A program made the translations under genes and the position numbers. The notes beneath the pieces were generated by a model. The model did not search any database and was not told where the DNA came from. It saw only the letters and a list, made by a program, of their open reading frames with translations. From positions 62,001-126,000 of the forward strand of contig JAUXYP010000001.1 in NCBI GenBank assembly GCA_030694265.1: DNA of 64,000 nucleotides, in the 5' to 3' direction. The stretch is from Sulfuricurvum sp. GTDB taxonomy: Bacteria; Campylobacterota; Campylobacteria; Campylobacterales; Sulfurimonadaceae. Shown here piece after piece: positions 1-64,000 of the stretch. Position 1 is the first letter of the stretch, and each line of letters opens with the position of its first letter.

Positions 1-99
1 CTCTCCGATAAGGAAGCCGCTCCCCGTGCCGTATGGAGTAGAGACTTGGATGATGTTTTCCATGGCATGATCGAGAACTTTTTGAGTATTAAGGCTCAT
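1..99 (-). CDS. trypsin-like serine protease, N-terminal fragment (cut by window edge)
   Basis: Only the first 33 codons lie in the window; the gene runs leftwards off the edge. The peptide contains STPYGTGSGFLIGE, which resembles the first strand of trypsin/DegP-fold proteases, where an early TGSGF motif precedes the catalytic His. No signal peptide is visible, so a cytoplasmic protein is likely. It starts one base after the stop of the upstream YbjN-like gene, so the two are surely co-transcribed. The catalytic triad is outside the window, so protease activity is inferred from the N-terminal motif alone. Confidence 0.6.
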   Translation of the reverse strand, partial: MSLNTQKVLDHAMENIIQVSTPYGTGSGFLIGE

Positions 100-100
100 A

Positions 101-1420
101 TTAAGACTCCAAAAAATCTAAATTTTTAATTTGTAAATAAAAGCTTTGACTAAAATTGTCCAAGTCGGTGTAATTGAGAAGATTACTAAAGTTTTTTAGC
201 CCTTTATAGCGCTTTTGGTAAGGGATAATGGCTGAGTCTATTTGGTTATGTATGCGTCCCTTGTCAAACTGATTGCTCATAGGAGTATACAGGCGCTTTT
301 CTCCCATATCTTCAAAAAAGTCAGATGCATACACCTGAACGTGTAAGTGCATGAGAGTACGAAGGGTTGGATGGAGTCCATAATTGTACAAAATATACAA
401 TGCGATATAACGATAAATGGCACCGATGACATAGCTGGAATGATTGCTTTTATACCATTTTACTTTCAGAAGCGATTCATCAATAAAAGAGACGATCTCT
501 TCGTGCATTGCTTGGTCAAAAGGGGAAAAAGTATATTCTGCACGATAAATATTCGTTGCAAACTCTTCAATATTTATCGTTTCCAATTCGGACAAATAGG
601 TTTGAAGATCGGCATTTTTATCTTCTGTCGATTTTTCATCATCCATAAAATAGCCGCCGACTTTTTCTGCTATATCTTTGGCCATTTTTTTACGTGGTAT
701 GAGGAGATAATCAATTTGAAGCAGTAATGCAAGGTAGCTAAATGAGACCATGCCAGTATTGTCATTCGCTAAAAGTCCTTGAAGACTTTGTTTGGTTTGA
801 TCAATCCATTTTAGCATCCAGCCATGAAGACGACCGTATTCCTCATGAGAAAGATAGTGAATATTATCAATTTCAAGCAATTCTATTTCTTTAAATTCAC
901 CGGAAAGCATCTCTTTTTCAAAGTCAGAATTGAGAGCTATTTCCCGGAGGGGAAAGAAAATTTTATGAGGAGTAATAGTGGCATTGTCCAAATGAAGTTT
1001 TAACGTTAAAATCCCCTCTTTGTTGCAAAACCGTGCATAAGTGAGTTGAAAATTCCTTTCTAAAAAACGTCTTTTAAGTGCTACGTGCAGCTCTGCTGAT
1101 TTGGCAATAACGGCGGTCGCAATGCAAAAATCTTCCGTGACGGTACCGCGAACAATGGCACATCCTTGCATCAGTTCAAAGGTGATTTTGTCTTCGTATA
1201 CAGTGTAGGTAAGATGCTTTTTGTTCCCTATATGAGTCAGAGAAGAGAGAAAATATTCATATCCTTTGAGCCGATCTCCTTGGACAAATGCCTTGGACGC
1301 TTTTTCAAAGAGTTCATGCTCATCAGGGTTGGGAAGCGAATGGACACCTCTCCCATAATGGGGCACATTGGGAGTAACCGGCGGGTATACCCAATCGTGC
1401 AATAGCGAGAAAAATTTCAC
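101..1420 (-). CDS. hypothetical protein with YbjN/chaperone-like fold segment
   Basis: A 439-residue protein with no signal peptide or membrane segment. I do not recognise it as a named family. Residues about 70-180 follow the pattern of the YbjN / type-III-chaperone-like fold: a strand pair, then a helix with the ALKRRFLERNFQLTYARF core, then a strand ending near LTLKLHLDN and a helix. The C-terminal half is helical and unassigned. The start is GTG, supported by an AAAAGGAACG ribosome site just upstream and a TATAAT box 19 bases before it. It is followed after one base by a trypsin-like protease gene, so it may be that protease's partner, substrate or inhibitor; this is inference. Confidence 0.55.
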   Translation of the reverse strand: MKFFSLLHDWVYPPVTPNVPHYGRGVHSLPNPDEHELFEKASKAFVQGDRLKGYEYFLSSLTHIGNKKHLTYTVYEDKITFELMQGCAIVRGTVTEDFCIATAVIAKSAELHVALKRRFLERNFQLTYARFCNKEGILTLKLHLDNATITPHKIFFPLREIALNSDFEKEMLSGEFKEIELLEIDNIHYLSHEEYGRLHGWMLKWIDQTKQSLQGLLANDNTGMVSFSYLALLLQIDYLLIPRKKMAKDIAEKVGGYFMDDEKSTEDKNADLQTYLSELETINIEEFATNIYRAEYTFSPFDQAMHEEIVSFIDESLLKVKWYKSNHSSYVIGAIYRYIALYILYNYGLHPTLRTLMHLHVQVYASDFFEDMGEKRLYTPMSNQFDKGRIHNQIDSAIIPYQKRYKGLKNFSNLLNYTDLDNFSQSFYLQIKNLDFLES

Positions 1421-1438
1421 ACCGTTCCTTTTGCAAAA

Positions 1439-1444
1439 ATTATA
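1439..1444 (-). promoter_or_regulatory. candidate -10 box for the YbjN-like/protease operon
   Basis: The minus strand reads TATAAT, 19 bases before the GTG start of the YbjN-like gene. No -35 box at normal spacing is visible, which is common for Campylobacterota sigma-70 promoters. It lies back to back with the pyrH promoter in a 98-base spacer. Confidence 0.5.
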
Positions 1445-1487
1445 ATGTATTAAGTGTAGTCAAAGCAACCTTAAAGCGACAATAAAC

Positions 1488-1493
1488 TATAAT
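1488..1493 (+). promoter_or_regulatory. candidate -10 box for pyrH
   Basis: A perfect TATAAT lies 25 bases before the pyrH ATG, with a GAGGGGG ribosome site between them. No convincing -35 box is seen. It probably drives pyrH-rpoZ-spoT-tyrS and beyond, because no later gap in that run exceeds about 21 bases. Confidence 0.55.
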
Positions 1494-1509
1494 ACGCGTA
1501 ATATCATGA

Positions 1510-2229
<720 letters not shown>

Positions 2230-2250
2230 TCATACACAAAGGAAAAACCT

Positions 2251-2466
2251 ATGAGACTCGAAAAATTAACTGCAAAAGCACTTGAAACTGCAAATATCGA
2301 CCGTTACCAATTGGCACTTGCTGTCGCTAAGCGTTCAGAGCAGCTTCAAAATGGTGCATCATCAAAGTTAAATGTTGATTTGAAAAAAATGAAAGCTGCT
2401 GATGTTGCTTTGATGGAGATTGCTGAGGGGCATATCACTATCAAAGGTTTTACAGATAACGCGTAA
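2251..2466 (+). CDS. rpoZ: RNA polymerase omega subunit
   Basis: A 71-residue protein. RLEKLTAKAL at the N-terminus and DRYQLALAVAKRSEQL are the conserved omega segment that clamps the beta' subunit and helps form a ppGpp-binding site in proteobacterial polymerases. It lies between pyrH and spoT; the rpoZ-spoT pairing is widespread in proteobacteria and fits a shared role in the stringent response. An AAAGGAAAA site lies just before the ATG. Confidence 0.93.
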   Translation: MRLEKLTAKALETANIDRYQLALAVAKRSEQLQNGASSKLNVDLKKMKAADVALMEIAEGHITIKGFTDNA

Positions 2467-2487
2467 CTCTTTAGTAAAGCTACATCG

Positions 2488-4650
2488 TTGAATCAAATCG
2501 ATATTGAAAAAATCAAACAGATTAATGATGTAGAGCGTGCTATTGCACATCTGCGTTCATTTATAACTTCCAATGCCGTTGAGCGTGCTTATCTACTTGC
2601 TAGTACCGCTCATGAGGGGCAACTGCGTAAAAGCGGTGAATCTTATGTGGTTCATCCCGTATTAGTCGCATCTCTTGTCGCTGAGTTAACCGGTGATGAG
2701 GCGATGGTGATTGCCGCATTGTTACATGATGTTGTTGAAGATACCCAAACAGGTATCGAGGCGATACGAGACGATTATGGCAATGATGTCGCGCATCTCG
2801 TAGAAGGGTTGACGAAAATTGATATGATTCGCGATGCTGAGCTCATCCCGTCTCATTCAGACCAAAAATTGGTTGTATCCGCGTTAACTTTCCGTAAAAT
2901 GTTATTGGCATCGATTGAGGATGTCCGCGTCCTCGTCGTAAAGTTATGCGATCGCTTGCATAATATGCTTACCTTAGATGCTCTTTCAGAACTGAAACAG
3001 CAACGAATAGCCGAAGAAACCTTGGTTGTTTATGCGCCCATCGCCCATCGCTTAGGAATATCTTTCTTAAAAAATCTTCTTGAAGATTTGAGTTTCAAAT
3101 ACCTTTTTAGAGAAGATCAACTGGCTATTTCCCACTATTTGCAAGAGAATTACCGTTCCATACAAGGCCGGCTGAATGAGTTTTGTAATAAGCTTGGGCA
3201 GATCATGCTCTCTGAGGGATTATGCAGCGAAGATTTTGAAATTCTCAGCCGTGTTAAGCATGATTACTCCATTTATTTAAAAATGCAGCGAAAGGGAATT
3301 GGGATTGATGAAATTCTCGACCTTTTAGCCGTTCGTATTTTGGTTCAAAAGCCTATCGATTGTTATCGTGTTTTGGGTATGGTTCATTTGCATTTTAAAC
3401 CGCTCAATGCGCGCTTCAAAGATTACATTGCTATTCCCAAAGAGAATGGATATCAAACCATTCACACGACAGTATTTGATGAGAGTGCTATTTTTGAGAT
3501 ACAGATTCGTACTTATGAGATGCATGCAACAGCCGAATTGGGTGTTGCTGCCCATTGGAAATACAAAAGCGGCGGGAACAATGCCATCAGTTTGGATTGG
3601 CTGCATAATCTTCAATACCAAAATGAATCGGTTGAAGCATTTTATGAGCTGATCAAAAATGATTTATACAGTGAAGATATCAGCGTCTTCTCGCCCAAGG
3701 GTAAAGCATTTACGTTGCCTCGCGGAGCAGTTGCGCTTGATTTTGCCTATGCAGTTCACACGGCAGTCGGTGATGGTGCTGAGGGATGCTTGGTTAATAA
3801 AGAAAAAGCGAGTTTACTGACTGAACTGCACAATGGTGATATTGTTCGGATCATTACGTCAACTACGCAAAAAAAGATAACGCGATGCAGCTGGATTGAT
3901 ACGGTTAAGACATCACGCGCAAAGTCAAGTATGCGTGCGAACTGCAACCAGCGTATTCGTACGATAGATGCCCAAAGTGGACTTAATATTCTTAGCCTTA
4001 TCTTTCGTTTGAACCCTGAGAAAATAGGTGAAATACTACGAGAAGAGGGCTTGGAAGATCAATGTTACCGAATACCGAGAGAGTTTGATTTTTTAAAAGA
4101 GGTGATACATCGTATTGAAGAGGGGTTGCGTGAAACCAGCCGTTTTGGAACCTTTTGGAGCAGAAAACGTTTTGTGCTTAAATCCTCGGTATTTGCCTCG
4201 ATAGAAGTACTCTCTAATCAGAGTGTTTCGGATGCTGTATTTGATTATTGCTGTCATCCTAAATCGGGGGATGAAATTGTAGGCTTTATGGTTGATAACA
4301 AAGCACATATTCATCATAAGATGTGTAAACATGCCGCGATTATGATGGAAAAGAACGAACCTATGGTATTTGTGCGATGGATGCAGCAGCACTTTAACCG
4401 TTATCATCTCATTATTAGTATGCCAAATGCTCAAGGCTCTTTGGCTGAGTTGTTAACGTATATGGCAAAAATGGGTGCTGATATTAACAGCATTGAGTTG
4501 GGTAAAGAAAAATCTGAACATACTCAATATTGTGAGATGGAGTTTCAAACATTGGAAAATGATTTGAACCGATTGAAATCCAAACTCGAGAAAAAGGGAA
4601 AAATCATACAATTTTTTCGGACCGACGATGCGTACCGAAGCCAAGGATAA
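2488..4650 (+). CDS. spoT: bifunctional (p)ppGpp synthetase/hydrolase
   Basis: A 720-residue long RelA/SpoT homologue, the enzyme that makes and degrades the alarmone (p)ppGpp. The order is an N-terminal HD hydrolase domain (HP at 56-57, HD at 80-81, D155), a synthetase domain with RFKD at 309-312 and the EIQIRT segment near 337-342, a TGS domain from about 398, a Cys/His-bearing zinc-finger/RIS region (CCHPKSGDEIVGF) and a C-terminal ACT domain from about 640. The HD residues are intact, so hydrolase activity is expected. As RFKD is the bifunctional form of the RXKD motif, both activities are likely. The start is TTG with only a weak upstream ribosome site, 21 bases after rpoZ. Confidence 0.95.
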   Translation: MNQIDIEKIKQINDVERAIAHLRSFITSNAVERAYLLASTAHEGQLRKSGESYVVHPVLVASLVAELTGDEAMVIAALLHDVVEDTQTGIEAIRDDYGNDVAHLVEGLTKIDMIRDAELIPSHSDQKLVVSALTFRKMLLASIEDVRVLVVKLCDRLHNMLTLDALSELKQQRIAEETLVVYAPIAHRLGISFLKNLLEDLSFKYLFREDQLAISHYLQENYRSIQGRLNEFCNKLGQIMLSEGLCSEDFEILSRVKHDYSIYLKMQRKGIGIDEILDLLAVRILVQKPIDCYRVLGMVHLHFKPLNARFKDYIAIPKENGYQTIHTTVFDESAIFEIQIRTYEMHATAELGVAAHWKYKSGGNNAISLDWLHNLQYQNESVEAFYELIKNDLYSEDISVFSPKGKAFTLPRGAVALDFAYAVHTAVGDGAEGCLVNKEKASLLTELHNGDIVRIITSTTQKKITRCSWIDTVKTSRAKSSMRANCNQRIRTIDAQSGLNILSLIFRLNPEKIGEILREEGLEDQCYRIPREFDFLKEVIHRIEEGLRETSRFGTFWSRKRFVLKSSVFASIEVLSNQSVSDAVFDYCCHPKSGDEIVGFMVDNKAHIHHKMCKHAAIMMEKNEPMVFVRWMQQHFNRYHLIISMPNAQGSLAELLTYMAKMGADINSIELGKEKSEHTQYCEMEFQTLENDLNRLKSKLEKKGKIIQFFRTDDAYRSQG

Positions 4651-4653
4651 AAA

Positions 4654-5853
4654 ATGATACAAGAAGCATTACAAGAGATTAAACGTGGAACTGCAGAAAT
4701 AATTGATGATGCTCGTATAGAGACATTGCTCAAAGCCTATTATGAAAAAGGGACAAACTATACAGTTAAAGCCGGTTTTGATCCTACGGCACCCGATTTG
4801 CACCTAGGGCATACGGTGCTGCTGCACAAGTTAGCAACGTTTCAAAAATATGGGGCAAATGTACAGTTCTTGATCGGTGATTTTACGGCGCAAATCGGTG
4901 ATCCTACCGGGAAAAGTGAAACCCGTAAAAAGCTTCTTCCGGCGCAAATCGCGCAAAATGCCCAAAGCTATAAAGATCAAGTATTTAAAATTCTCGATCC
5001 TCAAAAAACAACAGTAGTCTTTAACTCTGAGTGGATCAACGCTTTGGGTGCAGCAGGAATGTTGGAGCTTACGACCACGTTTAATGTCGCACGAATGTTG
5101 GAGCGTGATGATTTTGAAAAACGTTACAAGAGTAACATTTCGATCTCCATCAGTGAATTTTTGTATCCATTACTCCAAGGGTATGACAGTGTTCACCTTA
5201 AAAGCGATGTTGAGATTGGCGGAACCGATCAGAAATTTAATCTTTTGATGGGCCGTCATTTACAGCGTGCATACGAAGTCGGTAAAGAGCAAGCGGTATT
5301 GATGATGCCGATTCTTGAAGGGCTTGACGGCGTACAAAAAATGTCGAAGAGTTTGGGCAATTACATCGCTGTTGCCGATGAGCCCAACGATATGTATGGT
5401 AAAATTTTGAGTATTAGCGACACCTTGATGTGGCGCTATTATGAACTTTTGAGCAGTAAAACGCTGGTTGAAATTTCAGCTCTACGCGCAGGTGTAGAAG
5501 AGGGAACGCTGCACCCTAAAAAAGTAAAAGAGGCATTGGCAATCGAGATTACAGAGCGGTTTCATTCTGCAGAACAAGCACAGGCAGCTGCAGCTGAGTT
5601 TCAAAGAGTACACGCCCAAAGCGAGATTCCAACAGAAATGGAGGAATACAGTTTTGAGGGGCCTGTTTGGATTGCGAAATTATTAGTGGATGCAATGTTA
5701 AGCCCATCTACTTCCCAAGCGCGTAGGGATATTAAGCAAGGCTCTGTTAAAATTGATCAAAATAAACTGAGTGATGATCAGTTACAATTAGAAGCAGGCG
5801 AGTATGTCTTGCAAATCGGCAAACGAAAATTTGCCAGAATAAAGGTATCCTAA
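4654..5853 (+). CDS. tyrS: tyrosyl-tRNA synthetase
   Basis: A 399-residue class I aminoacyl-tRNA synthetase that charges tRNA-Tyr. The HIGH-type motif is HLGH at 50-53, followed by the [20 protein letters not shown] segment near 74-93, and the KMSKS motif is at 229-233. The C-terminal 60 residues form an S4-like RNA-binding domain ([15 protein letters not shown]). ATG lies 3 bases after the spoT stop with AAGGA upstream. The stop overlaps the next start as TAATG. Confidence 0.96.
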
Positions 5854-6944
5854 TGAGCTTTAAGCCACTTAAAATCGGTAAATTTATTATTCCTGTTCCT
5901 ATTGTTCAAGGCGGAATGGGTGTTGGTATCAGCTGGGACCAGCTTGCAGGAAGTGTTTCCAAAGAGGGTGGCCTTGGGGTCATCAGTTCAGTCGGAACCG
6001 GTAATTATGATAATAAATCATATTCAGACAGATTGGTTGCCAATAGACCGTTGGAAGTCGAAAATTTTTATTCCAAAAAAGGGCTTGTAGCCATTTTTGA
6101 AAACGCCCGTAAAATCTGTGGAGACGCACCTTTGGCATGTAACGTTTTATATGCAATCAACGATTATGGGCGTGTTGTTCGTGATGCGTGTGAAGCAGGG
6201 GCGAATATCATTATCACAGGGGCAGGGTTGCCGACTAATATGCCTGAATTTACGGCTGATTTTCCAGACGTTGCTCTAGTGCCGATTGTCTCTTCCTCAA
6301 AAGCTCTTTCTATTATTTGTAAACGTTGGCAAAAGCGCTATAATCGCTTGCCGGATGCTGTTATCCTTGAGGGACCAAAGAGTGGTGGACATCAGGGATT
6401 TACCTATGAGCAGTGCGGTATGGATGAATATCAGCTTGAAAATTTAGTGAGACCGGTTGTCGAAGAAGCGGCATTGTGGGGTGGAATTCCTGTTATTGCT
6501 GCTGGCGGTATTTGGGATAAAAATGACATTGATGAAATGATGAGTCTAGGTGCTGCAGGTGTTCAAATGGGGACACGGTTTATCGGCACCTTTGAATGTG
6601 ATGCGCACCAAAACTTTAAACAAGTATTATTAGATGCAGGTGAAGAGGACATCACCTTGATGAAATCACCTGTTGGGTATCCGGCACGTGGGGTACGTAC
6701 GAATCTTCACGGTCTTATCGATACACGTACGGGTCCTGCTATCAAATGTATTTCTAACTGCGTTGCTCCATGTAACCGTGGTGTTGAGGCCAAAGAAGTT
6801 GGTTTTTGTATTGCTGATCGCCTCAGTGATGCGTATTTCGGAGATTTAGAGCTGGGACTATTTTTCTCAGGGAGTAATGGATACCGTATTGATAAAATCA
6901 TTTCTGTCAAAGAATTGATGGAGAAATTGACACAAGGCGAATAA
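5853..6944 (+). CDS. nitronate monooxygenase (FMN-dependent, 2-nitropropane dioxygenase family)
   Basis: A 363-residue TIM-barrel flavoprotein. The N-terminal QGGMGVGIS loop, EGPKSGGHQGF in the middle (carrying the family's conserved His) and the phosphate-binding stretch AAGVQMGTRF mark the NMO/FabK-like group. Such enzymes oxidise alkyl nitronates; a substrate cannot be assigned here. A FabK-type enoyl-ACP reductase is the alternative, but that branch usually lacks the GGH motif. It is translationally coupled to tyrS (TAATG). A Cys-containing loop (CISNCVAPCNRG) sits near the C-terminus. Confidence 0.85.
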   Translation: MSFKPLKIGKFIIPVPIVQGGMGVGISWDQLAGSVSKEGGLGVISSVGTGNYDNKSYSDRLVANRPLEVENFYSKKGLVAIFENARKICGDAPLACNVLYAINDYGRVVRDACEAGANIIITGAGLPTNMPEFTADFPDVALVPIVSSSKALSIICKRWQKRYNRLPDAVILEGPKSGGHQGFTYEQCGMDEYQLENLVRPVVEEAALWGGIPVIAAGGIWDKNDIDEMMSLGAAGVQMGTRFIGTFECDAHQNFKQVLLDAGEEDITLMKSPVGYPARGVRTNLHGLIDTRTGPAIKCISNCVAPCNRGVEAKEVGFCIADRLSDAYFGDLELGLFFSGSNGYRIDKIISVKELMEKLTQGE

Positions 6945-6947
6945 GTT

Positions 6948-8567
6948 TTGAAGTTAGGGCAGATTTTCTTTCTTATTTTAGTATTGTTATCTTTTAATGT
7001 CATCGCTGCAGATGATGTATCACGTCTTGATGCGGCTAAAAAAGCGCTTCAAAGCAATGATGAAATTGAGCAGTTTCGTGGTTATAATGAGTGTAAAACC
7101 ATCTACTTGCGTGCAAATCTGAATAAAAATTCAGACTTAGCACGTGATGCACTTATCGGGATTGTCAAGGGTGGTGAAGTTCTTGGTATTGACATTGCTA
7201 AATACAAAACAGAATTGGCAAAACTACAGCCAGTAGTTCAAACGACAGTAGCCACCATTGTTGCAATGGCGCCTGTTACGGCAGTAAAATCTTCTGAAAC
7301 ACTACAAAAACCGCTTCTATTTCCTAAAGAATACATGAAAGTACCCAGCGCAAAGACGAAGGAAACGCCTAATAGCTTCCTAGCACCGACCAGTGCCCAG
7401 TTATTTAAACTTGCAGAGCCGATAAAAATATCCGCAGAGAGTGAACCCGTAAAGCAGCGTCATCACTTACTGGAGACGAAATGGAAAGATACCGGATTGG
7501 AATTGCTTTTTGATGCTCCGGTAGACGTAAAAGAGATCCATCTTTCAAAAATCATTGAATCTGAGAAACAGCGTTTTCGTTACATTATTGATATTGATTC
7601 AGCAACATTAGCTCAAACGAAAATACTGGAACATAAGAGTATCAATCAAATTCGTATAGCTCAATACGATTCCAAAACACTGCGTATGGTTATTGAGCAT
7701 AATCAGGCTATTGCGGTAAAACCCGTTGCCATTGGTTCATCTATTTATATTGATTTGTCATTGCAAACTATTACTAAAGAACAGCCGGCATCTCCTCCTG
7801 TTGCAATTTTAAAGCCTCCTGCTTTTGTGTTACCACCACTAATAGAGGCTCTTCCCCCCTTGGTTAATGTCACACCCAAGGATCGCAGTAAGAAAGTGAT
7901 TGTCATTGATCCGGGCCATGGCGGAAAAGATAGTGGTGCTACGGGCAATGGCTACATGGAAAAAAATATCGTCTTACAAATTGGCTTAGAGCTTTCTGAA
8001 CAGTTAAAGGCTATGGGCTATACCGTCTATATGACACGTTCAACAGATGTGTTTATTGAGCTAAAAGACCGTACGAAATTTGCCAATGACAAGATGGCAG
8101 ATCTCTTTTTATCAGTTCATGCGAACGCAATCCCAAAAGGTGCTGATGCGAATGCTGCTTACGGTATTGAAACCTATTTTCTTTCACCGGGGCGAAGCGA
8201 ACGGGCAATGCGCGTTGCGGCATTGGAAAATTCTGAAGACATGGGAGAGATGGGTGCATTTGGAAAACTTAGCTTCTTAAATGTGCTTAATACAGAAAAA
8301 ATTATTGCTTCCAATAAGCTAGCAATCGATATTCAAAAAGGTGTTTTGAATAACTTACGTAAACTTTTCCCGAATGTCAAAGATAATGGTGCCCGAGAAG
8401 CCCCTTTTTGGGTTTTGGTTGGGGCACAAATGCCGGCAATCTTGCTAGAAACAGGCTATATCAGCAATCCGGATGAATCGACTCGTATTGCAGATTCAAA
8501 ATACCAAAAATGGATGGTTGAGGGAATGATTGACGGCGTAAAGCATTACTTCGCAAATAATCCATAA
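6948..8567 (+). CDS. amiC: periplasmic N-acetylmuramoyl-L-alanine amidase (AmiC-like)
   Basis: A 539-residue exported zinc amidase that cuts the MurNAc-L-Ala bond and helps separate daughter cells. There is a signal peptide at 1-21, a low-complexity N-terminal helical region, an AMIN peptidoglycan-targeting domain around 170-275, a proline-rich linker and an Amidase_3 domain from about 316. Zinc ligands and catalytic residues are visible as H324 in DPGHGG, E338, H391 in SVHANA and E501 in ILLETGYISN. The start is TTG, 3 bases after the nitronate monooxygenase stop, with AAGGCG upstream inside that gene. Confidence 0.93.
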   Translation: MKLGQIFFLILVLLSFNVIAADDVSRLDAAKKALQSNDEIEQFRGYNECKTIYLRANLNKNSDLARDALIGIVKGGEVLGIDIAKYKTELAKLQPVVQTTVATIVAMAPVTAVKSSETLQKPLLFPKEYMKVPSAKTKETPNSFLAPTSAQLFKLAEPIKISAESEPVKQRHHLLETKWKDTGLELLFDAPVDVKEIHLSKIIESEKQRFRYIIDIDSATLAQTKILEHKSINQIRIAQYDSKTLRMVIEHNQAIAVKPVAIGSSIYIDLSLQTITKEQPASPPVAILKPPAFVLPPLIEALPPLVNVTPKDRSKKVIVIDPGHGGKDSGATGNGYMEKNIVLQIGLELSEQLKAMGYTVYMTRSTDVFIELKDRTKFANDKMADLFLSVHANAIPKGADANAAYGIETYFLSPGRSERAMRVAALENSEDMGEMGAFGKLSFLNVLNTEKIIASNKLAIDIQKGVLNNLRKLFPNVKDNGAREAPFWVLVGAQMPAILLETGYISNPDESTRIADSKYQKWMVEGMIDGVKHYFANNP

Positions 8568-8645
8568 GTATATTAGAACTTACTAATCCAAAAAAATATC
8601 ACTCTCTTAGAAGAAATCTTTCTCTAATACCTCCAAAATCTTTAA

Positions 8646-8725
8646 ATGTTACACTATTGTCACATAAATAAGATATAGTACTTAATGCTTTTTTTTAAGT
8701 TTATATGTTTTTTATAGTGTAACAT
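8646..8725. repeat. 12-bp perfect inverted repeat upstream of the CetB-like gene (possible operator pair)
   Basis: ATGTTACACTAT at 8646-8657 is repeated as its exact reverse complement at 8714-8725, 56 bases apart. The right copy overlaps a TATAGT box at 8713-8718 that is well placed (28 bases before the ATG) to be the promoter of the PAS/chemoreceptor pair. The geometry suggests two sites for one DNA-binding regulator that could loop the DNA. A terminator-type hairpin is unlikely with such a long loop. The regulator is unknown. Confidence 0.45.
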
Positions 8726-8746
8726 AGATTCAGAAGGTGGAAAAAA

Positions 8747-9133
8747 ATGAGTAAAGAGTACGTTTTAAAAGATACTGATTTTTTGGTATCGCAAACGGAT
8801 GAGAAAGGGAAAATCCTTTTTGCTAATGACGACTTTTGCAAAATTGCCGGATATACAATTGATGAACTGGTTGGAAAGCCGCATAGTATTGTCCGTCATG
8901 CGGATATGCCAAAAACTGCATTCAAAGATTTATGGGATACGGTCAGCAGTGGCAAAGTATGGACAGGCTATGTAAAGAATGTGACTAAAAGTGGTGGATT
9001 CTATTGGGTTTTTGCGACGGTTTTTCCAAATATCGCATGTGAGAGTGGAGCATGTGGATTTTTATCATGCCGACGTAAGCCTTCTGCTGATGAAATTGCT
9101 GTAGCAGAGCGTCTTTATCAAACAATGCATTAA
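8747..9133 (+). CDS. PAS-domain redox/energy sensor, CetB/Aer-like
   Basis: A 128-residue cytoplasmic protein made of one PAS domain. The pattern ILFANDDFCKIAGYTIDELVG, then PHSIVRHADMPKTAF, then GYVKNVTKSGGFYWV is that of the FAD-binding PAS domain of E. coli Aer and C. jejuni CetB. It lies 9 bases before a short chemoreceptor, as in the C. jejuni bipartite energy-taxis system where CetB (PAS) signals through CetA (membrane MCP). FAD binding is inferred from family resemblance. A GAAGGTGG ribosome site precedes ATG. Confidence 0.8.
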   Translation: MSKEYVLKDTDFLVSQTDEKGKILFANDDFCKIAGYTIDELVGKPHSIVRHADMPKTAFKDLWDTVSSGKVWTGYVKNVTKSGGFYWVFATVFPNIACESGACGFLSCRRKPSADEIAVAERLYQTMH

Positions 9134-9142
9134 AGGGAGAAG

Positions 9143-10252
9143 ATGAAAAATTCTGTAAAAATAATTATTCTTATAATTGTTGCAGTTTGTGGACTATTAA
9201 TCGGTGTTGTGACTCAAAGTGTGGGGGTGCTCATCGGAGCTGTGGTTGCAATGCTAATTATGTCAATGTGGATGGTAACGAGTCGTTCTAGCGGTAAGGA
9301 AGAGATAAATAAACAAATGGATAACTTCTTAGAGCTAATAAACTTTAAACGTAACCGTTTATCGCTGATGGATGCAAAACCGGGAAGTATGGAAGATAAA
9401 CTAAACGCATTGGTATTGGCATATGAAGAGATGCTATTGCAAGATACCGCAGTTGCAGGGGAAATGGTTCTGCTAGGTGATAAAGTACGACAGGGCCATT
9501 ATGAGTGTCGTGTAGGTAGTGATTCAAAAACTCCCCATGTCCATTTACTCCGAAAAACGATGAACAATACCTTGAATGCGATTGAAGAGAATTTGGATAA
9601 TGCTATCCATGTTTTGGAAGCATTGTGTGAAGGAAAATTTTTAAGTCGTGTCGATGTGAATGTAGATGCAAAAATGGGCCAGATGCTTGAAAAGATTAAT
9701 CTTCTAGGGGCTGCATTACAATCCATGGAATCTCAAAATAATGAAGCCAAAGAAGTTCTTTACAATAGTTCACGCCATCTTAAAGAGACGATTGAAGAGC
9801 TTCGTTCGACTAAATTTGTCGAACTCAACGGAATGATTGAAACGACGGTAAAGCGGATACAAAATGTTGCGGGGAAAGAACATGCCCTTGCTGATAATCT
9901 TAAAGCATTAGCAAGTAATGCACGTGAAACGAAAGATATTTTGATCACCATCAGTGATATTGCAGATCAAACAAACCTTTTAGCGTTGAATGCAGCGATT
10001 GAGGCTGCTCGTGCCGGTGAACATGGACGCGGATTTGCGGTTGTCGCCGATGAAGTACGTAAATTGGCCGAACGAACGCAACAAAGTTTGGCTGAAATCT
10101 CAGCCACGATCAATGTGTTGATACAAGCAATTAGCGACAATAGTGAAGCGTTGAATGAAAATATGGATGATATGGTAGATTTAACACACTATGTGGGTAC
10201 GGTAGATCGAAAGATGGATGATTTGCTTGTTTCAATGGATACTATGATCTAA
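9143..10252 (+). CDS. short methyl-accepting chemotaxis protein, CetA-like
   Basis: A 369-residue receptor with two close N-terminal membrane segments (about 5-25 and 27-46), almost no periplasmic loop, a linker/HAMP-like helical region and the MCP signalling hairpin ([18 protein letters not shown] from residue 272). Lacking a ligand domain, it must take its signal from another protein, and the PAS protein 9 bases upstream is the obvious partner (CetB/CetA model). The protein ends soon after the hairpin return helix, with no CheR-tethering pentapeptide. The hairpin DNA is almost identical to that of the facing receptor gene. Confidence 0.85.
9989..10074 (+). repeat. 86-bp exact inverted repeat, left copy (MCP signalling hairpin)
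   Basis: These 86 bases, coding the MCP tip helices, occur base for base as the reverse complement at 10656-10741 inside the facing receptor gene, including all synonymous positions. Flanking sequence on both sides is similar but has mismatches. This suggests recent gene conversion or intrachromosomal recombination. Confidence 0.8.
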
Positions 10253-10260
10253 ATAGATCC

Positions 10261-10279
10261 CTTGAGCTAAAAGCTCAAG
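10261..10279. terminator. hairpin between convergent chemoreceptor genes
   Basis: A perfect 8-bp stem, CTTGAGCT / AGCTCAAG, with a 3-base loop lies 8 bases after the CetA-like stop and 6 before the end of the facing receptor. There is no clear T-tract on either strand, so intrinsic termination is only a possibility. Confidence 0.4.
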
Positions 10280-10285
10280 CAATGA

Positions 10286-11950
10286 CTATGACTGAAATTG
10301 AGATATTTGTACGGTAAGCTGTTCGGTCATTTTATGCAAGTGTTCAGCAGCGGATGCAATTTCTTCAACACTGCGTGCATTCGAAGAAGACATATCACGA
10401 ATAGAATTGATTTTTACAATAACAGCCTCGTTACGTTCTACATTGCCCTTGGCATTTTGGGCAACTAGGTTTGTCGCATCCACACTTTTATTTAATAAGT
10501 CCACAGCGCCTAGAGTCTGAGATTCCACGTCCTCTGCTGAACGGGCAAGATCTTCAATCTCTTGTGTATTTTGATTCATCTGCTCGGCAACATCATTGAT
10601 CGACTGGACAATAACATTGACCGTAGCATTTGTTTCCACCAAGCTTTTTTGGGTCCGTTCGGCCAATTTACGTACTTCATCGGCGACAACCGCAAATCCG
10701 CGTCCATGTTCACCGGCACGAGCAGCCTCAATCGCTGCATTAAGCGCTAAAAGATTTGTTTGATCTGCTATATCTCCTATCACCGTCAGAACCTGCTTGA
10801 CCTGCGCTGCTTCCTGTGAGAGGCTGTTGAGGCGTGCGTTAATGTCATTTTCGACTTGAACTGCCCCAGATAGCTTTTGAATGGTCTTTTGAAGAGCATT
10901 TTGAACCTGCATAAGGCTGTCTTGCGCATCCAGTGTGAGTTGGCGAACATTCATCGCACCTTGCGCTGCCTGACCCATTTCGTCTCGAACGATCGCGGCA
11001 CTTGCTGTTGTTTCATTAACGACACGAGATTCTTCTTCTGCCCGCTTGCCGATCACTAATGTCGTTGCCGAAAGCTCTGCTGAAATTGAGAGATTTTCAT
11101 TGACATTACTTTGAATGGAGCGGAAAGCATCGCGTAAAAGAACAATGAGCTCATTAAATCTGCTCGCCATCACAGTAAGTTCATCATTCCCTTCAAATTT
11201 CAAATCCTGCGTAAAATCTTTTGTATCGACGATATGGACAATACTTCTGCTCACATTATTGATAGAGTGCAAAATACTTTGTGCAATCAGCATGACCAAT
11301 ACCGTTAAGAGAAGTAAAATAACGATCCCTGCCAAAAGACTAAAAGTTTCCGTTGACTTGGCACCCTCAAGCCCTATTTTGCTTTGATCAGCCGCGATTG
11401 TTTCGTTGATTTTCATAATTTCACTTAAGTTTTTCATCAACTTTGGATTCAGCTCGTTCATCTCTTTCATCAGGCTTTTATAGTTTTTTTCTATCTCGCC
11501 GCTTCCATTGCCTTGTGACAGCGGAACAAGTACTTCAGCATCTACTTTCTTATTCAAGTCAATGATTTTTTGATAGACAGGAAGCATCTCCTCCCATATT
11601 TTAGCCTCTTCATCCGTTTGTGGTAGGGGCGCATACATTTTGTAGCCATTATCACGTGTTTCGTAAAAGCCTTCTTTTTTCTCGAGGAGTTTTTTGGCTT
11701 TTTTTGCCATGTCTGCATCATTAAATAAAGCATTGGTAGACATATTTTGAACACGAGAGCGTAATTCTCCCTCGGTCATTTTTGCCAGTCCTACAATAGA
11801 AGGGGTTCGAACCGTACCTATTTCCGTCAATGCATCAATGGAAGCTGCAAGCCCACTGTAAGCAATCACAATCATGCTAGTGATTCCGAGAAATAAAACC
11901 ACTATAATGGTCAATAAACGCTGTTTTATCGATAGTGAGGAGAGCATCAT
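10286..11950 (-). CDS. methyl-accepting chemotaxis protein, full length
   Basis: A 554-residue transmembrane chemoreceptor. Its order is TM1 (about 12-34), a helical periplasmic ligand domain of about 160 residues that looks like a four-helix bundle, TM2 (about 203-227), a HAMP linker, and a cytoplasmic coiled coil with the signalling hairpin [18 protein letters not shown] and a long C-terminal helix. The ligand cannot be predicted. It is transcribed alone, convergent with the CetB/CetA-like pair. Its hairpin shares an 86-bp exact stretch with the CetA-like gene. Confidence 0.93.
10656..10741 (-). repeat. 86-bp exact inverted repeat, right copy
   Basis: Reverse complement of 9989-10074, within the signalling-hairpin codons of the full-length receptor. 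The two copies lie 581 bases apart in inverted orientation, so recombination between them would invert that segment and swap the C-terminal ends of the two receptor genes. Confidence 0.8.
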
Positions 11951-12148
11951 TGAGAGCCTTTGTATGTATCAGTATTTTGATCTTAATTGTAAAATTTATA
12001 CTGTTGTAATAATAGCTATATTTTGTAAGAATAATATAAATTCATCCTATTATCAGTAGTTCCATGAAGTCTTAAAAATTGTAGAATTGGCGTTAATTTT
12101 TTGCTAACACAGAGGATGATAAGTAGTTGAATGAGAAAGGTATAAAAG

Positions 12149-12225
<77 letters not shown>

Positions 12226-12250
12226 GTATGAAAACAAAAAATATATTAGG

Positions 12251-12340
12251 TGGCGGACGAGGAGAGATTCGAACTCTCGGTACCGTTGCCAGTACGTCTC
12301 CTTAGCAGGGAGGTGGATTCAGCCGCTTTCCTACTCGTCC
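12251..12340 (-). tRNA. tRNA-Ser (anticodon GCU)
   Basis: A 90-base class II tRNA on the minus strand: acceptor GGACGAG / CTCGTCC, an anticodon loop CTGCTAA with anticodon GCT, a long variable arm (GTACTGGCAACGGTAC), T-loop GTTCGAATC, and an encoded CCA at 12251-12253. The long variable arm is the serine identity element. Confidence 0.95.
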
Positions 12341-12357
12341 ATTTGTTGTAGGTCGCA

Positions 12358-12363
12358 ATTATA
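12358..12363 (-). promoter_or_regulatory. -10 box of the tRNA-Ser/tRNA-Gly unit
   Basis: The minus strand reads TATAAT, ending 17 bases before the first base of tRNA-Ser, so a start point a few bases before the mature 5' end fits. No clear -35 box is seen at 17-base spacing. Confidence 0.5.
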
Positions 12364-12405
12364 CTGACGTATAAATAACAAGTACCTTAAAGAAGGGTTT
12401 TCTTC

Positions 12406-13116
12406 TTAACTGGCGGGAAGAATTTGGAGTTCGGTTTTAATGGCGTAGCCATTTGTACGTAGACGGTTTATTCGATCATATTGTAGAGTGGTGTATGCAT
12501 TTGATATTACATCAAAATAGTGTTTGTGATTGTCAAGATATTCATAGAGAGGTTTTTCAATGGATGCGTCCAGATACAGTTCATTAATAATTTGCTTTAT
12601 ATGTAGGTTATGTGTTTCGTACTCCAGTTTTGTTTTATCAGTAGGCCCTTTGATATACTCTTTTCGAAGAGACTCTAAGTCGGTATAAGCAATTTTAAGA
12701 TCATAAAGGCCGATCTGCTCTAGGGAGGATTGAAACGACTTCTCATGAGCTTGTTCAAATTGATCGGATTGACGTACTTGCTCCAATAGAGGGGTGAATG
12801 TTTTTGTCAGTATGGAACTGTCATTTTGGTAGGTATGCAACATGCGTAGAAGTTTTTCAACCGCATAACCATTCTTTCTCTGTTCATTGATTTTACTCTC
12901 TATGACTGTTAATGATGTTTGCAGTCTTTTAGCAGAGGATGTGTCTCCGTGACGTATAATTTGGCGTAGATCATGTTCGCTCGCGAGAAAAAGAGTTTGT
13001 GGATTTAATACGGTAGTTTCAGTCTTGGAGGAGGGTGTTGCTTCAGGGATTGTTGTCAAATAAGTACCTAGCCCTGCGAGAGCGATAACAGGGATAAGCA
13101 GTAAAAACTTTTTCAT
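12406..13116 (-). CDS. exported/membrane-anchored hypothetical protein
   Basis: A 236-residue protein not recognised as a family. The N-terminal KKFLLLIPVIALAGLGTYL is a signal peptide or single membrane anchor, followed by a short Thr/Ser/Pro-rich linker and an almost wholly helical remainder, so a periplasmic helical protein is likely. Two similar phrases (RKNGYAVEKLLRML and RTNGYAIKTELQIL) about 120 residues apart suggest an internal duplication of a helical unit. GAAGGTAT precedes ATG. A weak AAGAAG...CTTCTT hairpin just after the stop could end transcription. Confidence 0.6.
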   Translation of the reverse strand: MKKFLLLIPVIALAGLGTYLTTIPEATPSSKTETTVLNPQTLFLASEHDLRQIIRHGDTSSAKRLQTSLTVIESKINEQRKNGYAVEKLLRMLHTYQNDSSILTKTFTPLLEQVRQSDQFEQAHEKSFQSSLEQIGLYDLKIAYTDLESLRKEYIKGPTDKTKLEYETHNLHIKQIINELYLDASIEKPLYEYLDNHKHYFDVISNAYTTLQYDRINRLRTNGYAIKTELQILPAS

Positions 13117-13183
13117 TTTTCATATACCTTCTGTATTTTCTAAAAGTTTAATGAAATGAGATTACGCTTTTATTACAAGAGGG

Positions 13184-13867
13184 CTAAAGTTCTCGTAAGA
13201 TTGCTTCTACTACTTCTGCTGGATTTTGAGCTTTATAGATGGGCCGTCCCACAACGATAAAATCAACTTTTTGCTCTTGAGCAATTTGGATAGTTGCGAC
13301 ACGCTCTTGATCACCTGCATCTTCACCAAAGGGTCGTATTCCTGGGGTTAGGGTAATAAAAGTAGGAGCAGTAAGGGATTTAATGGATTTGCTCTCATAC
13401 GCACTGCACACAACCCCATCAAGCCCAGCATCGTGCGCGTCTTGTGCAAATTGATCGGCTTTGGTTGCAATCGCTTTGTCATAAATATGGATAAATTCAT
13501 TTTCGTCAAATGAGGTAAGGGCGGTGACGGCGAGAACAAGGGGACGGTTTTCATACGGTTCTAAACGTTTCATTACTTCTCGCATCGCTTTTGGACCTGC
13601 GGAAGCATGAATGTTAAACATATCTACACCAAGCCCCATGATAGATTCAGCTGCATCTGCCATAGTATTGGGGATATCATAAAGCTTTAGATCTAAAAAG
13701 ATTTTAAAATGGGGATTGATAGTTTTGATCGCATGAATGAAAGGCTCGCCATCGCGTATGTAAGAGCGAAGCCCTACTTTTAACCATACGGGATAGTTTT
13801 TTATTTTTTCAATAAGAGCTAAGTTTTCTTTCATTGAAGGCAGATCAAGTGCGACACAAAGTTCCAT
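13184..13867 (-). CDS. pyrF: orotidine 5'-phosphate decarboxylase
   Basis: A 227-residue TIM-barrel enzyme that makes UMP by decarboxylating OMP, the last step of de novo pyrimidine synthesis. The catalytic DLKLYDIPNT motif is at 59-68 with Lys61, ALDLP is at the N-terminus, and the TPGIRPFG phosphate loop lies near the C-terminus. The length is that of the bacterial type I enzyme. It has its own extended -10 promoter. The window also holds pyrH, but the two are not linked. Confidence 0.95.
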   Translation of the reverse strand: MELCVALDLPSMKENLALIEKIKNYPVWLKVGLRSYIRDGEPFIHAIKTINPHFKIFLDLKLYDIPNTMADAAESIMGLGVDMFNIHASAGPKAMREVMKRLEPYENRPLVLAVTALTSFDENEFIHIYDKAIATKADQFAQDAHDAGLDGVVCSAYESKSIKSLTAPTFITLTPGIRPFGEDAGDQERVATIQIAQEQKVDFIVVGRPIYKAQNPAEVVEAILREL

Positions 13868-13893
13868 AATATCCCTTTTTAAATGAGTTTAAA

Positions 13894-13899
13894 AGTATA
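13894..13899 (-). promoter_or_regulatory. extended -10 promoter of pyrF
   Basis: The minus strand reads TGATATACT: TATACT preceded by TG with one base between, 26 bases before the pyrF ATG, with AAAGGGATA as ribosome site. Confidence 0.45.
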
Positions 13900-13933
13900 T
13901 CAGAGGCTGAAAATTTTTCCTACTAATATGCAG

Positions 13934-14338
13934 TTAAGGAATCATTTTGATGAATCCGTCCCGTTTGGGGCGGAAGCCTTCTAAATCTTCTAGTCTTAGC
14001 CCTTGATGTTTTCCAAAAATGATTAAACAGGTGCATTTATGTATTTTTGCATAGTCATTTAAAAAATCGATCATCTCAGCTGATTTATGTTCGTAACCCT
14101 CACTGGCAACAAAATCATCAATGAGCAAATGACGACCAAGTTCCAGATTTTCTCGTATGCATACTCCTGCATACACAACAAGGGTACCTCGTTCTAATGC
14201 CCCGATAGTACGGTAGTCTTTTGGATAGCATGCGAGAAGAAATGTTTCATACTGCTCTATGGTGAGGTCAAGGCGAAACGTGGAGAGTAAGTGATACCCT
14301 TGCTCAAGTTCACTCTCAGACAGTTCTCGAATTTGCAT
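13934..14338 (-). CDS. GNAT-like N-acetyltransferase
   Basis: A 134-residue small cytoplasmic protein. The layout LSESELEQGYHLLSTFRLDL, central strands with VVYAGVCI and LGRHLLIDDFVA, then ASEGYEHKSAEMIDFL, fits the GNAT acetyl-CoA fold, in which a strand is followed by a glycine-poor variant of the pyrophosphate loop. The substrate is unknown. It starts 4 bases after the valS stop and is probably co-transcribed with valS. The fold assignment is by pattern only. Confidence 0.6.
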   Translation of the reverse strand: MQIRELSESELEQGYHLLSTFRLDLTIEQYETFLLACYPKDYRTIGALERGTLVVYAGVCIRENLELGRHLLIDDFVASEGYEHKSAEMIDFLNDYAKIHKCTCLIIFGKHQGLRLEDLEGFRPKRDGFIKMIP

Positions 14339-14342
14339 GGCG

Positions 14343-16961
14343 TTAGTTTTGCAATGCGCTTAGTTGAGCGGTTATTTTTTCAATTTTATCCTGTGCATCT
14401 GCTAGTCCACTACGGTTTTCAGTGATGACTGCTTCGGGTGCATTGGCTACAAAGCGCTCATTGGAAAGCATTCCTGTTAGTTTATCTGCTTCTTTTTGCA
14501 GTTTTTCGCGCTGTTTGGTCAGGCGATCAATAATAGGGCTAAGATCAATGGCATCGGTTGGAAGGTAGACTTCGACGAACTCACCTATATCACTGATTGC
14601 ATTGTCCACTTTGGTATCGGTAAATTTAAGGACTTCAACTTTTCCTAGACGAGCGACAAACGGTTCCATCATGATGTGATTTCCACTGCATTTTACGTAG
14701 GCAAGAGGAATTTTTTGGTTCCCTAAATCAACGAGTGTTTTAGCGCGTCGAATGGTGATAATGGCGTCCATAATAATGGCAAATTCAGCTTCGATTTCTT
14801 CGTTTGTCGTGATTTCTTCAGGGTACTGCATTACCATGATGGAATTGCCCTCTTCAAGGGTTGTCCCTGAAAGCTCATGATAGAGGTACTCGGTAATAAA
14901 TGGCATGAAAGGGTGGAGGAGCTTCATGGACTCTTTGAAGATGCTTCCCAGCTCTTCTACACTCTCTTTACTGGCTTTACCAAGCTCAATACCCCAATCA
15001 CAAAATTCATTCCACAAGAAGCGGTAGAGTACTGTTGCCGCATCGTTAAAACGATACTCGTCCAAAAAGGCTCTTGTTTCAGCGGTTGCTGCATGAAAAC
15101 GGCTGAGCATATAACGCCCAAGCGGTGTTGTAATCTCTTGATCCTTCAGGTCTTTGAAAGTAGGGGTGTTCATTTGCAAAAATTTGCTGGCATTGAACAG
15201 TTTGTTGGTAAAGTTTCGGCTTTGTTCCAATCGGTCATTGCTTAGACGGATATCTCTTCCTTGCGCGGCGAGGACGGCGAGGGTAAAGCGCAGTGCATCG
15301 GCGCTGTATTTTTCGATCATGTCCAGCGGATCAATAACGTTTCCTTTGGATTTTGACATTTTTTGGCCGTGTTCATCGCGCACGAGTGCGTGAAGATAAA
15401 TATGTTTAAACGGCAATTCACCCGTAAAGGTCTCTCCCATCATCATCATACGGGCAACCCAGAAGAAGAGGATGTCAAATCCGGTAATCAAGAGGCTGTT
15501 TGGATAAAACTTAGCCATGTCTTCACTTTGGAAAAGAGCATCAGCGCTTACGTCGCCATTGCCCCAGCCCAGTGTTGAGAATGGCCACAAAGCGGAGCTA
15601 AACCACGTATCCAAAACGTCAGGGTCTTGGGTGAATGAGGTGGATGCACAATGCGGGCAGGCGCTTGGGTGTTCTTCAAGACTCGCCCATTCGTGATCGC
15701 AATCGTTACAATAAAAAACAGGGATACGGTGCCCCCACCACAGCTGGCGAGAAATACACCAGTCGCGAAGCTCCCCCATCCATGAGTTATAACTGTTGAT
15801 CCAGTGGGGAGGGAAAAATTGTGCTAAACCCTCGTTGGTTTTATCAATGGAACCGCGTGCGATTTCATTACGCACAAACCATTGTTTTGAAATATACGGT
15901 TCAACGATATTTTTACAACGGTAGCAGTGTCCTACTTGGTGAACGTGATCTTCGATCTTTTCGATAAATCCTGTGTCATTGAGACGTTTCACGATGATCT
16001 CGCGTGCGGCAAGACGCTCTAATCCTTCAAACTCACCTGCATGATGGTTTAAAATCCCTTTTTCGTCAAATACAGTAATAAATTCTAGATCGTGACGTTT
16101 TCCGACTTCGTAGTCGTTGGTGTCATGTGCAGGAGTGACTTTTACCACACCCGTTCCAAACTCTTTATCGACATGGGTATCGGCAATAATTTTAATGTCA
16201 CGGTTGATGAGAGGAAGGGTGACGCTTTTGCCGATGAGATGCGTATAGCGTTCATCGTCAGGATGAACCATAATCGCGGTATCCCCAAAATATGTTTCTG
16301 GACGGGTTGTAGCCACAGTAATGTGACCGCTTCCATCGCTAAACGCGTAGCGCATATGGTAGAAATGGCCTTTGTGCTCTTCGTGTTCGACTTCGATATC
16401 ACTGAGTGCGCCATCGTGCGTACACCAGTTAACCATGTAGTTGCCACGGATAATCAGATTTTGGTTATAAAGATGGACAAAAGCCTCTTTGACAGAAGAT
16501 TTAAGCCCTTCATCCATCGTAAAGCGTTCACGGCTCCATGCAGGGGAAACGCCGAGTTTGCGCAGCTGGGAGACCATAATCCCGCCGCTCTCTTCTTTCC
16601 ACTCCCAAACACGCTTTAAAAATGCATCACGGCCAAGCTCTTCTTTGGTTTTACCTTCTGCTAGAAGTTGTTTTTCAACAACGTTTTGTGTGGCGATGCC
16701 GGCATGGTCAGTACCAGGCTGCCACAGGGTAGCATAACCGTCCATACGTTTGTAGCGGACAATGATATCTTGAAGCGTGAAGGTAAGACCGTGACCGATA
16801 TGCAACCGTCCAGTTACATTAGGGGGAGGCATCATGATGGCAAAATGTTTGTTAGGTTTGAGTATGGCGTGATTGCCATCTACTTCAAAAAGTCCGCGAT
16901 TTTCCCAAATAGGGTAATAGGTTTCTTCGATATTCTTGGGATCGTAATGGGTAGATGACAT
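14343..16961 (-). CDS. valS: valyl-tRNA synthetase
   Basis: An 872-residue class I synthetase that charges tRNA-Val and edits mischarged threonine. PPPNVTGRLHIGHG carries HIGH at 54-57. The editing (CP1) domain spans roughly 190-330 with TTRPETYFGDTAI. KMSKSKGN lies near residue 530, followed by an anticodon-binding helical domain and a C-terminal coiled-coil arm of about 65 residues typical of ValRS. The length is normal. ATG follows an AAGGCTCC region. Confidence 0.97.
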   Translation of the reverse strand: MSSTHYDPKNIEETYYPIWENRGLFEVDGNHAILKPNKHFAIMMPPPNVTGRLHIGHGLTFTLQDIIVRYKRMDGYATLWQPGTDHAGIATQNVVEKQLLAEGKTKEELGRDAFLKRVWEWKEESGGIMVSQLRKLGVSPAWSRERFTMDEGLKSSVKEAFVHLYNQNLIIRGNYMVNWCTHDGALSDIEVEHEEHKGHFYHMRYAFSDGSGHITVATTRPETYFGDTAIMVHPDDERYTHLIGKSVTLPLINRDIKIIADTHVDKEFGTGVVKVTPAHDTNDYEVGKRHDLEFITVFDEKGILNHHAGEFEGLERLAAREIIVKRLNDTGFIEKIEDHVHQVGHCYRCKNIVEPYISKQWFVRNEIARGSIDKTNEGLAQFFPPHWINSYNSWMGELRDWCISRQLWWGHRIPVFYCNDCDHEWASLEEHPSACPHCASTSFTQDPDVLDTWFSSALWPFSTLGWGNGDVSADALFQSEDMAKFYPNSLLITGFDILFFWVARMMMMGETFTGELPFKHIYLHALVRDEHGQKMSKSKGNVIDPLDMIEKYSADALRFTLAVLAAQGRDIRLSNDRLEQSRNFTNKLFNASKFLQMNTPTFKDLKDQEITTPLGRYMLSRFHAATAETRAFLDEYRFNDAATVLYRFLWNEFCDWGIELGKASKESVEELGSIFKESMKLLHPFMPFITEYLYHELSGTTLEEGNSIMVMQYPEEITTNEEIEAEFAIIMDAIITIRRAKTLVDLGNQKIPLAYVKCSGNHIMMEPFVARLGKVEVLKFTDTKVDNAISDIGEFVEVYLPTDAIDLSPIIDRLTKQREKLQKEADKLTGMLSNERFVANAPEAVITENRSGLADAQDKIEKITAQLSALQN

Positions 16962-16989
16962 AAAGGAGCCTTGAGCAAAAATGTTTGCA

Positions 16990-16995
16990 ATTATA
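16990..16995 (-). promoter_or_regulatory. -10 box of valS
   Basis: The minus strand reads TATAAT, 28 bases before the valS ATG, in the 91-base divergent spacer shared with fliW. Confidence 0.5.
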
Positions 16996-17052
16996 CCAAA
17001 ATTTAGAGGAATAGAATTTGCTACAAATATCTACTTTAGGTAAAGGATACCC

Positions 17053-17436
17053 ATGCAATACAATGTAAAATCCAAAATTTTAGGCTTCGACCATATTTCA
17101 AAGGTTGAGCTGAGTGAAATTGATGAGCTTTTTTCGACACTTAAAAGTTGTGATGATGAAAATACAAGCTTTACCGTTGTTAATCCTTATATGCTTCGTG
17201 AATATTCTTTTGATGTACCCAAAGATATTCGAGAGTTACTGGATATCAACGAGGATTCAAAAGTGGTTGTATATAATGTGATGGTTGTTCAAGACCCACT
17301 TGATGAATCACGTATTAATTTTATGGCGCCGTTGATCTTTAATCAAGGCAACGGGTCAATGGCACAAGCCATTTTAGATTCGGAAGCTCATACTGAGTTT
17401 GGTGTGGCTGTTTCATTAAAGACATTTCGACCATAA
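17053..17436 (+). CDS. fliW: flagellar assembly factor FliW
   Basis: A 127-residue cytoplasmic protein. FliW binds flagellin and counteracts the mRNA-binding regulator CsrA, so that flagellin translation follows secretion. Family marks are ILGFDHI at the N-terminus, the central FTVVNPYMLREYSFDVP, the VYNVMVVQDPLDESRINFMAP strand pair and a final segment with QAILDS. It has a nearby extended -10 (TGCTACAAA ending at 17027) and an AAAGGATA site. csrA is not in this window. Confidence 0.9.
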   Translation: MQYNVKSKILGFDHISKVELSEIDELFSTLKSCDDENTSFTVVNPYMLREYSFDVPKDIRELLDINEDSKVVVYNVMVVQDPLDESRINFMAPLIFNQGNGSMAQAILDSEAHTEFGVAVSLKTFRP

Positions 17437-17469
17437 CATCGCCTCAATACCAGAGGCATAAGGAACCCT

Positions 17470-19539
17470 TTGCCTCTCTCTCGCCTCAATGAGCAGCAAT
17501 ATACTGCTGCCACTGCCTCTTATGGTCATAATCTTATCATTGCCTCAGCAGGTACGGGTAAAACATCCACAATTGTCGGTCGAATCGGCTATCTCCTTTC
17601 TCAAAATATTAAACCCGAAGAGATTATGCTACTAACGTTTACAAATAAAGCGGCGGCAGAGATGGTGGAACGGGTGGCAGCCTTTTTTGGTAAGGAGATC
17701 GCATCTAAGATCGATGCAGGGACATTTCATGCCATTAGCTATCGGTGGTTAAAGCGTAAAGAGGGGAAAATCGTTCTCAAACAGCCACGAGAACTTAAAA
17801 CGCTTTTTCGCAGTGTCTATGAAAAACGGATTTTTACCCATATTGATTGTGCTACTCCGGCTTACGGGGCCAATTATCTGTATGATGTCTATTCTTTTTA
17901 TCAAAATACGGAGATTGATGCTAATTTTGAAGAGTGGATACTAACCCGTCAAGATGAACATGCTGTGTATGCCGCGATTTATGCAGACATCGTTGACGAA
18001 TTTGAAGCACTTAAAAAAGAGTATGGCTTTGTAAATTTTAACGATTTGCTTTTGTTAATGCGTACTTTGGCATCTCAGAATGATTTGGGGTATAAAGAAA
18101 TATTGATTGACGAGTATCAAGATACGAATGCTCTTCAAGGGACCTTAGTAGAAGCACTGAAGCCTCCCTCTTTATTTTGTGTAGGGGATTATGATCAAAG
18201 TATCTATGCCTTTAATGGTGCAGACATCTCTATCATTGGTTCTTTTAGTACCAAACATCCTGATGCCAAAGTGTACACCCTCAATAAAAATTACCGTTCA
18301 ACAATACCTATCCTTTCTTTGGCTAATAAAGTTATTGCTTACAATGAACGAATTTACCCAAAGGCACTGGAAGTCACACGATCACAAGAGGCACAAAGTC
18401 CTGCATTGCTTATTTATGAAGAGTTGTTTGATCAATATCACGGTATTGCGCGCGCTATTGGAGATTCTTCAACCAATCGAGAAGAAATAGCGGTTATTTT
18501 CCGCAACAATGCTTCTGCAGATGGAATCGAAGCTACGTTGCGAGAGCTTGGAATCGCATGTCGAAGACGGGGCGGTGTGAGCTTTTTTGATTCCAAAGAG
18601 ATTAAAGCCCTTTTGGATATTTTTACACTTATTGTGAATGAATCAGATATGATGGCCTTTATCCATCTTTTTGACTACGCCAAAGGAATAGGAAGCGCCA
18701 TTGCCAAAGAACTCTTTGTCGCACTTCAAAAACTGGGGCATGGTTCATTTTTACGAGGACTTTACAATCCTGATACGTCGATCACAAACCCCTTTGAAAA
18801 ACGGCGGTTGAATCATCAGTTAGGATTGTTTGATGATTATGCAGAACTTGGAAGTGCTGGTCGATTTGCCAAACTTGGATTAGACCCAAACTTTATGAGT
18901 AATCCGATTTTAAAACACGCAAAACTAACCAAAGAGTCGGCGGCATTTCTGCATGATCTTTTTATGCTTTTTCGTAAGTTACGGGATGTTAAAGAGCCCA
19001 AAGAAGCCGTGCAAAAAATTGCCGTTTCTTCATTGTACGGACATGTGATCGAATCACTGTCCCATAAACGTGCAATGACTGAAAACGGTTCTGTGGATGA
19101 AAAAGTAAAAGAAGAATCCAAAGAGCGGATTCGCCGTAAATGTACCCTTTTATTTGAGCTCTCTAGGCCCTATAAAGAGCTTGAGCGTTTTTTGAATGCT
19201 ATGGTGTTAGGTTCTCAGGATTTAACGCAAGGGGAGGGAGTTCATCTGTTGAGTATTCATGCATCAAAAGGGTTGGAATACGAAGAGGTGTATGTCATTG
19301 ATCTCATGGATGGACGATTTCCGAATCGAAAACTGATGAGTCGAAGCGGCAGTATCGAAGAGGAGAGACGACTCTTTTATGTGGCGGTGACGAGAGCCAA
19401 AGACCGTTTGTTCTTGAGTTACGCCAAATACGATAAAATCAAGCAAACGAGCTTCGTTCCCTCTCAATTTATTTATGAAGCGGGCTTAATTCCAAAAGAT
19501 GAAGCGTATACGAAGATGATTGAAAAAGAGGCTGAGTAA
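17470..19539 (+). CDS. UvrD/PcrA-type superfamily 1 DNA helicase
   Basis: A 689-residue 3'-5' SF1A helicase. The Q-motif LNEQQYTA comes first, then Walker A SAGTGKTS (27-34), the Walker B DEYQD near 214, motif III GDYDQSIYAFNGAD, motif IV NYRS, motif V VHLLSIHASKGLEYEEVYV and motif VI VAVTRAKDRL. Such enzymes act in nucleotide excision repair and clear RecA or stalled complexes; whether it is UvrD, PcrA or Rep cannot be decided here. It starts with TTG right after an AAGGAACC site, 33 bases behind fliW, and ends in a strong terminator. Confidence 0.9.
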   Translation: MPLSRLNEQQYTAATASYGHNLIIASAGTGKTSTIVGRIGYLLSQNIKPEEIMLLTFTNKAAAEMVERVAAFFGKEIASKIDAGTFHAISYRWLKRKEGKIVLKQPRELKTLFRSVYEKRIFTHIDCATPAYGANYLYDVYSFYQNTEIDANFEEWILTRQDEHAVYAAIYADIVDEFEALKKEYGFVNFNDLLLLMRTLASQNDLGYKEILIDEYQDTNALQGTLVEALKPPSLFCVGDYDQSIYAFNGADISIIGSFSTKHPDAKVYTLNKNYRSTIPILSLANKVIAYNERIYPKALEVTRSQEAQSPALLIYEELFDQYHGIARAIGDSSTNREEIAVIFRNNASADGIEATLRELGIACRRRGGVSFFDSKEIKALLDIFTLIVNESDMMAFIHLFDYAKGIGSAIAKELFVALQKLGHGSFLRGLYNPDTSITNPFEKRRLNHQLGLFDDYAELGSAGRFAKLGLDPNFMSNPILKHAKLTKESAAFLHDLFMLFRKLRDVKEPKEAVQKIAVSSLYGHVIESLSHKRAMTENGSVDEKVKEESKERIRRKCTLLFELSRPYKELERFLNAMVLGSQDLTQGEGVHLLSIHASKGLEYEEVYVIDLMDGRFPNRKLMSRSGSIEEERRLFYVAVTRAKDRLFLSYAKYDKIKQTSFVPSQFIYEAGLIPKDEAYTKMIEKEAE

Positions 19540-19553
19540 GCCTCTTTCTTTTT
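19525..19553. terminator. bidirectional intrinsic terminator between the helicase and mshG-like genes
   Basis: A perfect 9-bp stem AAAGAGGCT / AGCCTCTTT with a 5-base loop overlaps the helicase stop codon. CTTTTT follows on the plus strand, and CTCTTTTTCA gives a T-run on the minus strand. It can serve both the helicase unit and the long minus-strand operon ending at 19552. Confidence 0.8.
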
Positions 19554-20799
19554 AATGCCGTCCCTGAACGGCATCTCCCATTGACCACATTGGTAAAAAG
19601 ATCCCAAGTGCTAGTAAAATAACCATACCCGCTATCATAAAGAGCATAATCGGTTCGATTGCTTCTGAGAGACCATCAATAATGGCGTCAAAGCGCATTT
19701 TATAATACTCCATAACTTTTTGCAGCATCGCATCAAGCGAACCACTTGATTCTCCGGCAGAGATCATTTGAATAATCATATTTTCAAAGAGATTCGTTTC
19801 TTTTAGCCCTGAATGCAATGCCCCACCTTTTTCCACCGTAGAACGTACAATGAGCAAGCGTTCTCGCAATGGGAGGTTGTCAATCATTGCAACAGAAGTT
19901 TCGAGCGCTTCGGCAATCGGGATTCCCGCACGTACGAGTTCTGAGAAAACGAGAGTAAAACGGCTAAGCGTAGAAAACATAATGATATTCTTGATCAAAT
20001 AGAGCTTGAGAAGCGTTTGGTGCCATTTGTATTTAAACTCTTTGTTATGATCCAACATGTAACGAAATGCCATAAAAAAAGCGAATAATCCCGCTAGGAC
20101 ATACAACCCATAGGTATTAAACAGATGCTCTAAGAAGAGAAGAATCAAGGTCGGCAGTGGAAGTTCTGCCCCTAGCTGTTCAAAAATAGTTTTAAATTGC
20201 GGAACAACATACGAAATCAAAATTGTAAAAGCAACTGCCATAGCGATCATGACGTTTCGTGGATAAGCCATTGCTTTTTTAAACTTGATGATATTGCGTC
20301 GGATCTCTTCGAGCATGTCGGCGAGCTTATGCAACGCTTCCGCCATGTTCCCGGTTTTCTCACCCAGTTCGATCATTGCTAGAGACAGTGTACCTAACTC
20401 AAAACTGTACTTTCCAGCTGTATGTGAGAGACTGTGCCCTGAGTTAATATCTTCGGCCATCCCACTCAAAACAGCTTTGAGCGTTTCATCGCTTGTAGCC
20501 TCGGCAATCTCATGCATCGAATCATGGATGGAGATACCGGCATTGGTCATAACGGCTAATTGACGTATGGCTGCGATTAAGTTGTCTTGCTTCAATTTTC
20601 GCTTTTTGAAATTCGCGAGAAGATTGTCTTTAAAAGCTTTGAATTGATCTTCGAGTGGGGGAGCGGTCTCAACAGCTTTTAAAATCATTCCGGAGTATTT
20701 TATTTTGGCCAGATATTGAGCCTCTTTTTTATGTTCGGCATACACCCCATAATCGTTTTTTTTACCTTTACTGAGAACAGTTACGAGAAAGTACTTCAT
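19552..20799 (-). CDS. mshG: type IV pilus/type II secretion inner-membrane platform protein (MshG/PilC/GspF family)
   Basis: A 415-residue inner-membrane protein with two GspF domains of about 120 residues (SGHSLSHTAGKYSFELGTL in the first, KGGALHSGLKETNLFENMI in the second) and three membrane segments: two near 175-245 and one at the C-terminus (IMLFMIAGMVILLALGIFL). It forms the platform on which the assembly ATPase works. An N-terminal 60-residue cytoplasmic segment is present as usual. Its ATG overlaps the end of the ATPase gene by 4 bases. It is the last gene of the MSHA-like run. Confidence 0.88.
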   Translation of the reverse strand: MKYFLVTVLSKGKKNDYGVYAEHKKEAQYLAKIKYSGMILKAVETAPPLEDQFKAFKDNLLANFKKRKLKQDNLIAAIRQLAVMTNAGISIHDSMHEIAEATSDETLKAVLSGMAEDINSGHSLSHTAGKYSFELGTLSLAMIELGEKTGNMAEALHKLADMLEEIRRNIIKFKKAMAYPRNVMIAMAVAFTILISYVVPQFKTIFEQLGAELPLPTLILLFLEHLFNTYGLYVLAGLFAFFMAFRYMLDHNKEFKYKWHQTLLKLYLIKNIIMFSTLSRFTLVFSELVRAGIPIAEALETSVAMIDNLPLRERLLIVRSTVEKGGALHSGLKETNLFENMIIQMISAGESSGSLDAMLQKVMEYYKMRFDAIIDGLSEAIEPIMLFMIAGMVILLALGIFLPMWSMGDAVQGRH

Positions 20800-22532
20800 C
20801 CTTTGGCCACCTTTAATATTTCATCTATTGTCGTGATGCCTTCTATTGCCTTATTCATCCCGTTTTCAAACATCCCTATAAAACCTTCTTCTTTCGCTTG
20901 TTTAAAGATGTCATCTTTCGACCCTCCTCGAGCGATCATGCTGGATATTTCTTCAGAGATAACCAACACTTCACAAATCATTTCACGTCCCATGTACCCC
21001 GATCCATTACACTCTTTACACCCAAGTCCTGCATAAAAAACGGTGCCGGCAGGGATGAGGGCACTGTACTCTTCTCTTAATGAAGTAGGGATATCGGTCT
21101 CTTTTTTACAGGAGTGACAAATTTTACGAACCAAGCGCTGTGCTTGAATGGCTACGACTGCCCCACTAATGAGATAGGGTTGTATTCCCATGTCTGACAT
21201 ACGGGTAATGGCGCTGATAGCATCATTGGTATGCAGTGTTGAGATAACCATATGCCCGGTTAAAGCGGCTTTGATTGCGATTTCAAGGGTTTCGTGGTCA
21301 CGAATTTCCCCGATCATGATTTTATCAGGGTCTTGACGTAAAATGGAACGCAGTGCATCAGCAAAGGAGAGGCCTACTTTTGGATTAACTTGTACTTGTT
21401 GAATCAGATTCATCCGATACTCAACCGGATCTTCAACGGTGATAACTTTGTCTTCAACGTTTCTAAGCTCGTTGAGAGCACCGTACAAGGTCGTTGTTTT
21501 ACCGCTTCCTGTAGGTCCGGTAACAAGGATAATTCCAAAAGGGGATTCGAGTGATTTAATCAGTTTTTTGTAGCTTGCCTGGTCCATTCCCGACTCTTCA
21601 AGTCGCACAAGCGCTTTTGTTTTGTCAAGAATACGCATAACAATGGATTCGCCATAAAGAATGGGCAATGTTGAAATACGGAAATCAAATTCGGCTTCCA
21701 TAACCAGCGCCGAAAAACGCCCATCTTGCGGTTTTCGACGCTCAGCAATGTCAAGATTTGCTAAAAGTTTAATACGAGATGCAAGCGGTGGATAAATATC
21801 ACGGTCAAAGATAAAGATTTCAGTCAGCTTACCATCAATCCGTCCACGGACAACGCAGTTTTTTTCGGTTGGTTCAATGTGTATATCACTGGCACGTGCT
21901 TTAATACAGGCTTTTAAAATAACATCAATCAGCTGTAAAATGGAAGAAGCTTCTTGCTGTTCTTCAACACTGCCAATATTGCGCAGCTCATTACGGATAT
22001 TGGTGACAAGCTCTTTAACACTGTCTTTTAGCTCAATTTTAAAAAGATATGCTTGAATTTGTTTTTCGGTAGAAAGTGCGATTTGCAATGATTTACGCGG
22101 GAAAAGACGCTGTATGGACTCTTGTGCTTCAATATTCAAAGGGTCAGAAAAAGCAACCACAACGTACATGTCATCTTGTGAAATTGGCAATGCATTGAAA
22201 CGTTTTAATTGAGCTGTCGGAATTTTTTCAACCAAGCGATAATCCATGTCTATGGAATCCAAGTCAATAAAAGCGAGTTCAAGCCCTTCCGCAAGAAGAT
22301 GTAAAATCGAAGATTCGTCTAAAAAATGGTAATTTTTAATAATGGAGACTTCATATTCGCCTGTTCGAATGTGTTCTACAATGAAACGTTTAACAAAGTT
22401 GAGAGAAATTGCCCCAACTTTGGTCAAGGTTTCTAAAATGGTGTCATCTTGAACGCCTCTTGAAATCAATCGATCAATTTGCTGTTGAGAGATATGGTTT
22501 TTTCCTAATAAATCATACGTAATGCGATCCAT
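20796..22532 (-). CDS. mshE: pilus assembly ATPase (MshE/GspE/PilB family)
   Basis: A 578-residue hexameric ATPase that powers pilin polymerisation. Residues 1-150 form a T2SSE_N/MshEN-type domain, followed by a linker and the ATPase domain with Walker A GPTGSGKTTT (339-348), an Asp box, Walker B near IMIGEIRD and a His box (TLHTND). A tetracysteine zinc site is present: CHSC near 475 and CKEC near 505. In V. cholerae MshE the N-domain binds cyclic-di-GMP; here its glycine/arginine pattern is degenerate, so such binding is uncertain. It is 14 bases behind the unassigned 180-residue gene. Confidence 0.9.
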   Translation of the reverse strand: MDRITYDLLGKNHISQQQIDRLISRGVQDDTILETLTKVGAISLNFVKRFIVEHIRTGEYEVSIIKNYHFLDESSILHLLAEGLELAFIDLDSIDMDYRLVEKIPTAQLKRFNALPISQDDMYVVVAFSDPLNIEAQESIQRLFPRKSLQIALSTEKQIQAYLFKIELKDSVKELVTNIRNELRNIGSVEEQQEASSILQLIDVILKACIKARASDIHIEPTEKNCVVRGRIDGKLTEIFIFDRDIYPPLASRIKLLANLDIAERRKPQDGRFSALVMEAEFDFRISTLPILYGESIVMRILDKTKALVRLEESGMDQASYKKLIKSLESPFGIILVTGPTGSGKTTTLYGALNELRNVEDKVITVEDPVEYRMNLIQQVQVNPKVGLSFADALRSILRQDPDKIMIGEIRDHETLEIAIKAALTGHMVISTLHTNDAISAITRMSDMGIQPYLISGAVVAIQAQRLVRKICHSCKKETDIPTSLREEYSALIPAGTVFYAGLGCKECNGSGYMGREMICEVLVISEEISSMIARGGSKDDIFKQAKEEGFIGMFENGMNKAIEGITTIDEILKVAKG

Positions 22533-22546
22533 ATCAGCCCTTTTTA

Positions 22547-23089
22547 TTAGTATACGTGGTGTTTTGTTAATATTTTATCATAGTATTCGTCAATGGCGAA
22601 TGTTTTAACCCTATCGACTTGAATCGTATACAGCTTGTAACTTTGTCGTGGGTTACTGGTATGGGTATATTCTTTGACGGTATTACTTGTTTGGGGATTT
22701 TTGCAATAAAAATCGAAAATCCTTGAAAGTAAATGGGAACTAGCCGGTAATTTGAGTTGTTTTAGAGGATAGCCATCATATAGGGCTTGGATAAGAAGCC
22801 TTTTTTGCATTATCAAGAGTGAAAAGTATGAAGCATTCGCACGTGCTTCAGAGCTTTGATTGAGCATTCTTATGGGTGTGTTTAGGCGATCGATTTGATC
22901 CGCATTTAAACATGAAAAAGCATAGAGAGACGTGTATGCTTCGTTTGGCTGAATCAGTTTAAAGTTTTGAACTCCAAGGGCACATGCCTGAGTATAGGCC
23001 CCTTTTTGATACAGCTGCAGCATTTGATTAGAAACATCAGCATAAAGAGAAGAAAAAAGAAATACAGCAGTAAAAAAGAATTTGATCAT
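22547..23089 (-). CDS. unassigned exported protein inside the pilus operon
   Basis: A 180-residue protein with a signal peptide (IKFFFTAVFLFSSLYA, about 1-17). The mature part begins NQMLQLYQKGAYTQACALG, which looks like one TPR/Sel1-type helical hairpin, and contains three cysteines that could pair after export. The C-terminal third is strand-like (YKLYTIQVDRVKTFAIDEYY). I recognise no family. It overlaps the MshN-like gene by 4 bases and precedes mshE by 14, a position not occupied by a gene in the Vibrio MSHA order. It may be a periplasmic accessory protein of this pilus. Confidence 0.55.
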   Translation of the reverse strand: MIKFFFTAVFLFSSLYADVSNQMLQLYQKGAYTQACALGVQNFKLIQPNEAYTSLYAFSCLNADQIDRLNTPIRMLNQSSEARANASYFSLLIMQKRLLIQALYDGYPLKQLKLPASSHLLSRIFDFYCKNPQTSNTVKEYTHTSNPRQSYKLYTIQVDRVKTFAIDEYYDKILTKHHVY

Positions 23090-23817
23090 TTTGATGACTC
23101 TTTACTTAAGGTGTCTAAATAGTTTTTAGCGCTTTGTGAATTTGAGTTGGAAATATACAGTTGTAAGGTCTTTTTGGCCTGATCTTCTTTTCCAAGTTTG
23201 ACCAATGATTTTGCAAAAATAAGCCAACTTTCATCCATAGTACTATTAATGGCGTTTGTCTTTAACGCATAATTATACGATTCAGTGTAGTTACCATGAT
23301 CATAATGGTATCGTGCAATGTAAAGTCCTAAATTTGGATTGGAATTATTTTTAAAACGTTCTTCAAGTTCATGGATATCAAAGGCAGCGTCATCGCGTTT
23401 AATAGAGGTTAATTTTCCCTTTTGAACAGGTGCTTGAAGAGGTTTTGCTATTGGAGGCAGGGAAGTGGTTTCTATTTGTGGTTGAGGAGTTAATGGCTTG
23501 GAAGGTGTCGTAGACATAGGAACAGCGTTCACGCTGTCAACGGAAGGGGATGGTACATTCATAGATTGTAAAAACTGCATCGACGGTTCTAAAATTATAC
23601 TCTTTTCATCATTCTTAGCATGTGCAGGCAGGGGCGTCTTGCTTTTTAGAGTTGATTCTTTTAAAGAGGCAAGAGGTGTAGTTGATGCATTATGTGACAA
23701 TACCAAAGGTAGTGTGAACCCTAAAATAATAACTGCTGTTACCATTAAGCTATAAGGAATCATACTTTTGATCTTATATTTTAGCCAACGGCGCTCTAAT
23801 TTTGCAATATCAAGCAT
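23086..23817 (-). CDS. membrane-anchored TPR protein (MshN-like)
   Basis: A 243-residue protein with a short cytoplasmic N-terminus, one membrane segment (about 21-41, YSLMVTAVIILGFTLPLVL), a long Ser/Thr/Pro-rich periplasmic linker (about 45-145), and a C-terminal pair of TPR-like helices (about 155-240, with LGLYIARYHYDHGNYTESYN and LVKLGKEDQAKKTLQLYI). This is the layout of MshN, and the gene sits where mshN sits, after the ExeA-like ATPase. Sequence identity to MshN cannot be judged here, so the name is positional. Confidence 0.65.
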   Translation of the reverse strand: MLDIAKLERRWLKYKIKSMIPYSLMVTAVIILGFTLPLVLSHNASTTPLASLKESTLKSKTPLPAHAKNDEKSIILEPSMQFLQSMNVPSPSVDSVNAVPMSTTPSKPLTPQPQIETTSLPPIAKPLQAPVQKGKLTSIKRDDAAFDIHELEERFKNNSNPNLGLYIARYHYDHGNYTESYNYALKTNAINSTMDESWLIFAKSLVKLGKEDQAKKTLQLYISNSNSQSAKNYLDTLSKESSK

Positions 23818-24619
23818 GGATAAGTCCTGTATGAATGGCAGCCATTTCTATCCATTTCCTACTGAGGGCATTGTACTTTATTTTGCTTGGATTGTGCTCT
23901 TCATACCAGGTATAAAGACTAAAAAGAGCAAACATGAGTTTATTGGAATCTCGGTAATTTCCACGGGTTAGCTTGCTGATCAGTTTAATATTTTTATCAT
24001 TAATCATGTTAGCAACATCGAAACAATTAGCTTTGAGCAGCTTTTTTTGTATGTATATTTTAAGCTCTTCATAGGAAGCATTATGAAGCTCAATACTTTC
24101 CCAGATACGGGTTTGGAAGTGTTCTTTGGCAATAATATCTTCATTGTCGGTTTTATGAAGTGTTATCACGAATTTTAGCGCACGGGCATCTGAAATAAGA
24201 CGAATTTTCTCCATTAAAGCAGCACTGTAAAGTTGTGCTTCATCGAGTAAAACAATTGGAATTACGGGAAAGTTTACGGCAGATGAAAGCTCTAAAAATC
24301 TCGTAAGGGTGAGTGCTTCTCGACTCGCATATGAGTATATTTTTTGAGCCAATACTCTCAAAAAATCGTCCTCATCAATGATGGGAATATCAATCATACA
24401 TACTTTTTGATGTTTGGAGAGGTCATGATGAAGCTTATGTAACAGCATACTCTTCCCTGTACCGGGCCGTCCATACAGTAAGATCATTTTAAGGGGTTTT
24501 TGGACCGACGTTTTAAGACTTTGGTAGATATGTGAAACGCTGTCAATTTGAACGTAGTCCCTCGGATTGACTACGTCTATAAAAAGGTCACGAGGTTTCG
24601 AAAAAAGAGAAGGCTCCAT
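23810..24619 (-). CDS. mshM: ExeA/MshM-type AAA ATPase
   Basis: A 269-residue AAA+ ATPase with Walker A GRPGTGKS at 50-57 and Walker B LLDEAQ at 124-129, plus a C-terminal helical lid. In ExeA/MshM systems this ATPase helps the secretin multimer pass or assemble in the peptidoglycan layer. Here there is no membrane segment or peptidoglycan-binding domain, so it would act with the membrane-anchored TPR protein downstream. Its start is 3 bases after the secretin stop and its end overlaps the TPR gene by 8 bases. Confidence 0.82.
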   Translation of the reverse strand: MEPSLFSKPRDLFIDVVNPRDYVQIDSVSHIYQSLKTSVQKPLKMILLYGRPGTGKSMLLHKLHHDLSKHQKVCMIDIPIIDEDDFLRVLAQKIYSYASREALTLTRFLELSSAVNFPVIPIVLLDEAQLYSAALMEKIRLISDARALKFVITLHKTDNEDIIAKEHFQTRIWESIELHNASYEELKIYIQKKLLKANCFDVANMINDKNIKLISKLTRGNYRDSNKLMFALFSLYTWYEEHNPSKIKYNALSRKWIEMAAIHTGLIHA

Positions 24620-24622
24620 TCG

Positions 24623-26320
24623 CTATTTGCTATTCTTAGTCAATTCTTTTAATTGTTTCAACTCTTCATCGGATTGCTTTAACAGTGCATTCCGCGCCAT
24701 TGCATCTTTTTCCATGGATGAACCCATACGGCTGTATCCTAGATCTGATAAACTCATGTTGGATCCATCTCTTTTGACAATATGAGGTTGAATGATAATC
24801 ACCATTTCTTCTGTTTTTTTGGTAATGCCCTCAGATTTGAAGAGCCATCCCAATACAGGGATATCACCTAAGAGTGGAATTTTATTACCACTCATGTCAT
24901 TCTTTGTTCCAATCAATCCACCCATGATAATCGTATTGCCATCTTGAACCGTTACCACAGAGGACATTTGTCGTCTACTCAAATCTGGTGGCATTGAACG
25001 AGTAGCATTATCTGCATTTAACTGGCTTGCAACATCAGAGATGGAAGGATTGATACGTAAAGTAATGCTCCCATCATTAGAAATTTCAGGAGTGATATCG
25101 AGTAATACACCTGCAAATACCGAGCTTACAATTTCCGTATCACTTGAGGTTCCCGTCGATCCACCAGCAAGGGTAGAAGTGCTTTTTGTTTTATAAAACA
25201 ATTCTGTTCCTGAGGTAATAAGCGCTTGCTGATTGTTAAGAGTCAAGATTTTAGGGTTGGAAACAGCCTGTACGTCTCCTTGAGTTTTCAAAAATTTGAT
25301 TACCTCTTTAAGACTTCCTTTTGCCCCAAGTCTAAAAATACTTGCATTGGTATTGCCCGCAGTTGATGTACCATATTCGGTGAATGCAGTTCCGGTATTG
25401 AGTGCAGTAGAGGTAAATTTGCCAACATCTTTTGAATTAATATAGTCAAATGCTAAATCAATATTTTGGAGTGCATACAGTTGAGACCAATCAATCCCAG
25501 TGGAACTTCCGTCTGAGAAGGTAACACTGTAGATTTTAACGTCAATCATAACCTGTGTTTGCATTTTTTTCTGCAAATCAGCAATGTATTTATCAAGACG
25601 CTGAAGCTGTTTACTGGTTGCAGAGACAGTGACCAATCCCGCACTTTTATTGATGTAGATATGATGAACATCACTGCTGTTTTGGTCTAATGCATTGTTT
25701 TGTCTGTAGCTATCTTCCGGACGGTTTAGGATGCTTTTGACTTCCTCATCTAACTTGTTCCAAAATGTGACTTCATCTGTTGACGTGATATTGGTTCCCG
25801 ATTCAGAAGACGCACCACTGGTTGCTCCACCCTGTGGACCTGTTCCAGAGGCTGCACCGGCAGTTTGAGCTCCGCCACCTGTACTACCAGCAGAGGTTCC
25901 TGTATTAGAACTTAAACGGATATTGGTACTTGCGTTGCCCTTGCGCTCTCCACTGATATAATCTATTTGATAAGTCTTTGTGGTTAAATAGGCAATCTTT
26001 AAAACATTGTTTTGAAGGGTATATTGAAGATTGTTTTCTTTGATAATTAAATCAAGAACTTCATTGATTGTCAAATTTTTGAGGTAGGTCTTATTCATTT
26101 GTTTTTTGAGAATATTTTCGGCCTCTTCGTCCGTGACAATGACACTCATACCGCATTCGTCACTTATTTGGTCAATGAAATCGCCGACACTGGTCCCTTT
26201 GACGGAAGCAATGTTAAATAATTCATAGGTACAGTCCGCATATACTGATGTTGTCAAGAGTGTGGCTGCTGCAACTGATAATAAGAATGCTCGTGCATTT
26301 GATGTAAATACTGGTCTCAT
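24623..26320 (-). CDS. mshL: outer-membrane secretin (MshL/PilQ family)
   Basis: A 565-residue protein that forms the outer-membrane ring through which the pilus passes. It has a signal peptide cut near VYA-DC (residue 28-29), an N0/STN-like domain (about 30-115), a Gly/Ser/Thr-rich linker (about 135-180), an N1-type domain, and the secretin domain (about 255-525) with VSNPKILTLNNQQALITSG, VTVQDGNTIIMGGLI and IPLLGDIPVLGWLF. A charged helical tail of about 40 residues follows. There is no lipobox, although a Cys follows the predicted cleavage site. It is 9 bases behind the MshK-like gene. Confidence 0.9.
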   Translation of the reverse strand: MRPVFTSNARAFLLSVAAATLLTTSVYADCTYELFNIASVKGTSVGDFIDQISDECGMSVIVTDEEAENILKKQMNKTYLKNLTINEVLDLIIKENNLQYTLQNNVLKIAYLTTKTYQIDYISGERKGNASTNIRLSSNTGTSAGSTGGGAQTAGAASGTGPQGGATSGASSESGTNITSTDEVTFWNKLDEEVKSILNRPEDSYRQNNALDQNSSDVHHIYINKSAGLVTVSATSKQLQRLDKYIADLQKKMQTQVMIDVKIYSVTFSDGSSTGIDWSQLYALQNIDLAFDYINSKDVGKFTSTALNTGTAFTEYGTSTAGNTNASIFRLGAKGSLKEVIKFLKTQGDVQAVSNPKILTLNNQQALITSGTELFYKTKSTSTLAGGSTGTSSDTEIVSSVFAGVLLDITPEISNDGSITLRINPSISDVASQLNADNATRSMPPDLSRRQMSSVVTVQDGNTIIMGGLIGTKNDMSGNKIPLLGDIPVLGWLFKSEGITKKTEEMVIIIQPHIVKRDGSNMSLSDLGYSRMGSSMEKDAMARNALLKQSDEELKQLKELTKNSK

Positions 26321-26329
26321 TGTGCTTCC

Positions 26330-26863
26330 CTATTTGGTATTAATTTTGATATTATTATTTTGCTTACTGATAAATAAGATCAGCTGTTGACCTTTAGCAC
26401 CGGATAACAAAATTGAGCCAGGCTTGATCTGGGCCAATGTATAAGCTCGTACAGTATCGTTTAAATGATACCACTTACCATTTATAAGTGCCGATTTATT
26501 CATCAAACCTTGTAAACGCAACGGTTCTTCCACTATTTGTGGTACCAGTGGCATATTAGGAAGCATTGGCATTCCTCCTAATCTAGGCGGTGCTAAAAGC
26601 TTTATGCCACTATTTCCACCTTTTGGTGCTGAGGATAGATATTTAATAGGGTCATTGAGTGAATTGATAAACCCATCTGCGACACCGATTCTTGAGGGAA
26701 GAATTGCTTGAATTTGTTCATCAACCCATGCCAACTCTTTATCGCTTTTAGATTGAAGAACAGTAACGTTTCCAACAGACGGTAATGTCATTGGAGCATT
26801 GATAGTATTGGATGCCTGAAGTGTTAATGTTAGAACTATTGAGGTGATAGCAAGTGTTTTCAT
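26330..26863 (-). CDS. exported small pilus accessory protein (MshK-like by position)
   Basis: A 177-residue protein from the start chosen here, which overlaps the PilO-like gene by 4 bases (ATGA). An ATG 18 bases earlier is possible but would overlap by 22 bases. A signal peptide (KTLAITSIVLTLTLQAS) is followed by a Pro-rich middle and a C-terminal domain (about 110-175) with KWYHLNDTVRAYTLAQI and GSILLSGAKGQQLILFI, which resembles the small beta domain of MshK/PilP-type proteins that bind the secretin. It directly precedes the secretin gene, as mshK does. Confidence 0.65.
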   Translation of the reverse strand: MKTLAITSIVLTLTLQASNTINAPMTLPSVGNVTVLQSKSDKELAWVDEQIQAILPSRIGVADGFINSLNDPIKYLSSAPKGGNSGIKLLAPPRLGGMPMLPNMPLVPQIVEEPLRLQGLMNKSALINGKWYHLNDTVRAYTLAQIKPGSILLSGAKGQQLILFISKQNNNIKINTK

Positions 26864-27495
26864 TGTCGTACAATCCCCCATACTGAGATGTTTAAATCAC
26901 TTGTGAGTTTTTTGTCTGCTACCAAGTGCATATCGTGAAGGTCAACAACAAGATAACTTTGTTCCAATGCATTGATAAACTTTAGGGTATTTTTGTAAGG
27001 TCCCTCCGCCTTGATACTTATGTCTAGTACATGCCCAAATGAACTGTTGTCCATAGTGAGGGTATTCCCAAACTTTACTAATTTAACATTATAAGCGCGT
27101 GCGTATTTTGAAACTGAATCCAAATATCCACCCCATGCTTTTTCATCATAATAAAGTGATGAAACTTGTTCAAGCTGATCTTTGATATAGCTGTTGTATT
27201 GAATGTAATGCTGTTCTTCCATCTGTATTGCAACGGTTTCTTGCTCAATTTGAGCAATTTTTTCAACAGGATTGGCTTCTAAGTAATTTTTGTCATTAGA
27301 GAGGTCACTTTCCATCTTAATGGCTTTTTCATGTGATGCATTAAAAGATGCTTCGGAGCTTTCCCATAAAAGAAGATATGAAAATGCGAACAATGAAGCG
27401 AAGATCATCACAAACATCATCATTTTATCGCGTTCACTTTTCAAGGAAAGCGCTTGATCTAGTGAATAGAGGTAGTCCTCGATGTTAAATTTCAT
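26860..27495 (-). CDS. PilO/MshJ-like inner-membrane alignment protein
   Basis: A 211-residue bitopic protein: a short cytoplasmic N-terminus, a membrane segment (about 25-43, MMFVMIFASLFAFSYLLLW), a periplasmic coiled coil (about 45-115) and a small alpha/beta domain (about 120-210), ending LNISVWGIVRQ. This is the PilO/MshJ plan, in which the periplasmic domain dimerises with PilN. It overlaps the upstream MshI-like gene by 4 bases. The assignment rests on topology and position. Confidence 0.72.
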   Translation of the reverse strand: MKFNIEDYLYSLDQALSLKSERDKMMMFVMIFASLFAFSYLLLWESSEASFNASHEKAIKMESDLSNDKNYLEANPVEKIAQIEQETVAIQMEEQHYIQYNSYIKDQLEQVSSLYYDEKAWGGYLDSVSKYARAYNVKLVKFGNTLTMDNSSFGHVLDISIKAEGPYKNTLKFINALEQSYLVVDLHDMHLVADKKLTSDLNISVWGIVRQ

Positions 27496-29027
27496 TTGAG
27501 TACCGCCTTTAGCTCACTAAGGTAAGACGAAGTGTTGCCATCATAGGAAATTAACTGAAGATCAAAATCATATCGATCTCTCTTGGTATCGGTAAGATGC
27601 TTTAGAAGTGCGGTAATGTCTTGTGTCTTTCCAGCGGTAAGCATAAAATTAAACGTTTTGACGGTAGAGTTATTCTCTTCAGTGTATCCCACAGATTGCA
27701 GTTTGACACGGTATTGATTGAAACTACGTGTAAAATCAGCTGCAATTTTTGCTTTCATAGGATAGTTGACTTTTTTGTCATGCACTTGAATTAAGGTATC
27801 TTGTTTTTGTTTATAAGCTGTTTTTTGTTCATCTAATAGCGCTTGAGCCGCATTTTTATTGGCTGTTTTCAAATTAATGATTTGTTCTCGAGTTATTTTT
27901 TCAATATGTACTTTTTCATATTCTTGATTCATCAGAGCATAGTGAAACTCTTCGACATACGAAAGTCCCCAATAGGTACCTGGATAAAGTAATGCCACTG
28001 CCAAAGAAGCAGCTGCAACCAAAATGAACTTTCCGCTGTCGCGCTTGGCAAAAGGAGGAGGACGATGAAATAGGGTGAAATTACACTCATAGCGCTCTTC
28101 GGATTCAAGGCGCGCATATAAGTGCATTAATTGATGAATTTGATCGACGACTTTATCAGCTGTTTTGAATCCGTAATCAAATTCAAACGGATGCGCTTTG
28201 AGACCGAGGTACGTTTGAGCATACTCATCCAGTCCACTGATACTGCCGATGGCTGTACCTGTATAAATGGCATCAAACTGCTTGATTTCAAAGGCACGCT
28301 TCGCGTAAGTGATAATATCATTAATGTGTAGGAAAACTTCTCCGAAGAGTTTAAAAAAAGCTTTTTGATATTCTTGATTACTCGGATTTAATCCCTGCAT
28401 CGACAAAATATTTTCAAAACTTCCCAAATCTATTACTTCACCGAGTATCTCACAAAAACGCTCATGCATTTGCTTCAGAGAGTATTTGAGAGATTTCGTA
28501 TAAACGAACTCTTGATCTCTATAGATAGTTAAAAATGCGTCATTTTCTTGAAAATAGATAAATCCGTGAGTTCCACTGGAATCCAAAATTTCTTTAACAT
28601 AAAGCGATTTTAGTAACAACGGAACAGGTACTATTTGATCAATGTATTTGATGGCTTGGATAGTAGGAGCGAACTCTTGTTCCAGCGTGAGGGGATCTAC
28701 AATAAATACGTGGTAGAAACGCTCACTTTCCGTAGAGTTGTTAATGGCTTCAATGTACTGAAACTGGTATTCAACCGCCATATCAAGAGCAAGTTCTTCA
28801 TAAACTTTGTTCTCTAGGGCATCGTACACATCATCTTCAGGGACATTTTTGCTAATGCCGATTAAAGCGGAGATAAATCCCTTTGTATTTAAAAAAGAGA
28901 CAGCATACTGTTCTTTGGCAAATGACGGTGATGCAATACTAGAAATGCTGTTTAGCGTTCCAACATAAAAGTCTTTCCGGTAAGGATTAGCTGATATGAT
29001 AGTTGAAAACGTTTGCTGTTTGCTCAT
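27492..29027 (-). CDS. PilM-PilN-like inner-membrane protein (MshI-like)
   Basis: A 511-residue protein. Residues 1-320 form a cytoplasmic actin-like PilM-type region, then a basic stretch and one membrane segment (about 330-350), then a periplasmic coiled coil (about 360-415) and a PilN-like alpha/beta domain to the end. It therefore combines PilM-like and PilN-like parts in one chain; MshI is the usual comparison. It is the first gene of the pilus run, only 9 bases after csd4, with no room for a separate promoter. Confidence 0.72.
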   Translation of the reverse strand: MSKQQTFSTIISANPYRKDFYVGTLNSISSIASPSFAKEQYAVSFLNTKGFISALIGISKNVPEDDVYDALENKVYEELALDMAVEYQFQYIEAINNSTESERFYHVFIVDPLTLEQEFAPTIQAIKYIDQIVPVPLLLKSLYVKEILDSSGTHGFIYFQENDAFLTIYRDQEFVYTKSLKYSLKQMHERFCEILGEVIDLGSFENILSMQGLNPSNQEYQKAFFKLFGEVFLHINDIITYAKRAFEIKQFDAIYTGTAIGSISGLDEYAQTYLGLKAHPFEFDYGFKTADKVVDQIHQLMHLYARLESEERYECNFTLFHRPPPFAKRDSGKFILVAAASLAVALLYPGTYWGLSYVEEFHYALMNQEYEKVHIEKITREQIINLKTANKNAAQALLDEQKTAYKQKQDTLIQVHDKKVNYPMKAKIAADFTRSFNQYRVKLQSVGYTEENNSTVKTFNFMLTAGKTQDITALLKHLTDTKRDRYDFDLQLISYDGNTSSYLSELKAVLK

Positions 29028-29036
29028 CCTATTTTC

Positions 29037-30323
29037 CTATTTAAAATGTATCAAAATCATGCCGCAAAAATCATTTTCCCGATATAACTCAACTCGATAG
29101 GTCTTTGCCTCTTTATCGGTTGAATATTTAGGATCAAAATCTTTCAATGCAACATGAATATTACTTTCATCTTTTTTACCTTCGCGAGTAAAACCGATTA
29201 TGTTTGTTCGTGTTAGTGACTTATTAATGATGCTAACATCGGCAGTTATTAAGTATTCTTTAGCAAAATCAAGTTTTTCTTCTTTTCCATCAATTTCTAA
29301 GCTAAGCGTGTCTTCACATTTTGCAGCTACATGAACGCTGCGTGATAGCGATGAGATCTTTTGATTGCCAATATAGAGATTAAACTTCCCCCCCTCTTGT
29401 AGCATACCGCCAAGAGGATTGGTGAAATTGAAATCATTGCTCTCCGATTTTAGCGGAACAAAACTTAAATCTGTTCTTAAGTTTTCTAAATTCAGATTAA
29501 TATTGTTATTAATTGTAACATTCCCATTAATTTGAATAATTTTTTTTAGATTGTCAGCCGTTAATTCAAAGGGGCGTTTGTACGTAATTCCCATATAGCG
29601 CATATATCCCTCAATGGCACGGAGTTGATAAAACACTTTTTCTTCTAATGTTGGCAGGTTTTTGGAGGTTTCAATAGCGAAGGCGGGTTTATTATGATTA
29701 ATGGCAAAAAATGTGAGGGAGTGCTTCATTGCCTCATCGTCAAAGCGGGTATTGGTATTACGTACATCAAAAATGTGATGATCTTGAATCAATCCATCAT
29801 TGAGTCCTTGGCTTACTTCTGAAGCAATTGTGCTTAGGTTTTTATACTGGTGGTCGCAGTCCAGAGTCCCTTGATCAATGACACAGGTTTGTCCCCATGC
29901 CCCCGGATTAAAAATAGTATTTTTGTATTCTTTGCGGTAAAAACCATGCCCGTCATGCAGGTTGAGGATAAGATCAACTTGCGGATCTGTTATAATCTTT
30001 TTAAGTTCATCAACAATTTTGTAATCGGTATCATTGATGTCAATATCCGCAAATTTCCGATTCATATCGCCATTGACACCTCGACTGTTCATCATAATAC
30101 TTTTATGATTCAAGTTTGGGACAACCCATAGATTCCCTTTAGTTATTGTGTAATACTGAGCCAAGACGGATGCTGCAAAATAACTGCCCGGTTCGTTACC
30201 GTGGATACCGCCTATAACAAAGAGGGTAGGCCCCTCGTTTGTGGATGTTTCATGTTTTATCAGGGAAAAAGGGAGAGCTTGTAAGAGGGTGGTTAGTAAA
30301 AAAATAAATATTAAAACCCGCAT
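29037..30323 (-). CDS. csd4: DL-carboxypeptidase, M14 family (Csd4/Pgp1)
   Basis: A 428-residue periplasmic zinc peptidase that trims peptidoglycan tripeptides to dipeptides; in H. pylori and C. jejuni it is needed for helical cell shape. There is a signal peptide (1-16), an M14 domain to about 245, then two small beta domains, the three-domain plan of Csd4. Visible catalytic residues are H41 and E44 in IHGNEPG, H123 in LNLHDGHG and E218 in AFAIETS. H. pylori Csd4 has Gln at the first zinc position; here it is the canonical His. It is one base after csd6. Confidence 0.9.
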   Translation of the reverse strand: MRVLIFIFLLTTLLQALPFSLIKHETSTNEGPTLFVIGGIHGNEPGSYFAASVLAQYYTITKGNLWVVPNLNHKSIMMNSRGVNGDMNRKFADIDINDTDYKIVDELKKIITDPQVDLILNLHDGHGFYRKEYKNTIFNPGAWGQTCVIDQGTLDCDHQYKNLSTIASEVSQGLNDGLIQDHHIFDVRNTNTRFDDEAMKHSLTFFAINHNKPAFAIETSKNLPTLEEKVFYQLRAIEGYMRYMGITYKRPFELTADNLKKIIQINGNVTINNNINLNLENLRTDLSFVPLKSESNDFNFTNPLGGMLQEGGKFNLYIGNQKISSLSRSVHVAAKCEDTLSLEIDGKEEKLDFAKEYLITADVSIINKSLTRTNIIGFTREGKKDESNIHVALKDFDPKYSTDKEAKTYRVELYRENDFCGMILIHFK

Positions 30324-30324
30324 G

Positions 30325-31287
30325 TTATTGCTCAGAAATAATAGAAATAGAATGATCGTTATTGAGTAATAGCATTAAGGCTTTTTGTCCCGAAAAGTTA
30401 TGGTTATCGCTGTTATAGGTCTCATCAAAAGTTACCATAAATAAATTAGGGCGTTCGCCGGGATAGGGGATGATATTGAGATTTGAAAAAAGGATTTCTT
30501 TGGACTCTTTTTTATCAAAAATACGTTGTTTATAGTTTTTGAAATCATAGAATTCCATTCCATCGTACCGCATAAAAGTAGTATCATAAAAGGACAGGTA
30601 CGCTTGAAAATCGTTGTATTTCCATGCGTATCTCCATTTATACAGCTGGGACATGATAGTTGCATAGGGAGAATTAGTGTGCTCTCTTAGTTTTGAATCG
30701 ATAAGTAATATCGTATTTTTGTAATCAATGGATTGATCTAAACCTGTTAGCTCATCGTTATTTATGGCAATACACCCTTTGGTAAAGCTGTCACGATCGC
30801 CGTCTAAAGGTACGCCATGAATCCAGATACCGGAACCGTTTTTACCGCGAATACGATCATAAAGGTTAGGGTATGAAGTAACAAATGCCATAGGACCGTA
30901 AAAGGGGTTGACGGTATTGAGTTTTTGGGTGATGGTATAAACGCCAATCGGGGTTCTTCTGTCTCCTTCATTTACTTTGTCACCATCATATTTGCCGGTA
31001 AATGCGGGGATACTTTTTAGAAGTGCAAAGCGTTCATTTTTATCTTTTCGATAAAGGTTGAGGCTGGAGTGATCTTTTCCGCAAATTAAAAGAGAATTAG
31101 TAGATTCATAATATCCAAAGCGGAGGTCTTTTTGCGCGAGTTTTACTTGCCAAAAGGAAGGGTCCGCTATACCGCGGTCAATTTCTTTTTGAATAGCACT
31201 CATTCCGCCATTGCGGTAAAGGTCCATGACTTCGCCAGCAAATAGGGAGGTAATGAAAAGGGGAAGTAATAAGAGTTTTTTTACCAT
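30325..31287 (-). CDS. csd6: LD-carboxypeptidase with YkuD fold (Csd6/Pgp2)
   Basis: A 320-residue periplasmic protein: signal peptide (1-17), an N-terminal dimerisation-like segment, an L,D-transpeptidase (YkuD) domain with the catalytic HGV...TKGCIAIN signature (about 152-175), and a C-terminal NTF2-like domain (about 205-320). In H. pylori Csd6 this enzyme removes the terminal D-Ala of tetrapeptides, giving the tripeptide that Csd4 then cuts, so the two adjacent genes encode consecutive steps. It overlaps the end of era by 7 bases. Confidence 0.9.
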   Translation of the reverse strand: MVKKLLLLPLFITSLFAGEVMDLYRNGGMSAIQKEIDRGIADPSFWQVKLAQKDLRFGYYESTNSLLICGKDHSSLNLYRKDKNERFALLKSIPAFTGKYDGDKVNEGDRRTPIGVYTITQKLNTVNPFYGPMAFVTSYPNLYDRIRGKNGSGIWIHGVPLDGDRDSFTKGCIAINNDELTGLDQSIDYKNTILLIDSKLREHTNSPYATIMSQLYKWRYAWKYNDFQAYLSFYDTTFMRYDGMEFYDFKNYKQRIFDKKESKEILFSNLNIIPYPGERPNLFMVTFDETYNSDNHNFSGQKALMLLLNNDHSISIISEQ

Positions 31288-32159
31288 TCGTATCCTAGAT
31301 CGCTTAAGAACTTTTTATCGGTGCTCCACCCTTTTTTAACAGAAACAAAAAGTTCGAGATAAACAGGCTTAGAGGCCAGTCGCTCAATTTTTTCACGGGC
31401 ATTTTTACCAATACGCTTGATAGCTACACCGCCTTTGCCTATAATAATCCCTTTTTGCGACTCTTTTTCCACAATGATGGTGGCACGAATATGTTCTGTC
31501 GGAGAGTCTTCATCGATTTTATCGATTAATACGTCAGATTCATAAGGAATTTCATCACTAATGTTATCAAAAATCGCTTCACGTATAAACTCTTTATAAA
31601 TAGTCCGTATCATCTCTGTTGTGATATTTTCGGGATCATAGAGATAAGGGGATTCGTTTAGATGTTTAACAATTGTGTTGAGTAAATCTTCTTTACCCAC
31701 ATTTTTGGTTACCGACATAGGGATGAGAGCTTCAAATTTATCGCTGTATTGGTTATATTCACCGATCTTTTTAAGAAGATCACTCTGTGAAATCTGATCA
31801 ATCTTACTGAGAACGATGATATGCTTGCGTCTATCTCCATTGATCTCTAGAAATTTTTCATAATAACTGGTTTTATCCGAAGCTGGTGCCAAATAAACAA
31901 CGATGTCACAATCACCAATGGCTTTAAGAGCTTCTTCAAGCATGTACTGGTTTAGCATTTTTTCGGCCTGATGAAGTCCTGGAGTATCCACAAAAATAAT
32001 TTGATCATCATTGTGCATCACAATGGCATTGGAACGTTTGCGTGTTGCATTTGCTTTTTGGCTGACAAGAGCAATCTTTTCACCCAAAATCCAGTTCATC
32101 ATGGTACTTTTTCCGGCATTCGGACGCCCGATAAGAGCTACGAATCCAGCCTTACTCAC
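31281..32159 (-). CDS. era: GTPase Era
   Basis: A 292-residue GTPase that binds 16S rRNA and matures the small ribosomal subunit. G1 is GRPNAGKST (11-19), G3 is DTPGLH, and G4 is SKID; the C-terminal KH domain has the [16 protein letters not shown] loop. The length is typical. It overlaps rplI by 8 bases. In C. jejuni, hslU and hslV lie between rplI and era; here nothing intervenes. Confidence 0.96.
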
Positions 32160-32598
32160 CTTTAATCTCTACGTGGAGGATTGCGTGGATACCGTGTCCC
32201 AATTTTAAATCGAGATCATGCATACCGACAGTTTTGATACCATGCTTAGCTTCCAACTCTTTTTTGTCAATTTCGATCCCGTGTTGCTCTTGCAGTGCAT
32301 GGCTAATTTCATCTTTGGTGACAGAACCAAAAAGATGGCCTGTATCACCGAGTTTTTTCGTAATAACCACTTTGATAGAAGCCAATGTGGTTTTGATGGC
32401 ATTTAAACGTTCAATTTCAGCTGCATCATTGGCTGTTTTTTTGCGTTGATCGGACTCGTATTTTTTTAAAATTTCATGGGTAGCAGCAAGCGCAAGCCCT
32501 TTCCCTATTAGGAAGTTTTTGCCGTAACCGTCGGCCACGTCTTTTATCTCGCCGGTTTTTCCGACACCTTTGACGTCTTTGGTTAATAATACTTTCAT
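32152..32598 (-). CDS. rplI: 50S ribosomal protein L9
   Basis: A 148-residue protein with the N-terminal domain signature [20 protein letters not shown] and [16 protein letters not shown], a long connecting helix and the C-terminal rRNA-binding domain ([13 protein letters not shown]). The length is standard. An AAAGGAAAA site lies before ATG. It is 14 bases behind the FTR-rhodanese gene and overlaps era. Confidence 0.96.
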
Positions 32599-32612
32599 TT
32601 TTTTCCTTTGAA

Positions 32613-33344
32613 TTATCCGCGGAGTATTTCGCCGCTATAGGTAACAATTCCACCCGCTAAATTGGATACTTTTTTATAACCCATATCGGTTAAAATACGT
32701 TGGCAATGAGCACTTCGGCTTCCTACATGACAATAAACAATGATGTGCTCATCCATACTTAACGCAGCTTCCGTCAATGTCTGGAAAAAACTGCTTGTAG
32801 GTACTAATGCATCGACACCTGCGATACGCCCTGACTTCCACTCCATCCATTCACGTACGTCAACCAGTTTAAAATTAACCATTCCAAGATCGCGTGCTTC
32901 AAAAAGTGCTGCTAACTCATCGGTGTCAATGTCTCTTTTTTGTAGCAAGAATTCACATTCTTCAGTTGATAAGCCACGAGAGTGTTTGTGGGTTACTTCT
33001 TGAAGTTCTTCGGTCTTAGCTTGTGCTGCTGCAAACTCAGGTGTACAAAAAATTTGACAGTGGCAAACACCATCTACCGGTATTTCATGCTCTAGCGCCG
33101 GCTTACATGGGCAGATACGGTCTTCCTCTTTGTTCCCAGTGATAAAGAAACAAGGGCAGTAACGTTTTCCGTGCATCATTTTATTGCGTGTTAGACCAAA
33201 CTGAATACCTTGATTGATTTCAAAATCAGGGTTGTAGACAAAACCAAATTGACTGCAGACTTTATCTGTAAATTTGATGGTTTTTTCAAGTTCCGTTTTG
33301 AACTCAACAGATTCTGGATCAATTTTAGTGATTGTTGTACTCAT
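32613..33344 (-). CDS. ferredoxin:thioredoxin reductase catalytic-like domain fused to rhodanese
   Basis: A 243-residue cytoplasmic protein. Residues 15-105 carry the cysteine pattern of FTR catalytic (beta) subunits: C30, CPC 63-65, CPC 78-80 and CHC 94-96, with a further C100. In plant FTR these cysteines hold a 4Fe-4S cluster beside a redox-active disulfide. Residues 130-243 are a rhodanese domain with active-site loop CHVGSRS (Cys205) and [12 protein letters not shown]. Such a chain could pass electrons or sulfane sulfur to a thioredoxin-like partner; this is inference. It sits between argG and rplI with gaps of 9 and 14 bases. Confidence 0.8.
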
Positions 33345-33353
33345 AATAAGTCC

Positions 33354-34571
33354 TTATTTGTTTTTTCGCGCTTTACCAGCAATGATAAAGCGTAATGCGT
33401 TGAGTTTGATAAAGCCTCCAGCATCTTTTTGATCATAGACAGAGTCCTCTTCAAAGGTACAATATTCAGGATTGAATAAAGAAATATCCGAGGTTCGTCC
33501 TACAACGTAAACACCACCTTTGTAAAGTTTCAAACGGACGCTTCCACGAACATTTTGTTGAGTCTTATCAATAGCAGCTTGGAGCATTTCACGTTCAGGG
33601 GCAAACCAGAATCCATTATAAACGAGTTTTGCATAGCGTGGCATTAACTCATCTTTGAGATGGGCTTCTTCGCGGTCTAGCGTCAATGATTCTATCGCGC
33701 GGTGTGCTTTTAACATTAATGTGCCGCCCGGAGTTTCGTAGCATCCACGGCTTTTCATTCCTACAAAACGGTTTTCAACGATATCCGCACGTCCGATACC
33801 GTGACGTCCTGCGATGATGTTAAGCTGTTCTAGCATCACTGCAGGTGAAAGTGCCTTACCATTTAACGTAATAGGGTCACCTTTTTCGTAGCCAATTTCG
33901 ATGTATTCTGCTTTGTCCGGAGCATTTTCAGGGGACGTTGTCCAGCGCCACATGCTCTCTTCAGGCTCCGCAGCAGGGTCTTCGAGTATACCACCTTCGT
34001 AAGAAATGTGAAGGAGATTTGCATCCATTGAATAGGGGGATTTTGTTCCGCTCATTTCAATTTTGATTCCATGTTCCGCAGCATATGCGAGAAGTTTTTC
34101 TCTCGAATTAAGCTCCCACTCACGCCATGGAGCGATGATGGTGAGGGAACTATCTTGTCCTAGGTATCCCATTTCGAAGCGTACTTGGTCATTTCCTTTT
34201 CCCGTAGCCCCGTGGCTTACCGCATCCGCGCCTGTTATGCGTGCAATTTCTGCTTGGCGCTTTGCAATCAATGGACGCGCGATGGATGTCCCTAGAAGGT
34301 ATTCGCCCTCATAAATGGCATTAGCACGAAACATAGGGAAAACATAATCACGGACGAATTCTTCCCGTAAATCTTCGATGTAAATATTTTCAGGTTTGAT
34401 TCCTAGGCTGATCGCTTTTGCACGCGCAGGCTCTACCTCTTCACCCTGACCGATGTCTGCGGTGAAAGTGACGACTTCACAATGGTACTCATCCTGAAGC
34501 CATTTAAGGATAACACTGGTGTCAAGGCCGCCAGAATAGGCCAGTACTACTTTTTTGACTTCTTTTTTCAT
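33354..34571 (-). CDS. argG: argininosuccinate synthase
   Basis: A 405-residue cytoplasmic enzyme joining citrulline and aspartate with ATP in arginine synthesis. The ATP pyrophosphatase loop [10 protein letters not shown] is at 10-19, and [13 protein letters not shown] and [11 protein letters not shown] are conserved substrate-binding segments. The length is normal. It is the first gene of the long minus-strand block and has its own extended -10 promoter. Confidence 0.97.
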
Positions 34572-34594
34572 TCACTATTCCTATGAGTATATTT

Positions 34595-34608
34595 TCCACT
34601 AAGGTGGA
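34595..34608 (-). promoter_or_regulatory. small hairpin in the argG leader
   Basis: TCCAC-TAAG-GTGGA forms a 5-bp stem with a 4-base loop, close to the predicted start of the argG transcript. It could be a leader hairpin or a binding site. No T-tract follows, so it is not a terminator. Confidence 0.25.
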
Positions 34609-34620
34609 GTAAATAGCGCG

Positions 34621-34626
34621 ATTTTA
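34621..34626 (-). promoter_or_regulatory. extended -10 promoter of argG
   Basis: The minus strand reads TGCTAAAAT, an extended -10 box 49 bases before the argG ATG and just after the fliT-like stop. It is the only clear promoter I see for the block ending at 19552. Confidence 0.5.
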
Positions 34627-34649
34627 GCAAAAAATAGATGAGTGTGCGG

Positions 34650-34904
34650 TTAAAGTTTGAGGTTGATGGAATGTGCAGAGGTATTTTCAGTTGCTTTTAG
34701 AAAATCAATGGTGTTTTTTATCTGTTGCAGAGAGACAAGTGTCGCTGATTTTTCCGTTTCTAAAAGGGTTTTTGCATGATCTAGTAAATAGGCGGCTTCT
34801 TCCATTTCCAAAAGAGATACAAGATGTGGCATCTCTTCAATAAGATGCGCCAATGTTTCAAATTCTTTCAGAATGATTGCTTTTTTAAAGCTGGTTAGCC
34901 ACAT
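34650..34904 (-). CDS. small helical protein after fliS, FliT-like by position
   Basis: An 84-residue all-helical protein with heptad-like Leu spacing and no recognisable motif. It overlaps the end of fliS by 20 bases. In flagellar loci the gene after fliS is often fliT, the chaperone for the cap protein FliD, and the size and helicity fit. The sequence alone does not prove it. Confidence 0.5.
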   Translation of the reverse strand: MWLTSFKKAIILKEFETLAHLIEEMPHLVSLLEMEEAAYLLDHAKTLLETEKSATLVSLQQIKNTIDFLKATENTSAHSINLKL

Positions 34905-35268
34905 TGGTACTCTCTCTCCACGCTTCGAGAAGCCCCTTCATTACTTGATTGACTTCATCAAGCTTGGTAGAATCATTATGAATATTTGCTTCCAAAAGAA
35001 GAACCAATTGACGCTGATACAATCCTGCGAGATAATGGGCAACATTTCCCTGATTGTAATCAAGAATATTAATAAGTTCACTAATGACAGCATTCGAGCG
35101 ATTAATCCAATAGGTACGTCGTTCAATGTCAGCGTCATTGATGGAGCGTTTTGCTTGCATATTAAAACGTAAAACACCCTCATACATCATTTGAACGAGT
35201 TTTTCCGGGGATTCAACCCCAATATTGTTTTGAGCATAGGCGTTATAAGCAAGATTGTTGTTATACAT
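34885..35268 (-). CDS. fliS: flagellin export chaperone FliS
   Basis: A 127-residue helical protein that keeps flagellin unpolymerised in the cytosol. Family marks are the N-terminal YAQNNIGVESPEKLVQMMYE, RRTYWINRSNAVISELINIL and a final helix with LLEAW. It lies 48 bases after flaG and overlaps the FliT-like gene. In H. pylori and C. jejuni fliD lies between flaG and fliS; here it does not. Confidence 0.9.
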   Translation of the reverse strand: MYNNNLAYNAYAQNNIGVESPEKLVQMMYEGVLRFNMQAKRSINDADIERRTYWINRSNAVISELINILDYNQGNVAHYLAGLYQRQLVLLLEANIHNDSTKLDEVNQVMKGLLEAWRESTNVANQL

Positions 35269-35316
35269 AATAATATCCTTGATTGTACTTGATCTAAATT
35301 GTATAAATAATTTTTA

Positions 35317-35706
35317 TTAGCCTTTTATATCGAAAAGCATTCCAGTTACTTCTTTCATTTTTGGCAGTAACTGCTCTGCTTGCTCAAGTGGGAAACGTCT
35401 TAGGACCTGATTATGCTGTGTGTCGATAACGGAAACATAAAAGTCCTTTGAAGAATCGTCAAAACCAAAGCGTAAAGAAGTATTGAACGGATCAAGCGAT
35501 TTATTGAGTTGATCAATGAGTGCATCCATCTCTTTTTGAGAACTTACTTTAGTTGTTTTTGCTTCGGTATTTGCCTCAGAGACTTTGTCTTGGCTGATTT
35601 GTGCTTTTTGCAACTGCTGAACACTTTGTGTAGCAGGCGCTTCCGATGCTCTTGCTGTGCCCATTTGTGCTTGTTGAACTTTTGCAGCTGTTTGTAGAAT
35701 TTCCAT
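35317..35706 (-). CDS. flaG: FlaG family flagellar protein
   Basis: A 129-residue protein: an N-terminal Gln/Ala/Ser-rich disordered half, then the FlaG domain (about 65-127) with LNKSLDPFNTSLRFGFDD, FYVSVIDTQHNQVLRRFP and a terminal helix. FlaG modulates filament length and biofilm behaviour in Campylobacter. It is led by a sigma-28-type promoter 46 bases upstream and an AAAGGAGAA ribosome site, which suggests late flagellar timing. Confidence 0.88.
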   Translation of the reverse strand: MEILQTAAKVQQAQMGTARASEAPATQSVQQLQKAQISQDKVSEANTEAKTTKVSSQKEMDALIDQLNKSLDPFNTSLRFGFDDSSKDFYVSVIDTQHNQVLRRFPLEQAEQLLPKMKEVTGMLFDIKG

Positions 35707-35751
35707 CCTGATTCTCCTTTGACGCTATCCAGCGCATTGTTAATTAAGACT

Positions 35752-35778
35752 AAATCGGTCAGTAAAATTAAAACTTTA
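35752..35778 (-). promoter_or_regulatory. sigma-28 (FliA) promoter for flaG-fliS-fliT-like
   Basis: The minus strand reads TAAAGTTT, 11 bases, then ACCGATTT. The enterobacterial FliA consensus is TAAAGTTT-N11-GCCGATAA, so the -35 matches fully, the spacer is exact and the -10 matches five of eight. It is placed properly in front of flaG. Confidence 0.7.
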
Positions 35779-35814
35779 ATATCGAATCGATTTTAGTATG
35801 CTACGCTTCCATTC

Positions 35815-37020
35815 ATGAAACGCTATTGGAAACTTTTACGGGCTGAACCATTATTGGCTAAACTTTCTTTAATACAGCTAATCGCTTATTTTGGAGCATG
35901 GTTTAGCAATGTGGCCATTTACACACTGTTGATTACTTTGAATGTGGATGCTTCCACCATTGCTTTTGTGGCTGCGCTTCATTTCTTTGCAGGAGTGTTA
36001 CAAGCTCCTTTGAGCGGTGTCATTATCGATCGGATTTCTCCTAAAAAATTAATGATACTGTTGACCATTATAGAAATAAGCTGTACGTTGATGCTGGTGA
36101 GTATTGATGAAGTGTCAAAATTACCGTTGCTGTATGTATTGGTATTTGTCCGAATGGCAGCAGCCAGTTTTCAATTTACCGTTGAGATGTCTCTTTTGCC
36201 TCGAATTTTGAGTGGTAAATCGTTGCAAAGTGCGAATGAAATACATTCCATTATTTGGTCATTATCGTATACCCTTGGGATGGCGCTAAGCGGAATCGTG
36301 GTGTATACCGTTGGAGTGACGTATGCTTTTTTACTGGATGCGTTTTTATTTATGATAGTGTTAGTGCTTCAGATGAAATTGCATTTCACACTTGAAAAGA
36401 TACAAGATTCCTCGCGTTTTTTGACAATGATGGGGGATGCTTTACGTTACATACAAAAAGAACGGATTGTATGGCATTTAATGCTGTTGCACTCTGTGGT
36501 GGCATTTACTGCTTTTGATGCCTTGGTTGTTTTGAGCGCGCAAAAATATTATATGAATATTATTGCGGTTTCGTTAGGAATAGGGTTGGTACATGCCGCA
36601 CGTGCGGTAGGATTAGCCATAGGGCCTTTATTTTTGGGTGAATGGGTTACGATCAAACGGTTGGAATTTTTGTTGCTTGCTGAAGCATTGGCTATTGGAT
36701 TATGGGCATGGGCTATGTCTGATTTTTATGCTGCTTTGGCGGCATCGGTAGTGGTTGGTTTTATGACAACAACGTTATGGTCTTATACGTATACTCTGAT
36801 ACAAAAGCACACACATCATAAGTATTACGGGCGGGTAGTCGCGTATAATGATATGATTTTTTTAGGAGTTGGGGGATTGGTTTCTCTGATGATAGGCTTT
36901 TTGGTGAATTTAGGATGGACGCTTGAATCAATCACATTGGTATTGGGAAGTGCGTTTTTAATTGCAGCTCTGTATTACCGATGGCTGCGTCAACATTATG
37001 AACTTCAGGAGATTGGATAA
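35815..37020 (+). CDS. MFS transporter
   Basis: A 401-residue inner-membrane protein with about 12 hydrophobic segments and the MFS loop motif GVIIDRISPKKLM between TM2 and TM3. It resembles the MFS_3/EntS-type exporter group, but the substrate cannot be told. It shares one base with the next small gene (TAATG) and forms a three-gene unit with it and a MATE pump. Confidence 0.82.
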   Translation: MKRYWKLLRAEPLLAKLSLIQLIAYFGAWFSNVAIYTLLITLNVDASTIAFVAALHFFAGVLQAPLSGVIIDRISPKKLMILLTIIEISCTLMLVSIDEVSKLPLLYVLVFVRMAAASFQFTVEMSLLPRILSGKSLQSANEIHSIIWSLSYTLGMALSGIVVYTVGVTYAFLLDAFLFMIVLVLQMKLHFTLEKIQDSSRFLTMMGDALRYIQKERIVWHLMLLHSVVAFTAFDALVVLSAQKYYMNIIAVSLGIGLVHAARAVGLAIGPLFLGEWVTIKRLEFLLLAEALAIGLWAWAMSDFYAALAASVVVGFMTTTLWSYTYTLIQKHTHHKYYGRVVAYNDMIFLGVGGLVSLMIGFLVNLGWTLESITLVLGSAFLIAALYYRWLRQHYELQEIG

Positions 37021-37301
37021 TGACACAAACACTATACACCTATGAGGGTGGGGAAATCGATTTATCTCGCGTGACCCGTTTGTATCCTGCGGCATTGATC
37101 AGTGCTGGTGGAGAGAGTGCCTCGGTGTCACTGGAGTGGGCTGATATGAAAAAAGAGCAGGTTACGCTTGAAGCGTATGTTCTAATCTGCGATTTTGATC
37201 CCGTTGGCGATGTCCCGGTCAATCGTGTGGAGATACGCTATGAAACAAAAGAAGAGCTGTTTAGTGCGATGAATGAAATCGCGTCTATTGTGCAGTCTTG
37301 A
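37020..37301 (+). CDS. small conserved-looking hypothetical protein between two exporters
   Basis: A 93-residue soluble protein, strand-rich (ALISAGGESASVSLEW, VTLEAYVLICDFDPVG) with a terminal helix. I do not recognise it. Its start overlaps the MFS stop and its stop overlaps the MATE start (TTGA), so its translation is tied to both; that argues for a real gene. Confidence 0.6.
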   Translation: MTQTLYTYEGGEIDLSRVTRLYPAALISAGGESASVSLEWADMKKEQVTLEAYVLICDFDPVGDVPVNRVEIRYETKEELFSAMNEIASIVQS

Positions 37302-38614
37302 ATTCGCTTACCCTTAAACGCCGCGTTATTTCTTTGGCTATTCCGGCCGCACTCAAACAGCTTCTTGATATTGTCCAACTGCTTATTGATATGTTGATGG
37401 TGGGAACGCTGGGGATTGCTGCATTGGCGGCTGTGGGTTTGAGTATGCAATTTATGATGCTGATTCAAACTCTCATGGGGCTTTATGTGGTGGGTGGCAG
37501 TGCCGTAATTGCACGTTACATAGGAAGCGGTCGAGTCAAACGGGCGGGAAGTGTTGCCTATGTAACTCTTCTCATGGCGTTGTTCCTTTCGCTTATTATA
37601 ATGGCAATCGGTTATTACGGCTCGGAGCACTTTTTTCGTTTGATGGGTTCAGATGCTGAGGTTATCGAACTGGGAAGTCTCTATTTTGGCACGTTATCGC
37701 TGGGTATGATTTTGATTTTTATGGATACGTTGGCGTTTACGGTGTTAAGCGCTGCAGGGGACACGAAAAGTTCTCTCTATATCAAGATTTTTTCGGCCGC
37801 TTTACATGCGGGCTTAAACTATATGTTTATCTTCGGTCATGGCGGATTTGAAGCGATGGGGATTGTGGGGGCAGCGTATGCAACTTTGTGTGCCTATGGC
37901 TTTAGTTTATTGGTATACGGATGGTTGTTTTATCGGGCAAAAAAGATACGAGTGGTTCCCATTTTTCATTGGAGCGACGTTAAGCGGATTGTCACAATAG
38001 GGTTTCCGGCGGTGGCGGAGCGTTTTATCGGAATCAGTGCTTTTTTGATCTTTGTGTGGCTGATCGCTTCGTATGGAACCCAAGCGCTTGCGGGGTATCA
38101 GGTAGGGGCACGTATAGAGGCTTTTGCGTTTATGCCCGGATATGGATTTTCAGTTGCGGCGATGGTTTTGAGCGGTCAATATTTGGGAGCGAAGCAAAAA
38201 GAAAATGCGTATGCGGCAGGGTTGTTGAGTGTGAAAATTGCAGCCATTTTTATGGGAAGTGTTGGAATTGTTTTAGTGGTTTTCCCCCATTATCTAGCTC
38301 ACTTTTTTACCAATGATCCCCAAACGATCGAATCGGCGGCACTTTATCTACGTCTTGTAGGAGCCACTCAGATTCCGCTTGCAGTTACGTTTGTACTAAG
38401 CGGAGCACTGCGCGGTGCCGGAGCTACACGGTTGACGTTGCGTATCAGCACCACATCCATGTGGTGTTTTCGAATCTTACCTGCATGGTTAGTCGTTCAT
38501 TATGGAATGAGTATTATAGGAGTATACTTGGCCATGGCCGTCGAAACATTTATCAAAGGGATATGGTTTTACAGAGTGTATCGTCAACGAAAATGGTTGA
38601 GCGAAAAGATCTGA
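37298..38614 (+). CDS. MATE family efflux transporter
   Basis: A 438-residue protein with 12 hydrophobic segments in two pseudo-symmetric halves (about 1-215 and 230-438). KQLLDIVQLLIDMLMVGTLG at the N-terminus and SALRGAGATR in the second half are typical of the NorM/MATE group, which exports cationic compounds with Na+ or H+. The start is TTG, translationally coupled to the preceding small gene with no visible ribosome site of its own. Confidence 0.9.
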   Translation: MNSLTLKRRVISLAIPAALKQLLDIVQLLIDMLMVGTLGIAALAAVGLSMQFMMLIQTLMGLYVVGGSAVIARYIGSGRVKRAGSVAYVTLLMALFLSLIIMAIGYYGSEHFFRLMGSDAEVIELGSLYFGTLSLGMILIFMDTLAFTVLSAAGDTKSSLYIKIFSAALHAGLNYMFIFGHGGFEAMGIVGAAYATLCAYGFSLLVYGWLFYRAKKIRVVPIFHWSDVKRIVTIGFPAVAERFIGISAFLIFVWLIASYGTQALAGYQVGARIEAFAFMPGYGFSVAAMVLSGQYLGAKQKENAYAAGLLSVKIAAIFMGSVGIVLVVFPHYLAHFFTNDPQTIESAALYLRLVGATQIPLAVTFVLSGALRGAGATRLTLRISTTSMWCFRILPAWLVVHYGMSIIGVYLAMAVETFIKGIWFYRVYRQRKWLSEKI

Positions 38615-38620
38615 TTTTTC

Positions 38621-39022
38621 CTATATCATTTGCTGATATTGTTGCTCAATACTTTTGATTCGGTTACGATCCGGGACTTTACGTGACGCGATGTAGCCTA
38701 TAATTTCCCCAGCTTCGTCTTTTTTTGGGACAATATTAACAATAACCCAGTAAAACTTTCCGTCTTTTCGCAGATTTTTGACATAGCCTTCCCATATTTT
38801 CCCTTCTTGAATGATTTTCCACATCCCTTCAAAAGCCGCCTTTGGCATATCGGGATGACGCAGGATGCTATGGGGTTGGCCGATGACCTCTTCTTTGGAA
38901 TAGCCGCTCATCTCACTAAATTTTCGATTTACAAAAGTAATGATCCCTTTGGTATCGGTTTCGGATATTAGACTTCGTCCGTCAAAAAATACTTCCTCAT
39001 TAATTGGGGCAGGATGCTTCAT
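38621..39022 (-). CDS. orphan PAS-domain protein, CetB/Aer-like
   Basis: A 133-residue single PAS domain, clearly related to the product of 8747-9133 (shared RHPDMPKAAF-type and GYVKNLRKDGKFYWV-type segments). Unlike that gene it has no receptor next to it; it would need a partner elsewhere or could feed the CetA-like receptor too. A TACAAT box lies at 39061-39066 on the minus strand. FAD binding is likely by family but not proven. Confidence 0.8.
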   Translation of the reverse strand: MKHPAPINEEVFFDGRSLISETDTKGIITFVNRKFSEMSGYSKEEVIGQPHSILRHPDMPKAAFEGMWKIIQEGKIWEGYVKNLRKDGKFYWVIVNIVPKKDEAGEIIGYIASRKVPDRNRIKSIEQQYQQMI

Positions 39023-39119
39023 TCAAATATTTCCTAAACTTAAATTTATAACTGTCATTTATTGTATCTAATATATTAATAAAACAAAAGATAATTATTA
39101 AAACTTTTACGGCTTTAGA

Positions 39120-39125
39120 TATAAT
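39120..39125 (+). promoter_or_regulatory. -10 box of the MutS-like gene
   Basis: TATAAT lies 25 bases before the ATG at 39151, followed by an AAAGAGGGGG ribosome site. The close promoter shows that the short N-terminus of the protein is real and not an annotation artefact. Confidence 0.5.
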
Positions 39126-39150
39126 ATTTTTACTAAAGAGGGGGAGTGTG

Positions 39151-41010
39151 ATGGACGATTATTTAATGAACAAGCCACTGTGCAGTTTGTATATCACTGA
39201 AGATGCCAAGGGAATTTGTGCCGGTTTTGCTACCATGGGGGCATTTTGGATGAGTGGTTGGGTGTGCGAAATTGCCTCCGATTCTACTCACCCCTATGCA
39301 TCCATCGACAAAATTTTACATCTATTATTTGTTGCTTCTGCACAAAAAGTAATCATTGGTACGTCTTCATCAGCCCTTTATGAAACCCTCAAGCATCACT
39401 TTGAATCGTTTGAAGTTATTGTCACGTCTGCACATTTCACCTCTAATGAACAAAATGAACTTTTTGAAGCCGTTTTTCAGCTAGGCTCTCTTTTAAATCC
39501 TATAGAACATCTGAGTTTGGAACACAGTGCTAATGCTTCTATGGCTTTGTCTCTGCTATCGGAACATGTGCGTAACAGCAGTTTTATTCCTTGTAGTACT
39601 CCAACAGTTTTACGCATGGAAGGGTTGCTTCAAATGGGGAACAATCCACTCGAACAGTTGGAAATGGTATCCCATAATGAACGTGAATCCAGTATTGCGA
39701 AACTTTTTTTGAAGATGCGCACGGATGTGGGCAAAGAACTGGGACGCTTTCGTTTTGGACTGCCAATCGTTCATATCAATGAGCTTAATGAGCGATACGA
39801 TCGTATTGAAAAACTGCGGTCTCATTGTGATTTTTTGGATCAGGAGTTGGTCTTTTTAGGAGATATTGCGCGCTCTTGGGCAGTTATTCGTTTGCAAGTA
39901 TTATGGGATGAGAAATCAGAACATTTATGCATTGGATTGGAACGATTGGAAGCGGTAAACGAGTATTTGGAAAAGCACCATGTGGATATACCATTGATTG
40001 GGGCATCTGCAATTCGAGATTGGAGCGGTGAATTTCGAAATTATTATCATCGCCCACAATGGCTTAGAGAACAGAATGTTTTTATTGGTACTGTTTTGTC
40101 GTTTATAGCCCAGCTGGATGTTTCGGTGACTTCGGCATTGGTGGCAAAACGCTATGGTCTTAGTCGTCCGACACTGGTGAAAACGCGTCAGGATGAATCG
40201 TTTATGCAGGTGATGGGACTGCGTCATCTTTTGGTAGAAGTGCAGGGCAATGATTATGTTCCCAATGATATCGTGATGGGGAATCGGGATTATTTGGATG
40301 TGCCGTATCCTGATACGGTGATGCTTAACCCAAGAGTCCATGACGGTGCTGACATCAATGGAGTGTTATTGTATGGAATAAATTCCAGTGGGAAATCGTC
40401 ACTGATGAAAAGTATCGGAATTGCCGTTATTTTGGCGCAAGGAGGTTTTTTTATTCCTGCAAAAGCGATGAAATTTTCGCCCTTTGAAGCCCTTTTTACC
40501 CGTATTCTCTCACGCGATAATGTTGTTAAATCGCTCTCTACTTTTGGGGTTGAGATGTTGGAACTCAACAGTATTTTTCATAAAGTTACCCCCAAAACAT
40601 TGGTACTGGGTGATGAGATCAGCCATGGAACGGAAACTCTCTCTGCCGTAGCGATTGTTGCCAGTACCATTCTCCATCTTGCAGACAAAAAGTCTCTCTT
40701 TATCTTGACGACCCATTTGCATCAGCTCTCCATCGTTCAAGAAGTCACACGGCTTCGTAATGTGGTGAATCTGCATCTGAGTGTCCATTACGATGAGCAA
40801 AGCGACCGTTTGATCTATGATCGTGTGTTGCGTGCAGGACGAGGAAGTAGTGTGTATGGATTGGAGTTTGCCCAGTCATTGCATATGCATGAGGGCTTTT
40901 TGGCCAATGCTAAACGAATCAGAGAAAATTTGGCATCAGAATTTGATGGACTTGAACTCACGCGTCAGCTCAAATCTCCGAAGGCAAAATCAATGTACGT
41001 GAGATTATAA
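39151..41010 (+). CDS. MutS-family ATPase lacking mismatch-recognition and HNH domains
   Basis: A 619-residue protein. ATG 39151 is preferred to GTG 39148 because of the GAGGGGG spacing. The MutS core/lever region covers about 190-390 and the ABC ATPase about 400-580, with Walker A GINSSGKSS near 409, Walker B LVLGDEISHGTET and the TTHLHQL switch. The first 180 residues do not look like the MutS_I domain and no Phe-X-Glu mismatch motif is seen. There is no Smr domain as in MutS2. The ATPase resembles the MutS7 group (known from Campylobacterota, giant viruses and octocoral mitochondria), but that group normally ends in an HNH nuclease, absent here. Confidence 0.8.
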   Translation: MDDYLMNKPLCSLYITEDAKGICAGFATMGAFWMSGWVCEIASDSTHPYASIDKILHLLFVASAQKVIIGTSSSALYETLKHHFESFEVIVTSAHFTSNEQNELFEAVFQLGSLLNPIEHLSLEHSANASMALSLLSEHVRNSSFIPCSTPTVLRMEGLLQMGNNPLEQLEMVSHNERESSIAKLFLKMRTDVGKELGRFRFGLPIVHINELNERYDRIEKLRSHCDFLDQELVFLGDIARSWAVIRLQVLWDEKSEHLCIGLERLEAVNEYLEKHHVDIPLIGASAIRDWSGEFRNYYHRPQWLREQNVFIGTVLSFIAQLDVSVTSALVAKRYGLSRPTLVKTRQDESFMQVMGLRHLLVEVQGNDYVPNDIVMGNRDYLDVPYPDTVMLNPRVHDGADINGVLLYGINSSGKSSLMKSIGIAVILAQGGFFIPAKAMKFSPFEALFTRILSRDNVVKSLSTFGVEMLELNSIFHKVTPKTLVLGDEISHGTETLSAVAIVASTILHLADKKSLFILTTHLHQLSIVQEVTRLRNVVNLHLSVHYDEQSDRLIYDRVLRAGRGSSVYGLEFAQSLHMHEGFLANAKRIRENLASEFDGLELTRQLKSPKAKSMYVRL

Positions 41011-41042
41011 TTAGTGTTCATGATTATTATAGAGGAAACCAA

Positions 41043-42137
41043 TTGAACGTTATTGAACTTTTTAAACAATTTATTGAATCAAAAAGCCAGACTCCAGAGG
41101 ATGGCGGTATGCTTGATTTTATCGAAAACTATTTGACAGGATTTACTGCCATACGCATAGATACAAAAGGGGTTAAAAACCTCTTTGCCTATCGCCGTTT
41201 TAGCGAAGGTCCCCATTTGTGTTTTGCGGGTCACGTCGATGTTGTCCCTGCCGGAGATGGGTGGATCACCGATCCCTATACAGCCACTGAGATTGATGGA
41301 TACATCTACGGACGTGGTGCACAGGACATGAAAAGCGGTGTCAGTGCTTTTACCCAAGCACTCAAAGATGCCGAACATTTTAACGGTACGCTTTCAATCT
41401 TGCTTACCTCTGATGAAGAGGGACCTGCCAAGTTTGGAACGGTTGAAGTATTGGCGTATTTAAAAGAGCATAATCTATTGCCTGATGCCGTTGTGGTGGC
41501 TGAGCCTACGTGTGAGGCTACTTTTGGAGATGCGATCAAAGTAGGGCGACGCGGTTCAATAAACGGCGTCTTAGAACTTCACGGGAAACAAGGGCACGCC
41601 GCTTATCCCGAAAAAGCGGTCAACCCGATTCATCAGATTTCTGAGGTGCTTTCCAAAGTTGCCGGTGCCTTTTTGGATCAGGGGGATGAGTATTTTGCTC
41701 CGAGTCAGCTGGTGGTGACCGATATTCGCGCTGGGCTTGAAACGACCAATGTCTCTCCGGGGAAACTGAAGATGATGTTTAACGTCCGTAACTCAACGAA
41801 GACAGATAAAGCCGCTATCGAAGCATTTATCGCACAACACTTTACAGGACTTGATTATACACTGAACCTTGATCAGTCGGCATTGCCTTTCGTTACCGAT
41901 GCCAATACGCGCATTGTCAAGGTTCTTAGTGATTCGATTTTTGAGGTATGTAATGTCCTTCCAAAGCACTCAACGGCAGGGGGAACATCGGATGCACGTT
42001 TTGTCGCGACCTATGGAATTGACGTGATCGAATTTGGAGTCATCAATGATACGATCCATGCACCAAATGAACGAACATCCATTCGTGAAGTAGAACAATT
42101 GCAGCGTGTTTTCAGTCGTCTTATTGCGCAATTTTGA
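41043..42137 (+). CDS. dapE: succinyl-diaminopimelate desuccinylase
   Basis: A 364-residue M20-family dinuclear zinc hydrolase that makes LL-diaminopimelate for lysine and peptidoglycan. Metal ligands visible are H64 in AGHVDVVP, D95 in GAQDMKSG, E125/E126 in TSDEEGP, E154 in VAEPT and a late His in NDTIHAPNE. The dimerisation lid domain lies in the middle. The start is TTG after a GAGGAAA site. Confidence 0.94.
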   Translation: MNVIELFKQFIESKSQTPEDGGMLDFIENYLTGFTAIRIDTKGVKNLFAYRRFSEGPHLCFAGHVDVVPAGDGWITDPYTATEIDGYIYGRGAQDMKSGVSAFTQALKDAEHFNGTLSILLTSDEEGPAKFGTVEVLAYLKEHNLLPDAVVVAEPTCEATFGDAIKVGRRGSINGVLELHGKQGHAAYPEKAVNPIHQISEVLSKVAGAFLDQGDEYFAPSQLVVTDIRAGLETTNVSPGKLKMMFNVRNSTKTDKAAIEAFIAQHFTGLDYTLNLDQSALPFVTDANTRIVKVLSDSIFEVCNVLPKHSTAGGTSDARFVATYGIDVIEFGVINDTIHAPNERTSIREVEQLQRVFSRLIAQF

Positions 42138-42166
42138 TAGAATACAGATAAGAAAAAGGGTACATT

Positions 42167-42565
42167 ATGAAAAAGATATTTTTTTTACTAATGCTTAGTA
42201 TTAGCGTATTCGGTGCAGAGATTGCTTGGAATGCTTCGTATGATACGGCACTTGCAAAAGCCAAAAAAGAATCCAAGCCATTAATGGTAGTCATTACGAC
42301 TGAACAGTGTCGTTGGTGCCGTAAGCTTGAAGCTACAACTCTGCAAGACGAAGAGATCGTTTCGCGAATCAATACAAAGTTTCAAGCGGTCAATGTGACC
42401 AAAGATAAAAGTATTTATCCGAAAAATTTAACGGCAAAAATGGTTCCTATGAGCTATTTTATCGATCCATCAAACGGAAAAGTGCTTTACTCTATTCCTG
42501 GTTACTGGGGAAGTGAAGATTATAACTCGATTCTTGATGACGCACTGCGAAAATACAAAAAATAA
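42167..42565 (+). CDS. exported thioredoxin-fold protein with CxxC
   Basis: A 132-residue periplasmic protein: signal peptide (1-17), then a thioredoxin fold with C48-R-W-C51 and the cis-Pro segment KMVPMSYFID. It resembles the protein at 53592-54011 in sequence and layout (W-X-X-S/T-Y start, KPLMVV strand, CxxC), so the two are paralogues. A role in periplasmic disulfide or metal-thiol chemistry is likely but unproven. A TAGAAT box lies 23 bases upstream of ATG, at the dapE stop. Confidence 0.8.
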   Translation: MKKIFFLLMLSISVFGAEIAWNASYDTALAKAKKESKPLMVVITTEQCRWCRKLEATTLQDEEIVSRINTKFQAVNVTKDKSIYPKNLTAKMVPMSYFIDPSNGKVLYSIPGYWGSEDYNSILDDALRKYKK

Positions 42566-42574
42566 AGGATTCTC

Positions 42575-42949
42575 ATGATGACAATAGTACAAACTCCCGA
42601 TGCACCTGCGGCGATTGGGCCATATTCCCAAGCGATGATTGCAAACGGTATGGTATTTACCTCAGGTCAAATCGCCCTAACCCCTGATGGAGTGATGCTT
42701 ACCGGTGATGTAAAAGAACAATGCGCCCAAGTGTTATCCAATCTCAAAGCGGTTTTGGAAGCAGCAGGAAGCTCTATGAATAAAGTTGTAAAGACAACGA
42801 TTTTTCTCGATAATATGGACGATTTTGTAGCAGTTAATGAACTTTATGCAGCGGCTTTCGGTGATCATAAACCTGCACGTTCTACTGTCGCGGTTAAAAC
42901 ATTGCCTAAAAATGCATTGGTTGAGATTGACGCTATCGCGTTGGTTTAA
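42575..42949 (+). CDS. ridA: RidA family enamine/imine deaminase
   Basis: A 124-residue trimeric enzyme that hydrolyses reactive 2-aminoacrylate made by PLP enzymes. Family marks are [20 protein letters not shown], the N-D/E-rich middle, and the signature [20 protein letters not shown], whose Arg binds the substrate carboxylate. ATG ATG doublet start; either is possible. It ends in a 4-base overlap with the convergent efflux operon. Confidence 0.93.
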
Positions 42950-44238
42950 TTCTTCATCAACACCTTCTCCTCATACACGCTCAACCCCCCTAGCAGCCAA
43001 AGGGTTGCTTTTTGGGTAAACAGATCACTTTTAAGTGTTGATTCTTTCGCCTTGCTTGCTGAGAGATCGGCAATGGAACGGCTAAGCTCATCGGCGCTGG
43101 CGAGTTTGTTGTCAAAGCGTCCTCGTGTAAGTTTGCTGTATTCTTCGGCAGCTTTGACTTCCATTTTTGTACTGTGTAACATACTCTCTAGTGTACTTAG
43201 TGTTTCGTAGGCGTTGTCTATTTCCATCGTCACTTTATTTTTGTAGTCTTCATAGGTCAGCTGTGCGGCGAGTTTCTGCGCTTGTGCGGCTTGTACAGCA
43301 TGGGAGTCGGACATGCCGTTAAACAGATTCCACGATGCGGTTGCTCCTGCGTAACTTTTGTTAGCATTGCTGTATCCATCACCGTTGAGTTCCAGCGTGT
43401 CTCCTTGGTGTTTAACTACACCTACTATCGCTATATTGGGATAGAATCGGCTTTTGGCGAGGGTTATGTCGCTGAGGGCCAGATTGAGTCCTTTTGCCAG
43501 CGCTTTTAGATCTTCACGTTCGGCTATAGCGATGTGTACCAATTCATCGCGCGCCGGGATCGAGAGTGACTCTGGAAATGAAGTTGCCTCTTTGATATCG
43601 CTGTGGGTTAGATAGGAGAGATGGGTGAGTGCTTGTTTCTTGTGGTTCATAGCCTGATTGAGCTGTGCATCAACGCTGTGTGTTTTTGCTTCGATGGCAT
43701 AAAGTTCGGAGGGAGCCAGAAGGCCATGGTCATAAAAACCTTTTGCCTTTGCATAGGCATCATCCATCGCTTTTTTAGCCTCCATATGAGCTTCTATAGT
43801 ACTGTCAGCACTGATAACAGTGCCATAAAGCTGTGTCGCATTCAAATACAGGTTTCGTTTGAGATCGGATACTGCGAGTCCTGCTTTTTCATGTTCTAGG
43901 CCTTCCTTATCATTGAGGGCACTGATTGAGAATCCACTAAAAAGAGGGTAGGTAATGCTGACAGCCCCCTCGGTATGGTTTTTTGTCCCCATAGGGGCGG
44001 TTTGCGCTGTTGGTGAATAGAAAGTGACAGTAGGAATCTCTTGAAAACGGATATAGGTGAGGGAGGCGTCGATGGTGGGGTAGTTTTTCCCCTCTGTCAT
44101 CTTGGCATGTTCAAAGGCCGCTTTTTGCAGTTGCTGTGCACTTTGAACGCTTAGTGAGGTATTGATACTTTTCATTACTTCCGGGTAGCTTTGCGCCCAT
44201 ATCAGTGTTGGCAGTATGAGGGAGATCCATTTTTTCAT
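42946..44238 (-). CDS. TolC-family outer-membrane efflux channel
   Basis: A 430-residue protein from the start chosen here, where ATG overlaps the MFS stop as ATGA and gives a signal peptide ([15 protein letters not shown]). The mature part shows two repeats of long helices with beta-barrel strands ([24 protein letters not shown]), the TolC plan. No lipobox, unlike the NodT-type channel of the same operon. It is the last gene of the operon and probably serves the EmrAB-like pair. Confidence 0.87.
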
Positions 44239-45761
44239 GCGGTTTCCTTGGAGAGTTTGTAAGGGATAAAGAGTAAGAGAACAAAAACAGAGCCTAGCAA
44301 TCCCCAATATCCAGCATGGACAAAGGTGTTGTAAAATCCGTAGCTGTAGCTCATCAGGGCTTCATAGTTGCCAAATACGGCGCTCATTTGGTCGCCATTG
44401 ATCCCCATTTGTTCTTGCGCGTTGGCCAAAAATCCGCTGAGATATTGGGTATTTTGGAGTTCTTCCATACGGGTGAAGGAGAGATTTTTAAAATATTCCA
44501 TGTTATTTGTCGCCAATGCCGTGCCAAAACTCCCCCCGACAAACCGAAAATAGTCCATGAGTACAATTGCCAGTTCGCTTTTATGGGAAGGGGCATTTTG
44601 AAGCAATAAGACAGTGACAGGGGCGAAGAAGAGACCCATACCGATACCGAAGGGGATCGTCAAGATCATCGCTTGATGCAACGGGGTGTAATAGTTCAAT
44701 GATGGCAGTATGGTCATCGAGGTGATGACATAGACAATGGTCGCTGCTAGAAGGGTAATACGTGCTCCGATTTTATCCGCCAGAATTCCTGCGATAGGGG
44801 CACAAATACCGATGAAGAGGGCGAAGACGAATACGGCGATACCGGCATCAAACGTAGGGAGCATTTTGATGTGTTCATAATAGATAGGTAAGAGATAGAA
44901 ATACTGATACATCGAAAAACCAAGGACAAAGAAGTAGATCATGATCCCATTAACAAACGTGATGTTTTTAAAGAGGGAAAAATCGATCAAAGGCTCGTGA
45001 GAGTAGAGTTCGCTTAAGCCATACAGAGCAAAAGAGATCAGTGCCGCAAGCAAGAAAAATCCGATGAGTTGAGAATTAAACCATCCCAACTGTTGACCAC
45101 GGCTGAGCATTATGAGTAAAGAGATCGTAGCAATGCTCAAGAGCAAAAAGCTTAATACGTTGAATTTTACTTTGTCAAATGTCAGAGATTTTGGCAGGTG
45201 AATCCATCCGGCGATAAATAAAATAATTCCGATGGGGACATTGACATAAAAGACCATACGCCAGTCATAGTATTCGGTGAGGTATCCGCCCAATGTTGGA
45301 CCCACGGCAGGACCAAAACTCACACCTAGACCAAAAATCCCCATAGCAAGCCCCTGTTTTTCAGGAGCAAAATAGCTGAAGATCATGATATGCGCGGTCA
45401 CCATGATCAGCGCTTCCCCAAATCCTTGGATAACACGAAATAAGATCATCTGTTCCAAGGTAGCACTTAACCCACAAGCAAAAGAGGCGAGGGTAAACGT
45501 AGCGACACCCGTTAAAAAGACCCCCTTAGCACCGATGCGCTTGATGAGGTATTCGGTGGTCAGAAGGGCAATGGCGGCCGCAATCATGTAGCTGGTGATA
45601 ATCCACTGGGCACCGAACATATCGGTAGAGAGAGGACCTGTGAGTTTTGGGACGATGACATCCACGATGGTGGTGTCCAAAATGGCCATAAACGCACCCG
45701 TCATCACGATGATGGTGAAGATGGCACGTTCTTTGGGGCTAATATCCCAGGCTTGCTTCAT
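44235..45761 (-). CDS. emrB: MFS drug exporter, EmrB/DHA2 family (14 TM)
   Basis: A 508-residue inner-membrane antiporter with 14 hydrophobic segments. LDTTIVDVIVPKLTGPL in TM1 and GFGEALIMVTAHIMIFSYF (TM4 region), with the motif C-like GVSFGPAVGPTLGGYL in TM5, are hallmarks of EmrB/QacA drug:H+ antiporters. It starts directly after the HlyD-type adaptor, so the pair works as EmrAB. Confidence 0.92.
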   Translation of the reverse strand: MKQAWDISPKERAIFTIIVMTGAFMAILDTTIVDVIVPKLTGPLSTDMFGAQWIITSYMIAAAIALLTTEYLIKRIGAKGVFLTGVATFTLASFACGLSATLEQMILFRVIQGFGEALIMVTAHIMIFSYFAPEKQGLAMGIFGLGVSFGPAVGPTLGGYLTEYYDWRMVFYVNVPIGIILFIAGWIHLPKSLTFDKVKFNVLSFLLLSIATISLLIMLSRGQQLGWFNSQLIGFFLLAALISFALYGLSELYSHEPLIDFSLFKNITFVNGIMIYFFVLGFSMYQYFYLLPIYYEHIKMLPTFDAGIAVFVFALFIGICAPIAGILADKIGARITLLAATIVYVITSMTILPSLNYYTPLHQAMILTIPFGIGMGLFFAPVTVLLLQNAPSHKSELAIVLMDYFRFVGGSFGTALATNNMEYFKNLSFTRMEELQNTQYLSGFLANAQEQMGINGDQMSAVFGNYEALMSYSYGFYNTFVHAGYWGLLGSVFVLLLFIPYKLSKETA

Positions 45762-46877
45762 CTAATCTCTCGCGATGGCTACAGATGCCCCCATGCCTGC
45801 GCGCAGATCATGGATATTTTTTAGCTTTAGGCGGACGATAAAACGCTGGTCGAGCTTGGTGAATTCACCGCTGGCAATGTCTCTGGGAACGAGAGAAAAA
45901 GTGGAAGCGGAGGTAGCGGAAATCGATTCGACGTGCGCGTTGTATTGAGTGTTTGGAACGCCATCGGTATGGACTACTGCTTTGTTTCCAGCCTTGATCC
46001 CATGGAGCTCTTTTTCAGAGAGGAGCACCTCGACGTAGAGTGCTTTTGGATCCGTCAGGGCATAGATCGGGGAGCCTTGTTTGGAAATGCTGGGTGCATC
46101 TACAAATTTTTTGGCAATTACACCATCAAAAGGGGCATACAAACGAGTATAGCCTACTTTGTGCTCCAGATCTTCGAGTGATGATTCAAGTGCCTTTTTT
46201 TGTCCACGCATAGAGAGGATTTGTTGATCCAGTTCACTGGTTTGTTTTTCATTTAAGCTGCTCATTGCCATCGTATTTTTGGCTTTTGACTGTGTTGCAT
46301 TAAGGCTTGAGAGTTTTGCCTCCAAAGAAGCGCTCTCCTGTTGGGCAATGACACTTTGAAGATGAATGGCTTCATAGTCTGCGGCAGCTATCAAACGCTC
46401 TTTGAGCATAGCAGCATAACGACGTTCATCGAGCGAGAGTTTATTGGCACGTTCCTGCGCTGCTTTGATTTGGTGTTTGAGCGCGGTGGTTTCACTGCCT
46501 GTACTTTCCACGTCTTTGGAGGCGATAGAAGTTTGAAGGCTCAAAGTAGGGTTTAGACGATTACGCTGCAATATTAGGGCTTGGATTTGGGCATCCATGC
46601 TTTGAATACGGTGGTTGAGTTCCTCTTTGGCCGTTGTGAGGTCTATAGGATCAATGATCCCTAGTAACTCGCCCTTATTCACCGTTTCGTTTTCTTTTTT
46701 GAGCAAAGAAATAACGTTTCCGCTGATGTTAAAGGAGAGTGTCGCCAATCGGTCGCTTTTGATAAAAGCGGCATCGGTAACGGCATTTTGGGAGTGGTAA
46801 TAAAAATAGCGTATGCCTTGATAGAGAAAAAGGGCAATAAGACCCAAGATGACTAATGTTCCAATTTTTTTCCCCAT
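45762..46877 (-). CDS. emrA: membrane-fusion adaptor, EmrA/HlyD family
   Basis: A 371-residue bitopic protein: N-terminal membrane anchor (GTLVILGLIALFLYQGI), then a barrel-lipoyl half, a long coiled-coil hairpin (about 70-215) and the second lipoyl/barrel half (VGYTRLYAPFDGVIAKKFV). ATG at 46877 is preferred because an AAAAGGGG site lies just upstream; a GTG 24 bases earlier would overlap the preceding gene. It links EmrB to a TolC channel. Confidence 0.9.
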   Translation of the reverse strand: MGKKIGTLVILGLIALFLYQGIRYFYYHSQNAVTDAAFIKSDRLATLSFNISGNVISLLKKENETVNKGELLGIIDPIDLTTAKEELNHRIQSMDAQIQALILQRNRLNPTLSLQTSIASKDVESTGSETTALKHQIKAAQERANKLSLDERRYAAMLKERLIAAADYEAIHLQSVIAQQESASLEAKLSSLNATQSKAKNTMAMSSLNEKQTSELDQQILSMRGQKKALESSLEDLEHKVGYTRLYAPFDGVIAKKFVDAPSISKQGSPIYALTDPKALYVEVLLSEKELHGIKAGNKAVVHTDGVPNTQYNAHVESISATSASTFSLVPRDIASGEFTKLDQRFIVRLKLKNIHDLRAGMGASVAIARD

Positions 46878-46888
46878 AAGAACCCCTT

Positions 46889-48280
46889 TTAGTTTTCCCA
46901 CCCGCCACCAAGAGCTTTGTAAAGGCTAATGGTAGTTGTGAGAACGTTTTGTTTTGAGATAATAGCCTGTTGTTGTGCCGCTATCCAGTTTTGTTGAACG
47001 ACCAGAAGATCAGTATATGAATATGTTCCTACTTTATAGCGTAGTTGCGCTTGTTCAAACGCTTTTTTGAGGGCATCGGCCTTTTTTTGGTTAAACATAA
47101 CCTGCTCTTTGGCTTTGCTATTTTGAGCCAGAGCATTATCAGTATCATTTAGGGCAGTTAGGACGGTTTTTTGGTAGATCGCTACGCTTTGGTTGTAATC
47201 AGCATGGGCTACTCTCATTTGTGCATCTATGAGCCCGGCGGTAAAGATAGGGATAGTGGCAACAGGAGTAATTTGCCACAGTTTGGTTGGATTTGAAAAC
47301 ACATTGGACAACGTATCACTTTGCACTCCCAGCATCGCGGTTAAACTAAGACTTGGGAAATAGGCGGCTTTGGTAATGCCAATTTTTGCATTGGCTGCGA
47401 TGAGATTTTGTTCAGCAATGGCAACATCGGGTCGGCGCGTGAGTAGCTGACTGGGTAAACCTGCAGGAACCTCTGGAATATTGATCGATTCCATTGGAGT
47501 AACATGGATATTTTTGTTATTTTCTCCCAACAATGTATTGAGAGTACTTTCCTCAGATGTTCGTGCTGCTTCCAGTTGTGAGAGTGTAGAATGGGCTGCC
47601 TCAAGTTGCGCGGATGCACTGAGCCATTCCGTTTGAGCACTGGCCCCAAGTTTGTATTTTAGAAGGGTGTTTTTTTCGATCTCTTGCGTTGCTGTTATGT
47701 TTTCATTGGCCAGTTTAATCTGATCATTAAGGGATGAAAGACGAGCATAGGATGCACATACACTTGCCGAGACTGTTAGTTGAACGCTGCGACGATTGTA
47801 TTCGCTTGCCATTAGTTGAGAACGTGCGGCATCCGTTGTACGCCTAACTTTTCCATAGAGATCAATCTCATAGCTTGCCATGCTCAGTGATCCAGAATAC
47901 GTTGAGGTGATTCCATCTCTGAGATTTCGGTTTGGAATCGCATTTTCCGTACTTTTACGATCAAATGAGGCCGTACCGTTTATATGAGGATAGAGATAGG
48001 ATTCGGTTTGATCAAATTGACCCAAATACGCTTCTAACTGTGCTTGTGAAATAGCGATGTCATAGTTAGCAATAAGCGCTTTCGTGACGAGTTGTGTGAG
48101 TAGGGGATCATGAAAGGACTCCCACCAGTTTTTATCAATCATAGCTTTTTTTAAGTCACTTTGATTTGCATCACTATTATGAAATGTATCGGGAACAGTG
48201 CTGGTTGGTTTGACATAGTCGGGTCCGATACTGCATCCACTTATGAGCAATGCGAGTAAGAGAGAGAGTTTAGTCTTCAT
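46889..48280 (-). CDS. NodT-family outer-membrane efflux lipoprotein
   Basis: A 463-residue outer-membrane channel from the start chosen here, which gives a lipoprotein signal peptide ending LLISGC (Cys17 lipidated). SIGPDYVKPT after the Cys is a classic OprM/NodT start. Long helical repeats and QVMFNQKKADALKKAFEQAQ / RYKVGTYSYTDLL follow. It overlaps the RND pump by 11 bases and should be its outer-membrane partner. Confidence 0.92.
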   Translation of the reverse strand: MKTKLSLLLALLISGCSIGPDYVKPTSTVPDTFHNSDANQSDLKKAMIDKNWWESFHDPLLTQLVTKALIANYDIAISQAQLEAYLGQFDQTESYLYPHINGTASFDRKSTENAIPNRNLRDGITSTYSGSLSMASYEIDLYGKVRRTTDAARSQLMASEYNRRSVQLTVSASVCASYARLSSLNDQIKLANENITATQEIEKNTLLKYKLGASAQTEWLSASAQLEAAHSTLSQLEAARTSEESTLNTLLGENNKNIHVTPMESINIPEVPAGLPSQLLTRRPDVAIAEQNLIAANAKIGITKAAYFPSLSLTAMLGVQSDTLSNVFSNPTKLWQITPVATIPIFTAGLIDAQMRVAHADYNQSVAIYQKTVLTALNDTDNALAQNSKAKEQVMFNQKKADALKKAFEQAQLRYKVGTYSYTDLLVVQQNWIAAQQQAIISKQNVLTTTISLYKALGGGWEN

Positions 48281-51200
48281 CAAATTCTCCTTTTGTAGGG
48301 CTAAGTTTTTCTTGGAAGGTAGCCACCCAATAGTAGAGATAGGGGATAAAGTAACGCTCGATGAACGTAGCAGAGAGCATCCCTCCAAACATCGCAATAC
48401 CGATGGACATACGTCCCATAGAACCAGCCCCTGAGCTGAAGATGAGGGGGAGCATCCCTGCTAAAAAGGCAAAAGAGGTCATCATCATCGGACGATAACG
48501 CAATCGTGCCGCTTCCATGGCCGAATCGTAGATACTTTTTCCCATTTGCCGCTGCTCTTCGGCAAACTCGACGACCAAAATCGCATTTTTTGCCGAAAGG
48601 GCGATAAGGGTGAGCAGTCCGATTTGGAAGAAAACGTTGTTATTCAAAAACGGAATCAACCATACTACAGTATAGGCCCCCATAATCCCATACGGAACGG
48701 CGAGCATGATAGAAATCGGTAATGTCCAGCGCTCATAGAGTGCCGCAAGGATTAAATAAACCATTACTAATGCAAAAGCGATGATCATGAGTGCTTTTGA
48801 CCCGACCAGTTTCTCTTGAAGGTACAGACCATCCCAGTCGTAACTTACAGTGTTGGGTAAAACCGTATCGGCTTTGGACTCCAAAATTTTAATCAAATCT
48901 CCTGAACTGTATCCAGGGGAGGGTGAACCCATGACGGTGGTGCTGAGCACGCCGTTGAAATGTTCAATAGACGAAGGTGCACTGGACATAGTGACGTGTA
49001 CCACCGACGAGAGAGGGACAAGCTGTCCACTGTTAGAACGAACCCATGCACGGCCTATATCCTCAGGAGTAGCACGATAGACAGAATCAGACTGCATCTG
49101 TACCCAGTAGGTTTTACCGTTTTTATCGAACTGATTGACGTACATGGTACCGATGGTTGCTTGGAGGGTTTGGAAAACATCGCTGATGGCAAGACCCATC
49201 ATCTTGGCTTTTTCACGATCCACTTCTACGGTGAGGGTGGGCGTAGTGATATTCATGGTTGTCATCGGATTTTTAATGCTGGGATCATTGCGCAGTTCAC
49301 CGACAAACGCATTGGTCGCGGCAGCCAGTTTGTTAAAATCGTTATCTCCCGGTTGCAGCAATTTCAAGCTGAACATATCGGATGGCCCCATACCGCGAAT
49401 CGGCGGCGGAGGCATAGCGAATACTTTAGCTTCTTTAATGCTTCCCAGTTTGGGTGCTAAGGATCCAAGAAGTCCGAAAACGCTGAGCTCCTTAGTGGTA
49501 CGCTCGCTCCACGGTTTCAGTCGGGTAAAGATAACCGCGGCATTGGGCTCTTGCGAGAAGGTGAGGATATTAAGTCCTGTAATAGCCGTAAATTTAGCGA
49601 CCCCCTCTTGCTTGCTGAGAATTCCTTCAACCTGTTTGACAACGTCTAATGTACGGTTTGCGGTTGCACCATCAGGCAAGACGACTGCGGTGATAAAATA
49701 TCCCTGATCTTCCATCGGCAAAAAGGCACTCGGGAGGGTTTTATGAAAAAAGCCGATAAAACCATACGTTGAGAGATAGATGAGGAAAAAGATAAATGAT
49801 TTACGGATCATCCATCCTGAACGGCGAACGTAGTTTTCGGTCATTCTTCCAAAAACACGGTTGAACCAGCGGAAAAAGCGCGCAGGCTCATTCTCGTGGT
49901 GTTTGAGGATTAGTGCCCCGATAGCCGGAGCGAATGTCAGTGCCATAAAGCCTGAGAATACGACAGAAATGGCGATCGTGGCGGCAAACTGTTTATACAG
50001 CTGCCCTGTCATTCCACCCAAAAATGTAGCAGGGATAAAAACGGCACACATCACGAGGACGATAGCAACTACGGGACCCGAAATCTGAGCCATCGCTTTG
50101 ATGGCGGCTTCTCGGGGAGAGAGTTTTTCACTCTGGAGTATCCGCTCCATATTTTCGATAACAACGATCGCATCATCGACGACGATACCGATTGCGAGGA
50201 CCAGCCCAAAAAGGGTGAGAGTATTGATCGAATATCCCAGTAAATACATCCCGATAAATGCTCCGGTCAGCGAGATCGGGATTGAGAGGATGGGGATTAT
50301 CGCGGCGCGGCTACTTTGTAAGAAAAGGTATATAACCAAACTGACTAAAATGATGGAGGCAAGCAGGGTGAAAATAACCTCTTCAATCGAGATTTTGACA
50401 AAGTCGGTTGTGTCATATGGGATGTCATAGCTTATCCCTTTTGGGAACTTATGGGAGAGCTTTTCTATTTTTTCGGCTACGGCGGCAGAGGTATCCAGAG
50501 CATTGGCATTGGTATCGGCAAAAATACCGATCATTGCAGCGGGTTTGCCATTTACCCGTCCAAAAAATTCGTAGTTTTGGCTTCCCAACTCTACGCGGGC
50601 AACGTCTTTGAGACGCAGCATTGAACCATCCGGTTTTGCACGGACAATGATGTTTTGAAACTCTTCAGGGGTACTGAAACGCCCTTTAGAGGTGAGCTGC
50701 ATCGTCCACATCTGTTCATCATTAGTGGGACCTTGTCCCAAGCGCCCTGGAGAGACTTGGAGGTTTTGATCTCTGATGGCGCTTGCGATTTCAGATGTAC
50801 TTACTCCCAATGATGCCATCCGATCGGGATTGAGCCAAATACGCATTGCATAGTCGCGTTGCCCGAAGATTTGTGCTCGCCCGGCACCGGGAATTTTTTT
50901 AACTTCATCAAGGAGATTGGCGGAGATATAGTTACTGATTTGGGTTGCGTCAAAGCTTCCATCGGGAGAGGTGATTGCAACGATAAGCAAAATGTCAGAG
51001 GTTTTTTTCTGTACCGTTACTCCGAGATCGCGCGTACTTTGAGGAAGTTGTGAGATAACCGAATTGATACGATTTTGTACATCCACCGCAGCCATGTCTT
51101 GATTGACACCGATGTTGAACGTACAGGTAATCGTAGCACTGCCAGGTAGTGCGGCGGCTTTTGAACTCATATACATCAGACCATCAGCACCCGATATCTG

Positions 51201-51404
51201 TGATTCCAACGGAGTGAGGATAGTGTTGGCAATGGTTTGGGCATCGGCACCCGGATACTGCGCAGAGACAACTACCGTAGGTGGGGTGAGATTGGGCAGT
51301 TGAGAAATAGGCAGTGTTTTGATGGCTACGAATCCGAGCAACATGATGATCAGGGCAATAACGGCCGATAGAACAGGTCTGTTAATGAAATATTTGCTAA
51401 ACAT
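48270..51404 (-). CDS. RND multidrug efflux pump, HAE1 family (AcrB/MexB-like)
   Basis: A 1044-residue proton-driven inner-membrane pump with 12 membrane segments and two large periplasmic loops. FINRPVLSAVIALIIMLLG at the start, GLVLAIGIVVDDAIVVIEN in TM4 with the paired Asp residues of the proton relay, and SAKNAILVVEFAEE in TM10 are conserved HAE1 features. It shares one base with the adaptor gene (TAATG). Confidence 0.96.
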   Translation of the reverse strand: MFSKYFINRPVLSAVIALIIMLLGFVAIKTLPISQLPNLTPPTVVVSAQYPGADAQTIANTILTPLESQISGADGLMYMSSKAAALPGSATITCTFNIGVNQDMAAVDVQNRINSVISQLPQSTRDLGVTVQKKTSDILLIVAITSPDGSFDATQISNYISANLLDEVKKIPGAGRAQIFGQRDYAMRIWLNPDRMASLGVSTSEIASAIRDQNLQVSPGRLGQGPTNDEQMWTMQLTSKGRFSTPEEFQNIIVRAKPDGSMLRLKDVARVELGSQNYEFFGRVNGKPAAMIGIFADTNANALDTSAAVAEKIEKLSHKFPKGISYDIPYDTTDFVKISIEEVIFTLLASIILVSLVIYLFLQSSRAAIIPILSIPISLTGAFIGMYLLGYSINTLTLFGLVLAIGIVVDDAIVVIENMERILQSEKLSPREAAIKAMAQISGPVVAIVLVMCAVFIPATFLGGMTGQLYKQFAATIAISVVFSGFMALTFAPAIGALILKHHENEPARFFRWFNRVFGRMTENYVRRSGWMIRKSFIFFLIYLSTYGFIGFFHKTLPSAFLPMEDQGYFITAVVLPDGATANRTLDVVKQVEGILSKQEGVAKFTAITGLNILTFSQEPNAAVIFTRLKPWSERTTKELSVFGLLGSLAPKLGSIKEAKVFAMPPPPIRGMGPSDMFSLKLLQPGDNDFNKLAAATNAFVGELRNDPSIKNPMTTMNITTPTLTVEVDREKAKMMGLAISDVFQTLQATIGTMYVNQFDKNGKTYWVQMQSDSVYRATPEDIGRAWVRSNSGQLVPLSSVVHVTMSSAPSSIEHFNGVLSTTVMGSPSPGYSSGDLIKILESKADTVLPNTVSYDWDGLYLQEKLVGSKALMIIAFALVMVYLILAALYERWTLPISIMLAVPYGIMGAYTVVWLIPFLNNNVFFQIGLLTLIALSAKNAILVVEFAEEQRQMGKSIYDSAMEAARLRYRPMMMTSFAFLAGMLPLIFSSGAGSMGRMSIGIAMFGGMLSATFIERYFIPYLYYWVATFQEKLSPTKGEFDED

Positions 51405-52534
51405 TATTGTGCGCTCGGAATCACTTCCGCCCCCGGTTTGAGTTTAGGAAGTCCGTCAGCGGCAATTTTATCCCCCGCAGCAACACCGCTTTGTATAAGA
51501 ACATTTTCACCGATCCATTCTCCTGCAACGACAGGTTTTTGGGTCACGGTATTATTCGCCTCTATGGCATAAACAAACTTCCCTTTTTCTCCTGTTAAGA
51601 GTGTTTTTTGAGGGATATAAAGGGCATTTTTCCATTCCATCCCTTTGACTTTTACGTGGACGAATTGTCCTGGAAGAAGTCTATGATCGCTGTTGTCGAT
51701 CAGTGCGCGATAAGTAATATTGCCTGTTGTCGAGTCGATAAACGGTGCAATAAAGTTAATCTCACCCTTGCGTGCCAATATTGTTCCATCACTGAGTGTG
51801 AGTTCCACTTCATATTTGTTATTTTTGGGAGCAGTCAGCTTACCGCTGGCAATTGCATTTTGATGAGCAATTTTTTGGTTTTCGCTAAACGTAAAATTGA
51901 CATAAATCGGATTCGTTTCGTACATCGTGGTGAGCAGTGCATTGGCTCCTGCAGCGATGTAGGTTCCATTATCCAGTTTTGCTTTGTCGACAAATCCGCT
52001 GATAGGAGCCTTGATGGTAGCATAGCTGAGATTGAGTTTGGCCTGTGCTACGCCGGCTTTCGCTCCCAAAATAGTCGCTGATGTGGTTCGTTCATTAGCG
52101 ATTGCCGCATCAAGTTCCTGACGGCTTACGGCATTAGCTTCAGCCAGAGGCCTAATACGATTTAATACCGCTAATGCGTTGATATGGTTTGCTTGTGAGA
52201 GTTCTAACGATGCTTTGGCACTTTCCAGAGCATTGTTCAAATCGGAAGGGTCGATAGTAAAAAGGGTTTGTCCCTTTTGTACCTGTGAGCCTTCAACATA
52301 CGTGCGTTTTTGCAGATAGCCGTTGACACGCGCATAGACTTGTACGGTATTAAAGGCTTGTGTTTGTCCCGTCGCTTCCAAAACAGCCGGAAAATCCCCT
52401 GTTTTTACTTCCGCAGTGGTAACCGAAACAGGCCCCTCGGGCGGTTTTTCCATCCCTGCGGCTTTTGGGCGTTCGCATCCGTTTAGTACGATGAGTAATA
52501 CAGAGGAAAGGGCAAGAGTTGTAACGCGGTTCAT
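51404..52534 (-). CDS. RND membrane-fusion adaptor lipoprotein (AcrA/MexA-like)
   Basis: A 376-residue periplasmic adaptor. The ATG at 52534 gives a lipoprotein signal peptide ending VLNGC (Cys20) and overlaps the marR stop as ATGA. Then follow barrel and lipoyl segments (GYLQKRTYVEGSQVQKGQTL), a short coiled-coil hairpin (about 95-165), KAPISGFVDKAKLDNGTYI, and a membrane-proximal domain. It pairs with the adjacent RND pump. Confidence 0.93.
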   Translation of the reverse strand: MNRVTTLALSSVLLIVLNGCERPKAAGMEKPPEGPVSVTTAEVKTGDFPAVLEATGQTQAFNTVQVYARVNGYLQKRTYVEGSQVQKGQTLFTIDPSDLNNALESAKASLELSQANHINALAVLNRIRPLAEANAVSRQELDAAIANERTTSATILGAKAGVAQAKLNLSYATIKAPISGFVDKAKLDNGTYIAAGANALLTTMYETNPIYVNFTFSENQKIAHQNAIASGKLTAPKNNKYEVELTLSDGTILARKGEINFIAPFIDSTTGNITYRALIDNSDHRLLPGQFVHVKVKGMEWKNALYIPQKTLLTGEKGKFVYAIEANNTVTQKPVVAGEWIGENVLIQSGVAAGDKIAADGLPKLKPGAEVIPSAQ

Positions 52535-52992
52535 TTGGATTCCTTTGATGAATAATTTAAAGTTTGGCACATCTGTTTTAAGACGCGCAGGGTAATAGCA
52601 AGTTCTTGTGGGTCGATACCGCGGTGCAGATGAAGAGTCGCTTTTTCTAAAACTTCCATCGTTGGTTTCTCCAGAGCGATTCCTTGCGGTGTGAGGGTGA
52701 CGAGATTACACCGCTTATCGGTTTTATCAGAGGTACGCTTAATGAGGGAGCGTTTTTCAAGCCCTGCTATGAGACGGGTGACACTCGCTTTGTCTTTACC
52801 GACAAAATCGGCAATGTTTTGTTGGGTTGATGTCCCTTCTTTCCATAATACGACCATCACTTTGAACTGTTCGATCGTCATATCAATATCGTGTAAAGAT
52901 AATTGACGCGTGAGATAGTTCCTCGCAGCCATAGCGGAAAGATTGGTGAGGCATCCTAAAGATTCTTCGGTGGGGCATTCGCATCGATTCAT
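52531..52992 (-). CDS. MarR family transcriptional regulator
   Basis: A 153-residue winged-helix repressor. The start at 52992 gives MNRCECPTEESLG; an upstream extension would run through the promoter and operator. The HTH is TQQNIADFVGKDKASVTRLI, and the wing is RTSDKTDKRCNLVTLT. Three cysteines near the ends (two in CEC, one in CQTLN) could sense oxidants or metals. It heads the seven-gene efflux operon; a palindrome between its promoter and start codon suggests autorepression relieved by drug or oxidant binding. Confidence 0.88.
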   Translation of the reverse strand: MNRCECPTEESLGCLTNLSAMAARNYLTRQLSLHDIDMTIEQFKVMVVLWKEGTSTQQNIADFVGKDKASVTRLIAGLEKRSLIKRTSDKTDKRCNLVTLTPQGIALEKPTMEVLEKATLHLHRGIDPQELAITLRVLKQMCQTLNYSSKESK

Positions 52993-53006
52993 AATAACTC
53001 CAAAAC

Positions 53007-53022
53007 AGTTGACTATGCAACT
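53007..53022. promoter_or_regulatory. probable MarR operator
   Basis: AGTTGACTATGCAACT has 5-base inverted arms (AGTTG / CAACT) around a 6-base centre, the shape of MarR-type operators. It lies right after the predicted transcription start of the marR operon and 15 bases before the marR ATG, so a bound repressor would block that promoter. Confidence 0.6.
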
Positions 53023-53032
53023 AATTAGGGGA

Positions 53033-53061
53033 ATTGTACCTCTGCGCGTTCGAAAAGTCAA
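53033..53061 (-). promoter_or_regulatory. sigma-70 promoter of the marR-efflux operon
   Basis: The minus strand reads TTGACT, 17 bases, TACAAT: a near-consensus promoter with ideal spacing, rare in this window where most promoters show only a -10 box. The -10 lies 41 bases before the marR ATG. Confidence 0.65.
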
Positions 53062-53080
53062 GAGTAGCTTGACAAACTCC

Positions 53081-53089
53081 TGCTATAAT
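53081..53089 (+). promoter_or_regulatory. extended -10 promoter of the slyD-like gene
   Basis: TGCTATAAT lies 29 bases before ATG, with AAAAGGAAAA as ribosome site. The promoter is divergent from that of marR, and the two -35 regions lie close together. Confidence 0.6.
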
Positions 53090-53118
53090 CTCGATAAAAG
53101 TATTAAAAGGAAAACTCC

Positions 53119-53595
53119 ATGGTAGTGACTAAAAATTGTATTGTGACCATCGACTACCATATCAACGATAGTGAGGGAAATCTTGTTCATGAACAGACAG
53201 AATCGCTTAGTTATTTACACGGTGATTACGGGCAGCTTTTTAACGGTGTTGAAGAAGCGTTAGAGGGCAAAAAAGTTGGAGATACTTTCAAGGTAGCCCT
53301 CTCGTCTGACCAAGCATTTGGTGAGTATGATCCTGAGTTGCTTGTAACGGAAAACATCAGTGAACTTCCAGCAGATTTACACGTTGGTATGGAGATTGAC
53401 GGATACATGGAAGACGATGACGAGGATGTTATTATCTATACGGTCAAAGAGATAAAAGGAAAAAAAGCGACGTTGGACGGCAATCATCCACTAGCGGGAA
53501 TGGATCTTGTCTTTGAGGGAACTGTTTTGGATATTCATGAAGCGGATGCAAAAACGATCCAAGAAGTTTTAGAAAATGACAGTCACGAGGTCTAA
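53119..53595 (+). CDS. slyD: FKBP-type peptidyl-prolyl isomerase, SlyD-like
   Basis: A 158-residue cytoplasmic prolyl isomerase/chaperone. The split FKBP domain (about 1-65 and 125-145) surrounds an insert-in-flap domain (about 70-120), the SlyD plan; marks are YHINDSEGNLVHEQTESLSY, LFNGVEEALEGKKVGD and HPLAGMDLVFEGTVLDIH. The His/Cys-rich metal-binding tail of E. coli SlyD is absent, so a nickel role is doubtful. Its stop codon interlocks with that of the convergent thioredoxin-fold gene. Confidence 0.9.
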   Translation: MVVTKNCIVTIDYHINDSEGNLVHEQTESLSYLHGDYGQLFNGVEEALEGKKVGDTFKVALSSDQAFGEYDPELLVTENISELPADLHVGMEIDGYMEDDDEDVIIYTVKEIKGKKATLDGNHPLAGMDLVFEGTVLDIHEADAKTIQEVLENDSHEV

Positions 53596-53602
53596 TTAGA
53601 CC
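53589..53602. repeat. 14-bp perfect palindrome over two convergent stop codons
   Basis: GGTCTAATTAGACC is its own reverse complement and holds the stop codons of both slyD (TAA) and the facing gene (TAG). With no loop or T-tract it is a poor hairpin, but it could be a protein-binding site or a compact convergent end. Confidence 0.5.
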
Positions 53603-54011
53603 CGATATTAGTTTTAGTGAATTTCACTTCCACTTCTTGCAATATTTTGAGGAAAGATTTAACATTCTTTCCTCCATACAACGTTTCTTCGATAAATTCC
53701 CCTTTTGCATTCACAAAATGAAATACAGGACTCGCCTTTACGATGAGGTGCTTTGGCGCATCGGATTTACTGACATTGAGCAGTACAGGGACAAAATATT
53801 CGTTGGTATAGGCGCTAAGGTTTTCATCTTTAAAAACTTTTGCCTCTAGGAAATCACACGACTCACAGCCGGGACGGTGCATATAAACAACCATTGGCTT
53901 GTTGTCTTTAGCAGCGATAGCAGACCCCTCTTTATAGGTAGTAATCCAGTTGATCTGTGCCGCATTTAATGTAAAAGCTAGCAATAAAATGAAAAGAATT
54001 TTTTTCATCAT
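53592..54011 (-). CDS. exported thioredoxin-fold protein with CxxC
   Basis: A 139-residue periplasmic protein: signal peptide (1-18), thioredoxin fold with C49-E-S-C52, and the cis-Pro segment IVKASPVFHFVNAKGEFIEE. It is paralogous to the protein at 42167-42565. It is divergent from the tandem methyltransferase gene, 106 bases apart, sharing an AT-rich spacer with an inverted repeat, so the two may be regulated together. The target is unknown. Confidence 0.8.
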   Translation of the reverse strand: MMKKILFILLLAFTLNAAQINWITTYKEGSAIAAKDNKPMVVYMHRPGCESCDFLEAKVFKDENLSAYTNEYFVPVLLNVSKSDAPKHLIVKASPVFHFVNAKGEFIEETLYGGKNVKSFLKILQEVEVKFTKTNIGSN

Positions 54012-54034
54012 TTCTCCTATTTAAGTATTTAGCA

Positions 54035-54047
54035 TAGTTACTAACTA
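54035..54047. promoter_or_regulatory. candidate operator in the thioredoxin/methyltransferase spacer
   Basis: TAGTTACTAACTA is a 13-base palindrome with one central base. Together with a TTAG-rich palindrome at 55894-55914 it may be bound by the ArsR-family protein of this cluster. This is a guess from symmetry and position. Confidence 0.3.
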
Positions 54048-54117
54048 TTAAGAATTAAAATTATATCATTGCTACCTAATAATTTATATAAGTAGTGACG
54101 TAATACAAGGATCATCA

Positions 54118-55476
54118 TTGAGTACTATCACATGCGCTTCAAAACAGGTAATTGAACTTTATACCGATTTGGCACTAAATCCCCACAAAGATTTTGGCTG
54201 GGAAAAAGGGATTGAAAATGCCCGCAGTCACGGCTACAAAGAAGAATGGATTGAACAACTTCCTGCACCGCTGTGGGATTATTGTGCCGCGGTAGGAAAT
54301 CCATTTTCATTAGGTGAATTCCCTGTGGGTTCAACAGTGCTTGATCTTGGGTGCGGTGCAGGGGTTGATCTGTGTGTTGCGGCATTGCTCGTGGGTGAGG
54401 GTGGAAAAGCTATCGGAGTAGATATAACTCCCATGATGATCGAAACAGCACAGCGTTATGCCAAGCAATCAGGATTACAAAACGTTCAAGTAGTAGAAGC
54501 AAACCTTGAGTCTTTACCGTTTGAGAATGAGAGCATGGATATTGTCATTTCCAACGGTGCCATCAATCTCACTTCCTCAAAAGAAAAAGTATTTAGTGAA
54601 GTATTTCGTGTACTTGTTCCTGATGGAAAACTTTATTTTGCGGATATGATCGATATATCCGATGCGATGTGTGCTACGTCGTGCTGTTCTCAACCTTCTT
54701 CGGGAGATTGGGCAAATTGTGTAGAGGGGACACTCTCCAAAGAGTCTCTGATTGGGATGATGAGTGAAGTGGGATTCGTGAACGTTGAATGTACGGGAAT
54801 CAATCATTACACGACAGCACCCACCACCGCCGGAGCGACTTTTAGAGCGACCAAAGGCGATGGAAAGGTAAGACAGCGTCATTGGGAAAACGTGTATACA
54901 ACCAAGGACGTGAGTAAAGTGGGCTGGTATCAAGAAGCCCCATCAACCTCTCTCTCCCTTTTACAGAAAATAGGATCGACTCAAAAAAATCGTTTTATCG
55001 ATGTGGGATGCGGCGCGTCGATGCTGGTCGATGGCTTAATTGATTTAGGTTATCAGAACATTACCCTACTGGATATTTCGCCCAGTGCGCTGGAAATCGT
55101 CAAAAAACGGCTTGGTGTCAATGCTGATCTGCCCGTCTATCGTGCTGAAGATGTGTGCACTTTTTCTTCTGAAACACTATTTGACGTATGGCACGATCGT
55201 GCTGCATTTCATTTTCTTCAAAAGGAAGAGGAGCAGCAAGCGTATTTGAAAGCGCTTCATCAAGCACTCTCTCCTAATGGTCACGCTATTATCGGCACAT
55301 TTGCAGTAGATGGTCCTGATAGCTGCAGTTCATTGCCTGTGCGTCAATACAATGAAGAGAGGATGAAAAAACTCGTGAAAGATCATTTCGATGTTATTGA
55401 TGTAACGGAAGAAATTCACATCACTCCAAGTGGCAGTGAACAACATTATTGTTATTTTGTTTTGAAACCTATTTAA
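54118..55476 (+). CDS. tandem class I SAM methyltransferase (ArsM-like domain fused to a second methyltransferase domain)
   Basis: A 452-residue cytoplasmic protein with two complete Rossmann methyltransferase domains. The first (about 55-245) has motif I VLDLGCGAG at 74-82, GVDITPMMIETA, and a Cys-rich stretch CATSCCSQ...WANC followed by VEGTLSKESLIGMM, like arsenite methyltransferases. The second (about 258-452) starts RHWENVYTTKDVSKVGWYQ, has motif I FIDVGCGAS near 291-299 and LLDISPSALEIVKKRL. The start is TTG after an AAGG site. The end overlaps arsR by 8 bases. Substrate unknown; arsenite, another metalloid or a thiol are all possible. Confidence 0.82.
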   Translation: MSTITCASKQVIELYTDLALNPHKDFGWEKGIENARSHGYKEEWIEQLPAPLWDYCAAVGNPFSLGEFPVGSTVLDLGCGAGVDLCVAALLVGEGGKAIGVDITPMMIETAQRYAKQSGLQNVQVVEANLESLPFENESMDIVISNGAINLTSSKEKVFSEVFRVLVPDGKLYFADMIDISDAMCATSCCSQPSSGDWANCVEGTLSKESLIGMMSEVGFVNVECTGINHYTTAPTTAGATFRATKGDGKVRQRHWENVYTTKDVSKVGWYQEAPSTSLSLLQKIGSTQKNRFIDVGCGASMLVDGLIDLGYQNITLLDISPSALEIVKKRLGVNADLPVYRAEDVCTFSSETLFDVWHDRAAFHFLQKEEEQQAYLKALHQALSPNGHAIIGTFAVDGPDSCSSLPVRQYNEERMKKLVKDHFDVIDVTEEIHITPSGSEQHYCYFVLKPI

Positions 55477-55852
55477 GTGATAGCGTATCACCAAAGAACA
55501 ACTCTCTGTTGTTGTCGAAATTAGTGACTAAAGTCCCAAAGCATTCGGCAAGTTCTCGGATTGTCTCTATATTAGGTTCTATATAAACTTTATTCCCTTT
55601 TTTCTCAACGCTAATGACTTTTGCTTCTTTTAGCTCTTTGATATGTGCAGAGATTGTCGGAAGAGAAAAATTAAAATGTTCCGCAACGGTACTAACACAC
55701 GTAGCAATAGGATTTACTTTAACACCGGGCTGTACTTTATCCAGAGAGCAGGTGTATCCTCCGGTAAAAACATTTTTGAAAATCATAAAACGGGTTTGAT
55801 TACTAAGTGCTTTGAAAATTTTTAACTTTTGTTCCATATCGAGCATAAACAT
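55469..55852 (-). CDS. ArsR family transcriptional regulator
   Basis: A 127-residue winged-helix repressor. The HTH is VAEHFNFSLPTISAHIKELKEA, with wing VISVEKKGNKVYIE. Cysteines at 35, 52 and 104 could bind a thiophilic ligand such as arsenite, or sense sulfur/redox, but the ELCVCDL motif of classical ArsR is absent. Alternative in-frame starts exist at residues 3 and 6. It converges on the methyltransferase (8-base overlap) and diverges from the rhodanese gene, whose spacer holds a palindrome. Confidence 0.88.
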   Translation of the reverse strand: MFMLDMEQKLKIFKALSNQTRFMIFKNVFTGGYTCSLDKVQPGVKVNPIATCVSTVAEHFNFSLPTISAHIKELKEAKVISVEKKGNKVYIEPNIETIRELAECFGTLVTNFDNNRELFFGDTLSLK

Positions 55853-55893
55853 CCTTGATTGTTTTAAGGTTTGCTATTGTACCATACATATCA

Positions 55894-55914
55894 CTTAGTA
55901 ATTTAGCTAATAAG
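55894..55914. promoter_or_regulatory. imperfect palindrome between arsR and the rhodanese gene, candidate operator
   Basis: CTTAGTAATTTAGCTAATAAG is imperfectly symmetrical and contains the perfect TTAGCTAA (55903-55910). It lies 27-47 bases upstream of the rhodanese ATG and upstream of a TACAAT box (55876-55881, minus) for arsR. A repressor there could control both directions. Confidence 0.4.
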
Positions 55915-55940
55915 GTTATTTACATATATAGGAGTATAAA

Positions 55941-56402
55941 ATGAAAGTTAAAGTTGCATTAATGGTAGCGGGTTTGATGATAGGTTCATCCCTTATGGCA
56001 GGTCAAGCAGAAGCAGAAAAGCTGGTCTCTGCGGCAAAGCAAGAGGCGGGAGAAATGGCTCCTAAAGAGTTGAAAAAAATGATTGATGCGGAAAAAAGCG
56101 TGATCGTTATGGACGTGCGTGAAGAGAACCAGCGTGCAGAGGGTGAGATTTACACAACGACTACAATGGCAATCACACGCGGAAATTTGGAATTTGAAGT
56201 GCTGAATAAAATCAAAGATAAAAATGCAGTCATTGTAACTTATTGTCGTAGTGGTGGACGAGGTGCATTGGCCGCTCAGACGCTCAAAAAGTTAGGTTAT
56301 GTTAATGCAACAAATCTACAAGGTGGATTAAAAGGATGGGCTAAAGAAGGTTATCCGATTGAAACAGGATTAGGGGTTACTTTACTAACTAAAGAACAAT
56401 AA
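55941..56402 (+). CDS. exported single-domain rhodanese
   Basis: A 153-residue periplasmic protein with a signal peptide (1-20), a short helical region, and a rhodanese domain (about 40-145) with the active-site loop YCRSGGRG (Cys102), DVREENQRAEGEI and the terminal NLQGGLKGWAKEGYPIE. A sulfurtransferase that moves sulfane sulfur in the periplasm is likely. It is divergent from the ArsR gene. The 189 bases after it hold AT-rich sequence with a short near-repeat (TATATTGAT twice) and the rplU promoter, nothing else I can name. Confidence 0.88.
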   Translation: MKVKVALMVAGLMIGSSLMAGQAEAEKLVSAAKQEAGEMAPKELKKMIDAEKSVIVMDVREENQRAEGEIYTTTTMAITRGNLEFEVLNKIKDKNAVIVTYCRSGGRGALAAQTLKKLGYVNATNLQGGLKGWAKEGYPIETGLGVTLLTKEQ

Positions 56403-56546
56403 GACAATCTATTAGGTGGGTCTAATATATATTGATGTACAATCACGTAGCTAGATTATAGGTCAGATTGACGTATATTGATACGTAAACTTGTGGGTTG
56501 TTGTAATAAGTACTCCATTTTAATTTAAGCTTAAATATTATTTCGC

Positions 56547-56552
56547 TACAAT
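56547..56552 (+). promoter_or_regulatory. -10 box of rplU-rpmA
   Basis: TACAAT lies 39 bases before the rplU ATG, behind an AT-rich stretch with TTAAGCTTAA. No -35 box is obvious. Confidence 0.4.
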
Positions 56553-56591
56553 TCGCAACTTTTTGTAGACTTGTAAAGTAAGGAACACGTA

Positions 56592-56900
56592 ATGTACGCA
56601 ATTATCAAAAACGGCGGAAAACAGTACAAAGTTCAAGAGGGTGATATCCTTTTGTTCGATAGAATGAGTCTTGATCCAAAGACTACCGTCGAAATCAAAG
56701 AAGTTCTTGCCGTTAATAACGGTGAACTTAGAACTGGTACTCCATATGTAGAGGGTGCTGTAGTCACTTTTGAAGTTATTAATGAGGGCCGTGACCGTAA
56801 AGTCATCGTTTTCAAAAAACGTCGTCGTAAAGACAGTAAAGTTAAGCGTGGTTTCCGTAGAGATCACACACGCGTTCGTATCGTTAAGATCGCTGCGTAA
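56592..56900 (+). CDS. rplU: 50S ribosomal protein L21
   Basis: A 102-residue protein with the whole-length L21 pattern: [33 protein letters not shown], and the basic C-terminal [20 protein letters not shown] that binds 23S rRNA. The paired gene rpmA follows after 20 bases. Confidence 0.97.
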
Positions 56901-56920
56901 TTATAAAGTAGGAGGACAGC

Positions 56921-57178
56921 ATGGCTCATAAGAAAGGTCAAGGTAGTACACAGAATAACCGCGACTCAGCGGGACGTAGACTCGGTGTCAAAAAATATGG
57001 TGGTGAAGTAGTACGTGCGGGTAATATCATTATCCGTCAGCGCGGAACAAAAGTTCACCCTGGTAAAAATATCGGTATGGGTAAAGACCACACTTTGTAT
57101 GCATTGGTTGACGGTGTTGTTTTATTTCACCGTAAAGACAAAAAACGCAAACAAGTTTCTGTCGTTCCTGCCGCATAA
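56921..57178 (+). CDS. rpmA: 50S ribosomal protein L27
   Basis: An 85-residue protein starting [19 protein letters not shown] after Met; the N-terminal tail reaches the peptidyl-transferase centre. [20 protein letters not shown] is the family signature. No N-terminal leader as in Firmicutes is present. An AGGAGG site precedes ATG. Confidence 0.97.
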
Positions 57179-57186
57179 TTTTCCTC

Positions 57187-57214
57187 ATCGGGCATCTTCG
57201 CCCGATCTCTTTAG
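57187..57214 (+). terminator. hairpin terminator after rpmA
   Basis: ATCGGGC-atcttc-GCCCGAT gives a 7-bp GC-rich stem 8 bases after the rpmA stop, followed by a weak T-rich run. It separates rplU-rpmA from obgE, which then has its own promoter. Confidence 0.65.
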
Positions 57215-57250
57215 TTTTCCAACAATGTATTTTCTTAATAGTGTACTTTT

Positions 57251-57277
57251 TTGACAGTCTTGAAGTTCAAGTATAGT
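57251..57277 (+). promoter_or_regulatory. promoter of obgE
   Basis: TTGACA, 15 bases, TATAGT; the -10 ends 24 bases before the obgE ATG. The spacing is shorter than the usual 17. Confidence 0.45.
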
Positions 57278-57301
57278 TTTAAGCCAGATAAGGATTGATG
57301 A

Positions 57302-58396
57302 ATGTTTAGCGATAGCGTAGTAATAACTGTTTCTTCGGGTAAAGGTGGAGCAGGATGTGTCGCGTTTAGACGCGAAAAGTTTGTCATCCAAGGCGGACCT
57401 GATGGTGGTGATGGCGGAAAAGGTGGAGATGTTTACTTTAAAGTAGATAATAATACCCATACGTTGGCCAATTTTCAGGGAAATAAAACGCTCAAAGCCG
57501 AAAAAGGTCAGCCGGGTTCAGGATCGAATATGTACGGTAAAGCCGGTAAAAAGCTCACGATCGTTGTTCCACCAGGAACACAGGTTGTTGATGTGGAAAC
57601 GGGTGAAGTTCTTCTGGATCTATTAACAAACGGTCAAGAAGTTTTATTTCTAACCGGCGGTCGCGGTGGTCTTGGAAACGTTCACTTTAAATCTTCGATC
57701 AATCAAAAACCGATGTATGCGCAACCGGGTGAACCTGAAACCACGCGTATTGTAAGACTTGATCTTAAGCTTATCGCGGATGTAGGACTTGTCGGTTTTC
57801 CTAACGTTGGAAAATCAACACTTATTTCTACGGTTTCCAATGCACGTCCTGAAGTAGCAAACTACGAGTTTACAACATTGACCCCGAAACTGGGTCAGAT
57901 TAATATCGGTGAATTTGATTCCTATATCATGGCGGATATTCCGGGTATTATTGGTGGGGCTCACGAGGGCAAAGGTCTTGGTCTCAAGTTTTTACGCCAC
58001 ATTGAGCGGACCAAAACATTGTTGTTTATGATTGACTTAGCGTCTTATCATGAACTTCAACATCAGTATGAAACACTTAAAGAAGAGCTTGCGAAATTCT
58101 CGCCACTGTTGGCTGAACGTAATTTTGCGATTGCATTAACAAGATCAGATGCCATGAGCCCTGAAGAAGCAAAAGAAAAAAGTAATGCATTTTTGAAATT
58201 GCTCAATCTCCAGCCGATTAAAAAAAGCCGTTTCGGATTTAGTGAAGAGTATCCGGTATTTGAGCAGGAAAATTTTGATGAAGGGTTCCGCGATGTTTCT
58301 TTGCCATTTTTTGTGGCACCAATCTCTTCAGCGACCAGTTTGAATATTAAACCTCTTACCTATGCTCTTTACCATATGGTTCAAATAGAGCGTTAA
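57302..58396 (+). CDS. obgE: Obg GTPase (CgtA)
   Basis: A 364-residue GTPase of late 50S subunit assembly, linked to ppGpp signalling. The glycine-rich Obg fold is at 1-158 ([34 protein letters not shown]), and the G domain has G1 GFPNVGKS at 165-172, G3 DIPG and G4-like TRSD where NKXD would be usual. A short C-terminal extension follows. Its stop overlaps the proB start. Confidence 0.96.
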
Positions 58397-59163
58397 TGAA
58401 ACGGCTGGTAGTAAAAGTCGGTAGTGCCGTTTTAAGCGAACAAAACCGTATCGCGAAGGATCGGATGCACAATCTGGTCGATTTTATTGCTGAATTAAAA
58501 TTACGTTATGAAGTGATACTGGTATCTTCTGGAGCAGTTGCTGCAGGATATACCGAACTCAAACTTGATAAAAAAGTACTTGCGAATAAGCAAGCTTTAG
58601 CTTCTATCGGCCAGCCGATCTTGATGAACAAATACAAAAAAATGTTTGAATCTCACAATATCCTCCCCTCCCAAATTTTAGTTACCGCTGCTAACTTTAA
58701 TACCCAAGAAGAGTCGCAAAAAGCGAAAGACACCATTGAGACCTTATTGCAGCATAATGTTGTACCGATCATCAATGAAAATGATGCAACGGCAACTGAA
58801 GAACTTGTTTTAGGGGATAATGATCAGCTTTCTGCATATGCGGCATATCATTTTGGTGCGGATATGCTGGTCATACTTTCAGATATTGATGCCTACTATG
58901 ATAAAGATCCTAGAGTACATGAGGATGCTAAAGTGCGTTCCCATATTGCGGCCATTGAGCCTGAAGAACTTACTCGCGAGGTGACGCCGAACCATAATTT
59001 TGCAACCGGCGGGATTGTCACAAAGCTAAAAGCGGCAGATTTTTTACTCAAGCGCGGTAAAGCGATGTTCTTAGCCAGCGGTTTTGATCTCGCCGATGCG
59101 AAGTCATTTCTTTTGGATGACGTGCATTGCGGCGGAAGCCTCTTTCAAGCGAATACCCTTTAA
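58396..59163 (+). CDS. proB: glutamate 5-kinase (short form, no PUA domain)
   Basis: A 255-residue amino acid kinase family enzyme that phosphorylates glutamate for proline synthesis. [30 protein letters not shown] and [12 protein letters not shown] and [11 protein letters not shown] are conserved. It stops at the end of the kinase domain and lacks the C-terminal PUA domain of the E. coli enzyme. It sits in the obgE-proB-fmt order known from C. jejuni. It overlaps obgE and fmt by one base each. Confidence 0.95.
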
Positions 59164-60074
59164 TGACCCGTATTATCTTTATGGGTACGCCGGATTATGC
59201 GGCGGATATTTTAAAAACGTTGATGGCTGCTGATGATATTGAAGTAGTTGCTGTTTATACTCAACCGGACAAACCGGTAGGACGCAAGGGAACATTAACT
59301 CCTCCACCGGTAAAAGTATTAGCACAAGAGGCACATATCCCGGTGATACAACCTTCACGTTTACGGGATGAGAATGTTGTTGAAGAGTTATTGAAAATTA
59401 AGTGCGATATGATCATTGTTGCAGCATATGGTCAGATTCTGCCAAAAGCTATTTTGGATTATGCCCCGTGTGTTAATCTGCACGCATCCATTCTCCCACA
59501 ATATCGAGGTGCCAGCCCGATTCAGCAAAGCTTATTGCATAATGATACTAAAAGCGGTGTGACGGCGATGTGGATGGATGAAGGGCTTGATACAGGTGCG
59601 ATTATAAAGATTGCAACCGTTGATGTTTCCCCTGATGAGATGGTGGAAACCTTATATACCTCGCTAACAAAGATCGCTAGGGATCTGACCGTCGATGTTA
59701 TCCACCATTGGGACCGAAAAACGGCTGTTTCTCAAAATGATGCAGAAGCGACGCATTGCAGTAAGATATCCAAATCAGATGGATTGACAGCGTTTGAAAA
59801 TGCCGTAGATATTTATAATAAATATCGTGCATTTACTCCATGGCCCGGTATTTATTTGGAATCAGGACTCAAACTTAAAGAGATGGAATTAGTAGAAAAT
59901 GAAAGCCATGGAAGTGCAGGTGAGATAGTCACAATTGAACCTCATGGCGTTGTTGTACAATGCAATCAAGGATCGTTACGTTTGATCAAAGTTCAAGCTC
60001 CTTCAAAACAAGAGACATCGGCGATAGCCTACTTAAATGGAAAGCGACTTGGGTGTGGAAATACACTGGTTTGA
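59163..60074 (+). CDS. fmt: methionyl-tRNA formyltransferase
   Basis: A 303-residue enzyme that formylates initiator Met-tRNA. The ATG at 59163 (in TAATG with proB) gives TRIIFMGTPDYAADIL. The catalytic segment NLHASILPQYRGASPIQ and DEGLDTGAII are present, and a C-terminal tRNA-binding barrel follows (about 205-303). The end overlaps the start of birA. Confidence 0.95.
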   Translation: MTRIIFMGTPDYAADILKTLMAADDIEVVAVYTQPDKPVGRKGTLTPPPVKVLAQEAHIPVIQPSRLRDENVVEELLKIKCDMIIVAAYGQILPKAILDYAPCVNLHASILPQYRGASPIQQSLLHNDTKSGVTAMWMDEGLDTGAIIKIATVDVSPDEMVETLYTSLTKIARDLTVDVIHHWDRKTAVSQNDAEATHCSKISKSDGLTAFENAVDIYNKYRAFTPWPGIYLESGLKLKEMELVENESHGSAGEIVTIEPHGVVVQCNQGSLRLIKVQAPSKQETSAIAYLNGKRLGCGNTLV

Positions 60075-60690
60075 TGAATTAGAATCAACACAAGCATATT
60101 TAATAGAAGCGCTTAAAGCGGAAATATTGAAGGCTCCTGTATGTGTGGGAGTATCTCTACAGACGCAAGGCAAGGGAAGCCGCGGTAACGAATGGATTGG
60201 TGAAAGAGGGAATCTTTTTATTTCTTTGGCCATTAATCGTTCCCAGTTGCCTAATGATTTGAAACTAGAGTCTTCCTCTATCTATTTTGCATTTATCATG
60301 AAAGAAGTTTTAACCAATTTAGGTTCGCAAGTGTGGCTGAAGTGGCCTAACGATTTTTATTTGGATCAGCAAAAAATGGGTGGCGTGATTACAAATTTAG
60401 TGGGTGATTGCCTTGTATGTGGGATTGGATTGAATCTTGCCCATGCACCAGTTGATTTTTCTAAAATAGACATTAGAATTACTTCACAAGAATTAACAAA
60501 TAGTTATGTTACAGAACTGAAAAAGTTTCCTTCATGGAAGCAGATATTTAGTAAATACAAGTTAGAATTCAATAGAAGTAAATCTTTCACGACGCATGCG
60601 GATGAAACGATTTTTAGATTAGAAGATGCCGTCTTATTAGAAGATGGTTCCCTTGAATGCAATGGGCAAAGGATATTTAGTTTACGATGA
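60049..60690 (+). CDS. birA: biotin-protein ligase (BirA catalytic domain only)
   Basis: A protein of about 213 residues that attaches biotin to carboxylase carrier proteins. [25 protein letters not shown] (biotinyl-AMP loop), [19 protein letters not shown] and CGIGLNL are conserved. The N-terminal DNA-binding domain of E. coli BirA is missing, so it does not act as a repressor. Starts possible: ATG 60037 (no ribosome site), TTG 60049 or GTG 60055 (both behind GGAAAG); TTG is chosen with low certainty. Confidence 0.88.
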
Positions 60691-61469
60691 GCGAAGTAAT
60701 AGTTATTGCAAACCAAAAAGGTGGTGTGGGCAAAACCACAACCGCTGTAAACTTAGCTGCCTCATTAGCAGTGGCTGAGAAAAAAGTACTTCTTATCGAT
60801 GCTGATCCTCAAGCGAATGCGACAACCTCATTGGGGTATCATCGTAACAACTATGAGTTTAATATTTATCACGTTCTTATCGGGGCAAAAAAACTACGAG
60901 AGATCATTTTAAAAACGGAATTACCAAAGCTTTTTATCGCACCTTCGAATATTGGTCTGGTCGGAGTTGAAAAAGAGTATTATGATGCGGCAAATGCAAA
61001 AGGGAGAGAATTGATTCTCAAACGTGCAATCGCGCAGGTTAAAGATGAATATGACTATATTATTATTGATTCACCACCAGCTCTTGGGCCAATGACCATT
61101 AATGCTTTGAGCGCCTCTAACTCGGTAATAATTCCAATTCAGTGTGAATTCTTTGCTCTTGAGGGATTAGCTCAATTACTTAATACGGTTAAGCTGGTAC
61201 GTAAGACTATTAATCCAAAGCTTACCATCAAAGGGTTTCTTCCTACGATGTACAGTGCACAAAACAATCTTTCCAGGCAAGTATTCGCCGATTTACGACA
61301 GCATTTTCAAGCAAAATTATTTAAATTACGTGAAGATGAGTATATTGTCATACCGCGTAATGTCAAATTGGCAGAGTCTCCAAGTTTTGGAAAACCGGCA
61401 ATTTTATACGATGTAAAATCGAGCGGATCTTTAGCGTATCAAGATCTTGCTCACGCAATCATTGCTTAA
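60687..61469 (+). CDS. parA: chromosome partitioning ATPase ParA/Soj
   Basis: A 260-residue deviant Walker ATPase that segregates chromosome origins. The N-terminal KGGVGKTT (11-18) has the signature lysine, and [16 protein letters not shown] and [17 protein letters not shown] follow. No N-terminal DNA-binding domain is present, as usual for chromosomal ParA. It overlaps birA by 4 bases (ATGA). Confidence 0.96.
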
Positions 61470-61478
61470 GGATCGTAA

Positions 61479-62327
61479 ATGGCAAAAGCATCTGCACTAG
61501 GACGAGGTCTGGGCGCATTACTGAGTGAAATAGAAGAAGCATACGACAACGAACTTCCAAAACGAAATGGATTTGAAGAAATTTCAATTACAGAAGTTCG
61601 TCCTAACCCTTATCAGCCGCGTAAACATTTTGATCCTGCATCGCTTGCGGAACTTAGTGAATCAATAAAAAGTCATGGTCTTTTACAACCGATTGTTGTT
61701 AAAGAAACTCTTGACGGTTATGTCCTCATAGCGGGTGAACGACGTTTACGAGCAAGTAAATTAGCAAAATTTAAAACCATTAAAGCCATTATTGTTACGG
61801 TTAGTGATGAACAAATGCGTCAGCATGCGTTGATTGAAAATATTCAGCGTGATGAACTTAATGCGATTGACTTGGCACAAGCCTATCAGGAACTCATTGA
61901 GATTCATGAACTTACCCATGATCAGCTTTCTGGAACGGTTCATAAAAGTCGTGCGCAAATTACGAACACACTACGTTTACTGCAATTATCTGAGAAAGGG
62001 CGTAAAGCATTGATCGAGGGTAAAATAAGTGCCGGTCATGCAAAAGTAGTTGTAGGTATGGAAGGAAATGAACAATCATTAATGATTGATTCAATTATTG
62101 GACAAAAGCTGAGTGTTCGTGATGTAGAACAAATGGCAAAAAACATGAAACTTCCTACTCAAACGCCTGCGAGTCCAATTAGTAAAATGAATGAGCTAAA
62201 TTTTAATACATTGCAAAGCTATTTTGCAGACTTAGGTATTAAAACATCTAAAAAAGGGTCAAAATTGACCCTCGAATTTGATAGTAATGAGCAAATTGAT
62301 TCATTTTTAGTCACACTTTCTTCATAA
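61479..62327 (+). CDS. parB: chromosome partitioning protein ParB/Spo0J
   Basis: A 282-residue CTP-dependent parS-binding clamp. The N-terminal LGRGLGALL, the ParB box (VRPNPYQPRKHFDPASLAEL), the arginine-rich GERRLRASK (CTP-binding), the NIQRDELNAIDLAQAY box and the HTH with LTHDQLSGTVHKSRAQITN are visible, followed by a C-terminal dimer domain. I found no parS-like 16-mer within the window. Confidence 0.95.
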   Translation: MAKASALGRGLGALLSEIEEAYDNELPKRNGFEEISITEVRPNPYQPRKHFDPASLAELSESIKSHGLLQPIVVKETLDGYVLIAGERRLRASKLAKFKTIKAIIVTVSDEQMRQHALIENIQRDELNAIDLAQAYQELIEIHELTHDQLSGTVHKSRAQITNTLRLLQLSEKGRKALIEGKISAGHAKVVVGMEGNEQSLMIDSIIGQKLSVRDVEQMAKNMKLPTQTPASPISKMNELNFNTLQSYFADLGIKTSKKGSKLTLEFDSNEQIDSFLVTLSS

Positions 62328-62364
62328 TTTCAATCGTTTAACTATCCCTTCAATTTACAAGTTG

Positions 62365-62370
62365 TATAAT
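62365..62370 (+). promoter_or_regulatory. -10 box of the ATP synthase operon
   Basis: TATAAT lies 22 bases before the first ATP synthase ATG, and a strong AGGAGGTGG site follows. So the atp genes have their own promoter in the 65-base gap after parB. Confidence 0.55.
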
Positions 62371-62392
62371 CACGCAACTTTTAGGAGGTGGT

Positions 62393-62815
62393 ATGTTAGA
62401 TATAAGTCCGATGTTGCTAGGCAGCACACTGATTGTCTTCCTTGTCCTTATTGCCGCTCTTAATAGTTTGCTTTACAAACCTCTTTTCAACTATATGGAA
62501 AAAAGAGATGCAGATCTTAAAAAAGATCTCGAGCAAGTTGGAAACAACGATGCTGAGATTGCTGCATTTCATACACAAGCTGAAAAGATTATTAGTGATG
62601 CTAAACTAGAAGCGCATGTAATAAGAGAAAAAGTTGTTGCTGAGGCCAAGGCGTTGGCAAACAGCAAGATAGAGGCAAAACGTGCTGAACTGGCACTAGA
62701 ATATTCTAAGTTTGAAGACGCGATGTCTGAAGAACGTTCACGATTGAAAGAGGCGCTTCATGCAGAAGCACCATCTTTCCAAGCTGCTGTATCAGCTAAG
62801 CTAAATCAGATTTGA
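62393..62815 (+). CDS. atpF': F0F1 ATP synthase subunit b'
   Basis: A 140-residue peripheral-stalk subunit: one N-terminal membrane helix (LLGSTLIVFLVLIAALNSLLY), then a long charged coiled coil. It has the shorter b' form, paired with the next gene, as in Campylobacterota which carry a b/b' heterodimer stalk. Confidence 0.93.
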   Translation: MLDISPMLLGSTLIVFLVLIAALNSLLYKPLFNYMEKRDADLKKDLEQVGNNDAEIAAFHTQAEKIISDAKLEAHVIREKVVAEAKALANSKIEAKRAELALEYSKFEDAMSEERSRLKEALHAEAPSFQAAVSAKLNQI

Positions 62816-62824
62816 GGAGATAAT

Positions 62825-63340
62825 ATGGGTAAATTATTGGTTACTGTATTAATGCTCAGTGCTTATCTGTTTGGATCTGACGCTGTGCATGAGGGTTCTA
62901 CGGATATTGTACAACGTACCGTTAACTTTCTTATATTTGCAGGGATTCTTTATTATCTATTGGCAGAGCCGCTCAAAAGTTATTTTGGCGGCAGAAGTGC
63001 AGGAATCGCATCTGAACTTGAAAAAGTTCAAGAGCGTTTGCGCGAGTCAAAACGTTTGAAGGATGCTGCTGAACACAAGATTGATGATGCTAATCGTTTT
63101 GCAAATGATTTGAGTGAAATGAATAAAAAAGAGTGCAAGATCCTTAGTGAAAAAATCATGGCACAACATGAGATTGACGTTGAGATTGCACAAAAGCATA
63201 ACAAAGCATTAATGGATCTTGAAAAACGTAAAATGGTACGCGAAGTGGTCGCCGAGGTTATGGGCGATGTGATGCGTGCCAGTGATACGGCTATGGGTAA
63301 AGATGCCATGACAGACATTTTGAAAAAGAAGGTGGCCTAA
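62825..63340 (+). CDS. atpF: F0F1 ATP synthase subunit b
   Basis: A 171-residue subunit. A signal-like hydrophobic start (GKLLVTVLMLSAYLFG) precedes the membrane helix (TVNFLIFAGILYYLLAEPLK, about 37-56) and a long coiled coil. The extra N-terminal hydrophobic segment is a Campylobacterota trait of this subunit. The stop adjoins the atpH start. Confidence 0.92.
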   Translation: MGKLLVTVLMLSAYLFGSDAVHEGSTDIVQRTVNFLIFAGILYYLLAEPLKSYFGGRSAGIASELEKVQERLRESKRLKDAAEHKIDDANRFANDLSEMNKKECKILSEKIMAQHEIDVEIAQKHNKALMDLEKRKMVREVVAEVMGDVMRASDTAMGKDAMTDILKKKVA

Positions 63341-63877
63341 ATGCAGAACGAACTAATCGCAAAACGTTATGTTCAATCTCTGATGACCATCTTGGATGAA
63401 ACTTCATTGGATAATACGGCTGAACTTTTAAATGTTCTTACCACTGCCTTTAATGATAGTAAATTTCTTCAAATTATGAATAGTAATGATATCGCTGTTT
63501 TGGCTAAAACAAATTTGGTTCTTGGTATGGTAGAAAGTGCTAATAGCCTTGAAATCAATAACTTAATCAAGCTTTTAGGTGAAAACGGAAGATTATCGTT
63601 AATCCCTGCAATTTCAAAAGATTTAAAGCGTCAAATAGCTTCCAAGAAACGTGTTTATAATGGCCGTATCTACAGTATTTCTGAAATCAAGCAAGATTCG
63701 ATTGATGCAATCGCGAATGATTTAGGAAATAAAATGGGAGCTAAAATTTCATTACAGTTTGTTCCTTCAAACAGTGATGGCATACGGGTTATTGTAGATG
63801 ACCTGAATGTTGAAATTGATTTTTCAAAAAGCCGCCTTAATGCTCAGATCGTCGAGCACATTTTAAAAGCAATTTAA
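63341..63877 (+). CDS. atpH: F0F1 ATP synthase subunit delta
   Basis: A 178-residue OSCP/delta subunit at the top of the stalk. N-terminal helical domain starts [33 protein letters not shown] and the C-terminal strand-helix part ([18 protein letters not shown]) follow the family pattern. No gap after atpF. Confidence 0.93.
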
Positions 63878-63897
63878 CCCTCACGAAAGGAGATATA

Positions 63898-64000
63898 GTG
63901 GTAGCAAAAGTACAAGTAGATGAAGTAAGTTCAATCATCAAAGAAAGAATTGGTAATTTTGAGCTTAATGTAGATATTAACGAAACCGGTAAAATCGTCT
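63898..64000 (+). CDS. atpA: F0F1 ATP synthase subunit alpha, N-terminal fragment (cut by window edge)
   Basis: The first 34 codons, starting GTG GTA after an AAAGGAG site. [16 protein letters not shown] and [10 protein letters not shown] match the conserved alpha-subunit N-terminus, and the gene follows atpH by 20 bases, the standard order. The rest is outside the window. Confidence 0.9.

Follow-up and report, generated by a model that had tools for sequence, protein, structure and literature searches.

What does a protein made of two consecutive methyltransferases do, and on which compound does it act? This question is raised by a reading frame in a Sulfuricurvum-like genome of 2.1 Mb (G000). 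The window, the whole stretch of 64,000 nucleotides analyzed herein, lies on contig C9 of this genome, and the reading frame (54118-55476, plus strand) is uninterrupted over 452 codons from a TTG start, with an AAGGA stretch a few bases 5' of the start. From the sequence alone, the first-pass annotation had noted two different methyltransferase domains, ArsM-like cysteines in the first domain, and a neighborhood suggestive of a two-step methylation of a metalloid or thiol. As our leading reading, held tentatively and with slightly less than an even chance, the product would be a two-domain SAM methyltransferase of the cytoplasm, serving to detoxify a thiophilic metalloid, likeliest As(III) or thiol-bound or thiolated arsenic, in sulfidic habitats.

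The 452-residue protein genuinely joins two class I SAM methyltransferases. Searches of Pfam and NCBIfam placed one class I methyltransferase at residues about 37-248 and another at about 252-452; Pfam Methyltransf_31, Methyltransf_25 and Methyltransf_11 match both halves, and NodS matches the second half only. The N-terminal half (residues 1-248; 54118-54861, plus strand) and the C-terminal half (residues 251-452 and the stop codon; 54868-55476, plus strand) belong to different sequence families. The SAM-binding glycine motif is present in both, as VLDLGCGAGVD with D102 in the N-half and FIDVGCGAS with D319 in the C-half. The ColabFold model built from 18 fusion sequences (mean pLDDT 86) agrees with the domain search of each half in that both are predicted to fold as methyltransferases, so the double-methyltransferase plan first read by eye stands. 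With a profile of the fusion, no solved structure matched at 1e-30, and the match at 1e-10 was ArsM. For the whole fusion model, the top Foldseek rows were the plant phosphoethanolamine methyltransferases 5wp5 and 5wp4, with an rmsd of 16-20. No paper on the fusion protein was found in a literature search covering mostly papers outside subscription, and Rfam gave no match within 50000-60000 of the window.

When the fusion was sought in other genomes, it proved to be conserved: a total of 27 distinct full-length loci (duplicates removed) were identified in Campylobacterota, in Sulfuricurvum, Sulfurimonas and Sulfurovum relatives. A full-length match was present in 7 of the 60 genomes searched, the host included, and further fusions were found among 397 genomes of the phylum Campylobacterota; a GTDB contig scan gave 25 loci, of which 24 (full or partial) belong to Campylobacterota and one is a weak match in another phylum. 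None of the 72,556 plasmid records scanned covers 80% of the fusion. Full-length fusions share about 74-76% identity within Sulfuricurvum and about 50% with those of Sulfurimonas and Sulfurovum. Since they occur in independent assemblies, a chance reading frame or an assembly artefact is excluded.

The two halves are adjacent separate genes in five Sulfuricurvum loci (L021 and L035-L038). Where these were read, the N-half ends with TAA and the second half lies in another frame; in L035, the GTG start of the C-half follows two bases past the stop of the N-half. The stops of L036-L038 are located at the junction of the halves, with the second gene beginning in another frame, and not at the cysteine position. 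In both half-trees, the split copies group together as a single clade, although support is modest (73/23 and 89/94). In the C-half tree, in which standalone copies and copies truncated at contig ends are mixed with the fusions, at least six label changes are needed for the fused state, so a single fusion event is not established. Three Sulfuricurvum genomes (G019, G024 and G027) retain the C-half with the N-half lost or truncated, and one genome (G436) has both halves far apart. These patterns altogether indicate that the halves usually occur together and that the C-half can dispense with the N-half.

By both fold and sequence family, ArsM proteins are the closest solved relatives of the N-half. 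In the predicted model, residues 37-248 superpose on CrArsM (5evj) with Z 24.2 and rmsd 2.2 over 204 aligned residues at 32% identity, and the fusion is the only strong match to the ArsM model in the host genome. Plain membership in ArsM was nevertheless rejected: the N-half scores 163.8 bits against NF008823, below the cutoff of 263, and has neither the GCGNP cysteine nor the N-terminal CC pair. Its best NCBIfam models are two selenoproteins, NF041537 (196.7 bits, cutoff 510) and NF041536 (186.5 bits, cutoff 575). A selenoprotein was considered for this reason and discarded, as the reading frame has no in-frame TGA and the position in question is a cysteine.

As controls for the cysteines, four plasmid-encoded proteins annotated as arsM products were aligned with the N-half; ars genes lie close to three of them, and an ArsI-like gene adjoins the fourth (L100). 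The sole thiol common to the N-half and all four controls is C201, the cysteine of CxxG. At the GCGNP cysteine position (C72), a cysteine in 4/4 controls, V59 is found in 18/18 fusions, and the N-terminal CC pair of the controls is absent. A counterpart of C224 of CmArsM is probably missing too, the alignments ending short of that position. The earlier remark on ArsM-like cysteines is therefore borne out for C201 and fails for the GCGNP cysteine and the CC pair. C56, C185, C190, C201 and C403 are invariant in 18/18 aligned fusions, and C189 is conserved in 17/18; C56, C185, C189 and C190 are the N-half's own cysteines at positions not canonical in ArsM. The segment C185-x3-C189-C190-x10-C201 (codons at 54670-54720, plus strand) is a candidate rewired metalloid-binding loop, although residues 184-201 have a pLDDT below 50 in the fusion model. 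Among the five split N-halves, C56 and C201 are kept in 5/5, C185 is absent in 5/5, and the C189-C190 pair is complete in 3/5, the other two each lacking one of its cysteines. Valine at the GCGNP cysteine also occurs in three distant homologs, two of haloarchaea and one of Chelatococcus, all without the CxxxCC loop.

The arsenic-binding cysteine of CxxG corresponds to C174 of CmArsM, as stated in an ArsM survey (PMC5552862), which accepted only proteins with at least three of cysteines 44, 72, 174 and 224; with one ArsM thiol kept, the N-half would fail this filter. The reviewed selenoproteome gives UxxG as the motif of arsenite methyltransferase (PMC13188914), and its Sec falls at the position of C201. 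A precedent for methylation by an altered site is TtArsM of Thermus thermophilus, which is reported to have no canonical site and yet to methylate arsenite (PMC8649762). In view of this precedent and of the family-specific invariant cysteines, the CxxxCC loop may represent a relocated thiol site of the N-half. The fusion is thus a fused, cysteine-rewired relative of known ArsM, and surveys that demand the canonical cysteines would miss it. As a consequence, methylation of arsenic or other metalloids by abundant sulfur oxidizers of groundwater and vents could be overlooked.

The C-half is related to a different set of proteins. Its predicted fold (residues 249-452) is close to that of Rv0560c (7ndm; Z 22.0, rmsd 2.4, 193 aligned, 17% identity) and of NodS (Z 20.7, 14% identity), and it matches NodS-like methyltransferases weakly in domain and profile searches; against solved structures, its profile gave weak general methyltransferase matches, YtkW being the best. 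The signatures IDVGxGAS, WHDRA.FHF, GPxxCxxL and H.TP characterize this family, which is widespread and uncharacterized and occurs in many bacteria as proteins of a single domain. Of the plasmid records, 385 match some part of the fusion, and 13 annotated C-half loci among these, picked from the top 30, were read (H1, H2, H3, H6, H9, H10, H11, H15, H16, H20, H23, H25 and H26; H13 is without annotation). Sulfur or thiol genes (rhodanese, DsrE, TauE/YeeE, DsbD or thioredoxin) are located within 4 kb of the C-half gene in seven of the 13 (H1, H6, H9, H10, H23, H25 and H26), and genes for metal or RND efflux, MerT or chrA in six (H2, H3, H10, H16, H23 and H26); three (H11, H15 and H20) have neither. 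A Sphingomonas plasmid (L158) echoes the Campylobacterota set with a C-half gene, MerT, DsrE, ArsR and YeeE. At L157:1911-2573, an ArsR regulator carries a fused rhodanese domain, and genes next to it encode a C-half-type methyltransferase and a heavy-metal ATPase. For the second methyltransferase of a Runella plasmid, no relation was found to the N-half or to a 197-residue methyltransferase of the host described below. The C-half of the fusion provides a first functional lead for this widespread family.

The neighbors named in the first-pass annotation, an ArsR, a rhodanese and a thioredoxin-fold protein, were identified as such by domain searches. The thioredoxin-fold gene (Thioredoxin_7 with CESC; 53592-54011, minus strand) diverges from the fusion gene across a shared operator, and the rhodanese gene (55941-56402, plus strand) encodes an active-site-type C102; both products have a signal-peptide-like N terminus. 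Further along, an RND efflux set with a MarR-like regulator, as read by eye, adjoins the locus (46889-53061, minus strand) and consists of an outer-membrane lipoprotein, a 1044-residue pump and a membrane-fusion protein.

The repressor gene (55469-55852, minus strand) encodes an ArsR-family protein with exactly three cysteines, C35, C52 and C104, invariant in 21/21 aligned relatives. In alignment with arsenic ArsRs, C52 falls on the first cysteine of their CVCDL motif; C35 belongs to an insertion, and C104 is part of the C-terminal region. Of CxCxxC before the recognition helix, as in type 1 arsenic ArsR (R773), the first cysteine (C52) alone is present. As(III)-responsive ArsRs have three cysteines in several different layouts (PMC11868830). 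A sulfane-sulfur sensor of the SqrR/BigR/sHdrR class, which has two conserved cysteines, was considered and found unsupported: no match to BigR was obtained at E 1e-3, and no cysteine occurs at the RLMILC position of the BigR-like ArsR of L158 (itself at 89.8 bits against BigR, below the model cutoff), in an alignment uncertain at the insertion and the C-terminal helix. The cysteine layout favors a metal(loid) sensor, as judged by alignment, and does not settle the question.

A 16-bp palindrome is common to both intergenic regions of the window and constitutes a predicted operator: TTAGCATAGTTACTAA (54029-54044) lies between the thioredoxin-fold and fusion genes, and TTAGTAATTTAGCTAA (55895-55910) between the ArsR and rhodanese genes. 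When two mismatches are allowed, nine matches occur in the window against 4.2 expected, so only strong sites count. In most loci holding ArsR, a copy of the palindrome precedes the gene for the fusion, ArsR, rhodanese, a thioredoxin-fold protein, DsrE or MerT. The pattern TTAGYWWNNWWRCTAA has 41 matches in 402,123 bases of fusion-related loci; the reversed pattern has 0, and base shuffles (made without the window's own 8 kb) average 0.44. Since the pattern was taken from the window and loosened after relatives were seen, it is no independent prediction. Across 11 genomes, 43 sites were counted, 19 of them at fusion-related loci or a second ArsR locus; G010 has none, and G374 has 13, one of them at a fusion-related locus. 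As the reversed pattern occurs genome-wide at about the same frequency, single sites elsewhere are meaningless. In the host, four of six sites fall at its two ArsR loci. The second of these (L128; contig C10, 55000-67000) carries two operators and encodes DsrE, rhodanese, DUF302, DsrE and the 197-residue methyltransferase, which resembles the N-half only weakly (24% over 187), with a CusA/CzcA-type efflux pump nearby. Sigma-70-like sites were no commoner than in shuffles.

The 27 fusion loci were read with labelled neighbors, within limits set in some by contig ends; duplicates and six incomplete or N-half-less loci (L008, L019, L020, L022, L023 and L024) were left out of the counts. The three-cysteine ArsR gene is present at 18. 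A MerT-like membrane domain with vicinal cysteines is encoded upstream of the fusion at 11, in nine of them in one protein with rhodanese. Such MerT-rhodanese proteins are found at L009:4974-5990 and at L010, L013, L016, L017, L018 and L024, the active-site cysteine of rhodanese being replaced in some copies (VTYDRTGG, VVYSKLGL). At three loci (L005, L006 and L097), the fusion gene accompanies an ars cluster, arsP-arsC-arsR with divergent arsB, located directly 3' of arsB in the first two and with one gene between in the third; in L005 and L006 the ArsR of the cluster is of the CVCDL type and the permease of the ArsP type, and the ars families were confirmed for L005. An N-half-less C-half is located near arsB in L099. 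Other loci depart from this pattern: L011 has a CVCDL-type ArsR only, with operators; L012, L013 and L014 have no ArsR on their contigs and carry MerT-like, DsbD or rhodanese genes; and L084 and L086 have none of the ArsR, MerT-like or ars-cluster neighbors. Taken together, the ars clusters, the ArsR with its shared operator and the MerT, rhodanese, DsrE and DsbD partners recur beside the fusion in other genomes and support a link to a metalloid or thiol.

Since the protein is a relative of ArsM, and its relatives are located beside arsenic-resistance genes or an arsenic-type repressor, arsenic or a similar thiol-loving element is probably detoxified. The arsenic reading is supported by the closeness of the N-half to ArsM, the fusions within ars clusters and the C-half near arsB, the frequencies of the three-cysteine ArsR and the MerT-like protein, the 41 operator matches against 0, the N-half cysteines invariant among 18 fusions, and the precedent of TtArsM. 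It is weakened by the single ArsM thiol kept, where the survey demands at least three of four, by the split N-halves without C185 and, in two cases, without one of the C189-C190 pair, by the host's own arsB cluster, which is at another site in the genome without the fusion gene, by the periplasmic appearance of the rhodanese and thioredoxin partners of a cytoplasmic methyltransferase, by L084 and L086, and by the genomes that keep the C-half after loss of the N-half. The first-pass proposal of a metalloid or thiol substrate is in part supported.

In the mechanism that we infer, the substrate, the order of steps, the metal binding and the repressor ligand would be as follows. The three-cysteine ArsR would bind the metalloid and leave the 16-bp palindrome, thereby inducing the methyltransferase along with periplasmic proteins of thiol redox and sulfur transfer, namely the thioredoxin-fold protein and rhodanese and, in relatives, DsrE, DsbD and MerT-rhodanese. 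The N-half might grip the metalloid with C201, C189/C190 and perhaps C56, which would replace the lost thiols of GCGNP and of the N-terminal CC, and might add the first methyl group; the C-half might add the second, or methylate the released thiol. Two sequential steps on one substrate are possible by analogy with the two-domain plant phosphoethanolamine methyltransferases. A bolder form is doubtful: a new class of tandem metalloid methyltransferase, with the arsenic thiols moved to a CxxxCC...C loop, a second domain carrying out the next methylation or methylating the sulfur of thiolated arsenic, and a three-cysteine ArsR controlling periplasmic sulfur transfer. If this were true, sulfur-oxidizing Campylobacterota would possess an enzyme dedicated to thiolated arsenic.

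The main rival, next after the As(III) or metalloid reading and somewhat unlikely in our estimate, is that the compound methylated is sulfide, persulfide, a thiol of low molecular weight or a thiolated product, within a sulfane-sulfur stress regulon of which ArsR is the sulfur sensor. Its strongest point is that Sulfuricurvum genomes lacking the fusion gene also have the repressor together with rhodanese, DsrE and DsbD; the regulon core there comprises rhodanese, a pair of DsrE proteins, DsbD and proteins of the thioredoxin fold, and the module is therefore not specific to methylation. Sulfur and thiol genes near seven of the 13 plasmid C-half genes agree with this, as do the ArsR-type sulfane-sulfur repressors reported to control rhodaneses and related genes (PMC12423496). 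The repressor of the window, however, has no BigR match and, within the uncertainty of the alignment, no cysteine at the RLMILC position; three fusion loci lie within ars clusters, and the N-half is nearest to ArsM.

Another thiophilic element, Hg, Sb, Se or Te, could instead be the natural substrate of the same chemistry, which we consider quite unlikely. The vicinal cysteines of the MerT-like domain upstream of 11 of the 27 fusions, the selenoprotein arsenite methyltransferases nearest to the N-half in NCBIfam, and the plasmid C-half genes with chrA, dmeF, heavy-metal ATPase or MerT genes as neighbors would suit such an element, but merA and merB were not seen in the neighborhoods read, and no element-specific resistance cluster other than ars was seen to adjoin the fusion at more than one locus. 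Equally improbable is a chance joining of halves that act on unrelated small molecules or proteins within a general stress island. The wide occurrence of the C-half alone (385 plasmid records match some part of the fusion), its persistence where the N-half is lost, and the three plasmid loci with neither sulfur nor metal neighbors speak for it; against it, the halves are mostly fused or immediately adjacent in Sulfuricurvum, the split copies form one clade in both half-trees, and the operator is shared across loci.

The protein can be placed among known systems. It shares with ArsM (NF008823; CmArsM/CrArsM) the N-half fold and SAM core (Z 24.2), the CxxG cysteine and, in three relatives, the ars-cluster position, but differs in V59, the missing N-terminal CC, its own C56 and CxxxCC, the second methyltransferase and the score of 163.8 against the required 263 bits. 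Several other composite ArsM-like arrangements were observed. L061:106-3096 encodes radical SAM, an ArsM-like domain with a CGCGSP cysteine and DUF5714 in one protein of about 1000 residues (L061 was scanned), and L041 and L062-L070 belong by similarity and open-frame length to the same family (f20), which is related at order level. On two haloarchaeal plasmids (L077:2405-4600 and L104:2434-5101), genes for OsmC and for an ArsM-like protein in which V replaces the GCGNP cysteine are followed directly by one for another methyltransferase, an AhpD-type gene preceding the set in L104. The ArsM/AhpD (NF041537) and ArsM/DUF2284 (NF041536) selenoproteins resemble the fusion in joining an ArsM-like domain to a second domain and in placing the Sec of UxxG at C201 (PMC13188914), but the fusion falls far under their cutoffs of 510 and 575, has a methyltransferase as second domain, and carries Cys instead of Sec. 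TtArsM (PMC8649762) likewise lacks the canonical three-cysteine site; the likeness is by description rather than by sequence comparison, and TtArsM is a single methyltransferase. The C-half resembles the Rv0560c-type heterocyclic toxin methyltransferase and NodS in fold (Z 22.0 and 20.7), but shares with them 17% and 14% identity, and the WHDRA and GPxxCxxL signatures were derived herein for its own family. In the plant phosphoethanolamine N-methyltransferases (5wp5 and 5wp4), the two domains methylate sequentially; the fusion likewise has two class I methyltransferase domains per chain, but these are of other families, the plant substrate is different, and the whole-chain superposition is poor (rmsd 16-20).
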